Shown piece after piece: positions 1-43,906 of a stretch of 43,906 bases of DNA (its first letter is position 1; the number at the start of each line of letters is the position of its first letter). The stretch spans positions 1 through 43,906 of the IMG/VR virus record IMGVR_UViG_3300028573_000026; one strand, written 5' to 3'. A program made the translations under genes and the position numbers. The notes under the pieces are model-generated. The model was not told the DNA's origin. It did not search any database and saw only the letters and a list, made by a program, of their open reading frames with translations. Source of the DNA: a virus.

Positions 1-136
1 ATCGCGGCTATGCGGCGGCCGAGGCTCATGCGGCGCTGCTGCGGCTCGATCCGCGCCTGCCCTTCGCGATGGACGGGCACAAGTTCCTGACCGGTCGCGG
101 AGACGACGCCGGCACGGCGCACATCCTCCACCTCTA
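1..136. repeat. Left copy of terminal direct repeat
   Basis: Bases 11-136 match 43781-43906 exactly, and 1-9 match 43771-43779; the single difference is A at 10 against C at 43780. The repeat lies inside one reading frame, which becomes complete when the ends are joined. This shows that the contig closes into a circle, either as an assembly overlap of a circularly permuted genome or as a short direct terminal repeat. The non-redundant unit is about 43,770 bp. Confidence 0.93.
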
Positions 137-191
137 CATCACGCTCCTGACCACCCAGGCCAGGGCGCGCAAGACGCGGAGGGTTGCGTGA
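1..191 (+). CDS. DnaJ-type zinc-finger protein, 3' part
   Basis: Continuation of the gene that starts at 43476. In the joined frame the reading passes through the terminal repeat and ends at TGA 189-191 with a basic tail (RARKTRRVA). This part has no zinc ligands. The stop overlaps the ATG of the next gene (TGATG), which suggests translational coupling. The left copy encodes Tyr where the right copy encodes Ser because of the single mismatch at base 10. Confidence 0.85.
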   Translation, partial: RGYAAAEAHAALLRLDPRLPFAMDGHKFLTGRGDDAGTAHILHLYITLLTTQARARKTRRVA

Positions 192-364
192 TGGCCCGCC
201 CGGCGAACACCTATCGCGGCGCTCGGCGCAATCAGTGGCGCGAACTCAACGCATGGCCGTCGCTGTCGAAGCGACCGAAAGCGTCGTGGCGGTGGTTCGT
301 CATGACGCCCAAGGCAAACAAGAAGAACCGCGAGGCCCGGCGCATCGCGAGGGCCGCGCCATGA
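191..364 (+). CDS. Small basic protein, 57 aa, unknown
   Basis: The ATG overlaps the stop of the zinc-finger gene (TGATG), and its stop overlaps the next ATG (ATGA), so it sits in a coupled chain. The product is strongly basic and Trp/Arg-rich (RRNQW near the start; KANKKNREARRIARAA at the end), as expected for a nucleic-acid-binding or inhibitor-like small protein. I recognise no family. Support comes from the exact overlaps and operon position rather than from similarity. Confidence 0.6.
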   Translation: MARPANTYRGARRNQWRELNAWPSLSKRPKASWRWFVMTPKANKKNREARRIARAAP

Positions 365-453
365 TCACCGGATTCGTCTGCTTTATGGCCGGCTGCGTCG
401 TCACCGTGATCGTGCTCGCGTGGGTGAGCGCAAATGAGGAGGACGCGCCATGA
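361..453 (+). CDS. Single-pass membrane microprotein, 30 aa
   Basis: This short frame starts at an ATGA overlap with the previous gene and ends at an ATGA overlap with the next. It reads as one hydrophobic segment (FVCFMAGCVVTVIVLAWV) followed by an acidic tail (SANEEDAP), so it would be a bitopic inner-membrane peptide. The role is unknown; phage microproteins of this form can act in membrane sensing or exclusion, but nothing here shows which. The double overlap is the main reason to believe it. Confidence 0.55.
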   Translation: MITGFVCFMAGCVVTVIVLAWVSANEEDAP

Positions 454-695
454 ACGCCCCGCTCCGCGTCCGCCTCGCCGCCTCCCTCCTCGCCTCGCTC
501 GACGTCATCGATCTGGACGGCGCGATCGGCGATCGCGTGGCTGACCTGAATAGCCTCCGCCGCACGCTGGCATGGGCCACCGCCGCCGGCGCCGCCCCGA
601 GCGAGGCGACGATCCGCGAGATCGAGAGCATCGCCAGCCGGCTCCTGCAGCACGCCAGCGCCTATCGCATTCACGCCAACCTGGGGGCCAACTGA
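450..695 (+). CDS. Small helical protein, 81 aa, unknown
   Basis: The start overlaps the preceding stop by 4 nt (ATGA), and the stop overlaps the following ATG (TGATG). The sequence is mostly helical with no Cys or membrane segment; residues about 30-75 ([14 protein letters not shown] and [13 protein letters not shown]) look amphipathic. I recognise no family. It belongs to the plus-strand operon leading to the integrase. Confidence 0.65.
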
Positions 696-1639
696 TGGCA
701 CGCAAGAAGAAGATCGAGACCGTCGCCGAAGCCGCTCCGGCTCAGCCCACTATCACCGCAATCAAGGGCTTCAACCCGGACTGGACCTGTCGCGGTTTTC
801 AGTTCGAGGTTGGCAAGACCTACCGCCACGAAGGCAAGGTCGCCGCCTGCGAATCCGGCTTCCACTCGATCGAAGGCCACCCGTTTGAGGTCTTCCACTA
901 CTACGCGCCGGGTCTGTCCAGGTACGCCGAGGTCGAGGCGTCCGGAGAGATCGCGCGGCATGACGACGACAGCAAGATAGCCAGCGCTCAGATCACCATC
1001 AAGGCCGAGCTTCACATCCCCGATCTCGTGGCGCGGGCCGTGAAGTGGGTTTTCGATCGCGCTCTGCCGGCAGAGGGTTCCAGCGCGACGGGCGACCGGT
1101 CTGCAGCCAGCGCGACGGGCTTCCAGTCTGCAGCCAGCGCGACGGGCTTCCAGTCTGCAGCCAGCGCGACGGGCGACCGGTCTGCAGCCAGCGCGATGGG
1201 CTTCCAGTCTGCAGCCAGCGCGACGGGCTTCCAGTCTGCAGCCAGCGCGATGGGCGACCGGTCTGCAGCCAGCGCGACGGGCGACTGGTCTGCAGCCAGC
1301 GCGACGGGCGACCGGTCTGCAGCCAGCGCGATGGGCGACCGGTCTGCAGCCAGCGCGACGGGCTTCCAGTCTGCAGCCAGCGCGACGGGCGTCCGTGGAG
1401 CGGCCAGCGCGACGGGCGTCCAGGGAGCGGCCAGCGCGACGGGCGTCCAGGGAGCGGCCATGGCCTGCGGATATGCGGGCCGGGTCTCGGGCGCCGATGG
1501 CAATGCCCTCTTTCTCGCCGAGCGTGACGACGACGGCAACATCATCGCCGTGTGGGCTGGCATCGTCGGCCGCGACGGCATCAAGGCCGGCATCTGGTAC
1601 GTGCTGAGGGACGGGAAGCCGACGGAGGCGGCGTCGTGA
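695..1639 (+). CDS. DUF7666-like protein with 14 nonapeptide repeats
   Basis: A 314-aa protein in three parts. Residues about 20-125 ([34 protein letters not shown]) match a conserved domain of uncharacterised phage proteins that I know as DUF7666. Residues about 133-258 are 14 tandem 9-residue units of the type G-[DF]-[RQ]-SAASAT. A conserved tail ([16 protein letters not shown]) follows. Small residues at fixed spacing suggest a narrow beta-solenoid like the YadA head; that fold is inference. The start is the TGATG overlap with the upstream gene. Family members occur in many temperate phages, and I know of no established function. Confidence 0.8.
1091..1468 (+). repeat. 27-bp coding tandem repeat, 14 units
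   Basis: Fourteen in-frame 27-bp units, each encoding nine residues. There are two main unit types ([11 protein letters not shown] and GFQ-SAASA) plus three diverged final units (GVR/GVQ-GAA). Most units share the DNA core TCTGCAGCCAGCGCGA, so copies are nearly identical and could gain or lose units by recombination or slippage. The array ends where the conserved C-terminal domain begins. Confidence 0.95.
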
Positions 1640-1839
1640 CCGCGACCCACGGCCTCCCCTCCAAGCTCGATCAGGTGCGCGCGATGGCCGCCGAGGGCTT
1701 CTCCGTTTCCGAGATCGCGCACGCCATCGGCGAGACGGTATCGACCGTCACCGGCTGGGCCGCGGCCGAGCTGATCCTGCTGCCGACGCGGGCGCAGTCC
1801 CGCAAGGCGCGACGGCATGAATACGAGGCGCGGGCCTAG
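1636..1839 (+). CDS. Small helix-turn-helix protein, 67 aa
   Basis: GTG start overlapping the TGA of the repeat-protein gene (GTGA). Residues about 10-45 ([19 protein letters not shown] followed by STVTGW) form a resolvase/GcrA-type helix-turn-helix, and a basic tail ([13 protein letters not shown]) follows. It probably binds DNA. Directly upstream of the putative excisionase, it could regulate integration or the operon. No catalytic domain is attached, so it is not a recombinase itself. Confidence 0.65.
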
Positions 1840-2174
1840 TGCCGATCACGCCTGCCCAATTCGCAAAAGAGCGTGGATTCTCGGAGCGCGCGGTGCGCCG
1901 CAAGGCGCGCCAGCTTGGCGCCTGCCGCATCCTGGGGAATAGGATGATCCTCGAGGACGAGGATGTCCGCGCGATCCTGGAGGCCCTTAGGCCATGCCCC
2001 TTACCATCTACCGGCGACCAGGCGGGAAGGTCTGGCACTACCGCGGCACGGTTGCCGGACGGCGACTACGCGGCAGCACTCGCAGCGCTGAGAAAGAGCG
2101 AGCGCAACGCATCGCGGCCGAGGTCGAGGCCCGCGCGTGGAAACGTCGTCTCGATGGACCGGGCGCGGCGCTGA
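1839..2174 (+). CDS. xis: Putative excisionase / MerR-type winged HTH
   Basis: GTG start overlapping the preceding TAG. The first 50 residues (TPAQFAKERGFSERAVRRKAR, then CRILGNRMILEDEDV) have the small winged-helix pattern of excisionase/AlpA-like proteins, and the gene is directly upstream of a tyrosine integrase. The frame overlaps the integrase start by about 180 nt. The last 60 residues are low-complexity and basic, so the functional part may be the N-terminal half only. The directionality role is inferred from position and fold. Confidence 0.6.
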   Translation: MPITPAQFAKERGFSERAVRRKARQLGACRILGNRMILEDEDVRAILEALRPCPLPSTGDQAGRSGTTAARLPDGDYAAALAALRKSERNASRPRSRPARGNVVSMDRARR

Positions 2175-2992
2175 CCTTCGCCCAGGCGGCGATGCTCTAC
2201 CTCAATGCCGGCAAGTCGCCGCGTTTCGTCGGCCGGGTGATGGCGCACTGGCGGGAGCTGCCGGTGGCCGAGATCAGTGCCGGCGCCATCCGGCAGGCGG
2301 CGGTGACACTCTACCCGGCCGCGAGCGGCGCCACGCGGAATCGGCAGGTGATCGTGCCGACCTGCGCCATCATCAACCATGCAGCGGAGAGCGAGCTATG
2401 CCAGCCGATCAGGATGAAGCGGTTTCCCGTCGAGACGAAGGTGCGCCGCCCGGCTTCGTGGCCCTGGGTTCAGGCATTTATGTCCGCTTCGAGCCCACAC
2501 TTGGGCTCCCTAGCGTGCTTCATGTTCTTGACAGGCGCCCGCATTTCGGAAGCCTTGAGGCTCACGTGGACCGAAATGGATCTATCGAGATCACAAGCCT
2601 TGATCCGCCAGACGAAGATTGGTGATGAACGGTGGGCGCACCTGCCGCCGGTCCTGGTCGCGACGATAGCCAACATCCCGGGGCCACGTGAAGGCAGGGT
2701 GTTCCGCTACAGCTCGCGCGACACCGCCAAGCCGCCATGGCGCAACGCCTGCAAGCGCGCCGGCATCGAGCCGCTGTCGTTCCATTCCTGCCGCCACGGC
2801 TTCGCCACGGCCGCTCTGCGGGCCGGCATCGACGTGGTGACGGTGGCCAAGCTCGGAGGCTGGAAATCGCCGCAGCACGTCTTCGAGACGTACGGCCACG
2901 CGATCGATGATCCGACGCTCACGGACCGGCTGATTGGCACAAATCTGACACAGGGTGTCGGCCAAGTAATAGAGAAAGCAAGGAAAGCCTAG
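1994..2992 (+). CDS. int: Phage integrase, tyrosine recombinase
   Basis: A 332-aa site-specific recombinase for integration and excision at att sites. Catalytic signatures: R183 in TGARISEALRL, K208, H264-x-x-R267 in SFHSCRHGF, W290 in the usual second-His position, and nucleophile Y300 (ETYGHA). The N-terminal 60 residues are an Arm-type DNA-binding part (YRRPGGKVWHYRG) and residues 60-135 a core-binding region. It is the last gene of the plus-strand operon, so integrase would be made from a promoter that also expresses the upstream genes. It faces the lysis block, and the intervening gap is the natural place for attP. Confidence 0.93.
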   Translation: MPLTIYRRPGGKVWHYRGTVAGRRLRGSTRSAEKERAQRIAAEVEARAWKRRLDGPGAALTFAQAAMLYLNAGKSPRFVGRVMAHWRELPVAEISAGAIRQAAVTLYPAASGATRNRQVIVPTCAIINHAAESELCQPIRMKRFPVETKVRRPASWPWVQAFMSASSPHLGSLACFMFLTGARISEALRLTWTEMDLSRSQALIRQTKIGDERWAHLPPVLVATIANIPGPREGRVFRYSSRDTAKPPWRNACKRAGIEPLSFHSCRHGFATAALRAGIDVVTVAKLGGWKSPQHVFETYGHAIDDPTLTDRLIGTNLTQGVGQVIEKARKA

Positions 2993-3170
2993 GCGTGCAG
3001 GCCGGAAGTAATTCCCCCTCGGTGGGGAGGGGTCTCCCGGCGCTTTTCCTACAGAAACCTGAGAAAGACCGCAAGCTTGCTTGCAGGATAGCGCCGGATC
3101 AGGGTGAACGAGGCAGGAACGAACCGGCAGGGTTGACACATTATTGGCACAGCCGGTTCGCGGGGCGTTC
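2993..3170. other. Convergent intergenic gap, candidate attP region
   Basis: 178 bp between the ends of the integrase and of the last minus-strand gene, with no convincing gene. It holds a palindrome (GCAAGCTTGC, 3071-3080) and a perfect 9-bp inverted repeat around an AT-rich centre (3120-3160). Integrase-adjacent position is the usual location of attP. I could not recognise a tRNA 3' end or other host core sequence, so the core is not defined. Confidence 0.4.
3120..3160. repeat. Perfect 9-bp inverted repeat around an AT-rich centre
   Basis: CGAACCGGC at 3120-3128 is the reverse complement of GCCGGTTCG at 3152-3160, with a 23-nt centre that includes TTGACACATTATTGGCAC. It could be a recombinase or excisionase binding dyad or a bidirectional transcription barrier. 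No T-run follows on either strand, which argues against a simple intrinsic terminator. Confidence 0.6.
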
Positions 3171-3560
3171 TCAGATCACGCGCAGCCCATGCGGCAGGAG
3201 TGCGGGCGCCGCCGGACCGCTCGTCTTCCCCGGCATCGCCGGAAGCTGGACGTGTCCTTCCTGGCAGCCCTTGGCGAAGCCGAAGAAGTGAATGCCGCCA
3301 TCGACCACGATGACCATTCCCTCCTCGATATGGCCGTCGTCGGGAATGCCGACGTTGAACTGCTCGTCCGCGGCCTTGATGAAGGCGAGGAGGTCGGCGC
3401 CGGTCAGATCGACGAAGGCATCGAACCGGCCGGATTTCAGCCCGTCAGCGGCCGAGGCCCTGGCGTGGTCGGCCTGGCGGCCGATCTCGCAATCCGCGGC
3501 GACCGCGGGGTGAGCGAAGGCAGTCGCAGCCGCGAGCGCGGCCAGCGCGAGAAGACGCAT
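3171..3560 (-). CDS. Small secreted protein, 129 aa
   Basis: The start MRLLALAALAAATAFAHPAVA followed by ADC is a clear Sec signal peptide with AVA-A cleavage. The mature part has two cysteines (about residues 24 and 99), which may form one disulfide. It contains a helical stretch (FDAFVDLTGADLLAFIKAAD) and a basic-poor C-terminus. It is the last gene of the late minus-strand block, next to lysis genes. It could be a periplasmic lysis accessory or a lysogenic-conversion protein; I recognise no family. Confidence 0.7.
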   Translation of the reverse strand: MRLLALAALAAATAFAHPAVAADCEIGRQADHARASAADGLKSGRFDAFVDLTGADLLAFIKAADEQFNVGIPDDGHIEEGMVIVVDGGIHFFGFAKGCQEGHVQLPAMPGKTSGPAAPALLPHGLRVI

Positions 3561-3584
3561 GGTCGTGGTTCCTTCGTTGGAGGG

Positions 3585-3890
3585 TCAGGCTTGCGGATTG
3601 GCCCGCGCCATGTCGAGCGCGAGCTTGTCGAGACGGGCGACGATCGTTTCCAGCCGGCTCGCCACCTTGTCGAAGCCGGCGATCAGGCGGTCCTCCGTCT
3701 CACGAAGCGCCTGCGACGTGACGTGATTCTGCGCCACGAAGGTCTTGTAGTTGGCGAGGTCCATGGCAAGCTTGTTGCGCGCGTCGGACTCCTCGTCGAA
3801 GCGCATGTCGAGCCGCCACCATGCGGTGGCGATGGCGCCGACGATCAGCGCCGCCAGACCGATCGTGATTCCGCTGCCGTCTCCAAGCAT
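3585..3890 (-). CDS. Membrane-anchored coiled-coil protein, possible spanin-like
   Basis: 101 aa with one N-terminal membrane helix (ITIGLAALIVGAIATAWW, residues about 8-25), then a long charged helical region to the end (ETEDRLIAGFDKVASRLETIVARLDKL). This layout fits an inner-membrane protein with a periplasmic coiled coil, as in i-spanins, and the gene sits beside the holin. No overlapping o-spanin lipoprotein was seen, so the spanin call is only a possibility. It begins 1 nt after the end of the holin gene. Confidence 0.6.
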   Translation of the reverse strand: MLGDGSGITIGLAALIVGAIATAWWRLDMRFDEESDARNKLAMDLANYKTFVAQNHVTSQALRETEDRLIAGFDKVASRLETIVARLDKLALDMARANPQA

Positions 3891-3891
3891 G

Positions 3892-4335
3892 TCAGCCCCT
3901 CTTTCTCGTCAGAGCGCCCGCCACGGCGCCCAGCCCCGAGCTGACCGCAGCGAAGCCGAAGAAGTATCCGATGATGCCGAGCTCGCTCTGGTCGTAGGGC
4001 GGCGGCAGCCGCGGGATGTGCAGCAGCCAGTCGAGCCAGCCGCCGACGATCAGCGGCTGGAAGGCGGTCCCGATGGCGATGAAGAACGTGTGCAGGGCGA
4101 AGCCGATGCCGAAGAGGAAGGCCAGCGTCGCCATCCACCAGGGCAGGCCTGCCGCCGCCGAGCGGGCGTTGGCGGTATCGGCCGCGAGCGCCGTCAGGGT
4201 GTCCACCCGCTCCTTGGCGGCCGTGCGCTCCTGCTCGGTGGCGCCGTTAATGGCGTCCGCGTGCGCCTTGGTGAGCGCGTCGAGGATCTGGCCGAGCGGT
4301 CCGCCGCCGAACCAGGAGAGGATGAGGCCCAGCAT
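3892..4335 (-). CDS. Holin, GTA-type 3TM family
   Basis: 147 aa. The N-terminal 60 residues contain an amphipathic segment (LGLILSWFGGG) and a charged helix (ATEQERTAAKERVDTL). Two strong membrane segments follow (about 65-95, MATLAFLFGIGFALHTFFIAIG, and 120-142, LGIIGYFFGFAAVSSGLGAVAGAL). The pattern matches the three-TM holins of alphaproteobacterial gene transfer agents and related phages (PF11351). Its role would be timed permeabilisation of the inner membrane so that the endolysin encoded upstream can reach peptidoglycan. Confidence 0.8.
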   Translation of the reverse strand: MLGLILSWFGGGPLGQILDALTKAHADAINGATEQERTAAKERVDTLTALAADTANARSAAAGLPWWMATLAFLFGIGFALHTFFIAIGTAFQPLIVGGWLDWLLHIPRLPPPYDQSELGIIGYFFGFAAVSSGLGAVAGALTRKRG

Positions 4336-4336
4336 G

Positions 4337-4441
4337 TCAGCCGTCCTCCCAGTGATTGCCGGCGATCAGCCACTCGGCCGCGCGGACCAGGCCGAGGAGG
4401 ACCAGCACCACGACGACGGCGCCGGCGATGAGCCAGACCAT
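4337..4441 (-). CDS. Membrane microprotein, 34 aa
   Basis: A short frame with ATG at 4441 and TGA at 4337-4339, ending one base before the holin ATG. It reads MVWLIAGAVVVVLVLLGL followed by VRAAEWLIAGNHWEDG, a single membrane helix with a short hydrophilic tail. It fills the gap between two lysis genes exactly, which supports it. It could be an antiholin, pinholin or holin regulator. It is too short for family assignment. Confidence 0.6.
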   Translation of the reverse strand: MVWLIAGAVVVVLVLLGLVRAAEWLIAGNHWEDG

Positions 4442-4445
4442 GGCC

Positions 4446-4721
4446 TCAGGCCTTCGGCGCGGCGCCGTACAGGCGCTTGTTGACGAAGTTGAACACGATG
4501 ATCAGCGCCCCGACGCCGAGGCCGATGCCGGCGGCAATCTCCTTCTTGGCGCCGATTGCCGACCAGTCGACGCCGCCGACGTAATTCAGGAGCTCGCCGA
4601 CGACCGGGCATGCAGCCACGATCGCGCCGAGAATGTGCGTGCGCCAGCCGATGGGGCCGAAGGTCAGGATGGCGAAGCCGACGGCAAGCACGGCAAGGAA
4701 GGCAATCAGCAGGCTGCCCAT
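4446..4721 (-). CDS. Small holin-like membrane protein, 91 aa
   Basis: Three hydrophobic stretches at about residues 3-22 (LLIAFLAVLAVGFAILTFGP), 30-50 (ILGAIVAACPVVGELLNYVG) and 62-80 (AAGIGLGVGALIIVFNFVN), with a basic tail. The size, segment number and position directly after the endolysin gene suggest a second holin or an antiholin. With the 3TM holin and the 34-aa microprotein, the cassette has three membrane proteins in a row. Confidence 0.65.
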   Translation of the reverse strand: MGSLLIAFLAVLAVGFAILTFGPIGWRTHILGAIVAACPVVGELLNYVGGVDWSAIGAKKEIAAGIGLGVGALIIVFNFVNKRLYGAAPKA

Positions 4722-4723
4722 GG

Positions 4724-5344
4724 TCAGTGTCCTTTCCCAAAGATGGCGGCGACGATCGCCGCGATGAGGTTGGCGAGGGCATTGAAAAAGCCGCCTTGCG
4801 GGGCGGCTTCGGGAAGCGGCGGGCCGGGATCGTCCGGCTGGCGGGGCGGCAGCTTCGGTGGCGGCTTCGGCTCGGCCGGCGTGAACACCGGCTGGTCATG
4901 CGTCGCCGGCTGCTTGGCCGCTGCCGTGTAGGCCGCCATCGCCCGGTCGGCGAAGGAAACCCGGCTGGCGAGCGCCGGCACGCCCGCCCGCTCGAACTTC
5001 TGCTCGAACACGATCGTCGCCTGCTCGAGCGAGTTCGTCTTCTTCAGCGCGGCGAGCGATTCCGCCTCGGAAGATTTGAGCTCGAGCACGAGGTAGCCGT
5101 AGTTCGCCTCGTCGGACTGCCAGTCGAGCTTCTGGCGGGCACACCAGGCCGAGTAGGCCGACTTGCGACTGCCGTCCCACTGGACCCAGCCGATGGCGCT
5201 GCCGCCGATCTGGTGCAGCTTGGTAAACCCGGCGCATTCGTGGCCGATGTTGCCGAGGATGCCGGCAGCCTGGAAATCCGTGATCGCCAGATCGCGCATG
5301 AGCGCAGTCATGATGCCAGGCGCTTTCTGTTCAAAGAGGGCCAT
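4724..5344 (-). CDS. Endolysin, phage tail-lysozyme fold (Phage_lysozyme2)
   Basis: 206 aa. Residues 1-145 match the phage tail-lysozyme family (PF18013): ILGNIGHECAGF with E36 as likely catalytic acid, GWVQWDGSRKSAYSAW, and a helical end (FEQKFERAG). The enzyme would cut the MurNAc-GlcNAc glycan bond. A Pro-rich linker (about 150-178) leads to a hydrophobic C-terminal helix (FFNALANLIAAIVAAIFG), unusual for a soluble endolysin and possibly a membrane anchor. The ATG at 5344 has GGAGG about 6 nt upstream and is preferred to a TTG at 5374. A terminator lies just upstream, so it may depend on readthrough. Confidence 0.8.
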   Translation of the reverse strand: MALFEQKAPGIMTALMRDLAITDFQAAGILGNIGHECAGFTKLHQIGGSAIGWVQWDGSRKSAYSAWCARQKLDWQSDEANYGYLVLELKSSEAESLAALKKTNSLEQATIVFEQKFERAGVPALASRVSFADRAMAAYTAAAKQPATHDQPVFTPAEPKPPPKLPPRQPDDPGPPLPEAAPQGGFFNALANLIAAIVAAIFGKGH

Positions 5345-5375
5345 GCAGCCTCCGATGAGAAGGGCGGGGAGCAAA

Positions 5376-5400
5376 GAAAAAGGGCGCCCGGAGGCGCCCT
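5376..5400 (-). terminator. Intrinsic terminator upstream of the endolysin gene
   Basis: AGGGCGCC (5381-5388) pairs perfectly with GGCGCCCT (5393-5400) around a 4-nt loop. On the minus strand the hairpin is followed by TTTTTCTTT. It lies after the 74-aa gene and 36 bp before the endolysin ATG, so it would end most late transcripts before the lysis genes unless antitermination occurs. Confidence 0.85.
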
Positions 5401-5422
5401 GTCCTTGGCGATGTAGGCGGGA

Positions 5423-5647
5423 CTAGGTGGTCGTCGGCTCTGCCGGGGCAGCGGCGGGCGCCGGGGCCTGATCGGGCAGCGGAGTCGGGGACTTCGCGGC
5501 CTCGAGCGCGTCGGCCACGCCGGCCAGGCGCGTGATCGCGGCGCCGATCTGCTCGTCCGAAGAGGGCGCCTGGAACACGGCCAGGATCGCCTTCACGTCG
5601 GCCGATACGCGATCGATCACGGCGTTGAGGTTGTCGATGGCAGACAT
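5423..5647 (-). CDS. Small helical protein with Pro/Ala tail, 74 aa
   Basis: Residues 1-50 (SAIDNLNAVIDRVSADVKAI and IGAAITRLAGVADALEA) form an amphipathic helical hairpin, followed by a PAPAAAPAEPTTT tail. Small proteins of this form (a coiled coil plus a low-complexity tail) are common near phage tail and lysis genes, with no known role. The start at 5647 has AAGGAAG about 6 nt upstream. An in-frame ATG at 5713 overlaps the previous stop and would add 22 residues, but its extension does not fit the pattern. Confidence 0.65.
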   Translation of the reverse strand: MSAIDNLNAVIDRVSADVKAILAVFQAPSSDEQIGAAITRLAGVADALEAAKSPTPLPDQAPAPAAAPAEPTTT

Positions 5648-5712
5648 GATCGTCTTCCTTTCGTGTTGTGCATGGAACAGGTGCTGTTCGATGCGGTGGA
5701 GAAGCTCGAGCA

Positions 5713-6696
5713 TCAGTTGTTCGCCCCGGTCGTCGACAGGTTTGTCACGCCGGCCATGGCAAGGGGCGTCGTGCAGCCGGACAGGTAGTTCGTGCCGATG
5801 GTCACGCTCGACAGCCAGCCGGAACCGCTTCCGTTGTGGATCGCGTAGGAGCAGTTCGCGATTTCATTTCCGGCTATCACAACTCTGGAAAACGTGGCCG
5901 TATTGTCGTTTCGGGAAAGCATGATGGCATCGGAAAGGAAGTTCTCAAGCGAGTTCCCGACGATGACCAGCACGGACGTATGCACGCCGGCTAGGACATT
6001 GAGCTTGATGCCCTTGTCCCATCCGATGATCTTGTTGTTGACGATGCGGGCGCCGCCGCCGGAGAAATACCGGATGCCCATTGCGCCGCTGGAGCCCGCC
6101 CCGCCCGCGATGATGTTGTCGCTCACGACCATCCCGCCGCAGTCGCCGCATTCCGAATTGCCGAGCTTGATGCCGGTGGCGAGCGGCAGCCCCTGCGACG
6201 TGATCCGGTTGCCGTGGATGATCTCAAACCGGGCGTTCTCGGCGTCGATGCCGGTCAGGCAATTCGCGATGAAGTTGCTTTCGATCATCGAGTTGTTGTT
6301 GGCCGCGCCGAGCGGAGTGATGCTCAGCCCGGTTCCGGTGCCGTCGCCATTGCAGACGATGCCGATATCCCTGATCGTCACGGACTCGGCGGTCTGCACG
6401 TCGACCAGGGTTTGACCGGTTCCGGTCCCGAGAATTTCGGTACACATCGACCCGCCGCCGGCAACCAGCATCCCGGTCGGGATGGCGATCGTGCCCGACA
6501 CGGCCGAAGTCCCGCACGGCGCCACGATCGGCATGTGCCCGACAACCGCCGCCGCGACCGCGGCGTTCCATGGCGCCGTGTCGTCGGTCACACCATCGAA
6601 GGCGGCGCCGTAGTCGACCGGGTTGATGCTGGCGGATGTGGCATAGGCAGGCGCGCAGGCGCAGAGCGCCCACGCCAGAAAGGCGAGGAGCTTCAT
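5713..6696 (-). CDS. Right-handed beta-helix protein with signal peptide (tailspike-like)
   Basis: 327 aa. Residues about 22-60 (VDYGAAFDGVTDDTAPWNAAV) are the classic start of pectate-lyase-3/tailspike beta-helices. Later residues contain repeated parallel-beta turns such as NNNSMIESNFIANC, VVSDNIIAGG and VIAGNEIANCS. The fold suggests a polysaccharide-binding or depolymerising spike. The first 20 residues (KLLAFLAWALCACAPAYA) form a good Sec signal peptide, which is odd for a virion tailspike and would export the protein. It lies after the peptidoglycan hydrolase gene at the end of the virion block. No catalytic acids can be assigned by eye. Confidence 0.75.
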   Translation of the reverse strand: MKLLAFLAWALCACAPAYATSASINPVDYGAAFDGVTDDTAPWNAAVAAAVVGHMPIVAPCGTSAVSGTIAIPTGMLVAGGGSMCTEILGTGTGQTLVDVQTAESVTIRDIGIVCNGDGTGTGLSITPLGAANNNSMIESNFIANCLTGIDAENARFEIIHGNRITSQGLPLATGIKLGNSECGDCGGMVVSDNIIAGGAGSSGAMGIRYFSGGGARIVNNKIIGWDKGIKLNVLAGVHTSVLVIVGNSLENFLSDAIMLSRNDNTATFSRVVIAGNEIANCSYAIHNGSGSGWLSSVTIGTNYLSGCTTPLAMAGVTNLSTTGANN

Positions 6697-6711
6697 GGGA
6701 AGGGAACCTTT

Positions 6712-9255
6712 CTAGACGGTGGTGGTGTCGCCGGCGCCCCACTGGCTCTGGCCGTAGGGCATCGTCTGGCCGTAGCTGTTGATGAAGCTCGGCCCGAGCT
6801 GCGGGTTGATCCCGTAAGAGTAGAGCGAGCCGCCCGAGCCCTGGCTGAAGTCGGGTCCGTGCCATCCCTGTGGCGTGAAGGGCGAGAGCCCGGCGGCGCT
6901 GCTGCCATAACCGGGCGAGCCGGGATAGGACGCGCCGGGGTAGCTGATCGAGTTGCCCTGCTGGCCGGGGCCGGCGAGGAGGGTGCGGACCAGCCCGCCG
7001 ATGGCGCCGCCCGCGAGCGTGCGCAGGCCGAGGCCGGCGATGCTCTGCTGCCTGCCGCCGGGGTTGGCTGTGCCGGCCCCCATTTGGTACGCGCCGGGGA
7101 CGCCGCCGGGCTGGCCGCCGAAGGTGACGCCGGGGACGCCAGGAGGGCCGCCGGCGGGCGTAATGGCTGCGGGCGCGGGATTGTCGCCGAAGCGCCCGTT
7201 GAACGCGTCCATGCCCATCGCTGCGGGCTCTGCCGCGTTCGCCGGCTGGACCCCGAACATAGCGTTGGCGCCCTTGCCGAGCATCGCCATCAGCGTCGAC
7301 GTGCCGGGGCCGCCAGGCGCGGCCATGCTCTGCGGTCCGAAGCGCTCCATGTCGAACGACGGCGCCTGCGGCGGGGGTTGCTGAGGGGCCGCCTGCGCTG
7401 GCGGCGCGCCTCCGATGCCAAGCCCGTTCCTGAGGGCGTCCGAAGCCTGAAAGATTGGGCCGCCCGGGCCGAAGAACGCCGACGCGCCCCCGCCGACGTC
7501 GTTCGACAGGCTATCCCACGCCTTGCGCAGATTGGGGCCGATGTTGGCAAGGTCGAGACCGCCGCCCTGGTCCGGCGCCCCAGGCGGATTGGCGCGAGCG
7601 GCCATCGCTCGATCGAGCCCGGACGGCACCGCCGTCTGCGTGAAGTTCCGCTCATCGGCGAAGCGACCGGCCGGGATCTGCGGATGGTCCGCGTTGAGCG
7701 CCTGGAGCGTCTGGATTGCATCGAGCGAGAGCGGCGCTGTCATCGGCCCCGAACCGGCATTCGCCGCGCCAGCGGGCAGCCCTGGGCCGCCGGGGATGCC
7801 TGCCATCATGCTCGGGCGAGGCTGAGGCAGCGGCATCTGGGCAACGGCGCCGGCCGGGCCGCCGGGAGCGCCGATGTATGCCTTGCCGCGCGCTGCGGCC
7901 GGCTGGCCGATCTGCACCTCGACGGGCGAGCTCGGGAACGGCGCCAGCGCCTTGTCGATCTTGTCGGAGACGGCCTTGTTGGCTGCCGGCGGGCCGAGGC
8001 CATCGCTGGCGATGTTGTCGGGGGTGAGCTTGGCGCGCTGTTCGGGCGTGAGCGAGGCGCGCGCCGTCGCATCGAGCACGCCGAGGCCGTTCGGCGGCCC
8101 GCCGGCCACGGGAGCGCCACCGATAGGCCCTTTGGCGAACTGCGGCGGCCCGGACTGCATGTCGAACTGGGCCGGGATCTGCGGGTTCTGCGCCTCGGCG
8201 GCCAGCATGGCCTGCGGCGAGGTCATCTGCATTCCTTGCCGAAGCTCGGAGATGCCCTGTTGGTCGCCACGCAGATCGCGGCCCACGGCCATCTGGTTGT
8301 CGGCGGGGGTGAACGGCGCCGCGAGGCGATCGCCCTTGCCCATGGCGATTGCGCCGGCGGCGCCGATGCCGGGCGAAACGCCGGGCGCACCGCTCGCCAG
8401 CATGGAGATGTTGGGCACGCCACCGGGGGCGCCGCCGGGGAACATGCCGGGCGCGGCGAAGTCCTGCGACGAGACGGGCTGGACCGGAGTGCCGCCGGCC
8501 GGGTTGGAAAGCTGCTGGAGCGTGCCGCCACCGAGCGCGCCGAACGTCCGCGGGCCGGCGACGCCATCGGCCGTGAGCCCGTTCGATCGCTGGAATGCCT
8601 TCACCGCGGCTGCGGTCTGCGGGCCGTAGACGCCATCGGGCGAGATGCCGAGGGTATGCTGTAGTTGCGCCACGTCGGGGCCGCGCATGCCCTGGCGGAG
8701 AGTGCGGCCGCCCCCGGCGCCCATGGCTGCGGCGGCTTGCTCGGCGGGGGACTGCGGCGGGCCGCCAGGGGCGAGGGCCATGGCAGCGGCACCGGCGGGC
8801 GCCGGCCCGAGCTTCGCCAGCCGAGGGGCGAGGCCGCCGCGCTCGCCGCCGATGTCGAAGTGCATCAGGTCTTGCACGTTCGGCCGCTTGCCGGAGACGC
8901 CAAACGATCCGCCCCACGCCAGCTTGCCGTCAAGCTCGGGATAGGTCTGCTTCATGTACCCGTAGGCGTTCTGCGCCAGCCGGGTGTACATGCCGCTCTT
9001 GTCAGGCCCTTCGTTCGGGATCATCTTCCCGTCGGGGCCGACGATCTGCACATCGAGCGCGCCCCTACCAGCGATGTGGTGCTGAGAGTTCGCAACGTGC
9101 CCGGCCGGATTGTAGCCTTCGCTGACCGTGACCTGATACCCACTCGGCATCGAGGCCGCCGCCGCCGACAGAATTTCGACAAGGCGCGGGTCCACTCGCG
9201 CCACATTCGGCGAGTAGCCGGGCGTGAACCCCAAAGGGGCGAAGCCGTATGCCAT
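6712..9255 (-). CDS. Large virion protein with M15-type peptidase and PG-binding domains
   Basis: 847 aa. Residues about 20-140 resemble M15/VanY-type peptidases: S57-x-H near SQHHIAGRGALDVQ with D68, and H132 in LMHFDIGG as zinc ligands. Residues about 186-243 are a PG_binding_1 repeat (GMRGPDVAQLQ, GVYGPQTAAAVKAFQ). The remaining 600 residues are Pro/Gly/Ala-rich and mostly disordered (AAPQQPPPQAPS). It is probably a virion-associated peptidoglycan hydrolase that opens the wall during DNA entry. It lies after the ejection-type genes, consistent with that role. Confidence 0.75.
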   Translation of the reverse strand: MAYGFAPLGFTPGYSPNVARVDPRLVEILSAAAASMPSGYQVTVSEGYNPAGHVANSQHHIAGRGALDVQIVGPDGKMIPNEGPDKSGMYTRLAQNAYGYMKQTYPELDGKLAWGGSFGVSGKRPNVQDLMHFDIGGERGGLAPRLAKLGPAPAGAAAMALAPGGPPQSPAEQAAAAMGAGGGRTLRQGMRGPDVAQLQHTLGISPDGVYGPQTAAAVKAFQRSNGLTADGVAGPRTFGALGGGTLQQLSNPAGGTPVQPVSSQDFAAPGMFPGGAPGGVPNISMLASGAPGVSPGIGAAGAIAMGKGDRLAAPFTPADNQMAVGRDLRGDQQGISELRQGMQMTSPQAMLAAEAQNPQIPAQFDMQSGPPQFAKGPIGGAPVAGGPPNGLGVLDATARASLTPEQRAKLTPDNIASDGLGPPAANKAVSDKIDKALAPFPSSPVEVQIGQPAAARGKAYIGAPGGPAGAVAQMPLPQPRPSMMAGIPGGPGLPAGAANAGSGPMTAPLSLDAIQTLQALNADHPQIPAGRFADERNFTQTAVPSGLDRAMAARANPPGAPDQGGGLDLANIGPNLRKAWDSLSNDVGGGASAFFGPGGPIFQASDALRNGLGIGGAPPAQAAPQQPPPQAPSFDMERFGPQSMAAPGGPGTSTLMAMLGKGANAMFGVQPANAAEPAAMGMDAFNGRFGDNPAPAAITPAGGPPGVPGVTFGGQPGGVPGAYQMGAGTANPGGRQQSIAGLGLRTLAGGAIGGLVRTLLAGPGQQGNSISYPGASYPGSPGYGSSAAGLSPFTPQGWHGPDFSQGSGGSLYSYGINPQLGPSFINSYGQTMPYGQSQWGAGDTTTV

Positions 9256-9269
9256 CGGGAGAAACCCTC

Positions 9270-9629
9270 ATGAAGTCCGTTGCCATCGCCCTGGTGGCGA
9301 TGTTTGCCGCGCCTGCCGCTTTTGCTGCTTCACTGCCGATCGTCGGCGCCTATGGCGACGAATACGGGTGCAAGGTCGCCAAAGCTGGCGGGGCGCCCGT
9401 TGCCGGCGAGCCGGCTGACTGGATGCTTGTCACAACTCGCGATGCCGAAGGCCGCGAGTGGAGTTGTTCATTAGTTTCAGCGCGTGGCGATCGCGTCGTG
9501 GCGTCCTGCGCGAACGGCGGAGACACCAAGTCGACGCGTCAGAGCGTCACCCTGCGCGAGGACCGCGCCGCCGGCACCCTCACCTACACCGACCGCGCCG
9601 GGACCTTCATCCTTCACCGCTGCCGCTGA
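9270..9629 (+). CDS. Secreted four-cysteine protein on the opposite strand (moron candidate)
   Basis: 119 aa starting MKSVAIALVAMFAAPAAFA with a signal peptide and AFA-A cleavage. The mature part has four cysteines (GCK, SCSL, SCAN, RCR), enough for two disulfides, and a beta-rich pattern (TLTYTDRAGTFIL). The ATG is preceded by GGGAG at 8 nt; an upstream in-frame ATG at 9249 lacks this. It fills a 421-bp gap in the minus-strand virion block on the other strand, the layout of a moron expressed by the prophage. A periplasmic role such as superinfection exclusion is possible but not shown. Confidence 0.75.
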   Translation: MKSVAIALVAMFAAPAAFAASLPIVGAYGDEYGCKVAKAGGAPVAGEPADWMLVTTRDAEGREWSCSLVSARGDRVVASCANGGDTKSTRQSVTLREDRAAGTLTYTDRAGTFILHRCR

Positions 9630-10198
9630 TGGCCGTCATCGCCATCGCCGCGGCAATGCTCATGCTTCGGCCGTGGTCACTGCTGGCCGTTCTGGTTGGC
9701 TTCGGCTGGCTGCACGCCAGACGCAATCGACGGCATCGGCATGCGAGCCGCAGCCGCGCCCTGGCCCCCTACCCCGCGCCCGATGACTGGGGCGAAGAGC
9801 TTGGCAATCCGATCATGCCCGCGCCGGAGGGCTCCCATCATGGCCGGGTTGCGGCCGATCATGGCGTAAGCCTTGCGGACGATCTGCGGGTCGCGCGAAA
9901 CCAGCATCTTAGCGACGTGTTTCGCGACCTCGGCGTTGATGCTGTTGATGCCGGCGCGGCCGCCGCGGATGGCGACTCCCGACAAAGCCGCCGTGATAAT
10001 CGTCCGCGGGTTCAGCCACGTCATCGGATTGAACGGATCGGCGCCCGACGTCGCGACGCCGACACCCATCCCGGCGAGGCCCGATTCGATCAGTTGACGC
10101 GCGGTCGTGGAGTTGCCCTGGACCGCCTTCCGGCCAAGATCCATGATCGACTCGACGCGCAAGGCGGCTTCCATGTCTCGCGCGGCTTGCGGCCCTAG
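9629..10198 (+). CDS. Possible membrane protein coupled to the secreted gene, largely antisense
   Basis: The ATG at 9629 overlaps the stop of the secreted-protein gene (TGATG). It opens with a convincing membrane segment (VIAIAAAMLMLRPWSLLAVLVGFGW) followed by Arg/His-rich residues, a normal topology signal. After base 9676 the frame runs antisense to the 735-aa virion gene, and that part looks like a shadow. It may be a real small membrane protein that acquired a random tail, or chance. I keep it only for the start coupling and membrane segment. Confidence 0.25.
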   Translation: MAVIAIAAAMLMLRPWSLLAVLVGFGWLHARRNRRHRHASRSRALAPYPAPDDWGEELGNPIMPAPEGSHHGRVAADHGVSLADDLRVARNQHLSDVFRDLGVDAVDAGAAAADGDSRQSRRDNRPRVQPRHRIERIGARRRDADTHPGEARFDQLTRGRGVALDRLPAKIHDRLDAQGGFHVSRGLRP

Positions 10199-11884
10199 CG
10201 CGATTTCAAACTGTTGCCGGGCAACCGGAGACTGGAAAATCCGGTTCACGATGTTCGCCCGGTCCGGGACGTTCGCCAGCCGCGTCTTGACCTCGGTGGC
10301 GTACCCTTCCGCGAATAGCTTTCGTTCGGCCGGCGAGAACTTCGCCGCGGCCTTCTGTGCGTCGGCGAGGGACTGGGCTGTCACCTTCATGTTGGCGAAC
10401 TGTTGCCCGGCCGTGAGCGCGTCGTCGGCGCCGAAGAAGGCCGCGGCGCCCTGCCGAGCCGCCTTGTAGGACGGGACCGCCTCATCGAGATAGCTGACGA
10501 GCTGCGACTTGATCCGGGTGAGGTCGCGCGCCTGGCCGTTGTCGCCGGTCCGCTGCGAGCGCGAAATCATGTCGTCGAGGTTCTGCTTCACGTTGTCCCA
10601 GAACTGCAGCGTCGGCTTCACGCCCGGCTTGAGCACAAGCGTCCCGTCGCCCGCCGGCTGAAACGGGTTCTGCGGCGGCCGGAAGCCTTCCACGGCCGCC
10701 TTGTTGGCGCCGGTGGCCGTCGCGGCCTTGATCGCCGCTTGCATGTCGGGCGCTGCGGTCAATTGCTGCAGACCCTCATGCCAGACGCCGCCCGCGCCCT
10801 GCAGATAGGCCGCGTCGTAGGCCGGCTTGTTCGCTCGAGCTGCGGCAGCCTGCAGGAGATCCCGCGTAGCCGGCGCATTGGCGCCCGGCATGGCGTCATC
10901 GAGCACCTGGCTCACGCGATCGAACTGCGTCGCCGCCCGCGCGTCGAGGCCCTGATTGAGCGTCGCCCGCGCTTCCGGGTTGAGGTTGGCCGCCTGCCGC
11001 CCGAGTGCCCGGCTCGTCTCGCCAAGGTCAATCGGCGCCACGGGCGCGCCACCCTGCCCCATGTCCTGCAGCGCCTGTGTAGCGGCGCCAACGCTGCCGG
11101 TGTCGCGCACCGCGGCGTCGACCACGCCCTGAGCCGCCCGCTGCTCCGGATTGAACAGTGCCTTGAGCGCGTCGACCGGATGCCCGAGCGCACCACCGGC
11201 CGCGCGGACGCCAGCCCCGACGACGGGCGCCGCAGCACCGATTGCCCCCCCGAGCGCAGCGCTCTGTCCTGCGCTGGCAAGTCGGTTGTCCACTCCACCC
11301 TCGCCGGCACCGTATCCGGCCAGCCCGGCATAGGCGGCGCCATTGATCGCCGCATTGCCGATGTTCGCCGCGCCGCGGCCGAGAGAGGTCAGCGCCCGCG
11401 TGGCAAGCGATGCCCCGGCGCCGGCCGCCGCGGGCGCGCGGATCAGGTTCATCTCCGGCGCCAACAGCGCAGTCGGGATCGCGCCAGCAATCTGGCTGGC
11501 CGCGGAAACGTAGGGATGGTTGGCCGCCGCCGCGGCATCCCCTGCCCGCGCATCAGCGAGCGTCTGGTCATAGGGCCGCCCAAGCAGCGTGCCGACGCCG
11601 GCCGCGAGCTCGTCGCCGAAGCCGAAGGTCGCGCCCTGGTAGACGTGCCGGATGATGGCGTCGCCGATGCCAGCATCGGGAGGCGGCGCATTGACCTGTG
11701 CGGCGGGTGTCGGCGGCCCCGGCTGGGGATGCGCGACCGCACCCGGCGCCATCGGCAGACGATCGCCCTTCGTCGCCGGCGCGTCGCCGCCGGTCGCCTG
11801 GCGCATGACGCTATCGATCGTCGCCGCGTCCGTCCCATCGGGGAAGGCGACGACAATCCCGCCGGGGCCTGCAACGTTCATCAT
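9677..11884 (-). CDS. Internal virion / DNA-ejection-like protein, 735 aa
   Basis: Long Ala/Gly-rich, mostly helical protein. It has hydrophobic glycine-rich segments (PTALLAPEMNLIRAPAAAGAG; SAALGGAIGAAAPVVGAGV), a Pro-rich linker near residues 50-70 and a helical C-terminal half. This composition, its size and its place after the tail-hub genes match podovirus ejection proteins (the P22 gp7/gp16/gp20 type), which are injected to carry DNA across the envelope. The start is the ATGA overlap with the 443-aa gene at 11881-11884. No enzymatic motif was recognised. The role rests on position and composition. Confidence 0.6.
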   Translation of the reverse strand: MMNVAGPGGIVVAFPDGTDAATIDSVMRQATGGDAPATKGDRLPMAPGAVAHPQPGPPTPAAQVNAPPPDAGIGDAIIRHVYQGATFGFGDELAAGVGTLLGRPYDQTLADARAGDAAAAANHPYVSAASQIAGAIPTALLAPEMNLIRAPAAAGAGASLATRALTSLGRGAANIGNAAINGAAYAGLAGYGAGEGGVDNRLASAGQSAALGGAIGAAAPVVGAGVRAAGGALGHPVDALKALFNPEQRAAQGVVDAAVRDTGSVGAATQALQDMGQGGAPVAPIDLGETSRALGRQAANLNPEARATLNQGLDARAATQFDRVSQVLDDAMPGANAPATRDLLQAAAARANKPAYDAAYLQGAGGVWHEGLQQLTAAPDMQAAIKAATATGANKAAVEGFRPPQNPFQPAGDGTLVLKPGVKPTLQFWDNVKQNLDDMISRSQRTGDNGQARDLTRIKSQLVSYLDEAVPSYKAARQGAAAFFGADDALTAGQQFANMKVTAQSLADAQKAAAKFSPAERKLFAEGYATEVKTRLANVPDRANIVNRIFQSPVARQQFEIALGPQAARDMEAALRVESIMDLGRKAVQGNSTTARQLIESGLAGMGVGVATSGADPFNPMTWLNPRTIITAALSGVAIRGGRAGINSINAEVAKHVAKMLVSRDPQIVRKAYAMIGRNPAMMGALRRGHDRIAKLFAPVIGRGVGGQGAAAARMPMPSIASGVQPAEANQNGQQ

Positions 11885-13212
11885 TGGACGGGCTGCAATC
11901 CGGTTTGCGGGGTCCAGACGTGCGTGACGCCAGCGGCGGGCGCGGCCGAAGCGGCGCCGCCAGCCAGTTCTTCCGGCGCGATTCGCTGCAGGACCAATTG
12001 CGACTTCGGCGAGATGATCGGGAAATCGCCGCCGCTCGCGCCCATGGCGCTGTGCCACTGATCCTGTAGGGCCGAGATTTTTGAATGCAGAAGCTGCACC
12101 TGCGCCTTGACGACGGCGTGAAGCTCTTCGGGTGACCGGGCGCCGTCGAGCTGGCGCATCGCCTCCTGAATGTCGCCCTCGCTGCCGCCGGAGCCGCGGT
12201 AGAACTTGGTGATTTCCTGGCTGTACTTCGACTTGATGGCGTCGAACTTCTGAAGCTCGATCGCCGTGCCGCTGGCGCCCTTGACGGCGTTCCGAGCGGC
12301 ATTCAGAGCGTAGTTGGCGAGTGGGACGCCCGAGAAGTTTCCGAGCTTGTCCACCTGCGCGTCAAGGTCGCCGAGGTGACCGATTGCCGTATTCCCGGCC
12401 GTGATGGTCTGCGCCGATTTGCCCGACGTAAAGTCCTCTTTCGCCTTGAGCCTTACCGGCCATTGCGTCGCATCGAAGCCGCCCGGATCGCCAAGTTGCT
12501 GCGCGCGCTCGTTCGCCGCCTGCATGAGCGTGATCCAGTAGGGCGTCTTGAGCGCCATGCCGCCGGGGAATGGCATCTTGCCCTGAAGCATCTGGTCGAC
12601 CTGCGCCTTCTGCGGGGAGGAAAGCGAGTCGTAGACGCCGTTCGGCACTGCGGCATTCGGATCCTGCGATGGCTGGCCGCCGGCCGGCGAGCCCGTCAGC
12701 GAAGCACCCGGCTCCACCGTGCGGTTGAACGGGTCGACGAATCCATATTGCGTCTGCCCAAGGAGGTTGGTGCCGATCGGGCTCCATTCGCGATGCGGCG
12801 CCATCTGGTTCGCCACGACGCTCTGCGCGAGGTCCGGGTCCACCTGCATGAGCTTCGTCTGTGCCGCATCGAGCGCCGCCGGGTCGCCGCTGCTCTTGGC
12901 CTGCAGCCACGCATTCAGCGCCTGCCGCTTCTGCTCCATGGGCATGGTCTGCGCGACGGCCTGTGCCGCTCCGGCCATGCTGCCGCGGAAGGTGCGCCCG
13001 CCGAGAAGCGCCGCCGCAACCGGACCGATCCACGCCTGATTCCAGAAGCTGCCGCCGGGCGAGCCCGACAGCGGCCCCGGTGGCGGAGCGCCCGACAGGA
13101 CTCCCGAGGACGGAGCCGGATTGAACGATCCCGGCTGCGGCACGCCGACGCTGAATCCAGGCTGCCCCAGGTTCGGGTCGAACGTCTGGTAGAACTGGCT
13201 GAGGTCGATCAT
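11881..13212 (-). CDS. Internal virion-like protein, 443 aa
   Basis: The N-terminal 60 residues are Pro/Gly/Ser-rich (PQPGSFNPAPSSG). Then comes a helical part (MEQKRQALNAWLQAKSSGD; DAAQTKLMQVDPDLAQSVV) and a C-terminal coiled region (ELHAVVKAQVQLLHSKISALQDQWH). It sits between two other ejection-type genes with a 4-nt overlap at its end and a 3-nt gap at its start, so the three are probably made together. It is likely a component injected or assembled inside the head; no family was recognised. Confidence 0.6.
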   Translation of the reverse strand: MIDLSQFYQTFDPNLGQPGFSVGVPQPGSFNPAPSSGVLSGAPPPGPLSGSPGGSFWNQAWIGPVAAALLGGRTFRGSMAGAAQAVAQTMPMEQKRQALNAWLQAKSSGDPAALDAAQTKLMQVDPDLAQSVVANQMAPHREWSPIGTNLLGQTQYGFVDPFNRTVEPGASLTGSPAGGQPSQDPNAAVPNGVYDSLSSPQKAQVDQMLQGKMPFPGGMALKTPYWITLMQAANERAQQLGDPGGFDATQWPVRLKAKEDFTSGKSAQTITAGNTAIGHLGDLDAQVDKLGNFSGVPLANYALNAARNAVKGASGTAIELQKFDAIKSKYSQEITKFYRGSGGSEGDIQEAMRQLDGARSPEELHAVVKAQVQLLHSKISALQDQWHSAMGASGGDFPIISPKSQLVLQRIAPEELAGGAASAAPAAGVTHVWTPQTGLQPVQ

Positions 13213-13215
13213 GGC

Positions 13216-14019
13216 CTAGAGCCCCGCAAGCAGGCCGCCGAGCGCGCCGAGGCCGGCACCGATGCCGCCATAGCCGCCCATGGAGTTGCCGAGCTGGCCA
13301 CCCATCAGGCCGCCGCCGAGGAGACCGCCGAGCGGGTTCGACGGAGGCTTGACCAGCCCGGCCTGCGTCGCCGTGTTGCCGACGCCCGACAGGATGCCGG
13401 AATACGCCCCGAGCCGGTTCCAGCCCGACTGCTGGTTCGTGTTGAACTTGTCGATCCGGGCTTGCAGCGCCTTCTGGGCCTGCGCGTCGTATGCCTGCCC
13501 GACGCCGAGCTGCGCCTGGTAGGGCATCATCTGGGCCTGCCACGCCGCCGGCAGGTTCTGGCTCATGTCGCCGAGGATGCCGCGCTGGTTGGCGATGTTC
13601 TGGTTCCAGTTGCTTGCGAGCGCCTGGCTGCGGAAGTTGCCGAGCTGCGTCGTCAGCGCCCCGGTGTCGGCCGCCGAGCCGAGCCGGCCCATGCCGCCGA
13701 ACTGGCGCTGGATGTCGTTCAGCATCTGGTCGGACTGGCTCTGCACCGCCTGACCGAAGGCCGCGTTGCTCGATCCCGACAGAAGCCCCTGGTAGTCGGT
13801 GTTCATGCGGTCGGCGAAGCCCGACAGAGGCCCCGCATTCTGCGCCTGCCCGTACATCCCCGACAGAGCGCCCTGGGTCTGCGAAGACATGGGCGTGTAG
13901 GCCTGGAAATTCGGCGCCTTGAAGCCCGCGCCCGACTTGTAGAGGCTCTGCGCGTCGCTGCCGATATTGTTGATGTATTTCCCAATATCGACCTGGGAAC
14001 TGCCGCCAAAGAGGCTCAT
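13216..14019 (-). CDS. Small ejection-like virion protein, 267 aa
   Basis: Gln/Ser/Gly-rich and helical (FAQAVQS-type segments such as FGQAVQSQSDQMLNDIQRQFGG), with a glycine-rich hydrophobic C-terminus (GLLGGGLMGGQLG; GLGALGGLLAGL). Proteins of this form commonly follow tail-hub genes in short-tailed phages and are packaged for ejection (P22 gp7-like). The ATG at 14019 overlaps the stop of the 124-aa gene (ATGA). The functional call is positional. Confidence 0.55.
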   Translation of the reverse strand: MSLFGGSSQVDIGKYINNIGSDAQSLYKSGAGFKAPNFQAYTPMSSQTQGALSGMYGQAQNAGPLSGFADRMNTDYQGLLSGSSNAAFGQAVQSQSDQMLNDIQRQFGGMGRLGSAADTGALTTQLGNFRSQALASNWNQNIANQRGILGDMSQNLPAAWQAQMMPYQAQLGVGQAYDAQAQKALQARIDKFNTNQQSGWNRLGAYSGILSGVGNTATQAGLVKPPSNPLGGLLGGGLMGGQLGNSMGGYGGIGAGLGALGGLLAGL

Positions 14020-14390
14020 GCCTGCGCTTCCTTTTTCGGGCTGCGGGTCGATTTCACGCCGCAGATCATGACGTGCAGCGTGTGGGTGGCGCCCGCCGTG
14101 GCCTGGGCCTTGATCGCGTCACCCGGAACCATGTGGATAGGCTTGCCCTCGAACGCGAGCGGCGCCGCAGCGCCGACCGCGCCAAGGAACACGAGACACC
14201 AGTCCGTGCCGCCGGAGCTATGGTAGAGCGAGCAGGTGTCGGCATTGGCCGTGGTCGCCGCGACCTGGATATCCGTCACGTCGAAGGCTAGTTCGCCTTG
14301 CTCGCCGCACGTGTAGACCGTGGTGAGCGTGTTGTCGGCGAGCGCCTTGTGCTTGGTCCAGTAGTTGCTGAGCGGATAGACTGCGGCCAT
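14016..14390 (-). CDS. Small virion-associated protein, 124 aa
   Basis: Beta-rich protein with four cysteines (TCGE, DTCS, DWCL, MICG) and a basic tail (STRSPKKEAQA). It starts at a TGATG overlap with the tail-fibre gene, so it is likely co-translated and may be a fibre-associated or decoration protein. I do not recognise the family. No signal peptide or membrane segment is present, so the cysteines are probably reduced or structural. Confidence 0.6.
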   Translation of the reverse strand: MAAVYPLSNYWTKHKALADNTLTTVYTCGEQGELAFDVTDIQVAATTANADTCSLYHSSGGTDWCLVFLGAVGAAAPLAFEGKPIHMVPGDAIKAQATAGATHTLHVMICGVKSTRSPKKEAQA

Positions 14391-15595
14391 CAGTAGAGCC
14401 GCCCGCGCACGTCGATCCAGCCGAAGGTGTAGAGCAGCACCGTGTCACTGGCGCCGGACGCCGACAGGCGGTAGCGAATCTGCGCCGAGGTGTTCGTCTT
14501 GACCAGCATCGCCTGGGCCGTGAAGACGCCCGTCGAGCCGCCCGTCCGGTAACTGCGCTCCGTGCTGGTGGCTGCCCGATCAGTCTCATCCAGGGCCGTG
14601 ACCAGCGCACCGATGGTGCCCGTCGTCTGGTTGCTGATCTGGAACGTGATGTCCGCCCACACGACGACGCCAGTCGGCACGGTGAGCGTCGCTGTCACGG
14701 CCGACGTGCCCGGATTGGCCGAGTTCACGTCGAGGACCGAAGCCGCCTTCCACCGGAAGCGATCGCCGTCCTGGGTGAATGTCAGGATGTGCGCCGAGCC
14801 GTCCGTCTTGATCGCGCCGATGCGCCGGAAGAGCGTGTAGTTGGTCGGCAGGGTCGGCGAGGTCGCCGAGGTCGACAGGAGCACGTCGACGACGTTCGTA
14901 TCCTGCCGCTTGATGACGAAGACGTGGTACCAGGTCGAGTTCGCGACGCTGCCCGTATCCAGGCCGCCGTTGCCGGTGCCGACCGCCCAGCTTCCGGTGG
15001 TCTTCGTGAAGGCGCCGAGGACCATGTTGTCGATATCGGTCGAGTCCCGGCAGGAGCCCGCCGCGATATCGATGACCGTATTCGGCGAGGAGCCGTCGTT
15101 GCTGAGGGTGAGCCCGAAAAGCTGCCCCGTCGCGATGGCGCCTGGCGCCGCCGCCGGTGCGATGTTCGCCGCCCGCCACTCGGTGGCGCCCGAATTGTAG
15201 ACCAGATCGAGGTACATCCCCGTCTGGATGCTGCCGATGGCGAGCGGCGTCCCGTCCGCGCGCTTGATGTTGTAGGCCGTGAGCCCGTCCGGGGCGAAGG
15301 TGACGGTCGCCGACGTGTTGTCCGCCGTCGCCTTGAGCAAGAGCCGCAGCCCGTCCGTGAGCTGCCCGCTCTCGAGCACCTGCCCGGTCGTGACCGTGAG
15401 CGCGTTCGCAGTGCCGCCGGCAGCCAGGGAGCCGCCGATATCGTTCATCTGCTTTTTCACGGCCGCCATGATGGAGCGGACGTTGTTGTCGAGCGTGTCG
15501 GGCGACTGCGCGTCGCTCGACGAGATCGCGCCATCGGCGCTGGCGTTGCTCGCGGCCGTCGTCGACCAGGCCCGGACCGTCTCTGACGTGCTCAT
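14390..15595 (-). CDS. Tail fibre protein
   Basis: 401 aa. The N-terminus (RAWSTTAASNASADGAI, then DTLDNNVRSIMAAVKKQMND) is the widespread attachment motif of phage tail fibres and collar proteins. Beta-rich repeats follow (ATVTFAPDGLTAYNIKR; LTLSNDGSSPNTVIDIAAG), and the C-terminal 130 residues look like a fibre or receptor-binding fold. GGAGG lies 7 nt before the ATG. It follows the gp10-like tail gene, as expected for a fibre carried on a short tail. Its receptor cannot be inferred. Confidence 0.7.
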   Translation of the reverse strand: MSTSETVRAWSTTAASNASADGAISSSDAQSPDTLDNNVRSIMAAVKKQMNDIGGSLAAGGTANALTVTTGQVLESGQLTDGLRLLLKATADNTSATVTFAPDGLTAYNIKRADGTPLAIGSIQTGMYLDLVYNSGATEWRAANIAPAAAPGAIATGQLFGLTLSNDGSSPNTVIDIAAGSCRDSTDIDNMVLGAFTKTTGSWAVGTGNGGLDTGSVANSTWYHVFVIKRQDTNVVDVLLSTSATSPTLPTNYTLFRRIGAIKTDGSAHILTFTQDGDRFRWKAASVLDVNSANPGTSAVTATLTVPTGVVVWADITFQISNQTTGTIGALVTALDETDRAATSTERSYRTGGSTGVFTAQAMLVKTNTSAQIRYRLSASGASDTVLLYTFGWIDVRGRLY

Positions 15596-15596
15596 T

Positions 15597-17081
15597 TCAA
15601 CGCCTCCCGTCCGGGGTGATGTCGCCCGGCTCGAAATCGATGCCGGCGAGGTCGTTCCAGGCTACGCCCGCCGGCACGTCGATCTGGACCTGCGCGATGC
15701 GGGTCGAGATCCGCGCCGGGATGCGCCCCTGCGCGTTGATGCTCTGCGCCGCGCCGAAGACGGGCGCCGTCTGCGGGCGCTCGGTGCCGCCGACCTTGCC
15801 GGTTGCGTTCATCGGATCGCCGTTGAGCCTGAAACCGCGGATGAAGGCCCGGCCGCCGGGGATCGGGTCAAAGGTCGCGGTCTGCACGCTGGCCGCAGTC
15901 GGCGTGCCGGTGAAAAAGCACATCTTCTTGTTCGCGTCGAAGGCCGCCAGGCCCGGAGCGCCGCCGCGCCACACATCCGAGCCGAAGGGATACGGGACGC
16001 TGCTCAGCGTCGAGTAGAGCGCCGCCAGCGCGGCCAGCGTGGTCCCCGCGGTGTAGGCCGTGAAGATGTAGGTCAGCGCACAGGAGGCGTGCGTCCACTT
16101 GTCCCGCTCGATGTCGTAGACGATCAGGCCGTCCAGTGTGGTCGAGGAGGCGTTGCCGGCGCGCGGGTAGAGCCAGAAGATGCGCCGGACGAGCGGGTCG
16201 AGCGCGCCGATGATCGCCTTGAACCGGCTCTTGTTGCAGTCCGGGTTGGCGCCCGCGAACCAGTCGTTGACCCGGTTCACGCCGATATTGGAGATCGAGC
16301 CATCGGCCCCGATCCGCATGAAGCCGTTGGTCGAGTAGTAGTAGACGTCGCCGCCATCCTTCACGATCGAATAGGGCGACGGCGTGCCGCGGGCGGCGTC
16401 GATCCGGTGGAATTCGAAGATCGCGGCATCCGTGCGCGCCACCTGCCGGCGCACCGTCTCCGTCTGGAAGACGAGCCCGCCGAGCTCGTACCCCGCCATG
16501 CCCATGACGTCGCCGCCGTCCGGGAAGACCTGGCTGTCACTGTCCTTCGTGTAGGCCGTCCAGGTCGCGGCGTCGTTCCGGCCCGACCACTTCACCGATC
16601 GCCGGCTGGTCGCGGTGGCGCCGAGCTGCACGAAGTCGCCGACCACCTCCACGTAGCGCGAGTTCGGCGGGCTGCCGGCGAGCGCCGCGAGGTTGCTGCC
16701 GGAGTCCACGTCGATGTACTGCACCACGTCGCTGCCGTTGGCCGCGATCAGCGTCGAGCCGTACTGCTTGATCGACCAGTATTCGTCCGTGGCGAGCCCG
16801 TAGGCGCCGCCGGCGAGGCGCGAGATGTCCGTCCAGGCGGCCGACACCGAGCCGCCGAACTGGTAGCCCTTGGTCGCCGACATGGCGTAGATGGCGATGG
16901 CGTTGCCGGCCGTGCGGGCTGCGAAGGCCCCGCGGATGACAGTCCCGGCCGCGGCCGAGCCCACCGCCGCTTGCGGGAGAGGCCCGTAGCTGTTCGACTT
17001 CGGGAGCACGCCCAGCGCCTCCTGCGAGGCTTCGGCGTTGAGGTTCCACCCATCGGGCTCCCAGGGCGCGAAAGCGGGCAT
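15597..17081 (-). CDS. Tail accessory / head-tail stabilisation protein, P22 gp10-like
   Basis: 494 aa with regularly spaced beta-propeller-like blades (LATDEYWSIKQYGSTLIAANG; RYVEVVGDFVQLGA; FIFTAYTAG-type segments) and an intact beta-rich C-terminal domain. Its length, its order after the gp4-like adaptor and its repeat pattern fit the podovirus tail factor that stabilises the head-tail joint (P22 gp10 is 472 aa). The ATG at 17081 overlaps the adaptor stop (TGATG); the frame extends 99 codons upstream but that part is antisense-like overlap of the adaptor gene. The gene is continuous with no frameshift. Confidence 0.75.
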   Translation of the reverse strand: MPAFAPWEPDGWNLNAEASQEALGVLPKSNSYGPLPQAAVGSAAAGTVIRGAFAARTAGNAIAIYAMSATKGYQFGGSVSAAWTDISRLAGGAYGLATDEYWSIKQYGSTLIAANGSDVVQYIDVDSGSNLAALAGSPPNSRYVEVVGDFVQLGATATSRRSVKWSGRNDAATWTAYTKDSDSQVFPDGGDVMGMAGYELGGLVFQTETVRRQVARTDAAIFEFHRIDAARGTPSPYSIVKDGGDVYYYSTNGFMRIGADGSISNIGVNRVNDWFAGANPDCNKSRFKAIIGALDPLVRRIFWLYPRAGNASSTTLDGLIVYDIERDKWTHASCALTYIFTAYTAGTTLAALAALYSTLSSVPYPFGSDVWRGGAPGLAAFDANKKMCFFTGTPTAASVQTATFDPIPGGRAFIRGFRLNGDPMNATGKVGGTERPQTAPVFGAAQSINAQGRIPARISTRIAQVQIDVPAGVAWNDLAGIDFEPGDITPDGRR

Positions 17082-17725
17082 CAGAACTCCGTCGGCGCAA
17101 CGCGCCCGGTGGCGCGCTTCAGCGATGTCTTGGCCTCCAGCTTGCCGAGCGCCAGTTGGGCAAGCTGAGCCATGTCGCCGGCCTGATCCATGTCCCGGAT
17201 GACGTGGCCGAACAGGAGGAATTTCGCATAGCAGCGGATGAGTTCGAATGCCTCGCTGATCCAGACGTTCGTGCTGTCGGTGTCGCTCGTCGGCGCCGGG
17301 ATTTCGTAGGCGCCCATCATCGTGATTGTGCGCACCGCGTTCGGGAGCGGGTAAAAGATCAATTGATCCCCCATCCAAGCCCAGTCGTAGGGATCGCCTT
17401 GCACCAAATTGGTTCTGATCAGAAGTTGCAGCGTGTCGGCATCGCGCAGGCGCAGCGGTCGATTAATGCCGCCGATGTTGCAGAAAATGTCGTCGATTTC
17501 GAAGAAAAGCGGGATGTCCGGGCTATCGGCCGACGTGTAATAGGCTTGGGCAACGACCGTGGAAAACGTCGTCAGGTTGTTCGCCGTCTTCTCGTTGAAG
17601 TAGAACCGGGTCGTCTTGTAGTGCTCGATCGCGTCGGTGATGGCGTTGCTGATCTGGGCCGACAGGTCCGACCGGGCAAGGTCATCGGCAATCCGCGATT
17701 TCAGGTCTCCCAACGTATAGGCCAT
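17081..17725 (-). CDS. Head-tail adaptor, P22 gp4-like
   Basis: 214 aa. The first 45 residues (YTLGDLKSRIADDLARSD; ISNAITDAIEHYKTTRFYFNE) are the helical start typical of portal-bound adaptors of short-tailed phages. A beta-rich centre (PLFFEIDDIFCNIGGINRPL; YDWAWMGDQLIFYPLP) and a C-terminal helical pair (ISEAFELIRCYAKFLLFGHV) follow. It would form a ring below the portal. Both ends overlap neighbours by one base (TGATG). Base composition is more AT-rich at 17340-17600 than in flanking genes. Confidence 0.8.
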   Translation of the reverse strand: MAYTLGDLKSRIADDLARSDLSAQISNAITDAIEHYKTTRFYFNEKTANNLTTFSTVVAQAYYTSADSPDIPLFFEIDDIFCNIGGINRPLRLRDADTLQLLIRTNLVQGDPYDWAWMGDQLIFYPLPNAVRTITMMGAYEIPAPTSDTDSTNVWISEAFELIRCYAKFLLFGHVIRDMDQAGDMAQLAQLALGKLEAKTSLKRATGRVAPTEF

Positions 17726-17928
17726 CAGCGCTTGCCCTTGCGTTTGCCGCGCTTGCGGGAGGGTGGCGCGGGCACGGCGGGCGCCACCGCCGGCCCGCGC
17801 GCAGCGTCCGAAGCCGTGTCCGGCGGCTTCGGCGCCTCGGGCTGCGGGTGTCCGAGGTCCGCAACCCGGTCCTTGGCCTCATGCGCAGCGATGTCACCGC
17901 GCATGAGGGTGAGCTGTGCCAGCCACAT
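17725..17928 (-). CDS. Small protein with basic tail, 67 aa
   Basis: The N-terminal half is helical (WLAQLTLMRGDIAAHEAKD). The second half is Pro/Ala-rich and ends in SRKRGKRKGKR, a strongly basic tail. Both ends couple to neighbours through TGATG overlaps. A basic tail of this kind could contact DNA or the portal, but nothing identifies the role. Confidence 0.6.
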   Translation of the reverse strand: MWLAQLTLMRGDIAAHEAKDRVADLGHPQPEAPKPPDTASDAARGPAVAPAVPAPPSRKRGKRKGKR

Positions 17929-18608
17929 CAGGCCGGCCGCCCGAGAAAGCCGGCCAGCGAGCCGGAAAAGACCTTCGGGCCGATATGCCCGAGCGTGATG
18001 GTCGGATCGACGTGGACCGAGTAGCCGAGGCCGCGCACGTCCTCGAAGAACGCGCAATCCTCGCCGACCGCGAAGCCATCCCGGATGCCCATGCGGAAGA
18101 TGTGCGGGATCGGCTGGCCGTCGTTCACGTCGGAAAAGCGCGCCGAGGGTGCCTTGGCGGCCAGTTCCTCGACCACATGCCGTTGCACGCACGCAAAGCC
18201 GAGGCCGAGTTCCTTGACCGCAATGCAGCCGTGTTCGTCGGCCTCCACTTCCGCGCCGAGCGGCGTCAGGAAGAATCCCGGCGGGTCGCGCCGATGCGGA
18301 TAGGCCGCACAGACCACATCCTTGACCGTGGAGAGCGCCAGCAAGCGCAGGAAGGCGTCCGCCCGCCACGCCTGGTCGCTATCGATCCAGAAGATGCGGT
18401 TGAAGCTCGTCTGCAGAAACTGCCAGGCGATCTTGCTGCGGGAATGGTGGACGAGGGACGAGCCCTTGCCGAAATAGACTTGCAGCGGCACGCCGTACTC
18501 GATGCAGGCCGCTTGCGTGTCGAGGAGGCTGCCGACCGTCTCCGGCGGCAGGTCTCGATGGGTGGGCATCGCGAGCATGACGCTCACGCCCGCGATGCTC
18601 AGTTTCAT
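17928..18608 (-). CDS. Glycosyltransferase-like protein inside the virion block
   Basis: 226 aa. It has a Rossmann-like start (SVMLAMPTHRD), a short conserved element (SSLVHHSRSKIAWQFL), a DxD-type metal motif (FWIDSDQAW, about residues 70-78) and a late conserved element (GEDCAFFEDVRGLGYSVHVDP, then LGHIG), as in GT-A-fold transferases. It could move a sugar onto a virion protein, phage DNA or host surface. It lies between capsid-decoration-type genes and the adaptor, with a 5-nt gap upstream and overlap downstream, so it is a late gene. Substrate unknown. The ATG at 18608 is chosen as it follows the preceding stop; the RBS is weak. Confidence 0.7.
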   Translation of the reverse strand: MKLSIAGVSVMLAMPTHRDLPPETVGSLLDTQAACIEYGVPLQVYFGKGSSLVHHSRSKIAWQFLQTSFNRIFWIDSDQAWRADAFLRLLALSTVKDVVCAAYPHRRDPPGFFLTPLGAEVEADEHGCIAVKELGLGFACVQRHVVEELAAKAPSARFSDVNDGQPIPHIFRMGIRDGFAVGEDCAFFEDVRGLGYSVHVDPTITLGHIGPKVFSGSLAGFLGRPA

Positions 18609-18613
18609 GAGGA

Positions 18614-19084
18614 CTACACCGCCGCCGAGAACGGCGTGGCGTAGGCACCGCCGGTAGCGGTGCCGAAGACCTGGGCGTGAAACACACCCGTCGCCTTGTC
18701 CCAGATCTCGATCCACTCGCCGACGCTTACCGAGCCCGTCGTGGTCCGGTTGAGCGTGATGGTGTCGGAGGTGGCCGACGTGGCAAAGCCGAGAACGGCG
18801 TTGCCGGAGTCGATGCGCGACCCGAAGGCAAGCCCTTCCATCACGTCGGTCGAGTTGCCGACCTGCACCTTGTGGCTGTTCGAGGTCGCGAGGACCGAAA
18901 CCTCGAACCGGTAGCGATAGCCGGTGCCGGTGGCCTGCGGCAGTGTCACGACGGACCCGGCCGCCGTGTCGAGCAGGATCGTCTTGCCCGAGTGCTTGTC
19001 GGCGGCCAGCGTGAGGGTGGCGCCTGCCGCAACCGCGGTAGACACGCCCTTGAGGACGCCATCGATCGAAAGAGCAGTCGACAT
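18614..19084 (-). CDS. Capsid decoration-like beta protein, 156 aa
   Basis: A compact all-beta sequence (AAGATLTLAADKHSGKTILLD; TGYRYRFEVSVLATSNSHKVQ; VSVGEWIEIWDKATGVFHAQ) with no signal peptide. AAGGAGG precedes the ATG at 19084. It lies two genes after the major capsid gene, where head decoration or minor head proteins usually are. No specific family is assigned. Confidence 0.65.
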   Translation of the reverse strand: MSTALSIDGVLKGVSTAVAAGATLTLAADKHSGKTILLDTAAGSVVTLPQATGTGYRYRFEVSVLATSNSHKVQVGNSTDVMEGLAFGSRIDSGNAVLGFATSATSDTITLNRTTTGSVSVGEWIEIWDKATGVFHAQVFGTATGGAYATPFSAAV

Positions 19085-19097
19085 TGATCCGCCCTCC

Positions 19098-19514
19098 TTA
19101 CAGGTCGTTGTTGGGAACGTAGGCGACGACGATGTACGCCACACCCGCCGACGCGGCGGTGCCGGTCTGCGTGTACTTGGCGTAGATCGTGGTATCGGCG
19201 GAGATCGCCACGTCGGCACCGCGCCAGCAGATCGTGGTGCCGGCCGTGCCTTCGTCGACGTCGCCCGCCGACACGAGATCGGCATCGCTGCCGGTCGACG
19301 TGCCCACGGTGAGGACGTTCGTGGTTGCGGCATTGAATGCCGTCGCGACGCGGACCTTGGTGAACAAGATCTCCGCGCCGTTGGGCAAAATGCCGACCTT
19401 CACGGTGTCGGCGGTCGCAATGCCGGCATCGTTGTAGTTCACCTTCTTGCGAAGGTAGTGGATCGCCTGCCAGTCGAACTGACGGGCCTGAGTCCCAGCG
19501 GTTCCCGTTGCCAT
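19098..19514 (-). CDS. Capsid decoration-like protein, 138 aa
   Basis: Beta-rich with an N-terminal basic patch (YLRKKVNYNDAGIATADTV) and alternating hydrophobic strands (AEILFTKVRVATAFNAATTN; GVAYIVVAYVPNNDL). It begins 12 bp after the major capsid gene ends, with AAGGAG before its ATG, suggesting strong co-expression with the coat protein. A head-decoration or head-completion role is likely by position and fold, without a family match. Confidence 0.65.
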   Translation of the reverse strand: MATGTAGTQARQFDWQAIHYLRKKVNYNDAGIATADTVKVGILPNGAEILFTKVRVATAFNAATTNVLTVGTSTGSDADLVSAGDVDEGTAGTTICWRGADVAISADTTIYAKYTQTGTAASAGVAYIVVAYVPNNDL

Positions 19515-19526
19515 TGTCAGTTCTCC

Positions 19527-20627
19527 TTAGGAGGTGAAGCCGCCGTGCTTGATCGCGTAGGACGAGAGCACGATCACGCCGAAGTCGACCGAGTTGAACT
19601 GGGTCTTCTTCATGCCGAACATGGTCTGCGCCGACACGCCAAGCTCGCGCTCGTAGTCGAAAAGCTCCTCGACCCAGGTGAAGGTGGCGGCGTCCGCGTC
19701 CATCGCGAAACCGCACATCATCGCCTGTGCCCCGAGAAGCACCGCACGGCGGGTATTCGCCACCGTGGCACTGGTCGTGGAGTTGCATCCCTGCGTGATG
19801 TCGTAGGCCGACCGCAGGATGACGCCGTTGTACTCGCCGAGCGCCCCGGTGTAGATCGGGTTCTTGCTGATCTGCCCGCCCTGGATGCCCTTGGCCTGGA
19901 TGTCAAACCAGTTGCCGGCCGTGGAGGCGTCCGTGCGCAGGTCGGTCACCTGCGTCGGGTGGAGGTAGAGGACATACTTTTCCTCGCCCCCGATCATGAC
20001 CGGCCGGATCGGGCCGCTCGTCGCGGTCGAGGTCTTCGCTTCCTCGACGGCGTAGTCGATGTACTTGAGCTTGAACTCGTCGCCGGCCGCCAGGGTTTCA
20101 TCCGTGGTGTGCGAGGCCGAGCACCACATCTGGCGCGAGCCAGACGAGGGCGCGATCGTCGCCTGCAGGCCGGTGTACTTGATCCGGCTCTCGGCGACGT
20201 TGCCGCAGAGCTGATTGAAGGCCGAGACCGACATGCGCTTGGCGTACCAGTCGCGCAGGCCCGACTTCGCCTCGTCGCGGAGGTCGAAGGGAACGCGCTT
20301 CTGGTCGATGCGGTTCTTGTTGCGCACCTTCACCGCGTGGGCGAGCTCGTTGATGACCACCGAGTCCGAATAGGTGGTCAGCGACTCTTCGTTGCCCTGC
20401 AGCACTTCGCCTTCGGACACGCCGTCGCCGGAGAGCTGGACGCGGAGGCCGTAGGTCACTTTGTCGCCGGGGCCCTTGGACAGTTCGTCCTTGAGCTGGA
20501 TGATGGAGTCCGAGCCGGAGCCGATAAGCGGGGCGATCGCGGTGTACTTCAGCGCCTCGACCGCCAGCTTCTTCGACCACAGCTTGACTGCCATGGCGTC
20601 GTTGACGCCATAGGTCGTCGTTGCCAT
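19527..20627 (-). CDS. Major capsid protein, N4gp56 family
   Basis: 366 aa. The pattern AMAVKLWSKKLAVEALKYT, then SDSIIQLKDELSKGPGDKVTYGL, and QGNEESLTTYSDSVVINELAHAV is diagnostic of the N4gp56-type HK97-fold coat protein of short-tailed phages (TIGR04387-type). It forms the icosahedral shell and follows its scaffold gene, as expected. AAAGGGA lies about 8 nt before the ATG. No cleavable pro-region is evident, which fits use of a separate scaffold. Confidence 0.92.
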   Translation of the reverse strand: MATTTYGVNDAMAVKLWSKKLAVEALKYTAIAPLIGSGSDSIIQLKDELSKGPGDKVTYGLRVQLSGDGVSEGEVLQGNEESLTTYSDSVVINELAHAVKVRNKNRIDQKRVPFDLRDEAKSGLRDWYAKRMSVSAFNQLCGNVAESRIKYTGLQATIAPSSGSRQMWCSASHTTDETLAAGDEFKLKYIDYAVEEAKTSTATSGPIRPVMIGGEEKYVLYLHPTQVTDLRTDASTAGNWFDIQAKGIQGGQISKNPIYTGALGEYNGVILRSAYDITQGCNSTTSATVANTRRAVLLGAQAMMCGFAMDADAATFTWVEELFDYERELGVSAQTMFGMKKTQFNSVDFGVIVLSSYAIKHGGFTS

Positions 20628-20769
20628 GAATGGTCCCTTTCAGGGGATGTTGAAGGATCTGGGTTCAGACGCCCGCATTTCGCCGCGAGCAGCGCAGCCG
20701 GTTTGTCGCGCACCGGAAAGGCGAAGCGCTTAGGGTCCGCCGACCTACACACTGCTACTCGAGCTGGCT
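20628..20769. other. Spacer between scaffold and capsid genes
   Basis: 142 bp with no gene on either strand. It contains a weak imperfect hairpin (CCGGT around 20700 with ACCGG around 20719) and the capsid RBS. The gap is larger than others in the late block and could hold a capsid-specific promoter or a processing site, but I see no clear -35/-10 pair. Confidence 0.4.
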
Positions 20770-21675
20770 TTAGCCGCCCATCAGCCGCTTGGTCTTGGTC
20801 GGGTTCTTGGCCGTCCATGCGTCGAACTCGGCCGGGGACATCTTTAGCAGCCTCTCGGCCGTCATCCCCGTCTCCGTGGCGCCCCCGCCAGCGCTCGAAA
20901 GCGTCCTCGATCGCTCCTGGCCGCCGGCAATGCGGTCGATCTGCTCCGTGGCCGCCGGAGGGGCAGCCTTGGGCTTGTAGCCGCGATGCTTGGCGACGTT
21001 GTAGAGCACCTCGGCCGGGCTCTGCTGGCGCTGAAAGGCACCGTGCGCGATCTGAAGCTCTTCCTGGCCGATGATGGCCGGGATCTGGTCTGCCGGCACG
21101 CCATACGCCTGCAACTCAGCCGCCCGGTTCTCGCGGAAGAACTGGTAAGCGTCGCCGTAGTCGGCCGTCTTGGCCCGGAACTGCTGCGCGTCGGCCACCG
21201 CGGCCTGGGCGAGGCTGGCAATCTGCGCCTGCTGGCGCCGCTCTTCGGCCGACTGCTGCCCGCCGGCCCGGATTTCCTCGATCTGGCGCTCCAGGTGCTG
21301 GATGACGCCGATCGGGTCCGTGGCGATATCGGGCTTTTCCGGCGCCGCCGGCTCGGCCTGGCGCTGCCCATGCTCGCGCATGCCGAGGACGGCTTGAAGC
21401 CGCCCCTCGAACAGAGCCCGCTCCTCGGCGAGCTTGCGGTTCTCCACTTCGAGCCGGCGCCGCTCGGAACGCTCCTCGTGAAGCGCCTCATGCGGGACGA
21501 TCTTGACGTGAGGTCCGCGGCCTTCGACGGCATCGGCCGCGGCATCGTCCTCGCTTTCCGTCTCCGGTGCAGTCTCTTCCTCGCTCTCGGGCTCCGGAGG
21601 GGGCGCCGGGGCCTCTTCCTCGCGCTGCATCGCCGCGAATGCGGCTTCGTCCGTCTTGCTCAGTTCGTTTGCCAT
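20770..21675 (-). CDS. Scaffolding protein
   Basis: 301 aa, highly charged and helical: acidic N-terminus (ESEEETAPETESEDDAAAD), long coiled-coil centre (ERSERRRLEVENRKLAEERAL; LERQIEEIRAGGQQSAEERR) and a small basic C-terminal end (FDAWTAKNPTKTKRLMGG), the usual coat-binding tail of scaffolds. Position directly before the major capsid gene matches its role in prohead assembly. AGGG is present about 8 nt before the ATG. Confidence 0.85.
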   Translation of the reverse strand: MANELSKTDEAAFAAMQREEEAPAPPPEPESEEETAPETESEDDAAADAVEGRGPHVKIVPHEALHEERSERRRLEVENRKLAEERALFEGRLQAVLGMREHGQRQAEPAAPEKPDIATDPIGVIQHLERQIEEIRAGGQQSAEERRQQAQIASLAQAAVADAQQFRAKTADYGDAYQFFRENRAAELQAYGVPADQIPAIIGQEELQIAHGAFQRQQSPAEVLYNVAKHRGYKPKAAPPAATEQIDRIAGGQERSRTLSSAGGGATETGMTAERLLKMSPAEFDAWTAKNPTKTKRLMGG

Positions 21676-21728
21676 TGTTTCGCCCTGGCTTGCGAAGCGC
21701 CGATTTCGCCCGGCGCGTGCGAAGGGTC

Positions 21729-22097
21729 TCAGACCGCGACGCCGAAGGGATAGTCCGTCCCGGCTCGTACCGGACTGATGCGGTACTGCGACAGCTGATC
21801 GGTCGGCAGGCGCGAGAACAGGATGAACGGCTGCCCGCGGTCGTAGGCATCCGAGTCCGTGACGATGGTCGAGATGGCCGTGAGCGCCGCATCCTGCGCC
21901 GGCAGCGACACCCAGAGATACCAGTAGGGCAGCACGGTTTCGGTGCCGTCGCCCGCAACGGTCGTCACAGTGCAGCCGGGAAAGCAGATGTTTCTCCGCC
22001 AGCCGGCCGGGGCATCATCGGATGCTGGCGTGCGGTATTGCGGGCAGGCCGCGATGGCCGCTGCTTCGTCAGCGAAGCGGAGCAAATGATCGATCAT
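21729..22097 (-). CDS. Small head-fibre-associated protein, 122 aa
   Basis: Begins IDHLLRFADEAAAIAACPQYR and continues with beta-rich segments (TVLPYWYLWVSLPAQD; DRGQPFILFSRL). The ATG overlaps the head-fibre stop (ATGA). Similar small proteins often sit next to fibre genes in alphaproteobacterial phages. The role is unknown; a fibre partner or chaperone is an inference from coupling. Confidence 0.6.
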   Translation of the reverse strand: MIDHLLRFADEAAAIAACPQYRTPASDDAPAGWRRNICFPGCTVTTVAGDGTETVLPYWYLWVSLPAQDAALTAISTIVTDSDAYDRGQPFILFSRLPTDQLSQYRISPVRAGTDYPFGVAV

Positions 22098-23401
22098 GTC
22101 GTCCCCGCGATCAGACCGGCATTGGGGATGCGCGCCGAGGCCCAGACGGCGATGTCGGTGATGTAGGTATTCAAGATCGAGTTGCCGGAACCATCGGAGC
22201 CGATGCCAATGGTGGTGAAGGCAGGCTTCGCCCCGTTCGTGCCCGATGTAGACACCGCGCCACCATTCGACGTTACCGCGCGATCGTTGAGCGTAGCGGC
22301 AAAAGCCGCCTTGACAGAAGCCCCGGCTGAAAAGGCTGCGGCAACGTCTATCCGGCCCTGGCTTGCCGCGCTTGCGGTAGCGTTCTGCGATGCATTGCGG
22401 GCGCTGCCTGGGTTTATAAAAAGGATTTCTGTGTTTGTCACGCCTGCATCAGCAAACACGACAACATCACGGTTGACACCACCCAATGAAACTGGAGCAA
22501 TAAACGCAGCGTAAGCGGTAAGCGTGTCCCCCGTTCCGGGTAGTCGCGTCACCGTCACCACATCCGACGCCCGCGTCGCCGCCGCACTGGTCGTGCGGAT
22601 CGGAGACGTGGCGAACGCGCCTAGCTCTAGCTGGGGCCAGCCGATGCGGATCGTAAAGTTGACCGCAGACGTGTTGTTGCAGCCAAGACTTATCAGCGGC
22701 TGCAGATTTGCGGTCGTTCCGCCGCCTGACAGGGTTGTAATCTGGCTGATGCGGCCAAGACTTGCAGTAATCGACGCCTTGAAGTCCGATCCGTCGTCAT
22801 TCTGAACAAGACCTCCGACGTTCGTTCGCTCGGAAAGCCTCCACTTTATCGTGGTTATGTTGGTGAAGTCGCCCCCGACAAGCGCGAAAAACGCTGAAGC
22901 TGACCACGTTTGCCCCGTCGTGGCAGCAATTGCCGTGCTGGTTTCCAGCCCAATCTGGAATCCAGTGCCGCTCGTAGTGCCTGAGAACTGGATGTCAACG
23001 TAGTCGATACCATTCGCTGTCCCAGTGCCGACCACAGTTTGCGTCAGCCCTGCGAGCGTGGCCGACCAGTTCGTCGGCAGCGTCCCCGGCGTGCCCGCCA
23101 CCGCCCCCTGCATCGAGTTGTTGCGGAGCGAGTTCGTCCGGCTCTCCTCGATTAGCGCGCCCTTGTTCGTCCGCCGCAGGATGCCGCTGTTGACGCTCGA
23201 CCAGTTGCCGCTCAAGTCGTCGATGTAGGCCGCCGAGGCGCGCGAGACGGTGAGCAGACTTTCGGGCGTGACCGCGCCGCCCCGAATAGACCAAGCCCGC
23301 CCCTTGGCGAACTGGAGTGCCAGCGTCGGGCGCACCCCGAACGCCGCATAGTCCGACGTGACCCACCCCGGCACTCCGAGCGGAACGGGAACCCTGCCCA
23401 T
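22094..23401 (-). CDS. Head spike / head fibre protein
   Basis: 435 aa. Residues about 48-90 (LTVSRASAAYIDDLSGNWSS; GALIEESRTNSLRNN) are a conserved element of phage head-spike fibre proteins. Two beta-sandwich-like regions follow (about 100-260 and 280-430, e.g. AYAAFIAPVSLGGVNRDVVVF), resembling lectin folds. It likely projects from the capsid and binds host or environmental glycans. The 22380-23000 region is clearly less GC-rich than its neighbours, which suggests recent exchange of the receptor-binding part. One base separates it from the preceding stop. Confidence 0.75.
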   Translation of the reverse strand: MGRVPVPLGVPGWVTSDYAAFGVRPTLALQFAKGRAWSIRGGAVTPESLLTVSRASAAYIDDLSGNWSSVNSGILRRTNKGALIEESRTNSLRNNSMQGAVAGTPGTLPTNWSATLAGLTQTVVGTGTANGIDYVDIQFSGTTSGTGFQIGLETSTAIAATTGQTWSASAFFALVGGDFTNITTIKWRLSERTNVGGLVQNDDGSDFKASITASLGRISQITTLSGGGTTANLQPLISLGCNNTSAVNFTIRIGWPQLELGAFATSPIRTTSAAATRASDVVTVTRLPGTGDTLTAYAAFIAPVSLGGVNRDVVVFADAGVTNTEILFINPGSARNASQNATASAASQGRIDVAAAFSAGASVKAAFAATLNDRAVTSNGGAVSTSGTNGAKPAFTTIGIGSDGSGNSILNTYITDIAVWASARIPNAGLIAGTT

Positions 23402-23402
23402 G

Positions 23403-23909
23403 CTACAGCGGGAATCCGTGCAGCGTCACCTTGTAGACGCGCGCCGAGGATGGTGTGTAGCCGCCGACGGTCACGAGATAGGCGTACAGATCGGCGCCGG
23501 CGAGGCTGATCTGCTTGTTGAGGCCGTCCGATTGGACGTAGAGCGTCGAACCCTCATCGACGGGCGTCCCGAGCGAAACCTTTCCGATCAGGGTGGCCCG
23601 ATCCGCGCTCGAAATGTCGAATGCCGCATTGTCGCCGAGCGCGCTGGCTGGCGTCGCGCTGTGCAGCCAAAGATTGTAGCTCGTCTCGCCGGAGATGACC
23701 GCGGTATCGTCGATCTCGAGCTCGGTCGACGTGACCATGAACTCGCCGCCGCCATCGAGGCGCACGTTGGCGAACTTGATGACCGCGCCGCCCGAGCCGG
23801 TTCCGGTGCCGATGACCTTGCCCGCCGTGTACGCGTTGGTGTCCGCCGTCCGGGTGACGGAGACAGCCGTTCCCGTTCCCCGGACTGCCGAGGCGATCAG
23901 TGATGCCAT
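23403..23909 (-). CDS. Virion structural protein, 168 aa
   Basis: All-beta protein (GTAVSVTRTADTNAYTAGKVI; GGAVIKFANVRLDGGGEFMV; LAGADLYAYLVTVGGYTPSS) with no catalytic motif. It lies between portal and head-fibre genes, which suggests a head-completion or fibre-attachment subunit. GGAG precedes the ATG by about 6 nt. Proteins of this form recur beside portals in related phages but lack an assigned function. Confidence 0.65.
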   Translation of the reverse strand: MASLIASAVRGTGTAVSVTRTADTNAYTAGKVIGTGTGSGGAVIKFANVRLDGGGEFMVTSTELEIDDTAVISGETSYNLWLHSATPASALGDNAAFDISSADRATLIGKVSLGTPVDEGSTLYVQSDGLNKQISLAGADLYAYLVTVGGYTPSSARVYKVTLHGFPL

Positions 23910-23918
23910 ATCGTGCTC

Positions 23919-26117
23919 CTATCGGCTGTTGGCGGCCGGCTTGGGCCGGGCCGCCGCGGCAATCCCGGCGCCGACCATCTTCGCGCCCGCGCTCACGCGG
24001 TCCTTGTGGGCCTGGACCGCGGCGTCCTGCGCCATCCATTCGCGCTCAGTCTGCTGCTGCGTGGCGAGCTTCGCCATGTCCGCCTGCTGGCGGGAGGCGA
24101 TTTCCTCGCGCTTGCCCTGCAGGCTGGCGGCAATGCCCATGCGCTTCGTTTCCTCGCCGGCGAGCGCCCGCTCGTAGTCAAGCTGCGCCGCGCCCGCGTC
24201 CGTGCCACTCTGAGGGCCGCCGGTCTTGGCTGCATTCATCGCCGCCGTCGCCTCGGCCAGATCGGCCTGCGCGCCGAGGAGCTTCACCTTGGCCTGGCCC
24301 TCGGCCATCTGGAGCTGGATGCCCTGCTCCTGGATCGGCTGCTGCTGCGCGGCGTCGTCCTGCGCCTTCTGCTTCCACTTCTCGACCACCGACGCGGGCA
24401 AGGGCGAGTATTCCATCAGTATCGCCCAGTCCGACTTGTCGAGCGTCTTGCCGAGGATCGGCAGCATCTGGACCAGCGTGGCCCAGACCCGCTCTTTCTG
24501 GTTGGGCGACGTCGCCTGGTCATCGACGATGACGTCGTACTCGGCCATGCCGGGCTTGTGGATCAGCGGGACGTACTGCGCGCCTTCGTCGCCCACGACG
24601 CGGATCAGCCGGCCGTCCGCGATGTAGTGCGTGATCAGGTACAGGAGGATTCGTCCCTGCCGTTTCCTGAACCGGCGCAGGCTGTCGAAGAGCGAGGCGA
24701 GGATCGCCATCCCGGCCTGCTTGCGGCTTTCCTCGAGCGCGGCCGGCTGATCGGCCTCGCGCATGCCCAGAAGCTCGACGTTGACGCCCGAAACGTCGCG
24801 GATCGACGACACGGCGTAGGGCAGGAGCTCAGCGAGCTGCGACGGGAAGGCCGGCGGCTCCTTCGGCTGAATGCGGTTGCCGGCGAGCGCGCCGGCTTTC
24901 ATCCAGGTGATGCGCTCGCTCCGTGCAATCCCGTCCTCGGCGTCGCGGTCATTCTCGAAGGCGCCGCGCTCGGCAAACCACCCGCCCTTCGCGTTGGTGT
25001 TCAGGATGTGCATGGACTGGCTGAGCCATTTGTTCGCCCAGCGCTGAGGGTCTTTCATCGCCCGCACCAGCCCGTAGAACGTCCCCTTGTTGTGGTCGCG
25101 CTTGCCGGTGATGCATTCCCACGAGAAATGCCCCTCGCAGGGCCCGGGGCCGTGGCTCAGCACCTTGGCACCGATCAGCGCCTGCTTGTAGACCTTGCGG
25201 ACCTGCCGCACGGCCTTTAGCCCGCCCTGGATGGCTCCCGCGGCCTGCGCTGCCTCGGCGCGCGCCTTGAACTTCGGCCAGTCCTTCTCGTCGACGCTCT
25301 CAACCTGCCCGTTGAAGGCGACGCGATAGAACGTCTCCCGCTCCCACCATTGCAGGTGGACGATCGTCACGTCCTTCGGGGACGGCTTGTCCTCGCGGCC
25401 GATGTCCTGCTGGTAAGCCACCTGCGGATCAGCGTTGTGCGGGGACTTCTTGTCCTCCGACCGGGCCCAGGAGGCGTCGAGGTCTTCGTCATCAGCGTCT
25501 GGCGCCAGCACGCGCGCGTCGGCGATCGGCATCGTCTTGATGCGCCAGGTCCGGCGGGCGTCGATCAGGTTGCGCTTGCGGGCCGAGGCGTCCCAGAGCA
25601 TCTCGAGCGGGTCGATGCGCTCCTCGACGATCATCCCGTCCGGCTCGGTTTCGTAATCGAGCCGGGTGTCGATCCAGCCCATCCCGCAGACGACCATATC
25701 GAAGAAGGAGTCCGACTCCTCGTCTTCGGCGTCGCACTGCTCGCGGCACCATTCGGCCGCCGCAGTGAGCACGTCGTCGACCTGCTCCTGGCCCTGCTGG
25801 CGCGGGATGTAGCGGACCTCGCGGCGGTTGCCGATCTCCATCCCGATCACGCTTTCCACGGTGGGCGCGATGCGGTTGAAGGTCACTTCCGGGCGAAGCT
25901 GCTCCTTGAGGATTTCCTTGTCTTCGTCGCTCCACTGCTTCCCGGCGACGAAATCGAAGTCTTCCTTGGCGTCCTTGCGCCAGTCCTCGGCGTGGTGCTG
26001 ATCGAGGCGATACCAGTCCTTGGCCTGGAGGAACAGTTCCTCGGCGTCGTCGGTGTCGCGCTCTGGGGCGTCGTCGGCCGCAGCCGGCGGCGTGTCGGAT
26101 TCCAGGTCGCCGATCAT
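23919..26117 (-). CDS. Portal protein, P22-like
   Basis: 732 aa (P22 portal 725 aa). An acidic N-terminus is followed by DWYRLDQHHAEDWRKDAKEDFDFVAGKQW, with PTVESVIGMEIGNRREVRYIPR, SFFDMVVCGMGWIDTRLDYE and CEGHFSWECITGKRDHNKGTFYG, all typical of podovirus portals. The C-terminal 130 residues are a Gln/Ala-rich helical barrel (AQQQPIQEQGIQLQMAEGQA; ASRQQADMAKLATQQQ), also P22-like. It forms the dodecameric DNA channel at one vertex. Its ATG overlaps the upstream stop. Confidence 0.9.
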   Translation of the reverse strand: MIGDLESDTPPAAADDAPERDTDDAEELFLQAKDWYRLDQHHAEDWRKDAKEDFDFVAGKQWSDEDKEILKEQLRPEVTFNRIAPTVESVIGMEIGNRREVRYIPRQQGQEQVDDVLTAAAEWCREQCDAEDEESDSFFDMVVCGMGWIDTRLDYETEPDGMIVEERIDPLEMLWDASARKRNLIDARRTWRIKTMPIADARVLAPDADDEDLDASWARSEDKKSPHNADPQVAYQQDIGREDKPSPKDVTIVHLQWWERETFYRVAFNGQVESVDEKDWPKFKARAEAAQAAGAIQGGLKAVRQVRKVYKQALIGAKVLSHGPGPCEGHFSWECITGKRDHNKGTFYGLVRAMKDPQRWANKWLSQSMHILNTNAKGGWFAERGAFENDRDAEDGIARSERITWMKAGALAGNRIQPKEPPAFPSQLAELLPYAVSSIRDVSGVNVELLGMREADQPAALEESRKQAGMAILASLFDSLRRFRKRQGRILLYLITHYIADGRLIRVVGDEGAQYVPLIHKPGMAEYDVIVDDQATSPNQKERVWATLVQMLPILGKTLDKSDWAILMEYSPLPASVVEKWKQKAQDDAAQQQPIQEQGIQLQMAEGQAKVKLLGAQADLAEATAAMNAAKTGGPQSGTDAGAAQLDYERALAGEETKRMGIAASLQGKREEIASRQQADMAKLATQQQTEREWMAQDAAVQAHKDRVSAGAKMVGAGIAAAARPKPAANSR

Positions 26118-26356
26118 GCGGGATTGCTATCGAGCCAGTCGAGCGCGGCAGCCGCTGTCTCCACGAACAGATGCCACACGGGCACGTTATCGCGTGAAAT
26201 CCAAGCTCTCACTGGTGCCCGCACCAGTTCAGGCTGGCCGAGCGAGACGAGCGTGTTTTCGTCTGGCATGGGTGGACCTCCCCAGCCCTCAATCGGCTTC
26301 CAGCCGGAAGCACGGGCTAGGTGACGAGCGAGATCTTCGATGCGCTTGTCGTTCAT
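26114..26356 (-). CDS. Small protein between terminase and portal, 80 aa
   Basis: The start and stop both overlap neighbours by 4 nt (ATGA). The sequence is soluble with helical ends (RIEDLARHLARASGWKP; TAAAALDWLDSNPA) and a Trp-containing centre (VRAWISRDNVPVWHLF). I recognise no family. It may be a packaging accessory, but only its position supports that. Confidence 0.6.
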   Translation of the reverse strand: MNDKRIEDLARHLARASGWKPIEGWGGPPMPDENTLVSLGQPELVRAPVRAWISRDNVPVWHLFVETAAAALDWLDSNPA

Positions 26357-27735
26357 GCCGCCATCCAGCTTGTTCCGCCGCTCCGGCGAGGCCGCTGATA
26401 GGCGCGGCTGCCGGCCGGTGCGCTGTCATCGCCAAAGCCCATCGCGAACGTCCTCAGCGCATCGGCGCCATGCGAAGACCAATCGTGCAACGGCTTGGCC
26501 TTGAAGATGCGGTTCACTTCGTCCCACTCGCGCCGGTAAGCCTGCAGCGCGTTCAGCCCGCGCTCGCAGCGCTTCTCGTCGATCCAGGCCCGGGCGAGCA
26601 TCCGCCGGGTTGCGTTGATCCCGTCCATGACGTGCGCGACCGGCACCACGCGCGGGTTGATGCCGAGGGTGCGCAGCGTCTGCGCCCGGCTCAGGCCCGT
26701 CGTGAGCTCGTGGTGCTCCACATCGTGCGGGAACCAGTGCTCGGCGCCGTTGTTGCCGTCGGCATAGCGCCAGTTGTGCTCGCGCTTCTTCTCGTCGAGC
26801 ACCTTGGCGTAGTGGTCGAGGCCGGCGCCGCCTTCTTCGTGGTAGTCGACGACACGCACCTCGCGGCCCACGACCTGAATGAACCAGATCGCGGTTGCGT
26901 CGGTGTAGCCAAGATCCCAGGCCGTATGCACAGGCACCATGCGGTCGATCGGAATGACGCCGATGCGCTTTTCCTCGCGCGCCAAGCGAAGCTCTTCGGC
27001 GTAGAACGCGCCGAGGACTGCAGCGTCGAAGCTGCACAGGTACTCTTGCTCGTAGAGCGCCCTGCCCTGGTCGGCGCCGAACTGCGCCATGTAGGCGCGG
27101 CGCTCTTCCTCGAGCTGGGCCGCCGAGAACACACCGGTCTTCGTCGCCGGGAGCACCTCGCTGAACCACGTCTCGGGATGCCGCCGGGCATCGTCGAGCA
27201 TCGTCTTGGCGTGGTTGTTGCCGCGAGGTGTCGTGATGAACAGCGCCCAGCCGCCGTTTTCGGCCAGGATCGGCCGCAGGAAGCCCCAGGCCGCCGGATC
27301 GGACAGCGCCCATTCCGAGAAGACGACACCCGCGGGCGGGGAGCCGACCAGCGAGTTGAAGTTGTCGCTGCCGACGAGGTGATACATCGACCCGTTGACG
27401 AAGCGGATCGTCATCTCGTTCTCGCGCGTCGTCGAGCGGAGTTCGTGCGGGAACGCCTCGTCGATGCGGCGCATCCCGGAGTGCGGGTTTACTGCGTCCC
27501 ACACGGCCTTGCGGGCCTGCGTCTGTTGCGGCAGAAGGTGCCAGTACGTCGCCGGCCGCTGCATGGCCGCGATGCACTCCCAGTGCAGGGCGACCTCGTC
27601 CTTGCCCGATCGGCGGTGCCAGATGCACTCAGCACGCTTACCGCCGCCGCGCAGGTACCGCCACAGCGGCAACTGGTAGTCGCGGGCCTGCCAGCCGTTA
27701 GCCGGCAGGATCAGTTCGCGACCGCGCCCAGTCAT
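26353..27735 (-). CDS. terL: Terminase large subunit
   Basis: 460 aa. The ATPase domain has Walker A at 40-47 (HRRSGKDE, K45) and Walker B/catalytic Glu around 136-142 (GVVFSEW, E141), with a coupling motif (LFITTPRGNNHAK). The nuclease domain starts with TAWDLGYTDATAIW (D274, D279). It packages DNA into the prohead and cuts concatemers. The start at 27735 overlaps the small subunit by 38 nt. The compact C-terminal nuclease gives no clear cos versus pac signal by eye. Confidence 0.92.
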   Translation of the reverse strand: MTGRGRELILPANGWQARDYQLPLWRYLRGGGKRAECIWHRRSGKDEVALHWECIAAMQRPATYWHLLPQQTQARKAVWDAVNPHSGMRRIDEAFPHELRSTTRENEMTIRFVNGSMYHLVGSDNFNSLVGSPPAGVVFSEWALSDPAAWGFLRPILAENGGWALFITTPRGNNHAKTMLDDARRHPETWFSEVLPATKTGVFSAAQLEEERRAYMAQFGADQGRALYEQEYLCSFDAAVLGAFYAEELRLAREEKRIGVIPIDRMVPVHTAWDLGYTDATAIWFIQVVGREVRVVDYHEEGGAGLDHYAKVLDEKKREHNWRYADGNNGAEHWFPHDVEHHELTTGLSRAQTLRTLGINPRVVPVAHVMDGINATRRMLARAWIDEKRCERGLNALQAYRREWDEVNRIFKAKPLHDWSSHGADALRTFAMGFGDDSAPAGSRAYQRPRRSGGTSWMAA

Positions 27736-28141
27736 CGACGATCGTCACGGTGATGCCGCCCTTGACCTCGGCCTCGAGCTTGTCGCCGTACTTCTTCGGC
27801 GCGAGCTTGCTCATGAGCCATTTGCGGCTGTCCACCCGGAGCCGAGAGCGGCTGATCCACTCGGTGTTCGGCGACGTGCGCTCGTTGCCGTCCTCGTAGA
27901 CGGTGACGTGCGTGTCCTTCGACGTGTCGTCGGAAATCTCGATGATCTCGTCGGCGAAGCGCTCCATTTGAGCCTCTTTCGCACGCGCGTATTTCTCCCG
28001 GAGATCAGCGTTTTCCGGATCAGCCAGCCAGCGATAGAACATCGACTGGGACGGCATGCCTTCATCGGCGCAGATCTTGCGGACGCTCTCACCGTCCGTG
28101 ATGCGCTGGATGATGAAGTCGGCGGCAGCGGGATAGGCCAT
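27698..28141 (-). CDS. terS: Terminase small subunit
   Basis: 147 aa. The N-terminal helix-turn-helix (FIIQRITDGESVRKICADEG; PSQSMFYRWLADPE) would bind packaging sites. It is followed by a coiled oligomerisation region (YARAKEAQMERFADEIIEI) and the C-terminal element typical of this terminase-S family (RLRVDSRKWLMSKLAPKKYG). Directly upstream of, and overlapping, the large subunit. It should recognise the packaging start near its own gene. Confidence 0.88.
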   Translation of the reverse strand: MAYPAAADFIIQRITDGESVRKICADEGMPSQSMFYRWLADPENADLREKYARAKEAQMERFADEIIEISDDTSKDTHVTVYEDGNERTSPNTEWISRSRLRVDSRKWLMSKLAPKKYGDKLEAEVKGGITVTIVDDWARSRTDPAG

Positions 28142-28149
28142 TCAGTGCC

Positions 28150-28284
28150 TCAGCACTTCCCGCCCTTGCCGGCCTTCATGACGCCGCCCTTGGCCATGGC
28201 GCTGGCGCCCTTCATGGACTGGCCGGTCGAGGCGTTGCCGTCCTTGCCCTTGATGCCGCCCTTGGATTTGGTCGAGGAACCCAT
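28150..28284 (-). CDS. Small Lys/Gly-rich protein, 44 aa
   Basis: Starts MGSSTKSKGG and ends KGGVMKAGKGGKC, a lysine/glycine-repeat basic peptide. AGGAG lies 7 nt before the ATG. It is the first gene after the late promoter/terminator pair and just before the terminase small subunit. KGG-rich small proteins occur near packaging genes of several phages with no known function; DNA binding is plausible from charge alone. Confidence 0.65.
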   Translation of the reverse strand: MGSSTKSKGGIKGKDGNASTGQSMKGASAMAKGGVMKAGKGGKC

Positions 28285-28301
28285 GATGTTGCTCCTGGTT
28301 G

Positions 28302-28337
28302 AAAACGCAAAACGCCCGCTCGGAAAACCGGCGGGCG
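28302..28337 (-). terminator. Intrinsic terminator between early and late blocks
   Basis: CGCCCGC (28313-28319) pairs with GCGGGCG (28331-28337) and the inner CGG/CCG extends the stem to 10 bp around an AAAA loop with one bulged T. On the minus strand it is followed by TTTTGCGTTTT. It starts about 13 nt after the predicted start site of the promoter at 28357-28385. Confidence 0.9.
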
Positions 28338-28356
28338 CGTCTGTGCAGATTGGCAA

Positions 28357-28385
28357 TCAATAGCCTGTGACTATCGCTACGTCAA
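28357..28385 (-). promoter_or_regulatory. Candidate late promoter (PR'-like)
   Basis: On the minus strand TTGACG (28385-28380), a 17-nt spacer, then TATTGA (28362-28357). The -35 is one base from consensus and the -10 is moderate. The predicted start near 28350 lies immediately before an intrinsic terminator, so unassisted transcripts would be only about 45 nt. It stands directly downstream of two small unassigned early genes and upstream of the terminase and virion block. Confidence 0.55.
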
Positions 28386-28397
28386 GCCGGGCGATCA

Positions 28398-28414
28398 CGG
28401 TCAATCATTGACCG
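28398..28414. promoter_or_regulatory. Perfect 17-bp palindrome upstream of the late promoter
   Basis: CGGTCAAT and ATTGACCG form perfect 8-bp arms around one base. The centre is about 56 bp upstream of the predicted late start, a usual place for an activator dimer. It also overlaps the stop codon of the 102-aa gene (TGA 28403-28401). Confidence 0.5.
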
Positions 28415-28709
28415 GCTCCAGATCGGCGGTGTGACGGGTGCTGTACGAACCATCGCCATCCCACTTGATCCACGCTCTTTCGCCGTCCAGCCCGACCACC
28501 CGAGCGACGCCGCAACCCATCGACACCCTGTCGCCCACCTTGATCGGGCGCGGGATGAAGCGGCCGGCGGCGAGTTCCTTGGCATCCATCCAGTGTGGTG
28601 TGTACTCCACATGGTTACCAAGCACAGCAACGTGTACCATATTGCTGGGTAATACCTCCCTCACCCTCACCCGCAGTTCGATCTCGTCGCCGACGCGGAA
28701 CTTGCTCAT
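28401..28709 (-). CDS. Small beta-barrel protein, 102 aa
   Basis: Pattern FRVGDEIELRVRVREVLPSN, then VKVGDRV-type (IKVGDRVSMGCGVARVVGLD) and RAWIKWDGDGSY suggests two small SH3/Tudor-like barrels, a common nucleic-acid- or protein-binding fold. It lies at the end of the early block, overlaps the 169-aa gene (ATGA) and directly precedes the late promoter. A part in late control is possible by position; I recognise no family. Confidence 0.65.
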   Translation of the reverse strand: MSKFRVGDEIELRVRVREVLPSNMVHVAVLGNHVEYTPHWMDAKELAAGRFIPRPIKVGDRVSMGCGVARVVGLDGERAWIKWDGDGSYSTRHTADLEPVND

Positions 28710-29215
28710 GCTGTTCTCCCCAATCCGAAAAGCTCGACGAGCTTGTCCAGCCCACGGATCAGCGCCCGCTGCTCCTCGACCGTGACCGGATTATCGTAGA
28801 CAGTCACATCGAACACGGCGCGCCGCACTGCCCCGCCGAGGTTGGCGAGGAGGACGAACGCCGTCTGGAACCGCCTGGACACGTCGTCGATGACGGCTTG
28901 ATCCGTGTCGCGCTTCGTCGAGCGGCCGGCGCCTACCTGCCATGAAGGCGACTTCGCGTGCCGCGACGGGATGCCCTTGATCCGATCGTAGGAGCCGACC
29001 AGCTCGCCGAACTTCTTGCCCGCGGCAACCTGCCGATCGGTAAGCACGCCGTTGAGGCGGAGCCTGCCGAGCTCGCTGCCGAGGAGCGGATCGCCGCAGC
29101 CGCGCTTGGCCTGGTCGATGATGCGCCGCACGAGCGTCGGCGGCGTCTCGTTGCGTTCCGGCTTGATCTGACCGCTGGGATAGCGAGATCGGGCAGTGTT
29201 GCGATGACGTGGCAT
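28706..29215 (-). CDS. Unassigned early protein in the Q position, 169 aa
   Basis: Basic N-terminus (RHRNTARSRYPSGQIKPERN), centre PLLGSELGRLRLNGVLTDRQ, then GELVGSYDRI, and a C-terminal helix with VTVEEQRALIRGLDKLVELFG. I have seen this general pattern in alphaproteobacterial prophage proteins without a function. It stands where lambda Q stands, last before the late promoter and terminator, so an antiterminator or late activator is a testable inference. No zinc or polymerase-binding motif was identified. Confidence 0.7.
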   Translation of the reverse strand: MPRHRNTARSRYPSGQIKPERNETPPTLVRRIIDQAKRGCGDPLLGSELGRLRLNGVLTDRQVAAGKKFGELVGSYDRIKGIPSRHAKSPSWQVGAGRSTKRDTDQAVIDDVSRRFQTAFVLLANLGGAVRRAVFDVTVYDNPVTVEEQRALIRGLDKLVELFGLGRTA

Positions 29216-29424
29216 GGTGGCAGCCCCTTCGAGGTTTCAGGATGTTTCCCGCGCGTGGGTACCCCCGCTCTCTTTTCCCTCTAGAATAGGAGAGAGAGAG
29301 AAGAGAGAGGAAGAAACCCAAGGAACCTATAAGCTACTGAAATCACACACATATTTAACCGAGTTCCTTTCCTTTTTCGTCCGGTATGTTCCCGCCAAGC
29401 AACCCGCAGATTTTTCCGATTTTT
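29216..29424. other. AT-richer intergenic segment with purine tract and repeats
   Basis: 209 bp without a convincing gene, well below the genome's GC level. It has a GA-rich tract (29288-29318) and an AT-rich core near 29340-29360 (CACACATATTTAACC). Two copies of GGTTTCTTCCCG lie just inside the end of the primase gene. It could hold a promoter for the 169-aa protein, or an origin. No clear -35/-10 pair is seen. Confidence 0.5.
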
Positions 29425-31671
29425 TCAGCGCAGGGTTTCTTCCCGAGGTTTCTTCCCGGTCGGAAGAAGGTACGAAATCGGAGGACGGCCGCCCGTTTTT
29501 GTCGTGTCGCCCTTGCTCATGATGATCGTCTCCGCCTCCACCATCTCGTCGAGAAGCGAGTTCAGATCGCGCGCCTTGATGACGTGCTTCAGGGCGTAGA
29601 GGAGCTTCCCGCGCTGCATCTTGCCGCCGCCCTCGCGGAGCGTCCGCACGATGCGGTTGGCCATCGCCTGCGTCTCGCTCTCGGCCATGTGGTCGCGCGC
29701 GCCGGAGATCATCAGCTCAGCCGAGGCGAGCGCCAGGTCGCGCCCGATCACCATGTCGCCGGCATCGACGCTGCCGGAGAAGCGCCCGGCCGCGACGATG
29801 GTCGCGATCCGGATTGCCATCTCGACGCTGCGGGCGAGGAAGGGGCGCGCGAGGGTGTCGTGATCGCTTCGCGCCTCGACCTCGTCCCGGAAGGCTGTGA
29901 ACAGATCGTGCGCACCGTCATTGCCCCAGGTCAGCGCCACCGGCTCGATATCGAGGTTGGTGGCGTTGCGGAGTGCGGCCGCAAACACGCCGTCGCGGGT
30001 GTAGAGGCGCTTCAGGCCCTCGACGATCGGCAGCGGCACGTCGAACGGGTCCGATAGCGGCTCGCGCTCCCCGGGCCGCTTCGGCGAGGAAAAGATCAGG
30101 AAGCGGTTGAGCACGCCGTTGTCGCGATCCATGCCCTCCAGGGCCGCGTAGAACTCTTCCTCGGTCGATGTGCCGTAGATGGAGATTGCTGGCGCGATGA
30201 TCTGCTCTGCCGCGCGGCCGGCCCACTCCGGCGTCATCATCGCCTGGAAGCTCGATCCCCACGCGGTGCGCAGGATCTTCAGCACCGACGCCTCGAAGCT
30301 CGATGCCTTCTTGGCGTTGACCCGCTTCAGGAACGCGCCGAATTCGTCCTGAGGGCAGAGCGCGAGCGGCGATCGGCACAGGAAATTGATCACGGCCGAC
30401 ATGGAGATGAACTCGGACGGCCCGAGATGGTGGCCCATGCCGGCCGCCCGGATCAGCCGCCCGCATTGCTGCAGGGGATGATCCTTGCCGGCGCCGGTCG
30501 GAGCGAGCGCGATCACATAGAGATGGGTGGCCGAGAGGGTCGGGCCCGCGAGGCTACGCCCGATCGCCGTGCCGCAGACCGCCAGCGCCGCGCCAAGCGC
30601 CAGCGCCGGCTGCGGACGTCTGGACGTCGTCGTGATCCAGTCCGCGATCAGGCCGACCAGGCCGCCGACCTGCGGCAGCCCGGCGGCGCACGGCTTGTTG
30701 ACCTTTAAGTCAACCTCCTCGCCCGTCTCCGGATCGAAGTAGGCGCCGTCCCGCTCGATCAGGGCGCGCGCGGACGCCTCGCCGACATGGTTTACCGGCG
30801 CGGCCGCCAGATCGGACCGCGGCTTCTTCCGCCCATCGCCGAGGCCGCTGCGGATCGTCGCGCGCACCGACCGCATGCCGTCGTCCTTGGCCAGCCCGTT
30901 CGCGACGGCCGCGTCCTCGAGCCAGCCGGTGGCCTGCCCCTCGCCGATCCAGCCGGCGCCGACCATCGTGCCGAGCGCAAACGCCGCCTTGTTCAGCCGG
31001 TCGTTGCGGCCGCCCTCCGGTATTGTGCGCAGATCGGCGAGCTCGGCATCGACCGCGGCCTGGACATAGGCGTCGAGCCGGCCGCTTCCGTTCATGACCG
31101 CCGGCGCCGGGGCAGCGCTGGCCACCGGCTCGGCTTTCTTGGTCAGCAGGATGGTGCGCAGCCAGTCCGGCAGCGGCGGCGCGTCCAGCGGGCTGCCGTG
31201 GCCGACGTAGCGGCGCCCGTCCGGCAGCTCGGCGCCTGGCGCGATGACGTAGCCGCCCGCCCCGCGCACGTCGATACCGCACTCGGCCTTTGGCGGGAGG
31301 CTGCCCCGCGCATTGCCGAGGCCATCGGGGTTGCGGAAGAAGACATGCCAGCCACCGGAGCCGGTCACCGTCCGCGGCGTTGGCTCCTCGAGGAGCGAAT
31401 GCTGGCGGTACCAGTCGACGCCGTCCGGATCGCCGTCCTTCTTTGGCTTGTCGCAGTCGATCGCGATCAGCTTGACCTTGGCGAGGTCAATGGCCGGCAG
31501 CGCATCGGGCGTGAAGCTCCACCAGCGCTCGATCTGGCGCGCGTCGCGGGTCGACGCGTTGCGCCAATAGACGCCCCGGATCGGCTTCTTGGCCTCGGTC
31601 CCCCGCGACTGGCAGGGGAACACGAAGTAGCCCTCGGCCGCCAGCGCCAGCGCGACCTCACGATTGCCCAT
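29425..31671 (-). CDS. Primase-polymerase / helicase fusion
   Basis: 748 aa. Residues 1-185 are a PrimPol (PF09250-type) domain: DxD at 72-74 (IDCD), SGGWH with H109, and GIDVRGAGGYVIAPG. A linker and helical region lead to an ATPase part with Walker A near residue 390 (APTGAGKDHP) and further helicase elements (PQDEFGAFLKR), similar to DUF3987-type proteins. It would prime and unwind at the phage origin; no DNA polymerase is encoded, so host polymerase III probably extends. It is the distal large gene of the early block, and the low-GC spacer after it could be the origin. Confidence 0.85.
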   Translation of the reverse strand: MGNREVALALAAEGYFVFPCQSRGTEAKKPIRGVYWRNASTRDARQIERWWSFTPDALPAIDLAKVKLIAIDCDKPKKDGDPDGVDWYRQHSLLEEPTPRTVTGSGGWHVFFRNPDGLGNARGSLPPKAECGIDVRGAGGYVIAPGAELPDGRRYVGHGSPLDAPPLPDWLRTILLTKKAEPVASAAPAPAVMNGSGRLDAYVQAAVDAELADLRTIPEGGRNDRLNKAAFALGTMVGAGWIGEGQATGWLEDAAVANGLAKDDGMRSVRATIRSGLGDGRKKPRSDLAAAPVNHVGEASARALIERDGAYFDPETGEEVDLKVNKPCAAGLPQVGGLVGLIADWITTTSRRPQPALALGAALAVCGTAIGRSLAGPTLSATHLYVIALAPTGAGKDHPLQQCGRLIRAAGMGHHLGPSEFISMSAVINFLCRSPLALCPQDEFGAFLKRVNAKKASSFEASVLKILRTAWGSSFQAMMTPEWAGRAAEQIIAPAISIYGTSTEEEFYAALEGMDRDNGVLNRFLIFSSPKRPGEREPLSDPFDVPLPIVEGLKRLYTRDGVFAAALRNATNLDIEPVALTWGNDGAHDLFTAFRDEVEARSDHDTLARPFLARSVEMAIRIATIVAAGRFSGSVDAGDMVIGRDLALASAELMISGARDHMAESETQAMANRIVRTLREGGGKMQRGKLLYALKHVIKARDLNSLLDEMVEAETIIMSKGDTTKTGGRPPISYLLPTGKKPREETLR

Positions 31672-31697
31672 TCCACCCCCGCCAAGGAGTTAGCCGC

Positions 31698-32069
31698 CTA
31701 GAACGGCGCCGTGTGCGCCTCCAGCTTTTCCCGCATTGCCCGCCCGCGCCCTTCCTCGAAGGTGGCGAGCATGGTCAGCCATTCTTCCTCGGTGAGCACG
31801 GCCAGGTCCGTCTTGCCGATCTTGTCGAGATAGGCGCCGGCCGCGTCGCCGCCGGCCCGCAGCGCCTCCTCCTCGATCCGGTTCCAGTCGCCCTTCTTCA
31901 TGTGGTGCACCGCCTTTGCGAACTTCAGGTCCGCGTCGCAGACCCAGGTGATCTCGTCGGCCCGGATCGGCTTGTGCCGCTTGGGGATGTAGCCCATGCC
32001 GCCGTCCGGCGAGCGGCAGACGACGCACTGCCCGGGCTGAACGGGCGCGATCCTCACGCCGCTTCCCAA
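31698..32069 (-). CDS. Early protein with Cys pairs, 123 aa, unknown
   Basis: Residues about 15-45 contain CVVCRSPDGG and later WVCDADLKFAK, suggestive of a zinc site with one ligand unassigned. The rest is helical and charged (HHMKKGDWNRIEEEALRAGG; LTEEEWLTMLATFEEGRGRA). It overlaps the end of thyX by 16 nt. Phage homologues of this form exist among alphaproteobacterial phages without a function that I know. Confidence 0.65.
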   Translation of the reverse strand: MGSGVRIAPVQPGQCVVCRSPDGGMGYIPKRHKPIRADEITWVCDADLKFAKAVHHMKKGDWNRIEEEALRAGGDAAGAYLDKIGKTDLAVLTEEEWLTMLATFEEGRGRAMREKLEAHTAPF

Positions 32070-32719
32070 GCCGCGACTGCGACCGGCACGACCGGCCGGA
32101 TAAGCTCTCGCATGGCTTTGGCGTAAACGCGGGTTTCGTACTGCGCGTGCATGTCACAGCGCAGTGTCAGAAACCGAAATAGGTTCAGCAGGTCGACCTT
32201 CGCAAACATATGGCTGTAGGTAGCCACTGGTAGGACTGCGCGCGCCAGTTCCTTCGGCCAGCCGGCAGAGAGGAGGCGCCCATACTCGGCGAACGCACGC
32301 TGGCAGTGCTCGCGGTAGCGCGCAACGTCGTCCGTGCGATCGGCGGCGCTGTCCTGTCGCCCCTGTTTGTTGCTGGCGGATTGTTCGCCGACCAGCTCGG
32401 GCGCCGGCACATAGAACACTTCCGGCAGCGGCCGATAGCGGGCCGATAATTCGTTGAACGTCCACGTCCGATGCCGGTGCCATTGCCGCATAACGAAGAT
32501 TGGAGCGTAGACCTCAAACTGGAATTCAACCGCCTCGAAAGGTGTTGTGTGCTTGTGCTGCCACAGATACCGAATGAGCCGGGCATCGGAACCGGAATCA
32601 TCGCCGGCGCGCCATGCGGCATCATAGCTGACACGAGCGGCTCGGACGATGGAAAGGTCAGTCCCCATGCAGTCGACGAGGCGCACAAACCCGTGGTCAA
32701 GTACGTCAATCTTTTCCAT
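32054..32719 (-). CDS. thyX: FAD-dependent thymidylate synthase
   Basis: 221 aa. The ThyX signature RHR-x7-S is at 82-92 (RHRTWTFNELS), followed by ARYR. HTTPFEAVEFQFEVYAPIFVMRQ matches the family. It methylates dUMP to dTMP using methylene-tetrahydrofolate with NADPH and FAD. The ATG at 32719 has GAGG upstream; a longer start at 32746 would overlap the DUF3310 gene more. Placed with replication genes, it boosts dTTP during phage growth and is not similar to the host's usual ThyA. Confidence 0.93.
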   Translation of the reverse strand: MEKIDVLDHGFVRLVDCMGTDLSIVRAARVSYDAAWRAGDDSGSDARLIRYLWQHKHTTPFEAVEFQFEVYAPIFVMRQWHRHRTWTFNELSARYRPLPEVFYVPAPELVGEQSASNKQGRQDSAADRTDDVARYREHCQRAFAEYGRLLSAGWPKELARAVLPVATYSHMFAKVDLLNLFRFLTLRCDMHAQYETRVYAKAMRELIRPVVPVAVAAWEAA

Positions 32720-32930
32720 TGCTAGCCTCGCAGGCTTGAATTTCACGGTCCAAGTACCAGCGTGCCTTCTTCAGGTCTTCAAGTCGGTTTCTCTTCTTCC
32801 CGGCTCTCGCAATGTATTTGACTGTGTTGCCGAGGCAGAAACCAAGCGACCACGCTTCGATTACCTTGATCGCCTCATAAGGGTTATCGGCGCCGCCATA
32901 ATGAGCGGGATGGTCGACTGCTTCCTTCAC
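32706..32930 (-). CDS. DUF3310 protein
   Basis: 74 aa. The pattern DHPAHYGG, NPYEAIKVIEAW, NTVKYIARAGKKRNRLEDLKKARWYLDREI is characteristic of DUF3310, a small phage protein family often next to nucleotide-metabolism genes. Its biochemical role is not established. GTG start overlapping the helicase stop (GTGA). Confidence 0.85.
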   Translation of the reverse strand: MKEAVDHPAHYGGADNPYEAIKVIEAWSLGFCLGNTVKYIARAGKKRNRLEDLKKARWYLDREIQACEASNGKD

Positions 32931-34549
32931 GCCGCCCTCTCCTCTTGCTTGCCCGCGAACCGCCGGTTGACGATCCGCCAGAACTTGCCCTCGCGCCGGA
33001 CCATGATCTGAGCCGGCATGGTCAGCCGGTCGAAGCGCTGCAGGGCCTCGTCGATCGTGGCCGGAGCCGCGCCGCCGTCGTGCCGGTGCCACCAATATTC
33101 CGCCCGCTCGCGCATCGGTCCCCGGTGCTGCAGGCACACCCACTCCTGATAGCTCTGTAGCCCGGCGAAATAGGTCACCCGCAGGCTGTCCGTGCCGCCT
33201 TCCTTGACGTGCCGGTCGGACCGCCAGGACACGACCGGGATCAGCTCCGGCTCGCGCTTCTCCGACGTCAGGATCGGCGTCGTGTCCGCCTCGGCCTCGT
33301 GCTTCGCCTTCGGCGCCGCCTCCCACAGATGGCCACACCACGGGCACGTGCGCGCCTGCACGGCGACAAGCGATTGGCAGCCCGGGCACTCCTTCGCCCG
33401 CACGCTGTCGACGGTCGCCGCGCCCTTTCCGCCCCCGCTCCGGTCGCCGGGCGTCACCACGGCGTCGACGGGCCCATGCCGGCGGACGTTGCCGGCGAAG
33501 TCGAGCACGAGGCAGTTGTCCTTGCCGTTCGCCAGCCGCGTGCCGCGCCCGACCATCTGCAGGTAGAGCCCGGTCGACAGCGTCGGCCGCAGGAACACGA
33601 TCAGGTCGACCATCGGCGCATCGAAGCCGGTGGTCAGCACTTGCGCGTTGGTCAGGGCCCGGATATGCCCCGCCTTGAAATCGCGGATCAGCCGCGCCCG
33701 CTCGCCCGCTGGCGTCTCGCCGGTGATCGTCTCGGCATTGACGCCGACCGCGCGCAGCGCATCGCGCACATTGGCGGCGTGCTTCACCCCGGAGCAGAAT
33801 ACCAGCCAGGAGCGCCGGTCGGCGCCGTAGCGCAACACCTCGGCGACCGCGGCGCGGGTCAGGCTTTCCTTGTCGGCCGCCGCCTCGAGCGCGCCGGCCA
33901 CGAACTCGCCGCCTGCCCGCTTGACGCCGCTCACGTCGATCTCGGTCACGCTGCCCTTGGACAGGAGCGGCGACAGCCAGCCGTCGGCGATGCCCTGCCC
34001 GATGCCGTAGTCGTAGACCGTCTCATCGAACAGCCGGCCTTCGCCATGATCGAGCCGCCCGGCATCGAGCCGGAATGGCGTCGCTGTGAATCCGGCGACA
34101 CGCATGTCTGGCGCCCGGTCGCGCAGCTTTTCGAGGAGCGTTCGATACATCCCGTCGCCCGACTTCGGGACGAGATGCGCTTCGTCGATCAGCACCAGGT
34201 CGCGCTGGCCGAGGGAGGCGGCGTCGCGATAGACGGACTGGATCGACGAGAAGAGGATGCGGTGATGACGATCGCGGCGGCCGAGCCCGGCGGAGTTGAT
34301 GCCGACCGGCGCGTCCGGCCAGACGGACAGGAGTGCCTTCACGTTCTGCTCGACGAGCTCGCGGACGTGGACGAGAGCCAATACCCTCATGTCCCGGTAT
34401 TCGGCGAGGATGTCCTGCGTCAGCTTGGCGATCAGGAGCGACTTGCCGAGCCCGGTGGCGAGCGAGACGAGCGGATTGCCGCCGCCGGCCGCCCAGTAGT
34501 CGAGGACGGCTTGACAGGCCTCCTGTTGATAGGGGCGAAGCTGGATCAC
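32927..34549 (-). CDS. SF2 DEAH helicase with zinc ribbon
   Basis: 540 aa. Walker A at 31-37 (ATGLGKS, K36), DEAH box at 122-125 (IDEAHLV), motif III (FTATPFR), and C-terminal motifs V/VI (LTTGFDAP; MVGRGTRLANGKD). A zinc ribbon near residue 400 (CPGC and CPWCG) is followed by about 130 residues with no family I recognise. It belongs to the UvrB/RecQ-like phage helicases used for replication or repair. It overlaps both neighbours by 4 nt. Confidence 0.88.
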   Translation of the reverse strand: MIQLRPYQQEACQAVLDYWAAGGGNPLVSLATGLGKSLLIAKLTQDILAEYRDMRVLALVHVRELVEQNVKALLSVWPDAPVGINSAGLGRRDRHHRILFSSIQSVYRDAASLGQRDLVLIDEAHLVPKSGDGMYRTLLEKLRDRAPDMRVAGFTATPFRLDAGRLDHGEGRLFDETVYDYGIGQGIADGWLSPLLSKGSVTEIDVSGVKRAGGEFVAGALEAAADKESLTRAAVAEVLRYGADRRSWLVFCSGVKHAANVRDALRAVGVNAETITGETPAGERARLIRDFKAGHIRALTNAQVLTTGFDAPMVDLIVFLRPTLSTGLYLQMVGRGTRLANGKDNCLVLDFAGNVRRHGPVDAVVTPGDRSGGGKGAATVDSVRAKECPGCQSLVAVQARTCPWCGHLWEAAPKAKHEAEADTTPILTSEKREPELIPVVSWRSDRHVKEGGTDSLRVTYFAGLQSYQEWVCLQHRGPMRERAEYWWHRHDGGAAPATIDEALQRFDRLTMPAQIMVRREGKFWRIVNRRFAGKQEERAA

Positions 34550-35277
34550 GCCACTGACCTCCCCTGCTGCGGGTGAAACACCCGAGCGATCCAGCGACTG
34601 AGCGGCAGCGGGATCTTGGCGATCATGGCCGAGGCGAACTTGCGCTTACGGGACTTGCTGCCGGATGACGCCAGACTGTCAGAGGTGCGCGGACCATCGG
34701 TGAACCACTTCGTCCCCGATGGAACCTTGATGTGTCGATCGGCGTGGGTGTTGAAACCAAGGCCCGGAACGTGTTTGGGGTGATCTGGCGGATACCAGCC
34801 CGCCCCCATCGTTGTGACCTTTACCGCCTTGAACGGCGGCGGCATCAGCGCCGGCACGTCGCCCCACAAATAGAACGACCCGAAGTTCCACCGTGCGCGC
34901 CCGACCCACTTCTGAGCCCCGCGCACGTTCTCGACGACGAGAGGAATATGCCGGCCAGCCGCCTCGCAAGCCTCGCGCTGAATGAGGAAGCACGCATCGA
35001 ACAGCGAGTTGTCCGGTGGAGGCAACGCCTTGGCCCGCTTCCACGGCATGGCGCGGTAGCTGTACGCCTGGCAGGGGGGCGAGGCGACGATCAGGTCAGC
35101 ATCACGAAACTGGCTGCCGTGCAGGGTCAGAACGTCCTGCACGACAAGCTGCGCCGGATAGCGATGCTCGCCGTAGACGTGGCGCTCGATATCGAAGCCG
35201 ATGACCTCGTATCCTTCGAGCATCAGCCCCTCCGTCCAGCCACCAAGGCCGCAGAACAGATCGATCGCGAGCGGCAC
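34546..35277 (-). CDS. DNA cytosine-C5 methyltransferase-like
   Basis: 243 aa. Motif I (DLFCGLGGWTEG), motif IV with the catalytic Cys (SPPCQAYS, C69) and motif VI (VENVRG, E116). It transfers a methyl group to C5 of cytosine. It is shorter than typical Dcm enzymes, the target-recognition region is brief, and the usual motifs IX/X are not obvious. It probably protects phage DNA from restriction. One base separates it from the adjacent methyltransferase gene. Confidence 0.85.
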   Translation of the reverse strand: MPLAIDLFCGLGGWTEGLMLEGYEVIGFDIERHVYGEHRYPAQLVVQDVLTLHGSQFRDADLIVASPPCQAYSYRAMPWKRAKALPPPDNSLFDACFLIQREACEAAGRHIPLVVENVRGAQKWVGRARWNFGSFYLWGDVPALMPPPFKAVKVTTMGAGWYPPDHPKHVPGLGFNTHADRHIKVPSGTKWFTDGPRTSDSLASSGSKSRKRKFASAMIAKIPLPLSRWIARVFHPQQGRSVA

Positions 35278-35278
35278 T

Positions 35279-36184
35279 TCACGCCACGGCTCCCGTCAGC
35301 AGGTCGCCGGCCGTCGCCTCCGCTTCGGTCAGATATTTGACCGCCTGCCGGAAATAGCTGTCCTTCAGCTCGGTGCCGATGAACCGTCGCCCGGCGCGGA
35401 GTGAGACATACCCCTCCGAGCCGATGCCCATGAAGGGCGAGAAGACCGTCTCATCTTCGTTGGAATACATCTGGACGCCGCGATCGATGATGTTGAGCGG
35501 CATCGGACAGAGGTGCTTTTCGGCTTCCGGGTCGCGCACGATCCGGACATTGAGCGTGTCGGTTTCCGAGAGGCCGCGCCAAACCGGGTTCGCCCACTCC
35601 TGCCAGATTTCGAGCGGATACCGGCGCGGGTCGTGGACGATCGGCCGCACGTCCTCCATGCCCGGCTTCCAGGCGCGGAAGACGAGCAGGTATTCCGGCA
35701 GTCCGGTCGACGAGCGCGCCGCATCCTCGCGGAAGTGCTTGAACAGAAGCCGGTCGGCCTTTGTCTTCTGCATCTCGCGCACCGGGTCGCGCTCGATCGT
35801 GGTGCGCCCGTGGAAGGTCCACCCGGCCGCGATGTGTGCCGCGGTGCAGAGGTCGGAGAAGGGCCGCAGCCCACGGTCGCCGCGCTCGCTGGCGTTGGAG
35901 TAGTAGACCAGATCCTTGACGTGGATTGCGGTCAGGCGCCCCGGCTTGGTGATCCTCAGTTTCTCGCGGATCAGGTGGGTATAGCTCGCGATGAAAGCCT
36001 CGTCGGATTCGACGTTGCCCATGTCCCGCTCGCTCTCGGAATAGACGTAGAGCGAGGAGAACGGCGGCGAATAGATGGAGAAGTCGATGCTGCTATCCGG
36101 CAGCGTGGCGACGAACTCCACGCAATCGGCGTGGTAAACCGCAAACCGGTCGCCATGCGCCTCGGCAAATACCTTCATAGCCAT
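35279..36184 (-). CDS. N4/N6-type DNA methyltransferase
   Basis: 301 aa. Motif IV SPPF at 39-42 comes before motif I near residue 250 (FSPFMGIGSEG), the beta-class order. SPPF is more usual for N4-cytosine enzymes than DPPY, though N6-adenine is not excluded. The rest (RPIVHDPRRYPLEIW; EWANPVWRGLSETDTL) fits phage members of PF01555. It overlaps the SNF2 helicase gene; an ATG at 36178 gives an exact ATGA overlap and is an equally good start, so the first two residues are uncertain. No cognate restriction enzyme is encoded. Confidence 0.87.
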   Translation of the reverse strand: MAMKVFAEAHGDRFAVYHADCVEFVATLPDSSIDFSIYSPPFSSLYVYSESERDMGNVESDEAFIASYTHLIREKLRITKPGRLTAIHVKDLVYYSNASERGDRGLRPFSDLCTAAHIAAGWTFHGRTTIERDPVREMQKTKADRLLFKHFREDAARSSTGLPEYLLVFRAWKPGMEDVRPIVHDPRRYPLEIWQEWANPVWRGLSETDTLNVRIVRDPEAEKHLCPMPLNIIDRGVQMYSNEDETVFSPFMGIGSEGYVSLRAGRRFIGTELKDSYFRQAVKYLTEAEATAGDLLTGAVA

Positions 36185-37575
36185 GCCGGCAACCTCGCTG
36201 CTTTCTCGGGCTGATAGGGATCGAGGATCTCGTGCGCCTGCGCCGCGCGCCGCATGGCGGCCGCCATCTCGCGCTTCATGCGCTCGTGATCGTCGGACTT
36301 CCGGGTGACGGCCGCGGCGATCTCGAGCTCGGTGTCGGCACAGACGACGTGCGCGGTGACCGGCTTCTTCTGGCCGAACCGCCAGAAGCGCCGGACGGCC
36401 TGGTAGAAGCTCTCATAGGAGAAGCTGACGCCGGCGAAGATCGTCCGCGAACAGTGCTGCCAGTTGAGCCCAAAGCCGGCAATCGACGGCTTGGTCAGGA
36501 TCACCCGCAGCTCGCCGCTGGAGAACGCTTCGAGCGTCTCTTCCTTGCGCTCGATCGGCATCGAGCCGCGGACTTCCTTGATGTCCGGCAGGTTCAGCGC
36601 ATGGATGGCGTCGGCCTCGTAGTCGGTATCGACCCAGATGCAGATCGGCTCGGCCGGGTGCGCGGCAACCAGCTCGCTGACGACCGCGGCACGTGCCTCG
36701 GCCGTCAGGCGCTTTTCCTGGTGGATCGACGTCGCCGACCGGTCGGGAATCCGGAATAGCCGCTGCTGGCCGTCCTTCTCCTCGCCGGAATTGATCGACC
36801 GGTCCGCGCTCACAATGTGCCGCTCGACGTTGAGCGGCGGCAGGTTGAAGCCGTCGTCGGGGAAGCCCAGGTCGGACGGTTTCGACACGCACCGCGCCCA
36901 GGAAGCGACCCAATCCCAGAACGGCCGCACGGCCGCCTTCTTGAGCCGGTAGCGCCCCATCTCCGACTGATCGGCGATGAAGAACCGGGACAGCATCTCG
37001 TTCGACGGCATGACGCCGAGGAAGGACGAGTGCTGGCCTAGCTCCGTGTGATCGTTCGGGGCTGGCGTCGCCGTGCCGGCGAGCCGGAACGGCGTGTCCC
37101 GGAACGCCTCGATCAGCTTCCGCGTGGTGACGCCGGTGAAACTCTTCAGGATCGACGACTCATCGAGGATGACGCCGCCGAACTTCGAGACATCGAACCG
37201 GTCGAGCCGTTCATAGTTCGTCACCACGATCATGGGCCCGACGGACGAGATGCCGAGGCGCGATTGCACGGCGTCGATGCCAAGCCGCTCGGCCTCGCGG
37301 ATGTGCTGCGCGCCGACGGCGAGCGGAGCCAGCATGAGGACCGGCTTGTTCGTGTGCTCGACGACGACGCGGCCCCATTCGAGCATCATCGCCGTCTTGC
37401 CGAGGCCGGTATCGTAGAAGAGCGCCGATCGGCCGGCACGGAGCGCGAAGTCGACGCCGTGCGCCTGGTGCGGGAAGAGCGTCCCGTTCAGCTCGGCGCG
37501 ATACTTGATGCCGGCGTCGAGCGCCTTCGGCTTCTTCGCGGCGCAGAGCGCGCGGTAGGCGGCAAGGTCGCTCAT
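36175..37575 (-). CDS. SNF2-like helicase
   Basis: 466 aa. Walker A (DTGLGKT, K60), DESS Walker B (138-141), motif III (LAGTATPAPND), and C-terminal motifs (ILTKPSIAGFGLNWQ; QAVRRFWRFGQ). It is compact and lacks extra domains. Such proteins next to a methyltransferase gene recur in phages; they may translocate on DNA for replication, repair or modification. Its ATG overlaps the upstream GcrA-like gene. Confidence 0.88.
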   Translation of the reverse strand: MSDLAAYRALCAAKKPKALDAGIKYRAELNGTLFPHQAHGVDFALRAGRSALFYDTGLGKTAMMLEWGRVVVEHTNKPVLMLAPLAVGAQHIREAERLGIDAVQSRLGISSVGPMIVVTNYERLDRFDVSKFGGVILDESSILKSFTGVTTRKLIEAFRDTPFRLAGTATPAPNDHTELGQHSSFLGVMPSNEMLSRFFIADQSEMGRYRLKKAAVRPFWDWVASWARCVSKPSDLGFPDDGFNLPPLNVERHIVSADRSINSGEEKDGQQRLFRIPDRSATSIHQEKRLTAEARAAVVSELVAAHPAEPICIWVDTDYEADAIHALNLPDIKEVRGSMPIERKEETLEAFSSGELRVILTKPSIAGFGLNWQHCSRTIFAGVSFSYESFYQAVRRFWRFGQKKPVTAHVVCADTELEIAAAVTRKSDDHERMKREMAAAMRRAAQAHEILDPYQPEKAARLPAWL

Positions 37576-37778
37576 GCGCCCGCCCTCGCCGCATCCCTGA
37601 CCGCGGCTCGCTCAGAAGGCGTCCCGCGGCCGTACGCTATCGCCCTGTGCTGGCGGCAATAGGCATGCTCACCGTCCTTCGGCGCGCCGCAGAACAGGGT
37701 CCCCGGCCCACGCACGTCGCCGACAGGCCAACGGCAATGACCGTAGGCAAGGTCGAGAAGGCGGACCGGCCGGCTCAT
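37572..37778 (-). CDS. GcrA-like short protein
   Basis: 68 aa. CRWPVGDVRGPGTLFCG with Cys at 15, 30, 41 and His at 44 matches the C-terminal zinc-like domain of GcrA (CxWP-GD, FCG, YC..H), the alphaproteobacterial cell-cycle regulator that works with RNA polymerase at CcrM-methylated promoters. The N-terminal DNA-binding HTH of GcrA is missing. It may therefore act on host transcription or polymerase rather than on DNA. Both ends overlap neighbours by 4 nt. Confidence 0.75.
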   Translation of the reverse strand: MSRPVRLLDLAYGHCRWPVGDVRGPGTLFCGAPKDGEHAYCRQHRAIAYGRGTPSERAAVRDAARAGA

Positions 37779-38731
37779 GCCGCCGCTCCCACGTCGCTCC
37801 ACTCCGCCCCGGTGGCTAGCCGGTAGGTGACCGCCGTCACGTCGAAGCCGCTCCCGGACGCCATCACCTGCTCGCCCGGCACGAGCGACGGGAGGTAGCG
37901 GTGCGAGCCGCAGCCGGCCTTCTGCTCTTCGACCGTCAGCTCCTTGCCGTGGCGCTCGCAGCGCCACTTGCCGCCGTCGATCGGCGTCGACGACAGGCAC
38001 GTCCGGCAGTTCCGCTCCGCGAACTCACCCTGGTGGCAGACGCCGATCGCCGGGCAGTATCGGCACGGCCACGCCATCTTCTCTTCCGGGTTGTCGAAGA
38101 GCTTCGTCGGCGCCCGCTCGGCACTGACGATCCGCTCGGCCTTGGCGATCAGTTTCAGCGCCGCCGCGCCGTCGTAGTGGATGCGCTCGGCGTGCAGCTC
38201 GTCGTCGTTCTTGTTGACAGCGACGTAGAGCGCGCGCGTCAGGCCGAGGCCGTGCATGTAGACCTGCATCTGCGCGTAGTGGACCGGCTTCGACTTCTCG
38301 ACGCCGTCCTTCTTCAGCGCCTTGAAGCTCTTCTCGTTGTGCGACTTGACCTCGAGGAGATGTTCCGTCTTTTCTGCGCCGGGCACATTGGTCACGCGCC
38401 CGTCGGCGTGGCCGCCGCCGTGTCCATTGGCGAAGCGGACGGCCCACTGATCGCCGGTCGCCGGATCGATCTCCGCCACGACGGCGCCGATCGCCAGCAA
38501 GTCATCGATCACACGCCGCTCCTCGAGCTGGCCGGTGGCGAACAGGCGCAGCATGCGCCCCTCGAAGCGCTCGGGTGCGTGAGCCCAGCGGAAGTCGTAG
38601 AAAAGCTGCCGCTCGCACTCGCGGCCGAGGATGGAAGCGCCGAGATAGGTGCGCCGGTCCTCGTTGCGGGCTGCCCATGCCGCCTCGATCGCAGCGACGA
38701 CGGGCGACTTGACCTCGGGAAGCTCGCTCAT
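37775..38731 (-). CDS. PD-(D/E)XK nuclease, Cas4/RecB-like
   Basis: 318 aa. Catalytic pattern H108-x-D110 (GGHADGRV) and E127-x-K129 (LLEVKSH), with an upstream Cys (C39 in GRECERQ) and a downstream cluster (CRYCPAIGVC; NCRTC), consistent with a Cas4-type iron-sulphur nuclease. It likely digests 5' strands to supply single strands for the Sak4/DUF669 annealing set encoded upstream. The C-terminal 90 residues continue with Cys-containing segments and no family I know. It is not part of a CRISPR system: no repeats or cas1/cas2 were seen. Confidence 0.82.
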   Translation of the reverse strand: MSELPEVKSPVVAAIEAAWAARNEDRRTYLGASILGRECERQLFYDFRWAHAPERFEGRMLRLFATGQLEERRVIDDLLAIGAVVAEIDPATGDQWAVRFANGHGGGHADGRVTNVPGAEKTEHLLEVKSHNEKSFKALKKDGVEKSKPVHYAQMQVYMHGLGLTRALYVAVNKNDDELHAERIHYDGAAALKLIAKAERIVSAERAPTKLFDNPEEKMAWPCRYCPAIGVCHQGEFAERNCRTCLSSTPIDGGKWRCERHGKELTVEEQKAGCGSHRYLPSLVPGEQVMASGSGFDVTAVTYRLATGAEWSDVGAAA

Positions 38732-38937
38732 GCGCGCCTCCGAGGCACGCCGTTCAGCATGTTCGAGCGGACGGCGAAGAAGGTGTGATTGCAGGAAGTG
38801 AATTTGCCGAGCGAGATCACGGCAGCGCGGACGAGACCGCCGCGCTCCTCCCAGTATTTCTCGATGCGCTCGGCGAGCATCCGGGCGCCATGTTGGCTCA
38901 AATGATCAGGGTTGAAGTTCGCAGTTCGGGCGTTCAT
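38728..38937 (-). CDS. Small protein in the recombination block, 69 aa
   Basis: MNARTANFNPDHLSQHGARM, then AERIEKYWEERGGLVRAAV and a basic end (NGVPRRRA). GGAG lies about 8 nt before the ATG at 38937. No family recognised; the ATGA overlap with the nuclease suggests that the two work together. Confidence 0.6.
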   Translation of the reverse strand: MNARTANFNPDHLSQHGARMLAERIEKYWEERGGLVRAAVISLGKFTSCNHTFFAVRSNMLNGVPRRRA

Positions 38938-39031
38938 CGTCACGGTCTCCGCGCGATGCCGTTGAGGCAGAAGGGTGGAGGGAAGCCCGGCGGACTTGGG
39001 CTTGCCGGCTATCGGTCCGCCGGGCGGCTTC

Positions 39032-39574
39032 TCAGGCGCGCTTCTGGCCCCACGGGCGACCGCTACCCGTCTGAGCCGGAGCCGCAGATGCGGCAGCCGT
39101 CTGCGGTTGCGCCTGGCGCCCCACATGTGGGGCAGGTGAAGTAGGGCGGGCGGCCGGCGCGCTCCCGCTGCCGAGCGGCTTCACCCGCGTCACCCGGTTC
39201 TTGTCGGGATACTCGCCGGACTTGTCCTTCTCGATCCCGAGCACGACCAGGCAGGGCTTGAAGTGCAGCTCCTCGCTGTCCTTGATCGCGCCGGTCCCCA
39301 TCGCCTCGCACATGTCGGCCAGGCGCCGCTGGCCGATCCGCTGCGCTTCTGCGGACGGGTTCTGAATGTTGATCCGGTCCCACACCTTGCGGTGCTCGAA
39401 CGGACCCGCCGTGATCTCCCAGGTGACGTTCAGCATCTTGCCGTCGCCGCGCTTGGTGTCGGCGATCTCGCTCTCGATCACCTGCGCCTCGTAGGTGCCC
39501 GCGGGGAGCACATCGAACGAGCGCTCGTCTTCCGGGATCTGCTCGGGATCGAAGGTGGTGCCAAGGTTTGCCAT
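39032..39574 (-). CDS. DUF669 single-strand DNA-binding protein
   Basis: 180 aa. NLGTTFDPEQIPEDERSFDVLPAGTYEAQV and NVTWEITAGPFEHRKVWDRI are typical of DUF669, a phage single-strand-binding family paired with Sak4/RecA-like recombinases. The C-terminus is an Ala/Pro/Gln tail. Together with the ATPase at 39606 and the nuclease at 37775 it forms a complete single-strand annealing and exchange set. Confidence 0.85.
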   Translation of the reverse strand: MANLGTTFDPEQIPEDERSFDVLPAGTYEAQVIESEIADTKRGDGKMLNVTWEITAGPFEHRKVWDRINIQNPSAEAQRIGQRRLADMCEAMGTGAIKDSEELHFKPCLVVLGIEKDKSGEYPDKNRVTRVKPLGSGSAPAARPTSPAPHVGRQAQPQTAAASAAPAQTGSGRPWGQKRA

Positions 39575-39605
39575 AGTCGTTGTCCTTGAAGAATTGTGGG
39601 TGGCG

Positions 39606-40400
39606 TCAGGCGGCTTTTGCCGGCTCGGCAGCCGCAGCGGCGCCGGGCAGGTATTTCGCCAACTCGGCGAAGCCCTTCCCCTCCGTGAAGAGGATCTTCT
39701 CCGGCATGCGGTAGCGGTTCTTGGCGATGAACGCCGGCCGACCGCGCGTGTGGATGTAGACCGTATCGGCCGAGCCGCCGGCGCGCGTCCGCGTCTTGTT
39801 GAAGCCGATGTCCTCTTCGAGGATCGTCACCGGCTTTTTCAGGAGCAGGATGGCGTCCATGTCCCGCTCGATCGCGCCCACGGCCTTGTCGTGGAGGTCG
39901 ATTTCGTAGCGGTGATAGGAGACGGTCTCGGGATCGTCGAAGCGATCGACCTTGGCGTGCGCGATCAGAACGACGGCCATGCCCTTGTCGCGCCGAAGTG
40001 CGTGCAGCCCCTCGATGAATTCGCGCCAGGGGGCAAGAGCATTGACGTAGCCCTTGCCGTAGCCGAAGTCCTCGATCCTTTCCTTCTTGTGGCCCTTCTC
40101 GTCGCCGCGCCGGCAGGTCTCAGCCCACACCAGCCGCTGCATCTCGGTGATCGAATCGACCACGACGGTCTGATGGTTGTGTTCTTCGTTGTAGAGCTCT
40201 TCCAGCTTCTCCATGACCTGCTCGAAGCTGGTGAGCACGCCGAAGGTCGTGTACGCCATGTGCGGCGGCGCGCCGTCTTCGATCTGGATGAAGATCGGGT
40301 TCGGGAATTCGGACGCGAGCGTCGTCTTACCGATACCCGGCTCGCCGTAGATCAGTATCCGCGGCGGACCGGCGCCAAGATCAACAATGCTAAGTGCCAT
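39606..40400 (-). CDS. Sak4-like ATPase (RecA-like recombinase)
   Basis: 264 aa. Walker A at 19-26 (GEPGIGKT, K25) and Walker B around D82 (TVVVDSITEM). The overall length and the AAA_24-like pattern match Sak4 single-strand annealing recombinases of lactococcal and related phages. ATG at 40400 with GGAG upstream; the longer N-terminal extension (to 40484) lies inside rusA and is unlikely. The stop of rusA overlaps by 11 nt. Acts in recombination-dependent replication and repair. Confidence 0.85.
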   Translation of the reverse strand: MALSIVDLGAGPPRILIYGEPGIGKTTLASEFPNPIFIQIEDGAPPHMAYTTFGVLTSFEQVMEKLEELYNEEHNHQTVVVDSITEMQRLVWAETCRRGDEKGHKKERIEDFGYGKGYVNALAPWREFIEGLHALRRDKGMAVVLIAHAKVDRFDDPETVSYHRYEIDLHDKAVGAIERDMDAILLLKKPVTILEEDIGFNKTRTRAGGSADTVYIHTRGRPAFIAKNRYRMPEKILFTEGKGFAELAKYLPGAAAAAEPAKAA

Positions 40401-40887
40401 CGAAGTTTCTCCGGTTCGGGTTGGGGGCAGAGATGAACCAGCCGCCGTGCTGCCCATCGGAGGCGAGCTGGAAGGTGAAATCATAGGTGTCGGCGCGCAT
40501 GATCTTGATGCGCGCCATCTTCGCCGCGGGCGGCGCCCACGCGGCGCAGAGGCCGACGACGTGCTTGTCGTCCTCGATGACCTTGTGCTCGACGAGGAGG
40601 TCGAGAAGCGCCTTGATGCGGTTGTCGATGTCGGCGGCGGCCGATCCGCGCTCGACCGAGATCATCACCAGGACGCTGCCGGCGACGCAGCCGGGCCGCT
40701 GCTCACGGAGCCGCCAGCCGGCATGGCCGCGCCAGTCGTCGTAGACGCGGGTTCGCACGCGCCCGCCGGGCCGGTTGCGCCAAAGTTCGTTCGTGGACGG
40801 CGGGCACGGCAGCGTGAGCGAGACGGACGAGACCGCTTCCGTCTGCGGCTCAACGGGGACGGCGCGGATGGTTGCGGCGCGCGTCAT
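40390..40887 (-). CDS. rusA: Holliday junction resolvase RusA
   Basis: 165 aa. RusA pattern: PCPPSTNELWR at about 27-37; acidic active site A-D86-I-D88-N with K92 and D96 (ADIDNRIKALLDLL); D106-D107 (VIEDDKHV). It cuts branched recombination intermediates, needed before DNA packaging of concatemers. Its stop overlaps the Sak4 start and its ATG overlaps the HTH gene (ATGA). Confidence 0.9.
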   Translation of the reverse strand: MTRAATIRAVPVEPQTEAVSSVSLTLPCPPSTNELWRNRPGGRVRTRVYDDWRGHAGWRLREQRPGCVAGSVLVMISVERGSAAADIDNRIKALLDLLVEHKVIEDDKHVVGLCAAWAPPAAKMARIKIMRADTYDFTFQLASDGQHGGWFISAPNPNRRNFDGT

Positions 40888-41249
40888 GCGCCGCCCTCCG
40901 GCAGATTCAGCGCCGACCGAAGCCGCGCCTGGCTCGCCAGAGCCGACTGGAAATCGCTCGAAGCAGCGTCCAGGCCAGTCTGGCGAGCGATCTGGATTTC
41001 GAATTCGACATGCCGAAGTTCCGCTTCCAATGCGCGCAACACGCCGCTGCGGATGAAGTCAAATACGTGGGCCGGAACAGATTTCAGGCGACCCTTCCTC
41101 AGGTTTTCGAGCGTGCCCGAGGCGACGCCGATCTTGCGGGCGACGGCCACGCGGGCCTGTCGCAGCGGCTCGCCGGTGGCGGCCGCCTCCCGGTCCTCGA
41201 GCATCCTCGCCCAATCGCGGGCGCGCTCGAGATACACCGTCGCGGTCAT
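40884..41249 (-). CDS. Helix-turn-helix-like protein, 121 aa
   Basis: Contains a DNA-binding pattern at about residues 28-60 (RQARVAVARKIGVASGTLEN, then GRLKSVPAHVF), and a long helical C-terminus. The ATG at 41249 has GAGAGGA about 6 nt upstream; an in-frame ATG at 41276 lacks such a site. First gene of the minus-strand replication block, so it could regulate the block or start replication. Family not assigned. Confidence 0.7.
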   Translation of the reverse strand: MTATVYLERARDWARMLEDREAAATGEPLRQARVAVARKIGVASGTLENLRKGRLKSVPAHVFDFIRSGVLRALEAELRHVEFEIQIARQTGLDAASSDFQSALASQARLRSALNLPEGGA

Positions 41250-41323
41250 CGATATCCTCTCGCGGGGGATGCGCATGCACTCGCCTCTCGTCCATGTTTC
41301 GGGGCGACGGAAGGAGCGAAGCG

Positions 41324-41509
41324 ATGTGCGGAGATTTCGAGCCGATCGGCTTGGCGGCTATGCGGCTCGTGGAAGGACTGAGGGAAAAGGCCGGGGCCGA
41401 AGCCCCGGCAGGCTTGGGAGGCGAACTGACGAACCTGAAGACAGAGGTTCGCGTCACTGCCGGTGAGCGACCGGCGGCGCCTGCGGGCGATTGCCCGAAG
41501 CTCGGATAG
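41324..41509 (+). CDS. Possible small protein across a terminator hairpin, 61 aa
   Basis: A plus-strand frame with AAGGAG 7 nt before an ATG at 41324. It contains the hairpin of the minus-strand terminator as coding DNA. The product is Ala/Gly-rich with no family. It is listed because the ribosome site is good and no other gene covers the gap, but its composition is that of ordinary GC-rich chance frames. Confidence 0.2.
   Translation: MCGDFEPIGLAAMRLVEGLREKAGAEAPAGLGGELTNLKTEVRVTAGERPAAPAGDCPKLG
41381..41409 (-). terminator. Intrinsic terminator after the GapR-like gene
   Basis: GCCGGGGC (41390-41397) pairs perfectly with GCCCCGGC (41402-41409) around a CGAA loop, which reads UUCG on the minus-strand RNA, an exceptionally stable tetraloop. 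On the minus strand CTTTTCCCT follows the hairpin. It ends the short minus operon that begins at 42520 and separates it from the replication block. Confidence 0.85.
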
Positions 41510-41517
41510 GCGGGTCA

Positions 41518-42063
41518 TCATCGGACCCACGCGTTCGCCGGATCGCCCCGGCGGAGGTAGGCGGGAATGCCTTCCTCGGCCGGCTTCGCCCTTTCCGGGC
41601 GGGGCCAGCGGAAGGCGAGAGCGGCAGGCTTCGGAGCGGCGACGGGCTCGGGAGCCGGAGCCTCGTGCGCGTGCACGAGAGGCTCCGTCGCCGCCGGCAC
41701 CGTCTCGTGCGCGTGCACGAGAGCAGCCGGCTCCGGCTGCTTGGCCTCGGCGACCGGAGCCTCGTGCGCGTGCACGAGGGGAGCGGGTTCCTCTCGCGTG
41801 CGGGTGCGCGAGGCGGCCTCGTTCTGCTTTACTTGCGGAGTGTTCAGTTTTTCTAGATAGAGGCCGACGATTTCTTGCAGGTTCTCCCATTTTGTTTCGC
41901 CGTTACGGCGAGCACGCAGGGCTTCCTTGAGTGCCCGCACGTCCAGTCCGACGCCCTTCGCTTCCTTGAACAGTTCGGCCTTGTCGGCGTTCAGGTCGTC
42001 GATCTGGTTCTGAACGTTCTCGATGCGCGCGGCGATCGAGCGGAGGGGATCGTTAACGGTCAT
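41518..42063 (-). CDS. GapR-like (DUF2312) protein with LVHAHE repeats
   Basis: 181 aa. Residues 1-75 (RSIAARIENVQNQIDDLNAD, then KEAKGVGLDVRALKEALRAR) match DUF2312/GapR, the alphaproteobacterial nucleoid protein that clamps overtwisted DNA ahead of replication and transcription. Residues about 75-150 are a disordered Pro/Ala linker with three LVHAHE units and one diverged copy. The DNA under those units is near-identical inverted repeats. A phage copy could help its own replication or displace host GapR. Host GapR is much shorter and lacks this tail. Confidence 0.82.
   Translation of the reverse strand: MTVNDPLRSIAARIENVQNQIDDLNADKAELFKEAKGVGLDVRALKEALRARRNGETKWENLQEIVGLYLEKLNTPQVKQNEAASRTRTREEPAPLVHAHEAPVAEAKQPEPAALVHAHETVPAATEPLVHAHEAPAPEPVAAPKPAALAFRWPRPERAKPAEEGIPAYLRRGDPANAWVR
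41662..41778. repeat. Three identical 18-bp inverted repeats inside the GapR-like gene
   Basis: CTCGTGCGCGTGCACGAG occurs at 41662-41679, 41704-41721 and 41761-41778, each with perfect 7-bp arms around GCGT. In the coding strand they encode LVHAHE. A fourth diverged copy follows near 41792-41816. They could be both protein repeats and DNA-level binding sites (iteron-like), but either alone would explain their conservation. Confidence 0.9.
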
Positions 42064-42103
42064 CTGCTACGCCTAAGCTGTTCGGAATTGAGAGGGTGAA
42101 GTC

Positions 42104-42289
42104 ATGGCAAACGATCGCATTAGAATGGGCGGCCCCCCAGGCGCATCCCGACCATATATACCGCTCCCACAAACCAATGAGCCCGCACAGCAAGTCGCAC
42201 AAGCACTCGACCACATAGCAGTTGTGCTTTCCTCGATAGATTCGCGTCTCGAAATTCTTGTCGCCTTGCTTGGCGCGAAGCTTCGGTAA
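42104..42289 (+). CDS. Small helical protein, 61 aa (plus-strand alternative)
   Basis: MANDRIRMGGPPGASRPYIP, then QQVAQALDHIAVVLSSIDSR and LEILVALLGAKLR, a convincing amphipathic helix with regular hydrophobic spacing. GAGGG lies a few bases before the ATG. I have a general memory of similar small proteins in alphaproteobacterial phages. It lies opposite a minus-strand frame (42120-42308); only one of the two is likely real, and I favour this one on protein quality. Confidence 0.5.
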   Translation: MANDRIRMGGPPGASRPYIPLPQTNEPAQQVAQALDHIAVVLSSIDSRLEILVALLGAKLR

Positions 42290-42308
42290 GGGGGTCGGCG
42301 GCGGTCAT
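42120..42308 (-). CDS. Minus-strand alternative frame, 62 aa
   Basis: The ATG overlaps the stop of the XRE gene (ATGA), which fits the minus operon between it and the GapR-like gene. The product is Arg-rich with a weak hydrophobic centre (HWFVGAVYMVGM). Its composition is less protein-like than that of the plus-strand frame. Base composition does not separate the two. Confidence 0.25.
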   Translation of the reverse strand: MTAADPLTEASRQARRQEFRDANLSRKAQLLCGRVLVRLAVRAHWFVGAVYMVGMRLGGRPF

Positions 42309-42520
42309 GCGGCTGCCTCAGATTGCGGGAGCACGAGATCGTTCGGCGTGATCGTGCCGCCCGACCATTCGGCGATCCGGCGCATCAGGTCTGCGCTCGG
42401 GTTGCCCTTGCCGTTCTCAATGCGGGAGAGCGTGGCGGCGCTCGTCATGCCGATGCCGGCGGCCGCTTCGTCGAGCGTCGCTCCGATCGACTGTCGATAG
42501 GCTTTGAGCGGGTGTTCCAT
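42305..42520 (-). CDS. XRE/Cro-like regulator, 71 aa
   Basis: Helix-turn-helix at about residues 12-50 (SIGATLDEAAAGIGMTSAAT; LSRIENGKGNPSADLMRRI), the Cro/CI class, with no dimerisation or LexA-type domain. It is compact enough to be a Cro or a short anti-repressor. Its ATG lies 7 nt after the -10 of the promoter at 42527-42555, so the message is likely leaderless, as for lambda cI. It is transcribed divergently from the other XRE gene. Confidence 0.82.
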   Translation of the reverse strand: MEHPLKAYRQSIGATLDEAAAGIGMTSAATLSRIENGKGNPSADLMRRIAEWSGGTITPNDLVLPQSEAAA

Positions 42521-42526
42521 TCCCTC

Positions 42527-42555
42527 TTATTACGCTAGATGCAAGTTCGCGTCAA
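42527..42555 (-). promoter_or_regulatory. Promoter P1 of the small XRE gene, operator-embedded
   Basis: On the minus strand TTGACG (42555-42550), 17-nt spacer, TAATAA (42532-42527). The spacer is almost entirely one 18-bp operator copy (42533-42550), and a second inverted copy (42557-42574) ends one base before the -35. The predicted start is at or next to the ATG at 42520, so the RNA is leaderless. Confidence 0.75.
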
Positions 42556-42574
42556 GCCGATTTGCACCTAGGCG
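42533..42574. promoter_or_regulatory. Operator dyad O1
   Basis: CGCTAGATGCAAGTTCGC (42533-42550) and, on the other strand, CGCCTAGGTGCAAATCGG (42574-42557). Arms share CGC-TAG-TGCAA. The dyad is centred on the -35 of P1. Two more copies in the same arrangement surround the plus promoter at 43393-43433. Confidence 0.75.
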
Positions 42575-42598
42575 TCAGGACATGGCTTGCGGCAAGCG

Positions 42599-42604
42599 TA
42601 AAAT
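42599..42604 (+). promoter_or_regulatory. Candidate -10 of the larger XRE gene
   Basis: TAAAAT with the ATG 7 nt downstream, again a leaderless layout. The -35 position (about 42576-42581) is poor (CAGGAC) and lies just beside operator copy 42557-42574, so this promoter might depend on a bound activator, as lambda PRM depends on CI. This is inference from spacing. Confidence 0.4.
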
Positions 42605-42611
42605 ACAAGCC

Positions 42612-42980
42612 ATGCCAAAGAGATATCGCGTCCCCGGAAAGGCCCGACTGCACCATTTCATCAAGGATTGGCGCATCTATCGCGGGCTCACGCAGGAGCA
42701 GCTGGCGGACCGCCTATCCGAGCACGGGGACACCATCAGCGCCGCCACCGTGTCGCGCATCGAGCGCGGCGCCCTGCCCTACACCCAGGACATGCTTGAG
42801 GCGATCGCCGACGCCCTCGGCCTCGATGATCCCGCCTCACTCCTCATGCGCAATCCGCTTGAGCCCGAGGCGCCCTGGTCGATCTGGGACAAGCTCAAGC
42901 CGGCCACGAAGCGCCAGGCGCTCGAGTTGCTCAAGACGCTTCAGCGCACGGACGAAGCAGAAGGGGAGGAAGCAGCGTGA
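42612..42980 (+). CDS. XRE-family regulator, 122 aa (repressor candidate)
   Basis: Helix-turn-helix at about residues 15-62 (FIKDWRIYRGLTQEQLADRL; SAATVSRIERGALPYTQDML), then an acidic and helical C-terminus (ATKRQALELLKTLQRTDEAE) that may dimerise. No LexA/CI protease domain (no Ser-Lys catalytic pair) is seen, so prophage induction would not follow RecA-driven self-cleavage. The ATG at 42612 lies 7 nt after TAAAAT; an in-frame ATG at 42582 is upstream of that -10 and less likely. It is the best candidate for the lysogeny regulator. Confidence 0.78.
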   Translation: MPKRYRVPGKARLHHFIKDWRIYRGLTQEQLADRLSEHGDTISAATVSRIERGALPYTQDMLEAIADALGLDDPASLLMRNPLEPEAPWSIWDKLKPATKRQALELLKTLQRTDEAEGEEAA

Positions 42981-43252
42981 CGAAAGACGAAGTCGAGCTA
43001 GAGGCGCGTTTGCAGGCGATGGAGTATTTCATCGCCCATTTCATCAACGTCACCTACGGCGCCGCGCACGCCAGCAGCACAGATATCGAGCGCAGCGAAG
43101 CCGAGCTGGCCGCAACACTCGAAGCATTTGCAGTGCCAGGAATCGGCGCAGCCATGTCCGATCACGTCTCTGCCGAGATTCAGAGCGCCGTACAAAAGCT
43201 GCTAGCCGATGCCCGGTCGATGCGGGAAATGAAGGGTAGCCCGGCAAGGTAG
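42977..43252 (+). CDS. Partner protein of the XRE regulator, 91 aa
   Basis: ATGA overlap with the regulator gene. The sequence is helical (ELEARLQAMEYFIAHFINVT; EAELAATLEAFAVPGIGAAM; SAEIQSAVQKLLADARSMR), no DNA-binding motif. It may be a co-regulator or antirepressor. A strong hairpin and then a terminator follow before the next promoter. No family recognised. Confidence 0.65.
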   Translation: MTKDEVELEARLQAMEYFIAHFINVTYGAAHASSTDIERSEAELAATLEAFAVPGIGAAMSDHVSAEIQSAVQKLLADARSMREMKGSPAR

Positions 43253-43338
43253 CGTCCATCCCGGCAAGCCCCGCCGGCCAGAGACAGGCCGGATCTGGCG
43301 TCCACTCTCCGAACTCGTCCATCGCCATCTCCTGATTC

Positions 43339-43356
43339 GCCCCGCTCCGGCGGGGC
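43339..43356 (+). terminator. Terminator after the XRE-regulator operon
   Basis: GCCCCGC (43339-43345) pairs with GCGGGGC (43350-43356) around TCCG, and TTCGCGTTTG follows on the plus strand. The T-run is broken, so this is a moderate intrinsic terminator. It separates the regulator operon from the promoter at 43411. Confidence 0.65.
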
Positions 43357-43392
43357 TTCGCGTTTGTACGCATGGAGCATAGCAGCGACTTA

Positions 43393-43433
43393 CGCATGAT
43401 GCAAATTCGCTTGACATGCATTTGCGTCTAGCG
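43393..43433. promoter_or_regulatory. Operator dyad O2
   Basis: CGCATGATGCAAATTCGC (43393-43410) and, on the other strand, CGCTAGACGCAAATGCAT (43433-43416). It is the same dyad type as O1, centred on the -35 of the plus promoter. The copy on the right fills the promoter spacer and touches the -10. Confidence 0.75.
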
Positions 43434-43439
43434 TAACGT
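43411..43439 (+). promoter_or_regulatory. Promoter P2 of the integrase-ending operon
   Basis: TTGACA (43411-43416), 17-nt spacer and TAACGT (43434-43439). It is a rotated counterpart of P1: the same upstream operator, -35, operator in the spacer, then -10. It reads into the zinc-finger gene at 43476, with a start expected near 43446. Confidence 0.75.
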
Positions 43440-43440
43440 C

Positions 43441-43470
43441 CCTCCATACCGGCACGCCGCCGGATGGAGG
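43441..43470 (+). promoter_or_regulatory. Inverted repeat over the first ribosome site
   Basis: CCTCCAT (43441-43447) pairs with ATGGAGG (43464-43470), which contains the Shine-Dalgarno sequence; CCGGC (43449-43453) pairs with GCCGG (43459-43463) inside. In RNA that starts at P2 (near 43446) the outer arm is mostly missing. In RNA that reads through from upstream it is present and would hide the ribosome site. Confidence 0.6.
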
Positions 43471-43475
43471 TTCCG

Positions 43476-43906
43476 ATGAACATCCGCATTGACCCCACCC
43501 TGCCCCGCCCCGGCTGGCAGGACACTCGTTTCGTTCCATGCCCCGCATGCGAGGGCGAGGGGCTCATCCGGCACGGCTGGCGCTGCGAGGAGTGCAACGG
43601 CACGGGCGAGGTCGAGGAGACGGCGCAACCCGTCACACTCGAAGACCTCGACCAGATCCCGCCGCTGGTCATCCCCGACGAGCTGCCCGGCCACGCCCGC
43701 GACATGCTCGCGCATCTGGACCACGGCTACACCCGCGCGGCCGAGATGATGGCCGACGATCCGGCCCGACATCGCGGCTCTGCGGCGGCCGAGGCTCATG
43801 CGGCGCTGCTGCGGCTCGATCCGCGCCTGCCCTTCGCGATGGACGGGCACAAGTTCCTGACCGGTCGCGGAGACGACGCCGGCACGGCGCACATCCTCCA
43901 CCTCTA
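43476..43906 (+). CDS. DnaJ-type zinc-finger protein, 5' part (gene crosses the contig ends)
   Basis: This is the first 143 codons of a 161-aa protein whose end lies at 137-191 after the repeat is collapsed. Residues about 22-45 carry CPAC-GEG and CEEC-NGTG, a CxxCxGxG pair like half of the DnaJ cysteine-rich zinc domain. The rest is helical and charged. The ATG follows GGAGG with a 5-nt gap. It is the first gene of the plus-strand operon and lies about 30 nt downstream of the TTGACA/TAACGT promoter at 43411-43439. Small free-standing DnaJ-like zinc fingers are common in phages and usually unassigned; the zinc fold is recognisable, but the function is not. No J domain is present. Confidence 0.85.
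   Translation, partial: MNIRIDPTLPRPGWQDTRFVPCPACEGEGLIRHGWRCEECNGTGEVEETAQPVTLEDLDQIPPLVIPDELPGHARDMLAHLDHGYTRAAEMMADDPARHRGSAAAEAHAALLRLDPRLPFAMDGHKFLTGRGDDAGTAHILHL
43771..43906. repeat. Right copy of terminal direct repeat
   Basis: Second copy of the window's first 136 bases with one mismatch at 43780. The mismatch changes a codon of the spanning gene from TCT (Ser, here) to TAT (Tyr, left copy), so it is either a sequencing error near a contig end or a real variant in the phage population. An overlap of this size is typical of short-read assemblers closing a circle, so it does not by itself prove physical termini. Confidence 0.93.

Follow-up and report, generated by a model that had tools for sequence, protein, structure and literature searches.

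A promoter running straight into a terminator before the terminase genes of a virus contig: a probable late switch worked by a GafZ-like rather than Q-like anti-terminator

The stretch of DNA analysed here, referred to as the window, is a virus contig of 43,906 bases, the record of which is classed as linear and for which no DNA-level relatives were found among annotated phages. On its minus strand, a gene for a 169-aa protein (28706-29215), located towards the end of the early genes, is followed by a gene for a 102-aa protein (28401-28709), by the -35 and -10 elements of a proposed late promoter (TTGACG at 28380-28385 and TATTGA at 28357-28362, separated by a 17-nt spacer) and by an intrinsic terminator (28302-28338). 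Beyond the terminator come, in this order, a 44-aa Gly/Lys-rich ORF (28150-28284), the Sf6-type terminase small subunit TerS (27698-28141), the terminase large subunit TerL (26353-27735) and the portal gene. The 44-aa ORF begins just 17 nt after the T-rich tail of the terminator, so that no promoter fits between the terminator and this first late ORF. Small Gly/Lys-rich ORFs between terminator and TerS carry a terminal cysteine (GKGGKC, KGKMC, GGGKKC) in the window (28150-28284) and in the contigs L002 and L069. Further upstream, the interval that separates the 169-aa gene from the primase gene (29216-29424) holds a long GA-rich tract (~29287-29314) and the palindrome GGGTACCC.

An earlier note, made on this DNA without database searches, had likened the locus to the late switch PR'-tR' of phage lambda, describing a palindrome, a TTGACG/TATTGA promoter and an immediate terminator just before the terminase and virion genes, with a basal transcript of about 45 nt. 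Its account of the promoter and terminator holds: both promoter elements lie on the minus strand at a spacing of 17 nt, TerS and TerL are identified downstream, with the 44-aa ORF, which that note did not mention, lying in between, and a start predicted from the promoter at about 28350 (minus strand) implies, given the position of the terminator, an RNA that ends after about 45 nt. The terminator, with the sequence GCGCCCGCCGGTTTTCCGAGCGGGCG from 28338, comprises a GC stem and loop (28338-28312) and a T-tract from 28312 on the minus strand; its hairpin, at -21.4 kcal/mol, is the strongest among the three found on this strand, and it folds with a z score of -3.35, a value equalled by 1 of 200 shuffles. 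The 15-bp palindrome GGTCAATGATTGACC is likewise present (28399-28413, with its centre some 56 bp upstream of the predicted start, and overlapping the 102-aa ORF at its stop codon), but its significance did not stand, as inverted repeats of this kind number 26 in the window against about 22.5 expected, and no counterpart was found in L002; at this chance level it is no more than a possible activator site.

The promoter itself combines the -35 element TTGACG with TATTGA, a poor -10 element that matches the consensus at 3 of 6 positions and has a shuffle p of 0.21 in the window alone, and a generic promoter scan of the window did not report it. TTGAC at this distance from a terminator of the window type is found a single time in the window and never in 100 shuffles, and an identical TTGACG-17-TATTGA is found in L069. 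TTGAC occurs at 16 sites on the minus strand of the window, two of which are proposed as promoters (42555 and 28385). The former, TTGAC-17-TAATAA (42527-42555, minus strand), precedes the gene of a 71-aa helix-turn-helix regulator (42305-42520) and is a candidate, and likely, early promoter. Late promoters of other kinds, internal to the late genes, may also be active and are compatible with the data.

The closest relative by TerL among those fetched, L002 (TerL 92%), retains the same series of features, namely a DUF6456-like gene, a homologue of the 102-aa protein, a promoter-terminator cassette, a small ORF that is the positional counterpart of the 44-aa ORF, TerS and TerL. It differs from the window in its TerS and in having an extra ORF that separates the cassette from the 102-aa homologue. 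Its promoter reads TTGACA-N17-TAGAGC, with TTGAC at the place corresponding to that in the window, and the terminator stem and tail are conserved. The stretch from the -35 element to the stem can hardly be aligned between the two, and geometry is therefore the feature conserved between window and L002.

The same geometry recurs elsewhere. Viral contigs were scanned for terminators of the window type with and without an upstream TTGAC, and among 50 non-redundant terminators in phage contigs, 11 carry this pentamer at a distance of 47-58 nt upstream of the stem, against 0.75 expected (mean over 60 pentamer permutations). In several contigs (L064, L067, L014 and L026, and also L022 and L027) the stop codon TGA of the next upstream gene falls inside TTGAC; stop codons do not explain the excess, however, because each of the remaining NTGAN pentamers occurs 0-1 times at that distance. 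In 15 cassettes taken together, TTGAC is followed after 16-18 nt by a -10-like hexamer, with a summed score that 0 of 1000 shuffles equalled. When TerL relatives were picked independently of cassette presence, TTGAC was found 41-60 nt before the stem in 5 of the 8 terminators located within 3 kb upstream of TerL, and in 0 of 13 elsewhere. In bacterial genomes, which served as a control, the TTGAC-to-stem distance is flat over 38-68 nt, as by chance (a first pattern scan of these genomes was too strict and gave 0 matches, and the control is based on a looser pattern). The cassette directly precedes TerS/TerL in L069, L071, L072 and L002, and portal, coat or protease genes instead in L066, L065 and L068 (names read from translated ORFs). 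This recurrence before terminase or other virion genes in many phages, along with the geometry kept in L002, lends support to the PR'-tR'-like reading.

Several additional features of the cassettes were recorded. L066 carries two near-identical copies (1704-1799 and 5565-5660), the second of which precedes a portal-like gene. The pentamer AAATC lies between the -35 and -10 elements in 8 of 20 cassettes (L015, L026, L065, L066, L067, L073, L170 and L181), within the context CTAAATCTGGT in L026 and L181 and CTAAAAATCTGGT in L015, while in 2000 shuffles no pentamer reached 7; this makes it a candidate loading element. AAATC is absent from the spacer of the window, in which no binding element was identified. 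In a search for a sigma-dependent pause element, -10-like hexamers were not enriched downstream of the start in 19 cassettes (616 of 2000 shuffles were equally good).

With respect to the regulator, the earlier note had observed that the 169-aa and 102-aa proteins occupy the position of Q without matching a Q family, and had suggested a new type. The lack of a Q match is borne out for both proteins by Pfam: neither has a match at an E-value threshold of 0.001, and raising it to 10 brings up a sub-threshold TOBE_2 hit to the 102-aa protein and nothing else. The 169-aa protein, having no Pfam match, has none to the Q families. The 169-aa protein is nevertheless not of a wholly new type. It weakly matches phrog_15385, a phage family of uncharacterised function, and although it has no direct match to PF20057 (DUF6456), the family of GafA and GafZ, 2 of 17 relatives (set A2) match that family weakly (best E 0.0015). 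Starting from phage members only, profile searches arrive at DUF6456 proteins, and in hhalign comparisons a phage-only profile aligned to a DUF6456-only alignment with P 91-96%, pairwise E ranging from 1e-6 to 3e-9, against P ≤0.12% for reversed controls; a seed profile of 8 members, the smallest used, was not yet sufficient to reach DUF6456 (P 1.4%). In a left-out test, a profile of DUF6456 and phage members from which the window and other test proteins had been removed recovered the 169-aa protein at 6.7e-15 and that of L064 at 2.6e-25, with 0 reversed hits. By single-sequence hhalign, the proteins of L014 and L002 score P 98% and P 94%, respectively, against a maximum P of 0.95% for 80 random ORFs. 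Genes of the DUF6456-like family thus supported adjoin cassettes in L064 and L014; in this clean test, with its random-ORF control, such a gene beside the cassette was unsupported in L026, L033, L034 and L067, and clean family membership found no support for the last three, so that a recognisable DUF6456-like gene does not accompany every cassette. Because an extended iterative search wandered off to a response regulator and to ECF sigma factors, the left-out test was used in its place, and members that depend on the iterative search are not claimed.

Structural modelling points in the same direction. The model of the 169-aa protein has pLDDT >90 across its helical core, and a Foldseek search of viral models retrieved phage proteins at prob 1.00, one of them annotated as DUF6456 (E 2.9e-3), with unnamed phage proteins reaching E values down to 1.9e-5; against the PDB, there was no match at E 0.001. 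In a second structural comparison, sigma factors occupied ranks 1, 3 and 4 at weak scores (Z 3.5-4.6), their region 4 aligning with residues 91-169, which suggests a weak agreement of this modelled region with the sigma-like helix-turn-helix of GafZ. Profile-profile and structure searches together place the 169-aa protein in the DUF6456/GafA/GafZ superfamily. As for the 102-aa protein, the first half of its model is poor and the second, better-modelled half resembles SH3/Tudor/KOW barrels. Outside the window the only homologue found is that of L002, wider searches of annotated phages and viral contigs having returned no relatives, and since it is found only there beside the window it is the weaker candidate for the regulator in the Q position; it may assist the switch, but not as a shared part of it.

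The superfamily offers a precedent for such a function. It has been shown that BLAST with Rhodobacter GafA retrieves DUF6456 proteins (PMC9638019), and that Caulobacter GafZ, which is homologous to the C-terminal part of GafA and has a sigma-like helix-turn-helix, is a transcription anti-terminator whose binding needs a palindrome between the -10 and -35 elements of the gene-transfer-agent promoter and with which RNA polymerase passes a terminator located beyond the first gene (PMC11150451). In the literature searched, DUF6456 appears by name only in work on gene transfer agents. The system described here shares with GafA/GafZ the superfamily, a target made up of late genes for packaging and capsid, the need to bypass a terminator and, weakly, a sigma-like helix-turn-helix region in the 169-aa model. 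It differs in that the terminator begins about 12 nt after the predicted start, whereas in Caulobacter it follows the first gene and consists of 150-bp repeats, and in that the window spacer shows no counterpart of the GafZ binding element. With the lambdoid PR'-tR' and Q systems (lambda, 21 and 82) it has in common a late-regulator gene and a promoter closely followed by an intrinsic terminator before the late genes; unlike them, it pairs a protein outside the Pfam Q families with a predicted terminated RNA of that short length and no enriched pause element. Another comparison is AlpA of Pseudomonas aeruginosa, described (PMC9371919) as a promoter-loaded anti-terminator with which polymerase bypasses a downstream intrinsic terminator, though not in a phage late operon; it was compared in sequence with the 169-aa protein by Pfam scan, with no match.

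Taken together, it is probable that the locus is a late switch similar to PR'-tR' of lambda but worked by a GafZ-like, not a Q-like, anti-terminator. Computation supports it well as regards architecture and homology, through the spacing of promoter and terminator and how often this spacing recurs, the order of the genes and the membership of the 169-aa protein in the superfamily; from these we infer the start site, the loading site and anti-termination itself. Weighing against this reading are the weak -10 element, the lack of a Pfam match for the 169-aa protein alone, cassettes that have no recognisable DUF6456-like gene beside them or that precede portal, coat or protease genes, relatives of the protein in Rhizobium phages without such a cassette, and the negative results for a pause element and for a binding element in the window. 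RNA polymerase would start near 28350 and halt at the terminator without entering the terminase and virion genes, releasing the short RNA. The 169-aa protein, presumably made late in the early phase, would load onto the polymerase at or near the promoter, probably through its sigma-region-4-like helix-turn-helix, and then carry it through the terminator into the late genes, which the pair of promoter-terminator and 169-aa protein would thus hold back until needed.

It could be argued that the terminator merely ends the early transcript, TTGAC being incidental or a minor promoter and the late genes being transcribed from other promoters or by read-through. This explanation, which we consider unlikely, draws on the location of the terminator directly after the last early gene, on the weak -10 element of the window, on the random appearance of TTGAC before such terminators in bacterial genomes and on L243, L245 and L252, where a terminator directly follows a DUF6456-like gene without a TTGAC promoter. 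It does not account for a TTGAC-to-stem spacing that is far from random in phage contigs and specific to terminators ahead of TerL, nor for the preservation of this spacing in L002 despite the inserted ORF, and the short gap before the first late ORF leaves no room for another promoter.

A PR'-tR'-like switch might also be operated by a different protein, the anti-terminator being the SH3-like 102-aa protein or another phage product and the 169-aa protein activating initiation or playing some other role. The 102-aa gene does adjoin the promoter, the better half of its product resembles barrels of the SH3/Tudor/KOW kind, and GafA has been reported to act via the omega subunit of RNA polymerase (PMC9638019); on the other hand, the 102-aa protein was found only in the window and L002 whereas cassettes are widespread, and DUF6456-like genes adjoin cassettes in unrelated contigs, which makes this arrangement quite improbable. 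Even less credence, close to none, is given to the unit being a small-RNA gene whose product acts in trans or on late mRNAs: a promoter and terminator this close do have the form of a minimal small-RNA gene, with a hairpin that folds better than shuffles, but the leader from start to stem is short and hardly alignable with that of L002, a known RNA family was sought in Rfam without a match for the unit, and what is common to phages is the geometry and not the RNA sequence.

Extending the GafZ-like switch beyond the window, phages, many of those of Alphaproteobacteria included, may carry an anti-terminator of the GafZ superfamily together with a promoter and immediate terminator as a late switch equivalent to, but not derived from, lambda Q and PR'-tR', in which case GafA and GafZ would be a domesticated phage late regulator; we regard the case for and against this generalization as evenly balanced. 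If true, it would provide a function and a testable site for the uncharacterised phage family phrog_15385, extend late anti-termination well beyond lambdoid phages and suggest an origin for the gene-transfer-agent regulator. The promoter-terminator geometry can moreover be used for finding late promoters in uncultivated phage genomes.

Distant relatives of the 169-aa protein were also found by tblastn in Rhizobium phages, where the gene again lies shortly before the terminase block. No recognisable TTGAC-terminator cassette occurs at that place in these phages, and protein family and cassette are therefore associated but not inseparable. Several Rhizobium phages share a conserved sequence about 60 nt long, GAGGCGAATGCCAGAGAGACTACATCGGCTTATGGATGTCTCTCCATTCCTCGTCGCC, located after the DUF6456-like gene and ahead of the terminase block (approximately 6690-6750 in L059, 7435-7495 in L060 and 6694-6755 in L061), which gave no Rfam match, no tRNA being found in L059-L061, and which likewise follows the DUF6456-like gene in L246 and L250. 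This stretch could be the Rhizobium-phage counterpart of the switch.
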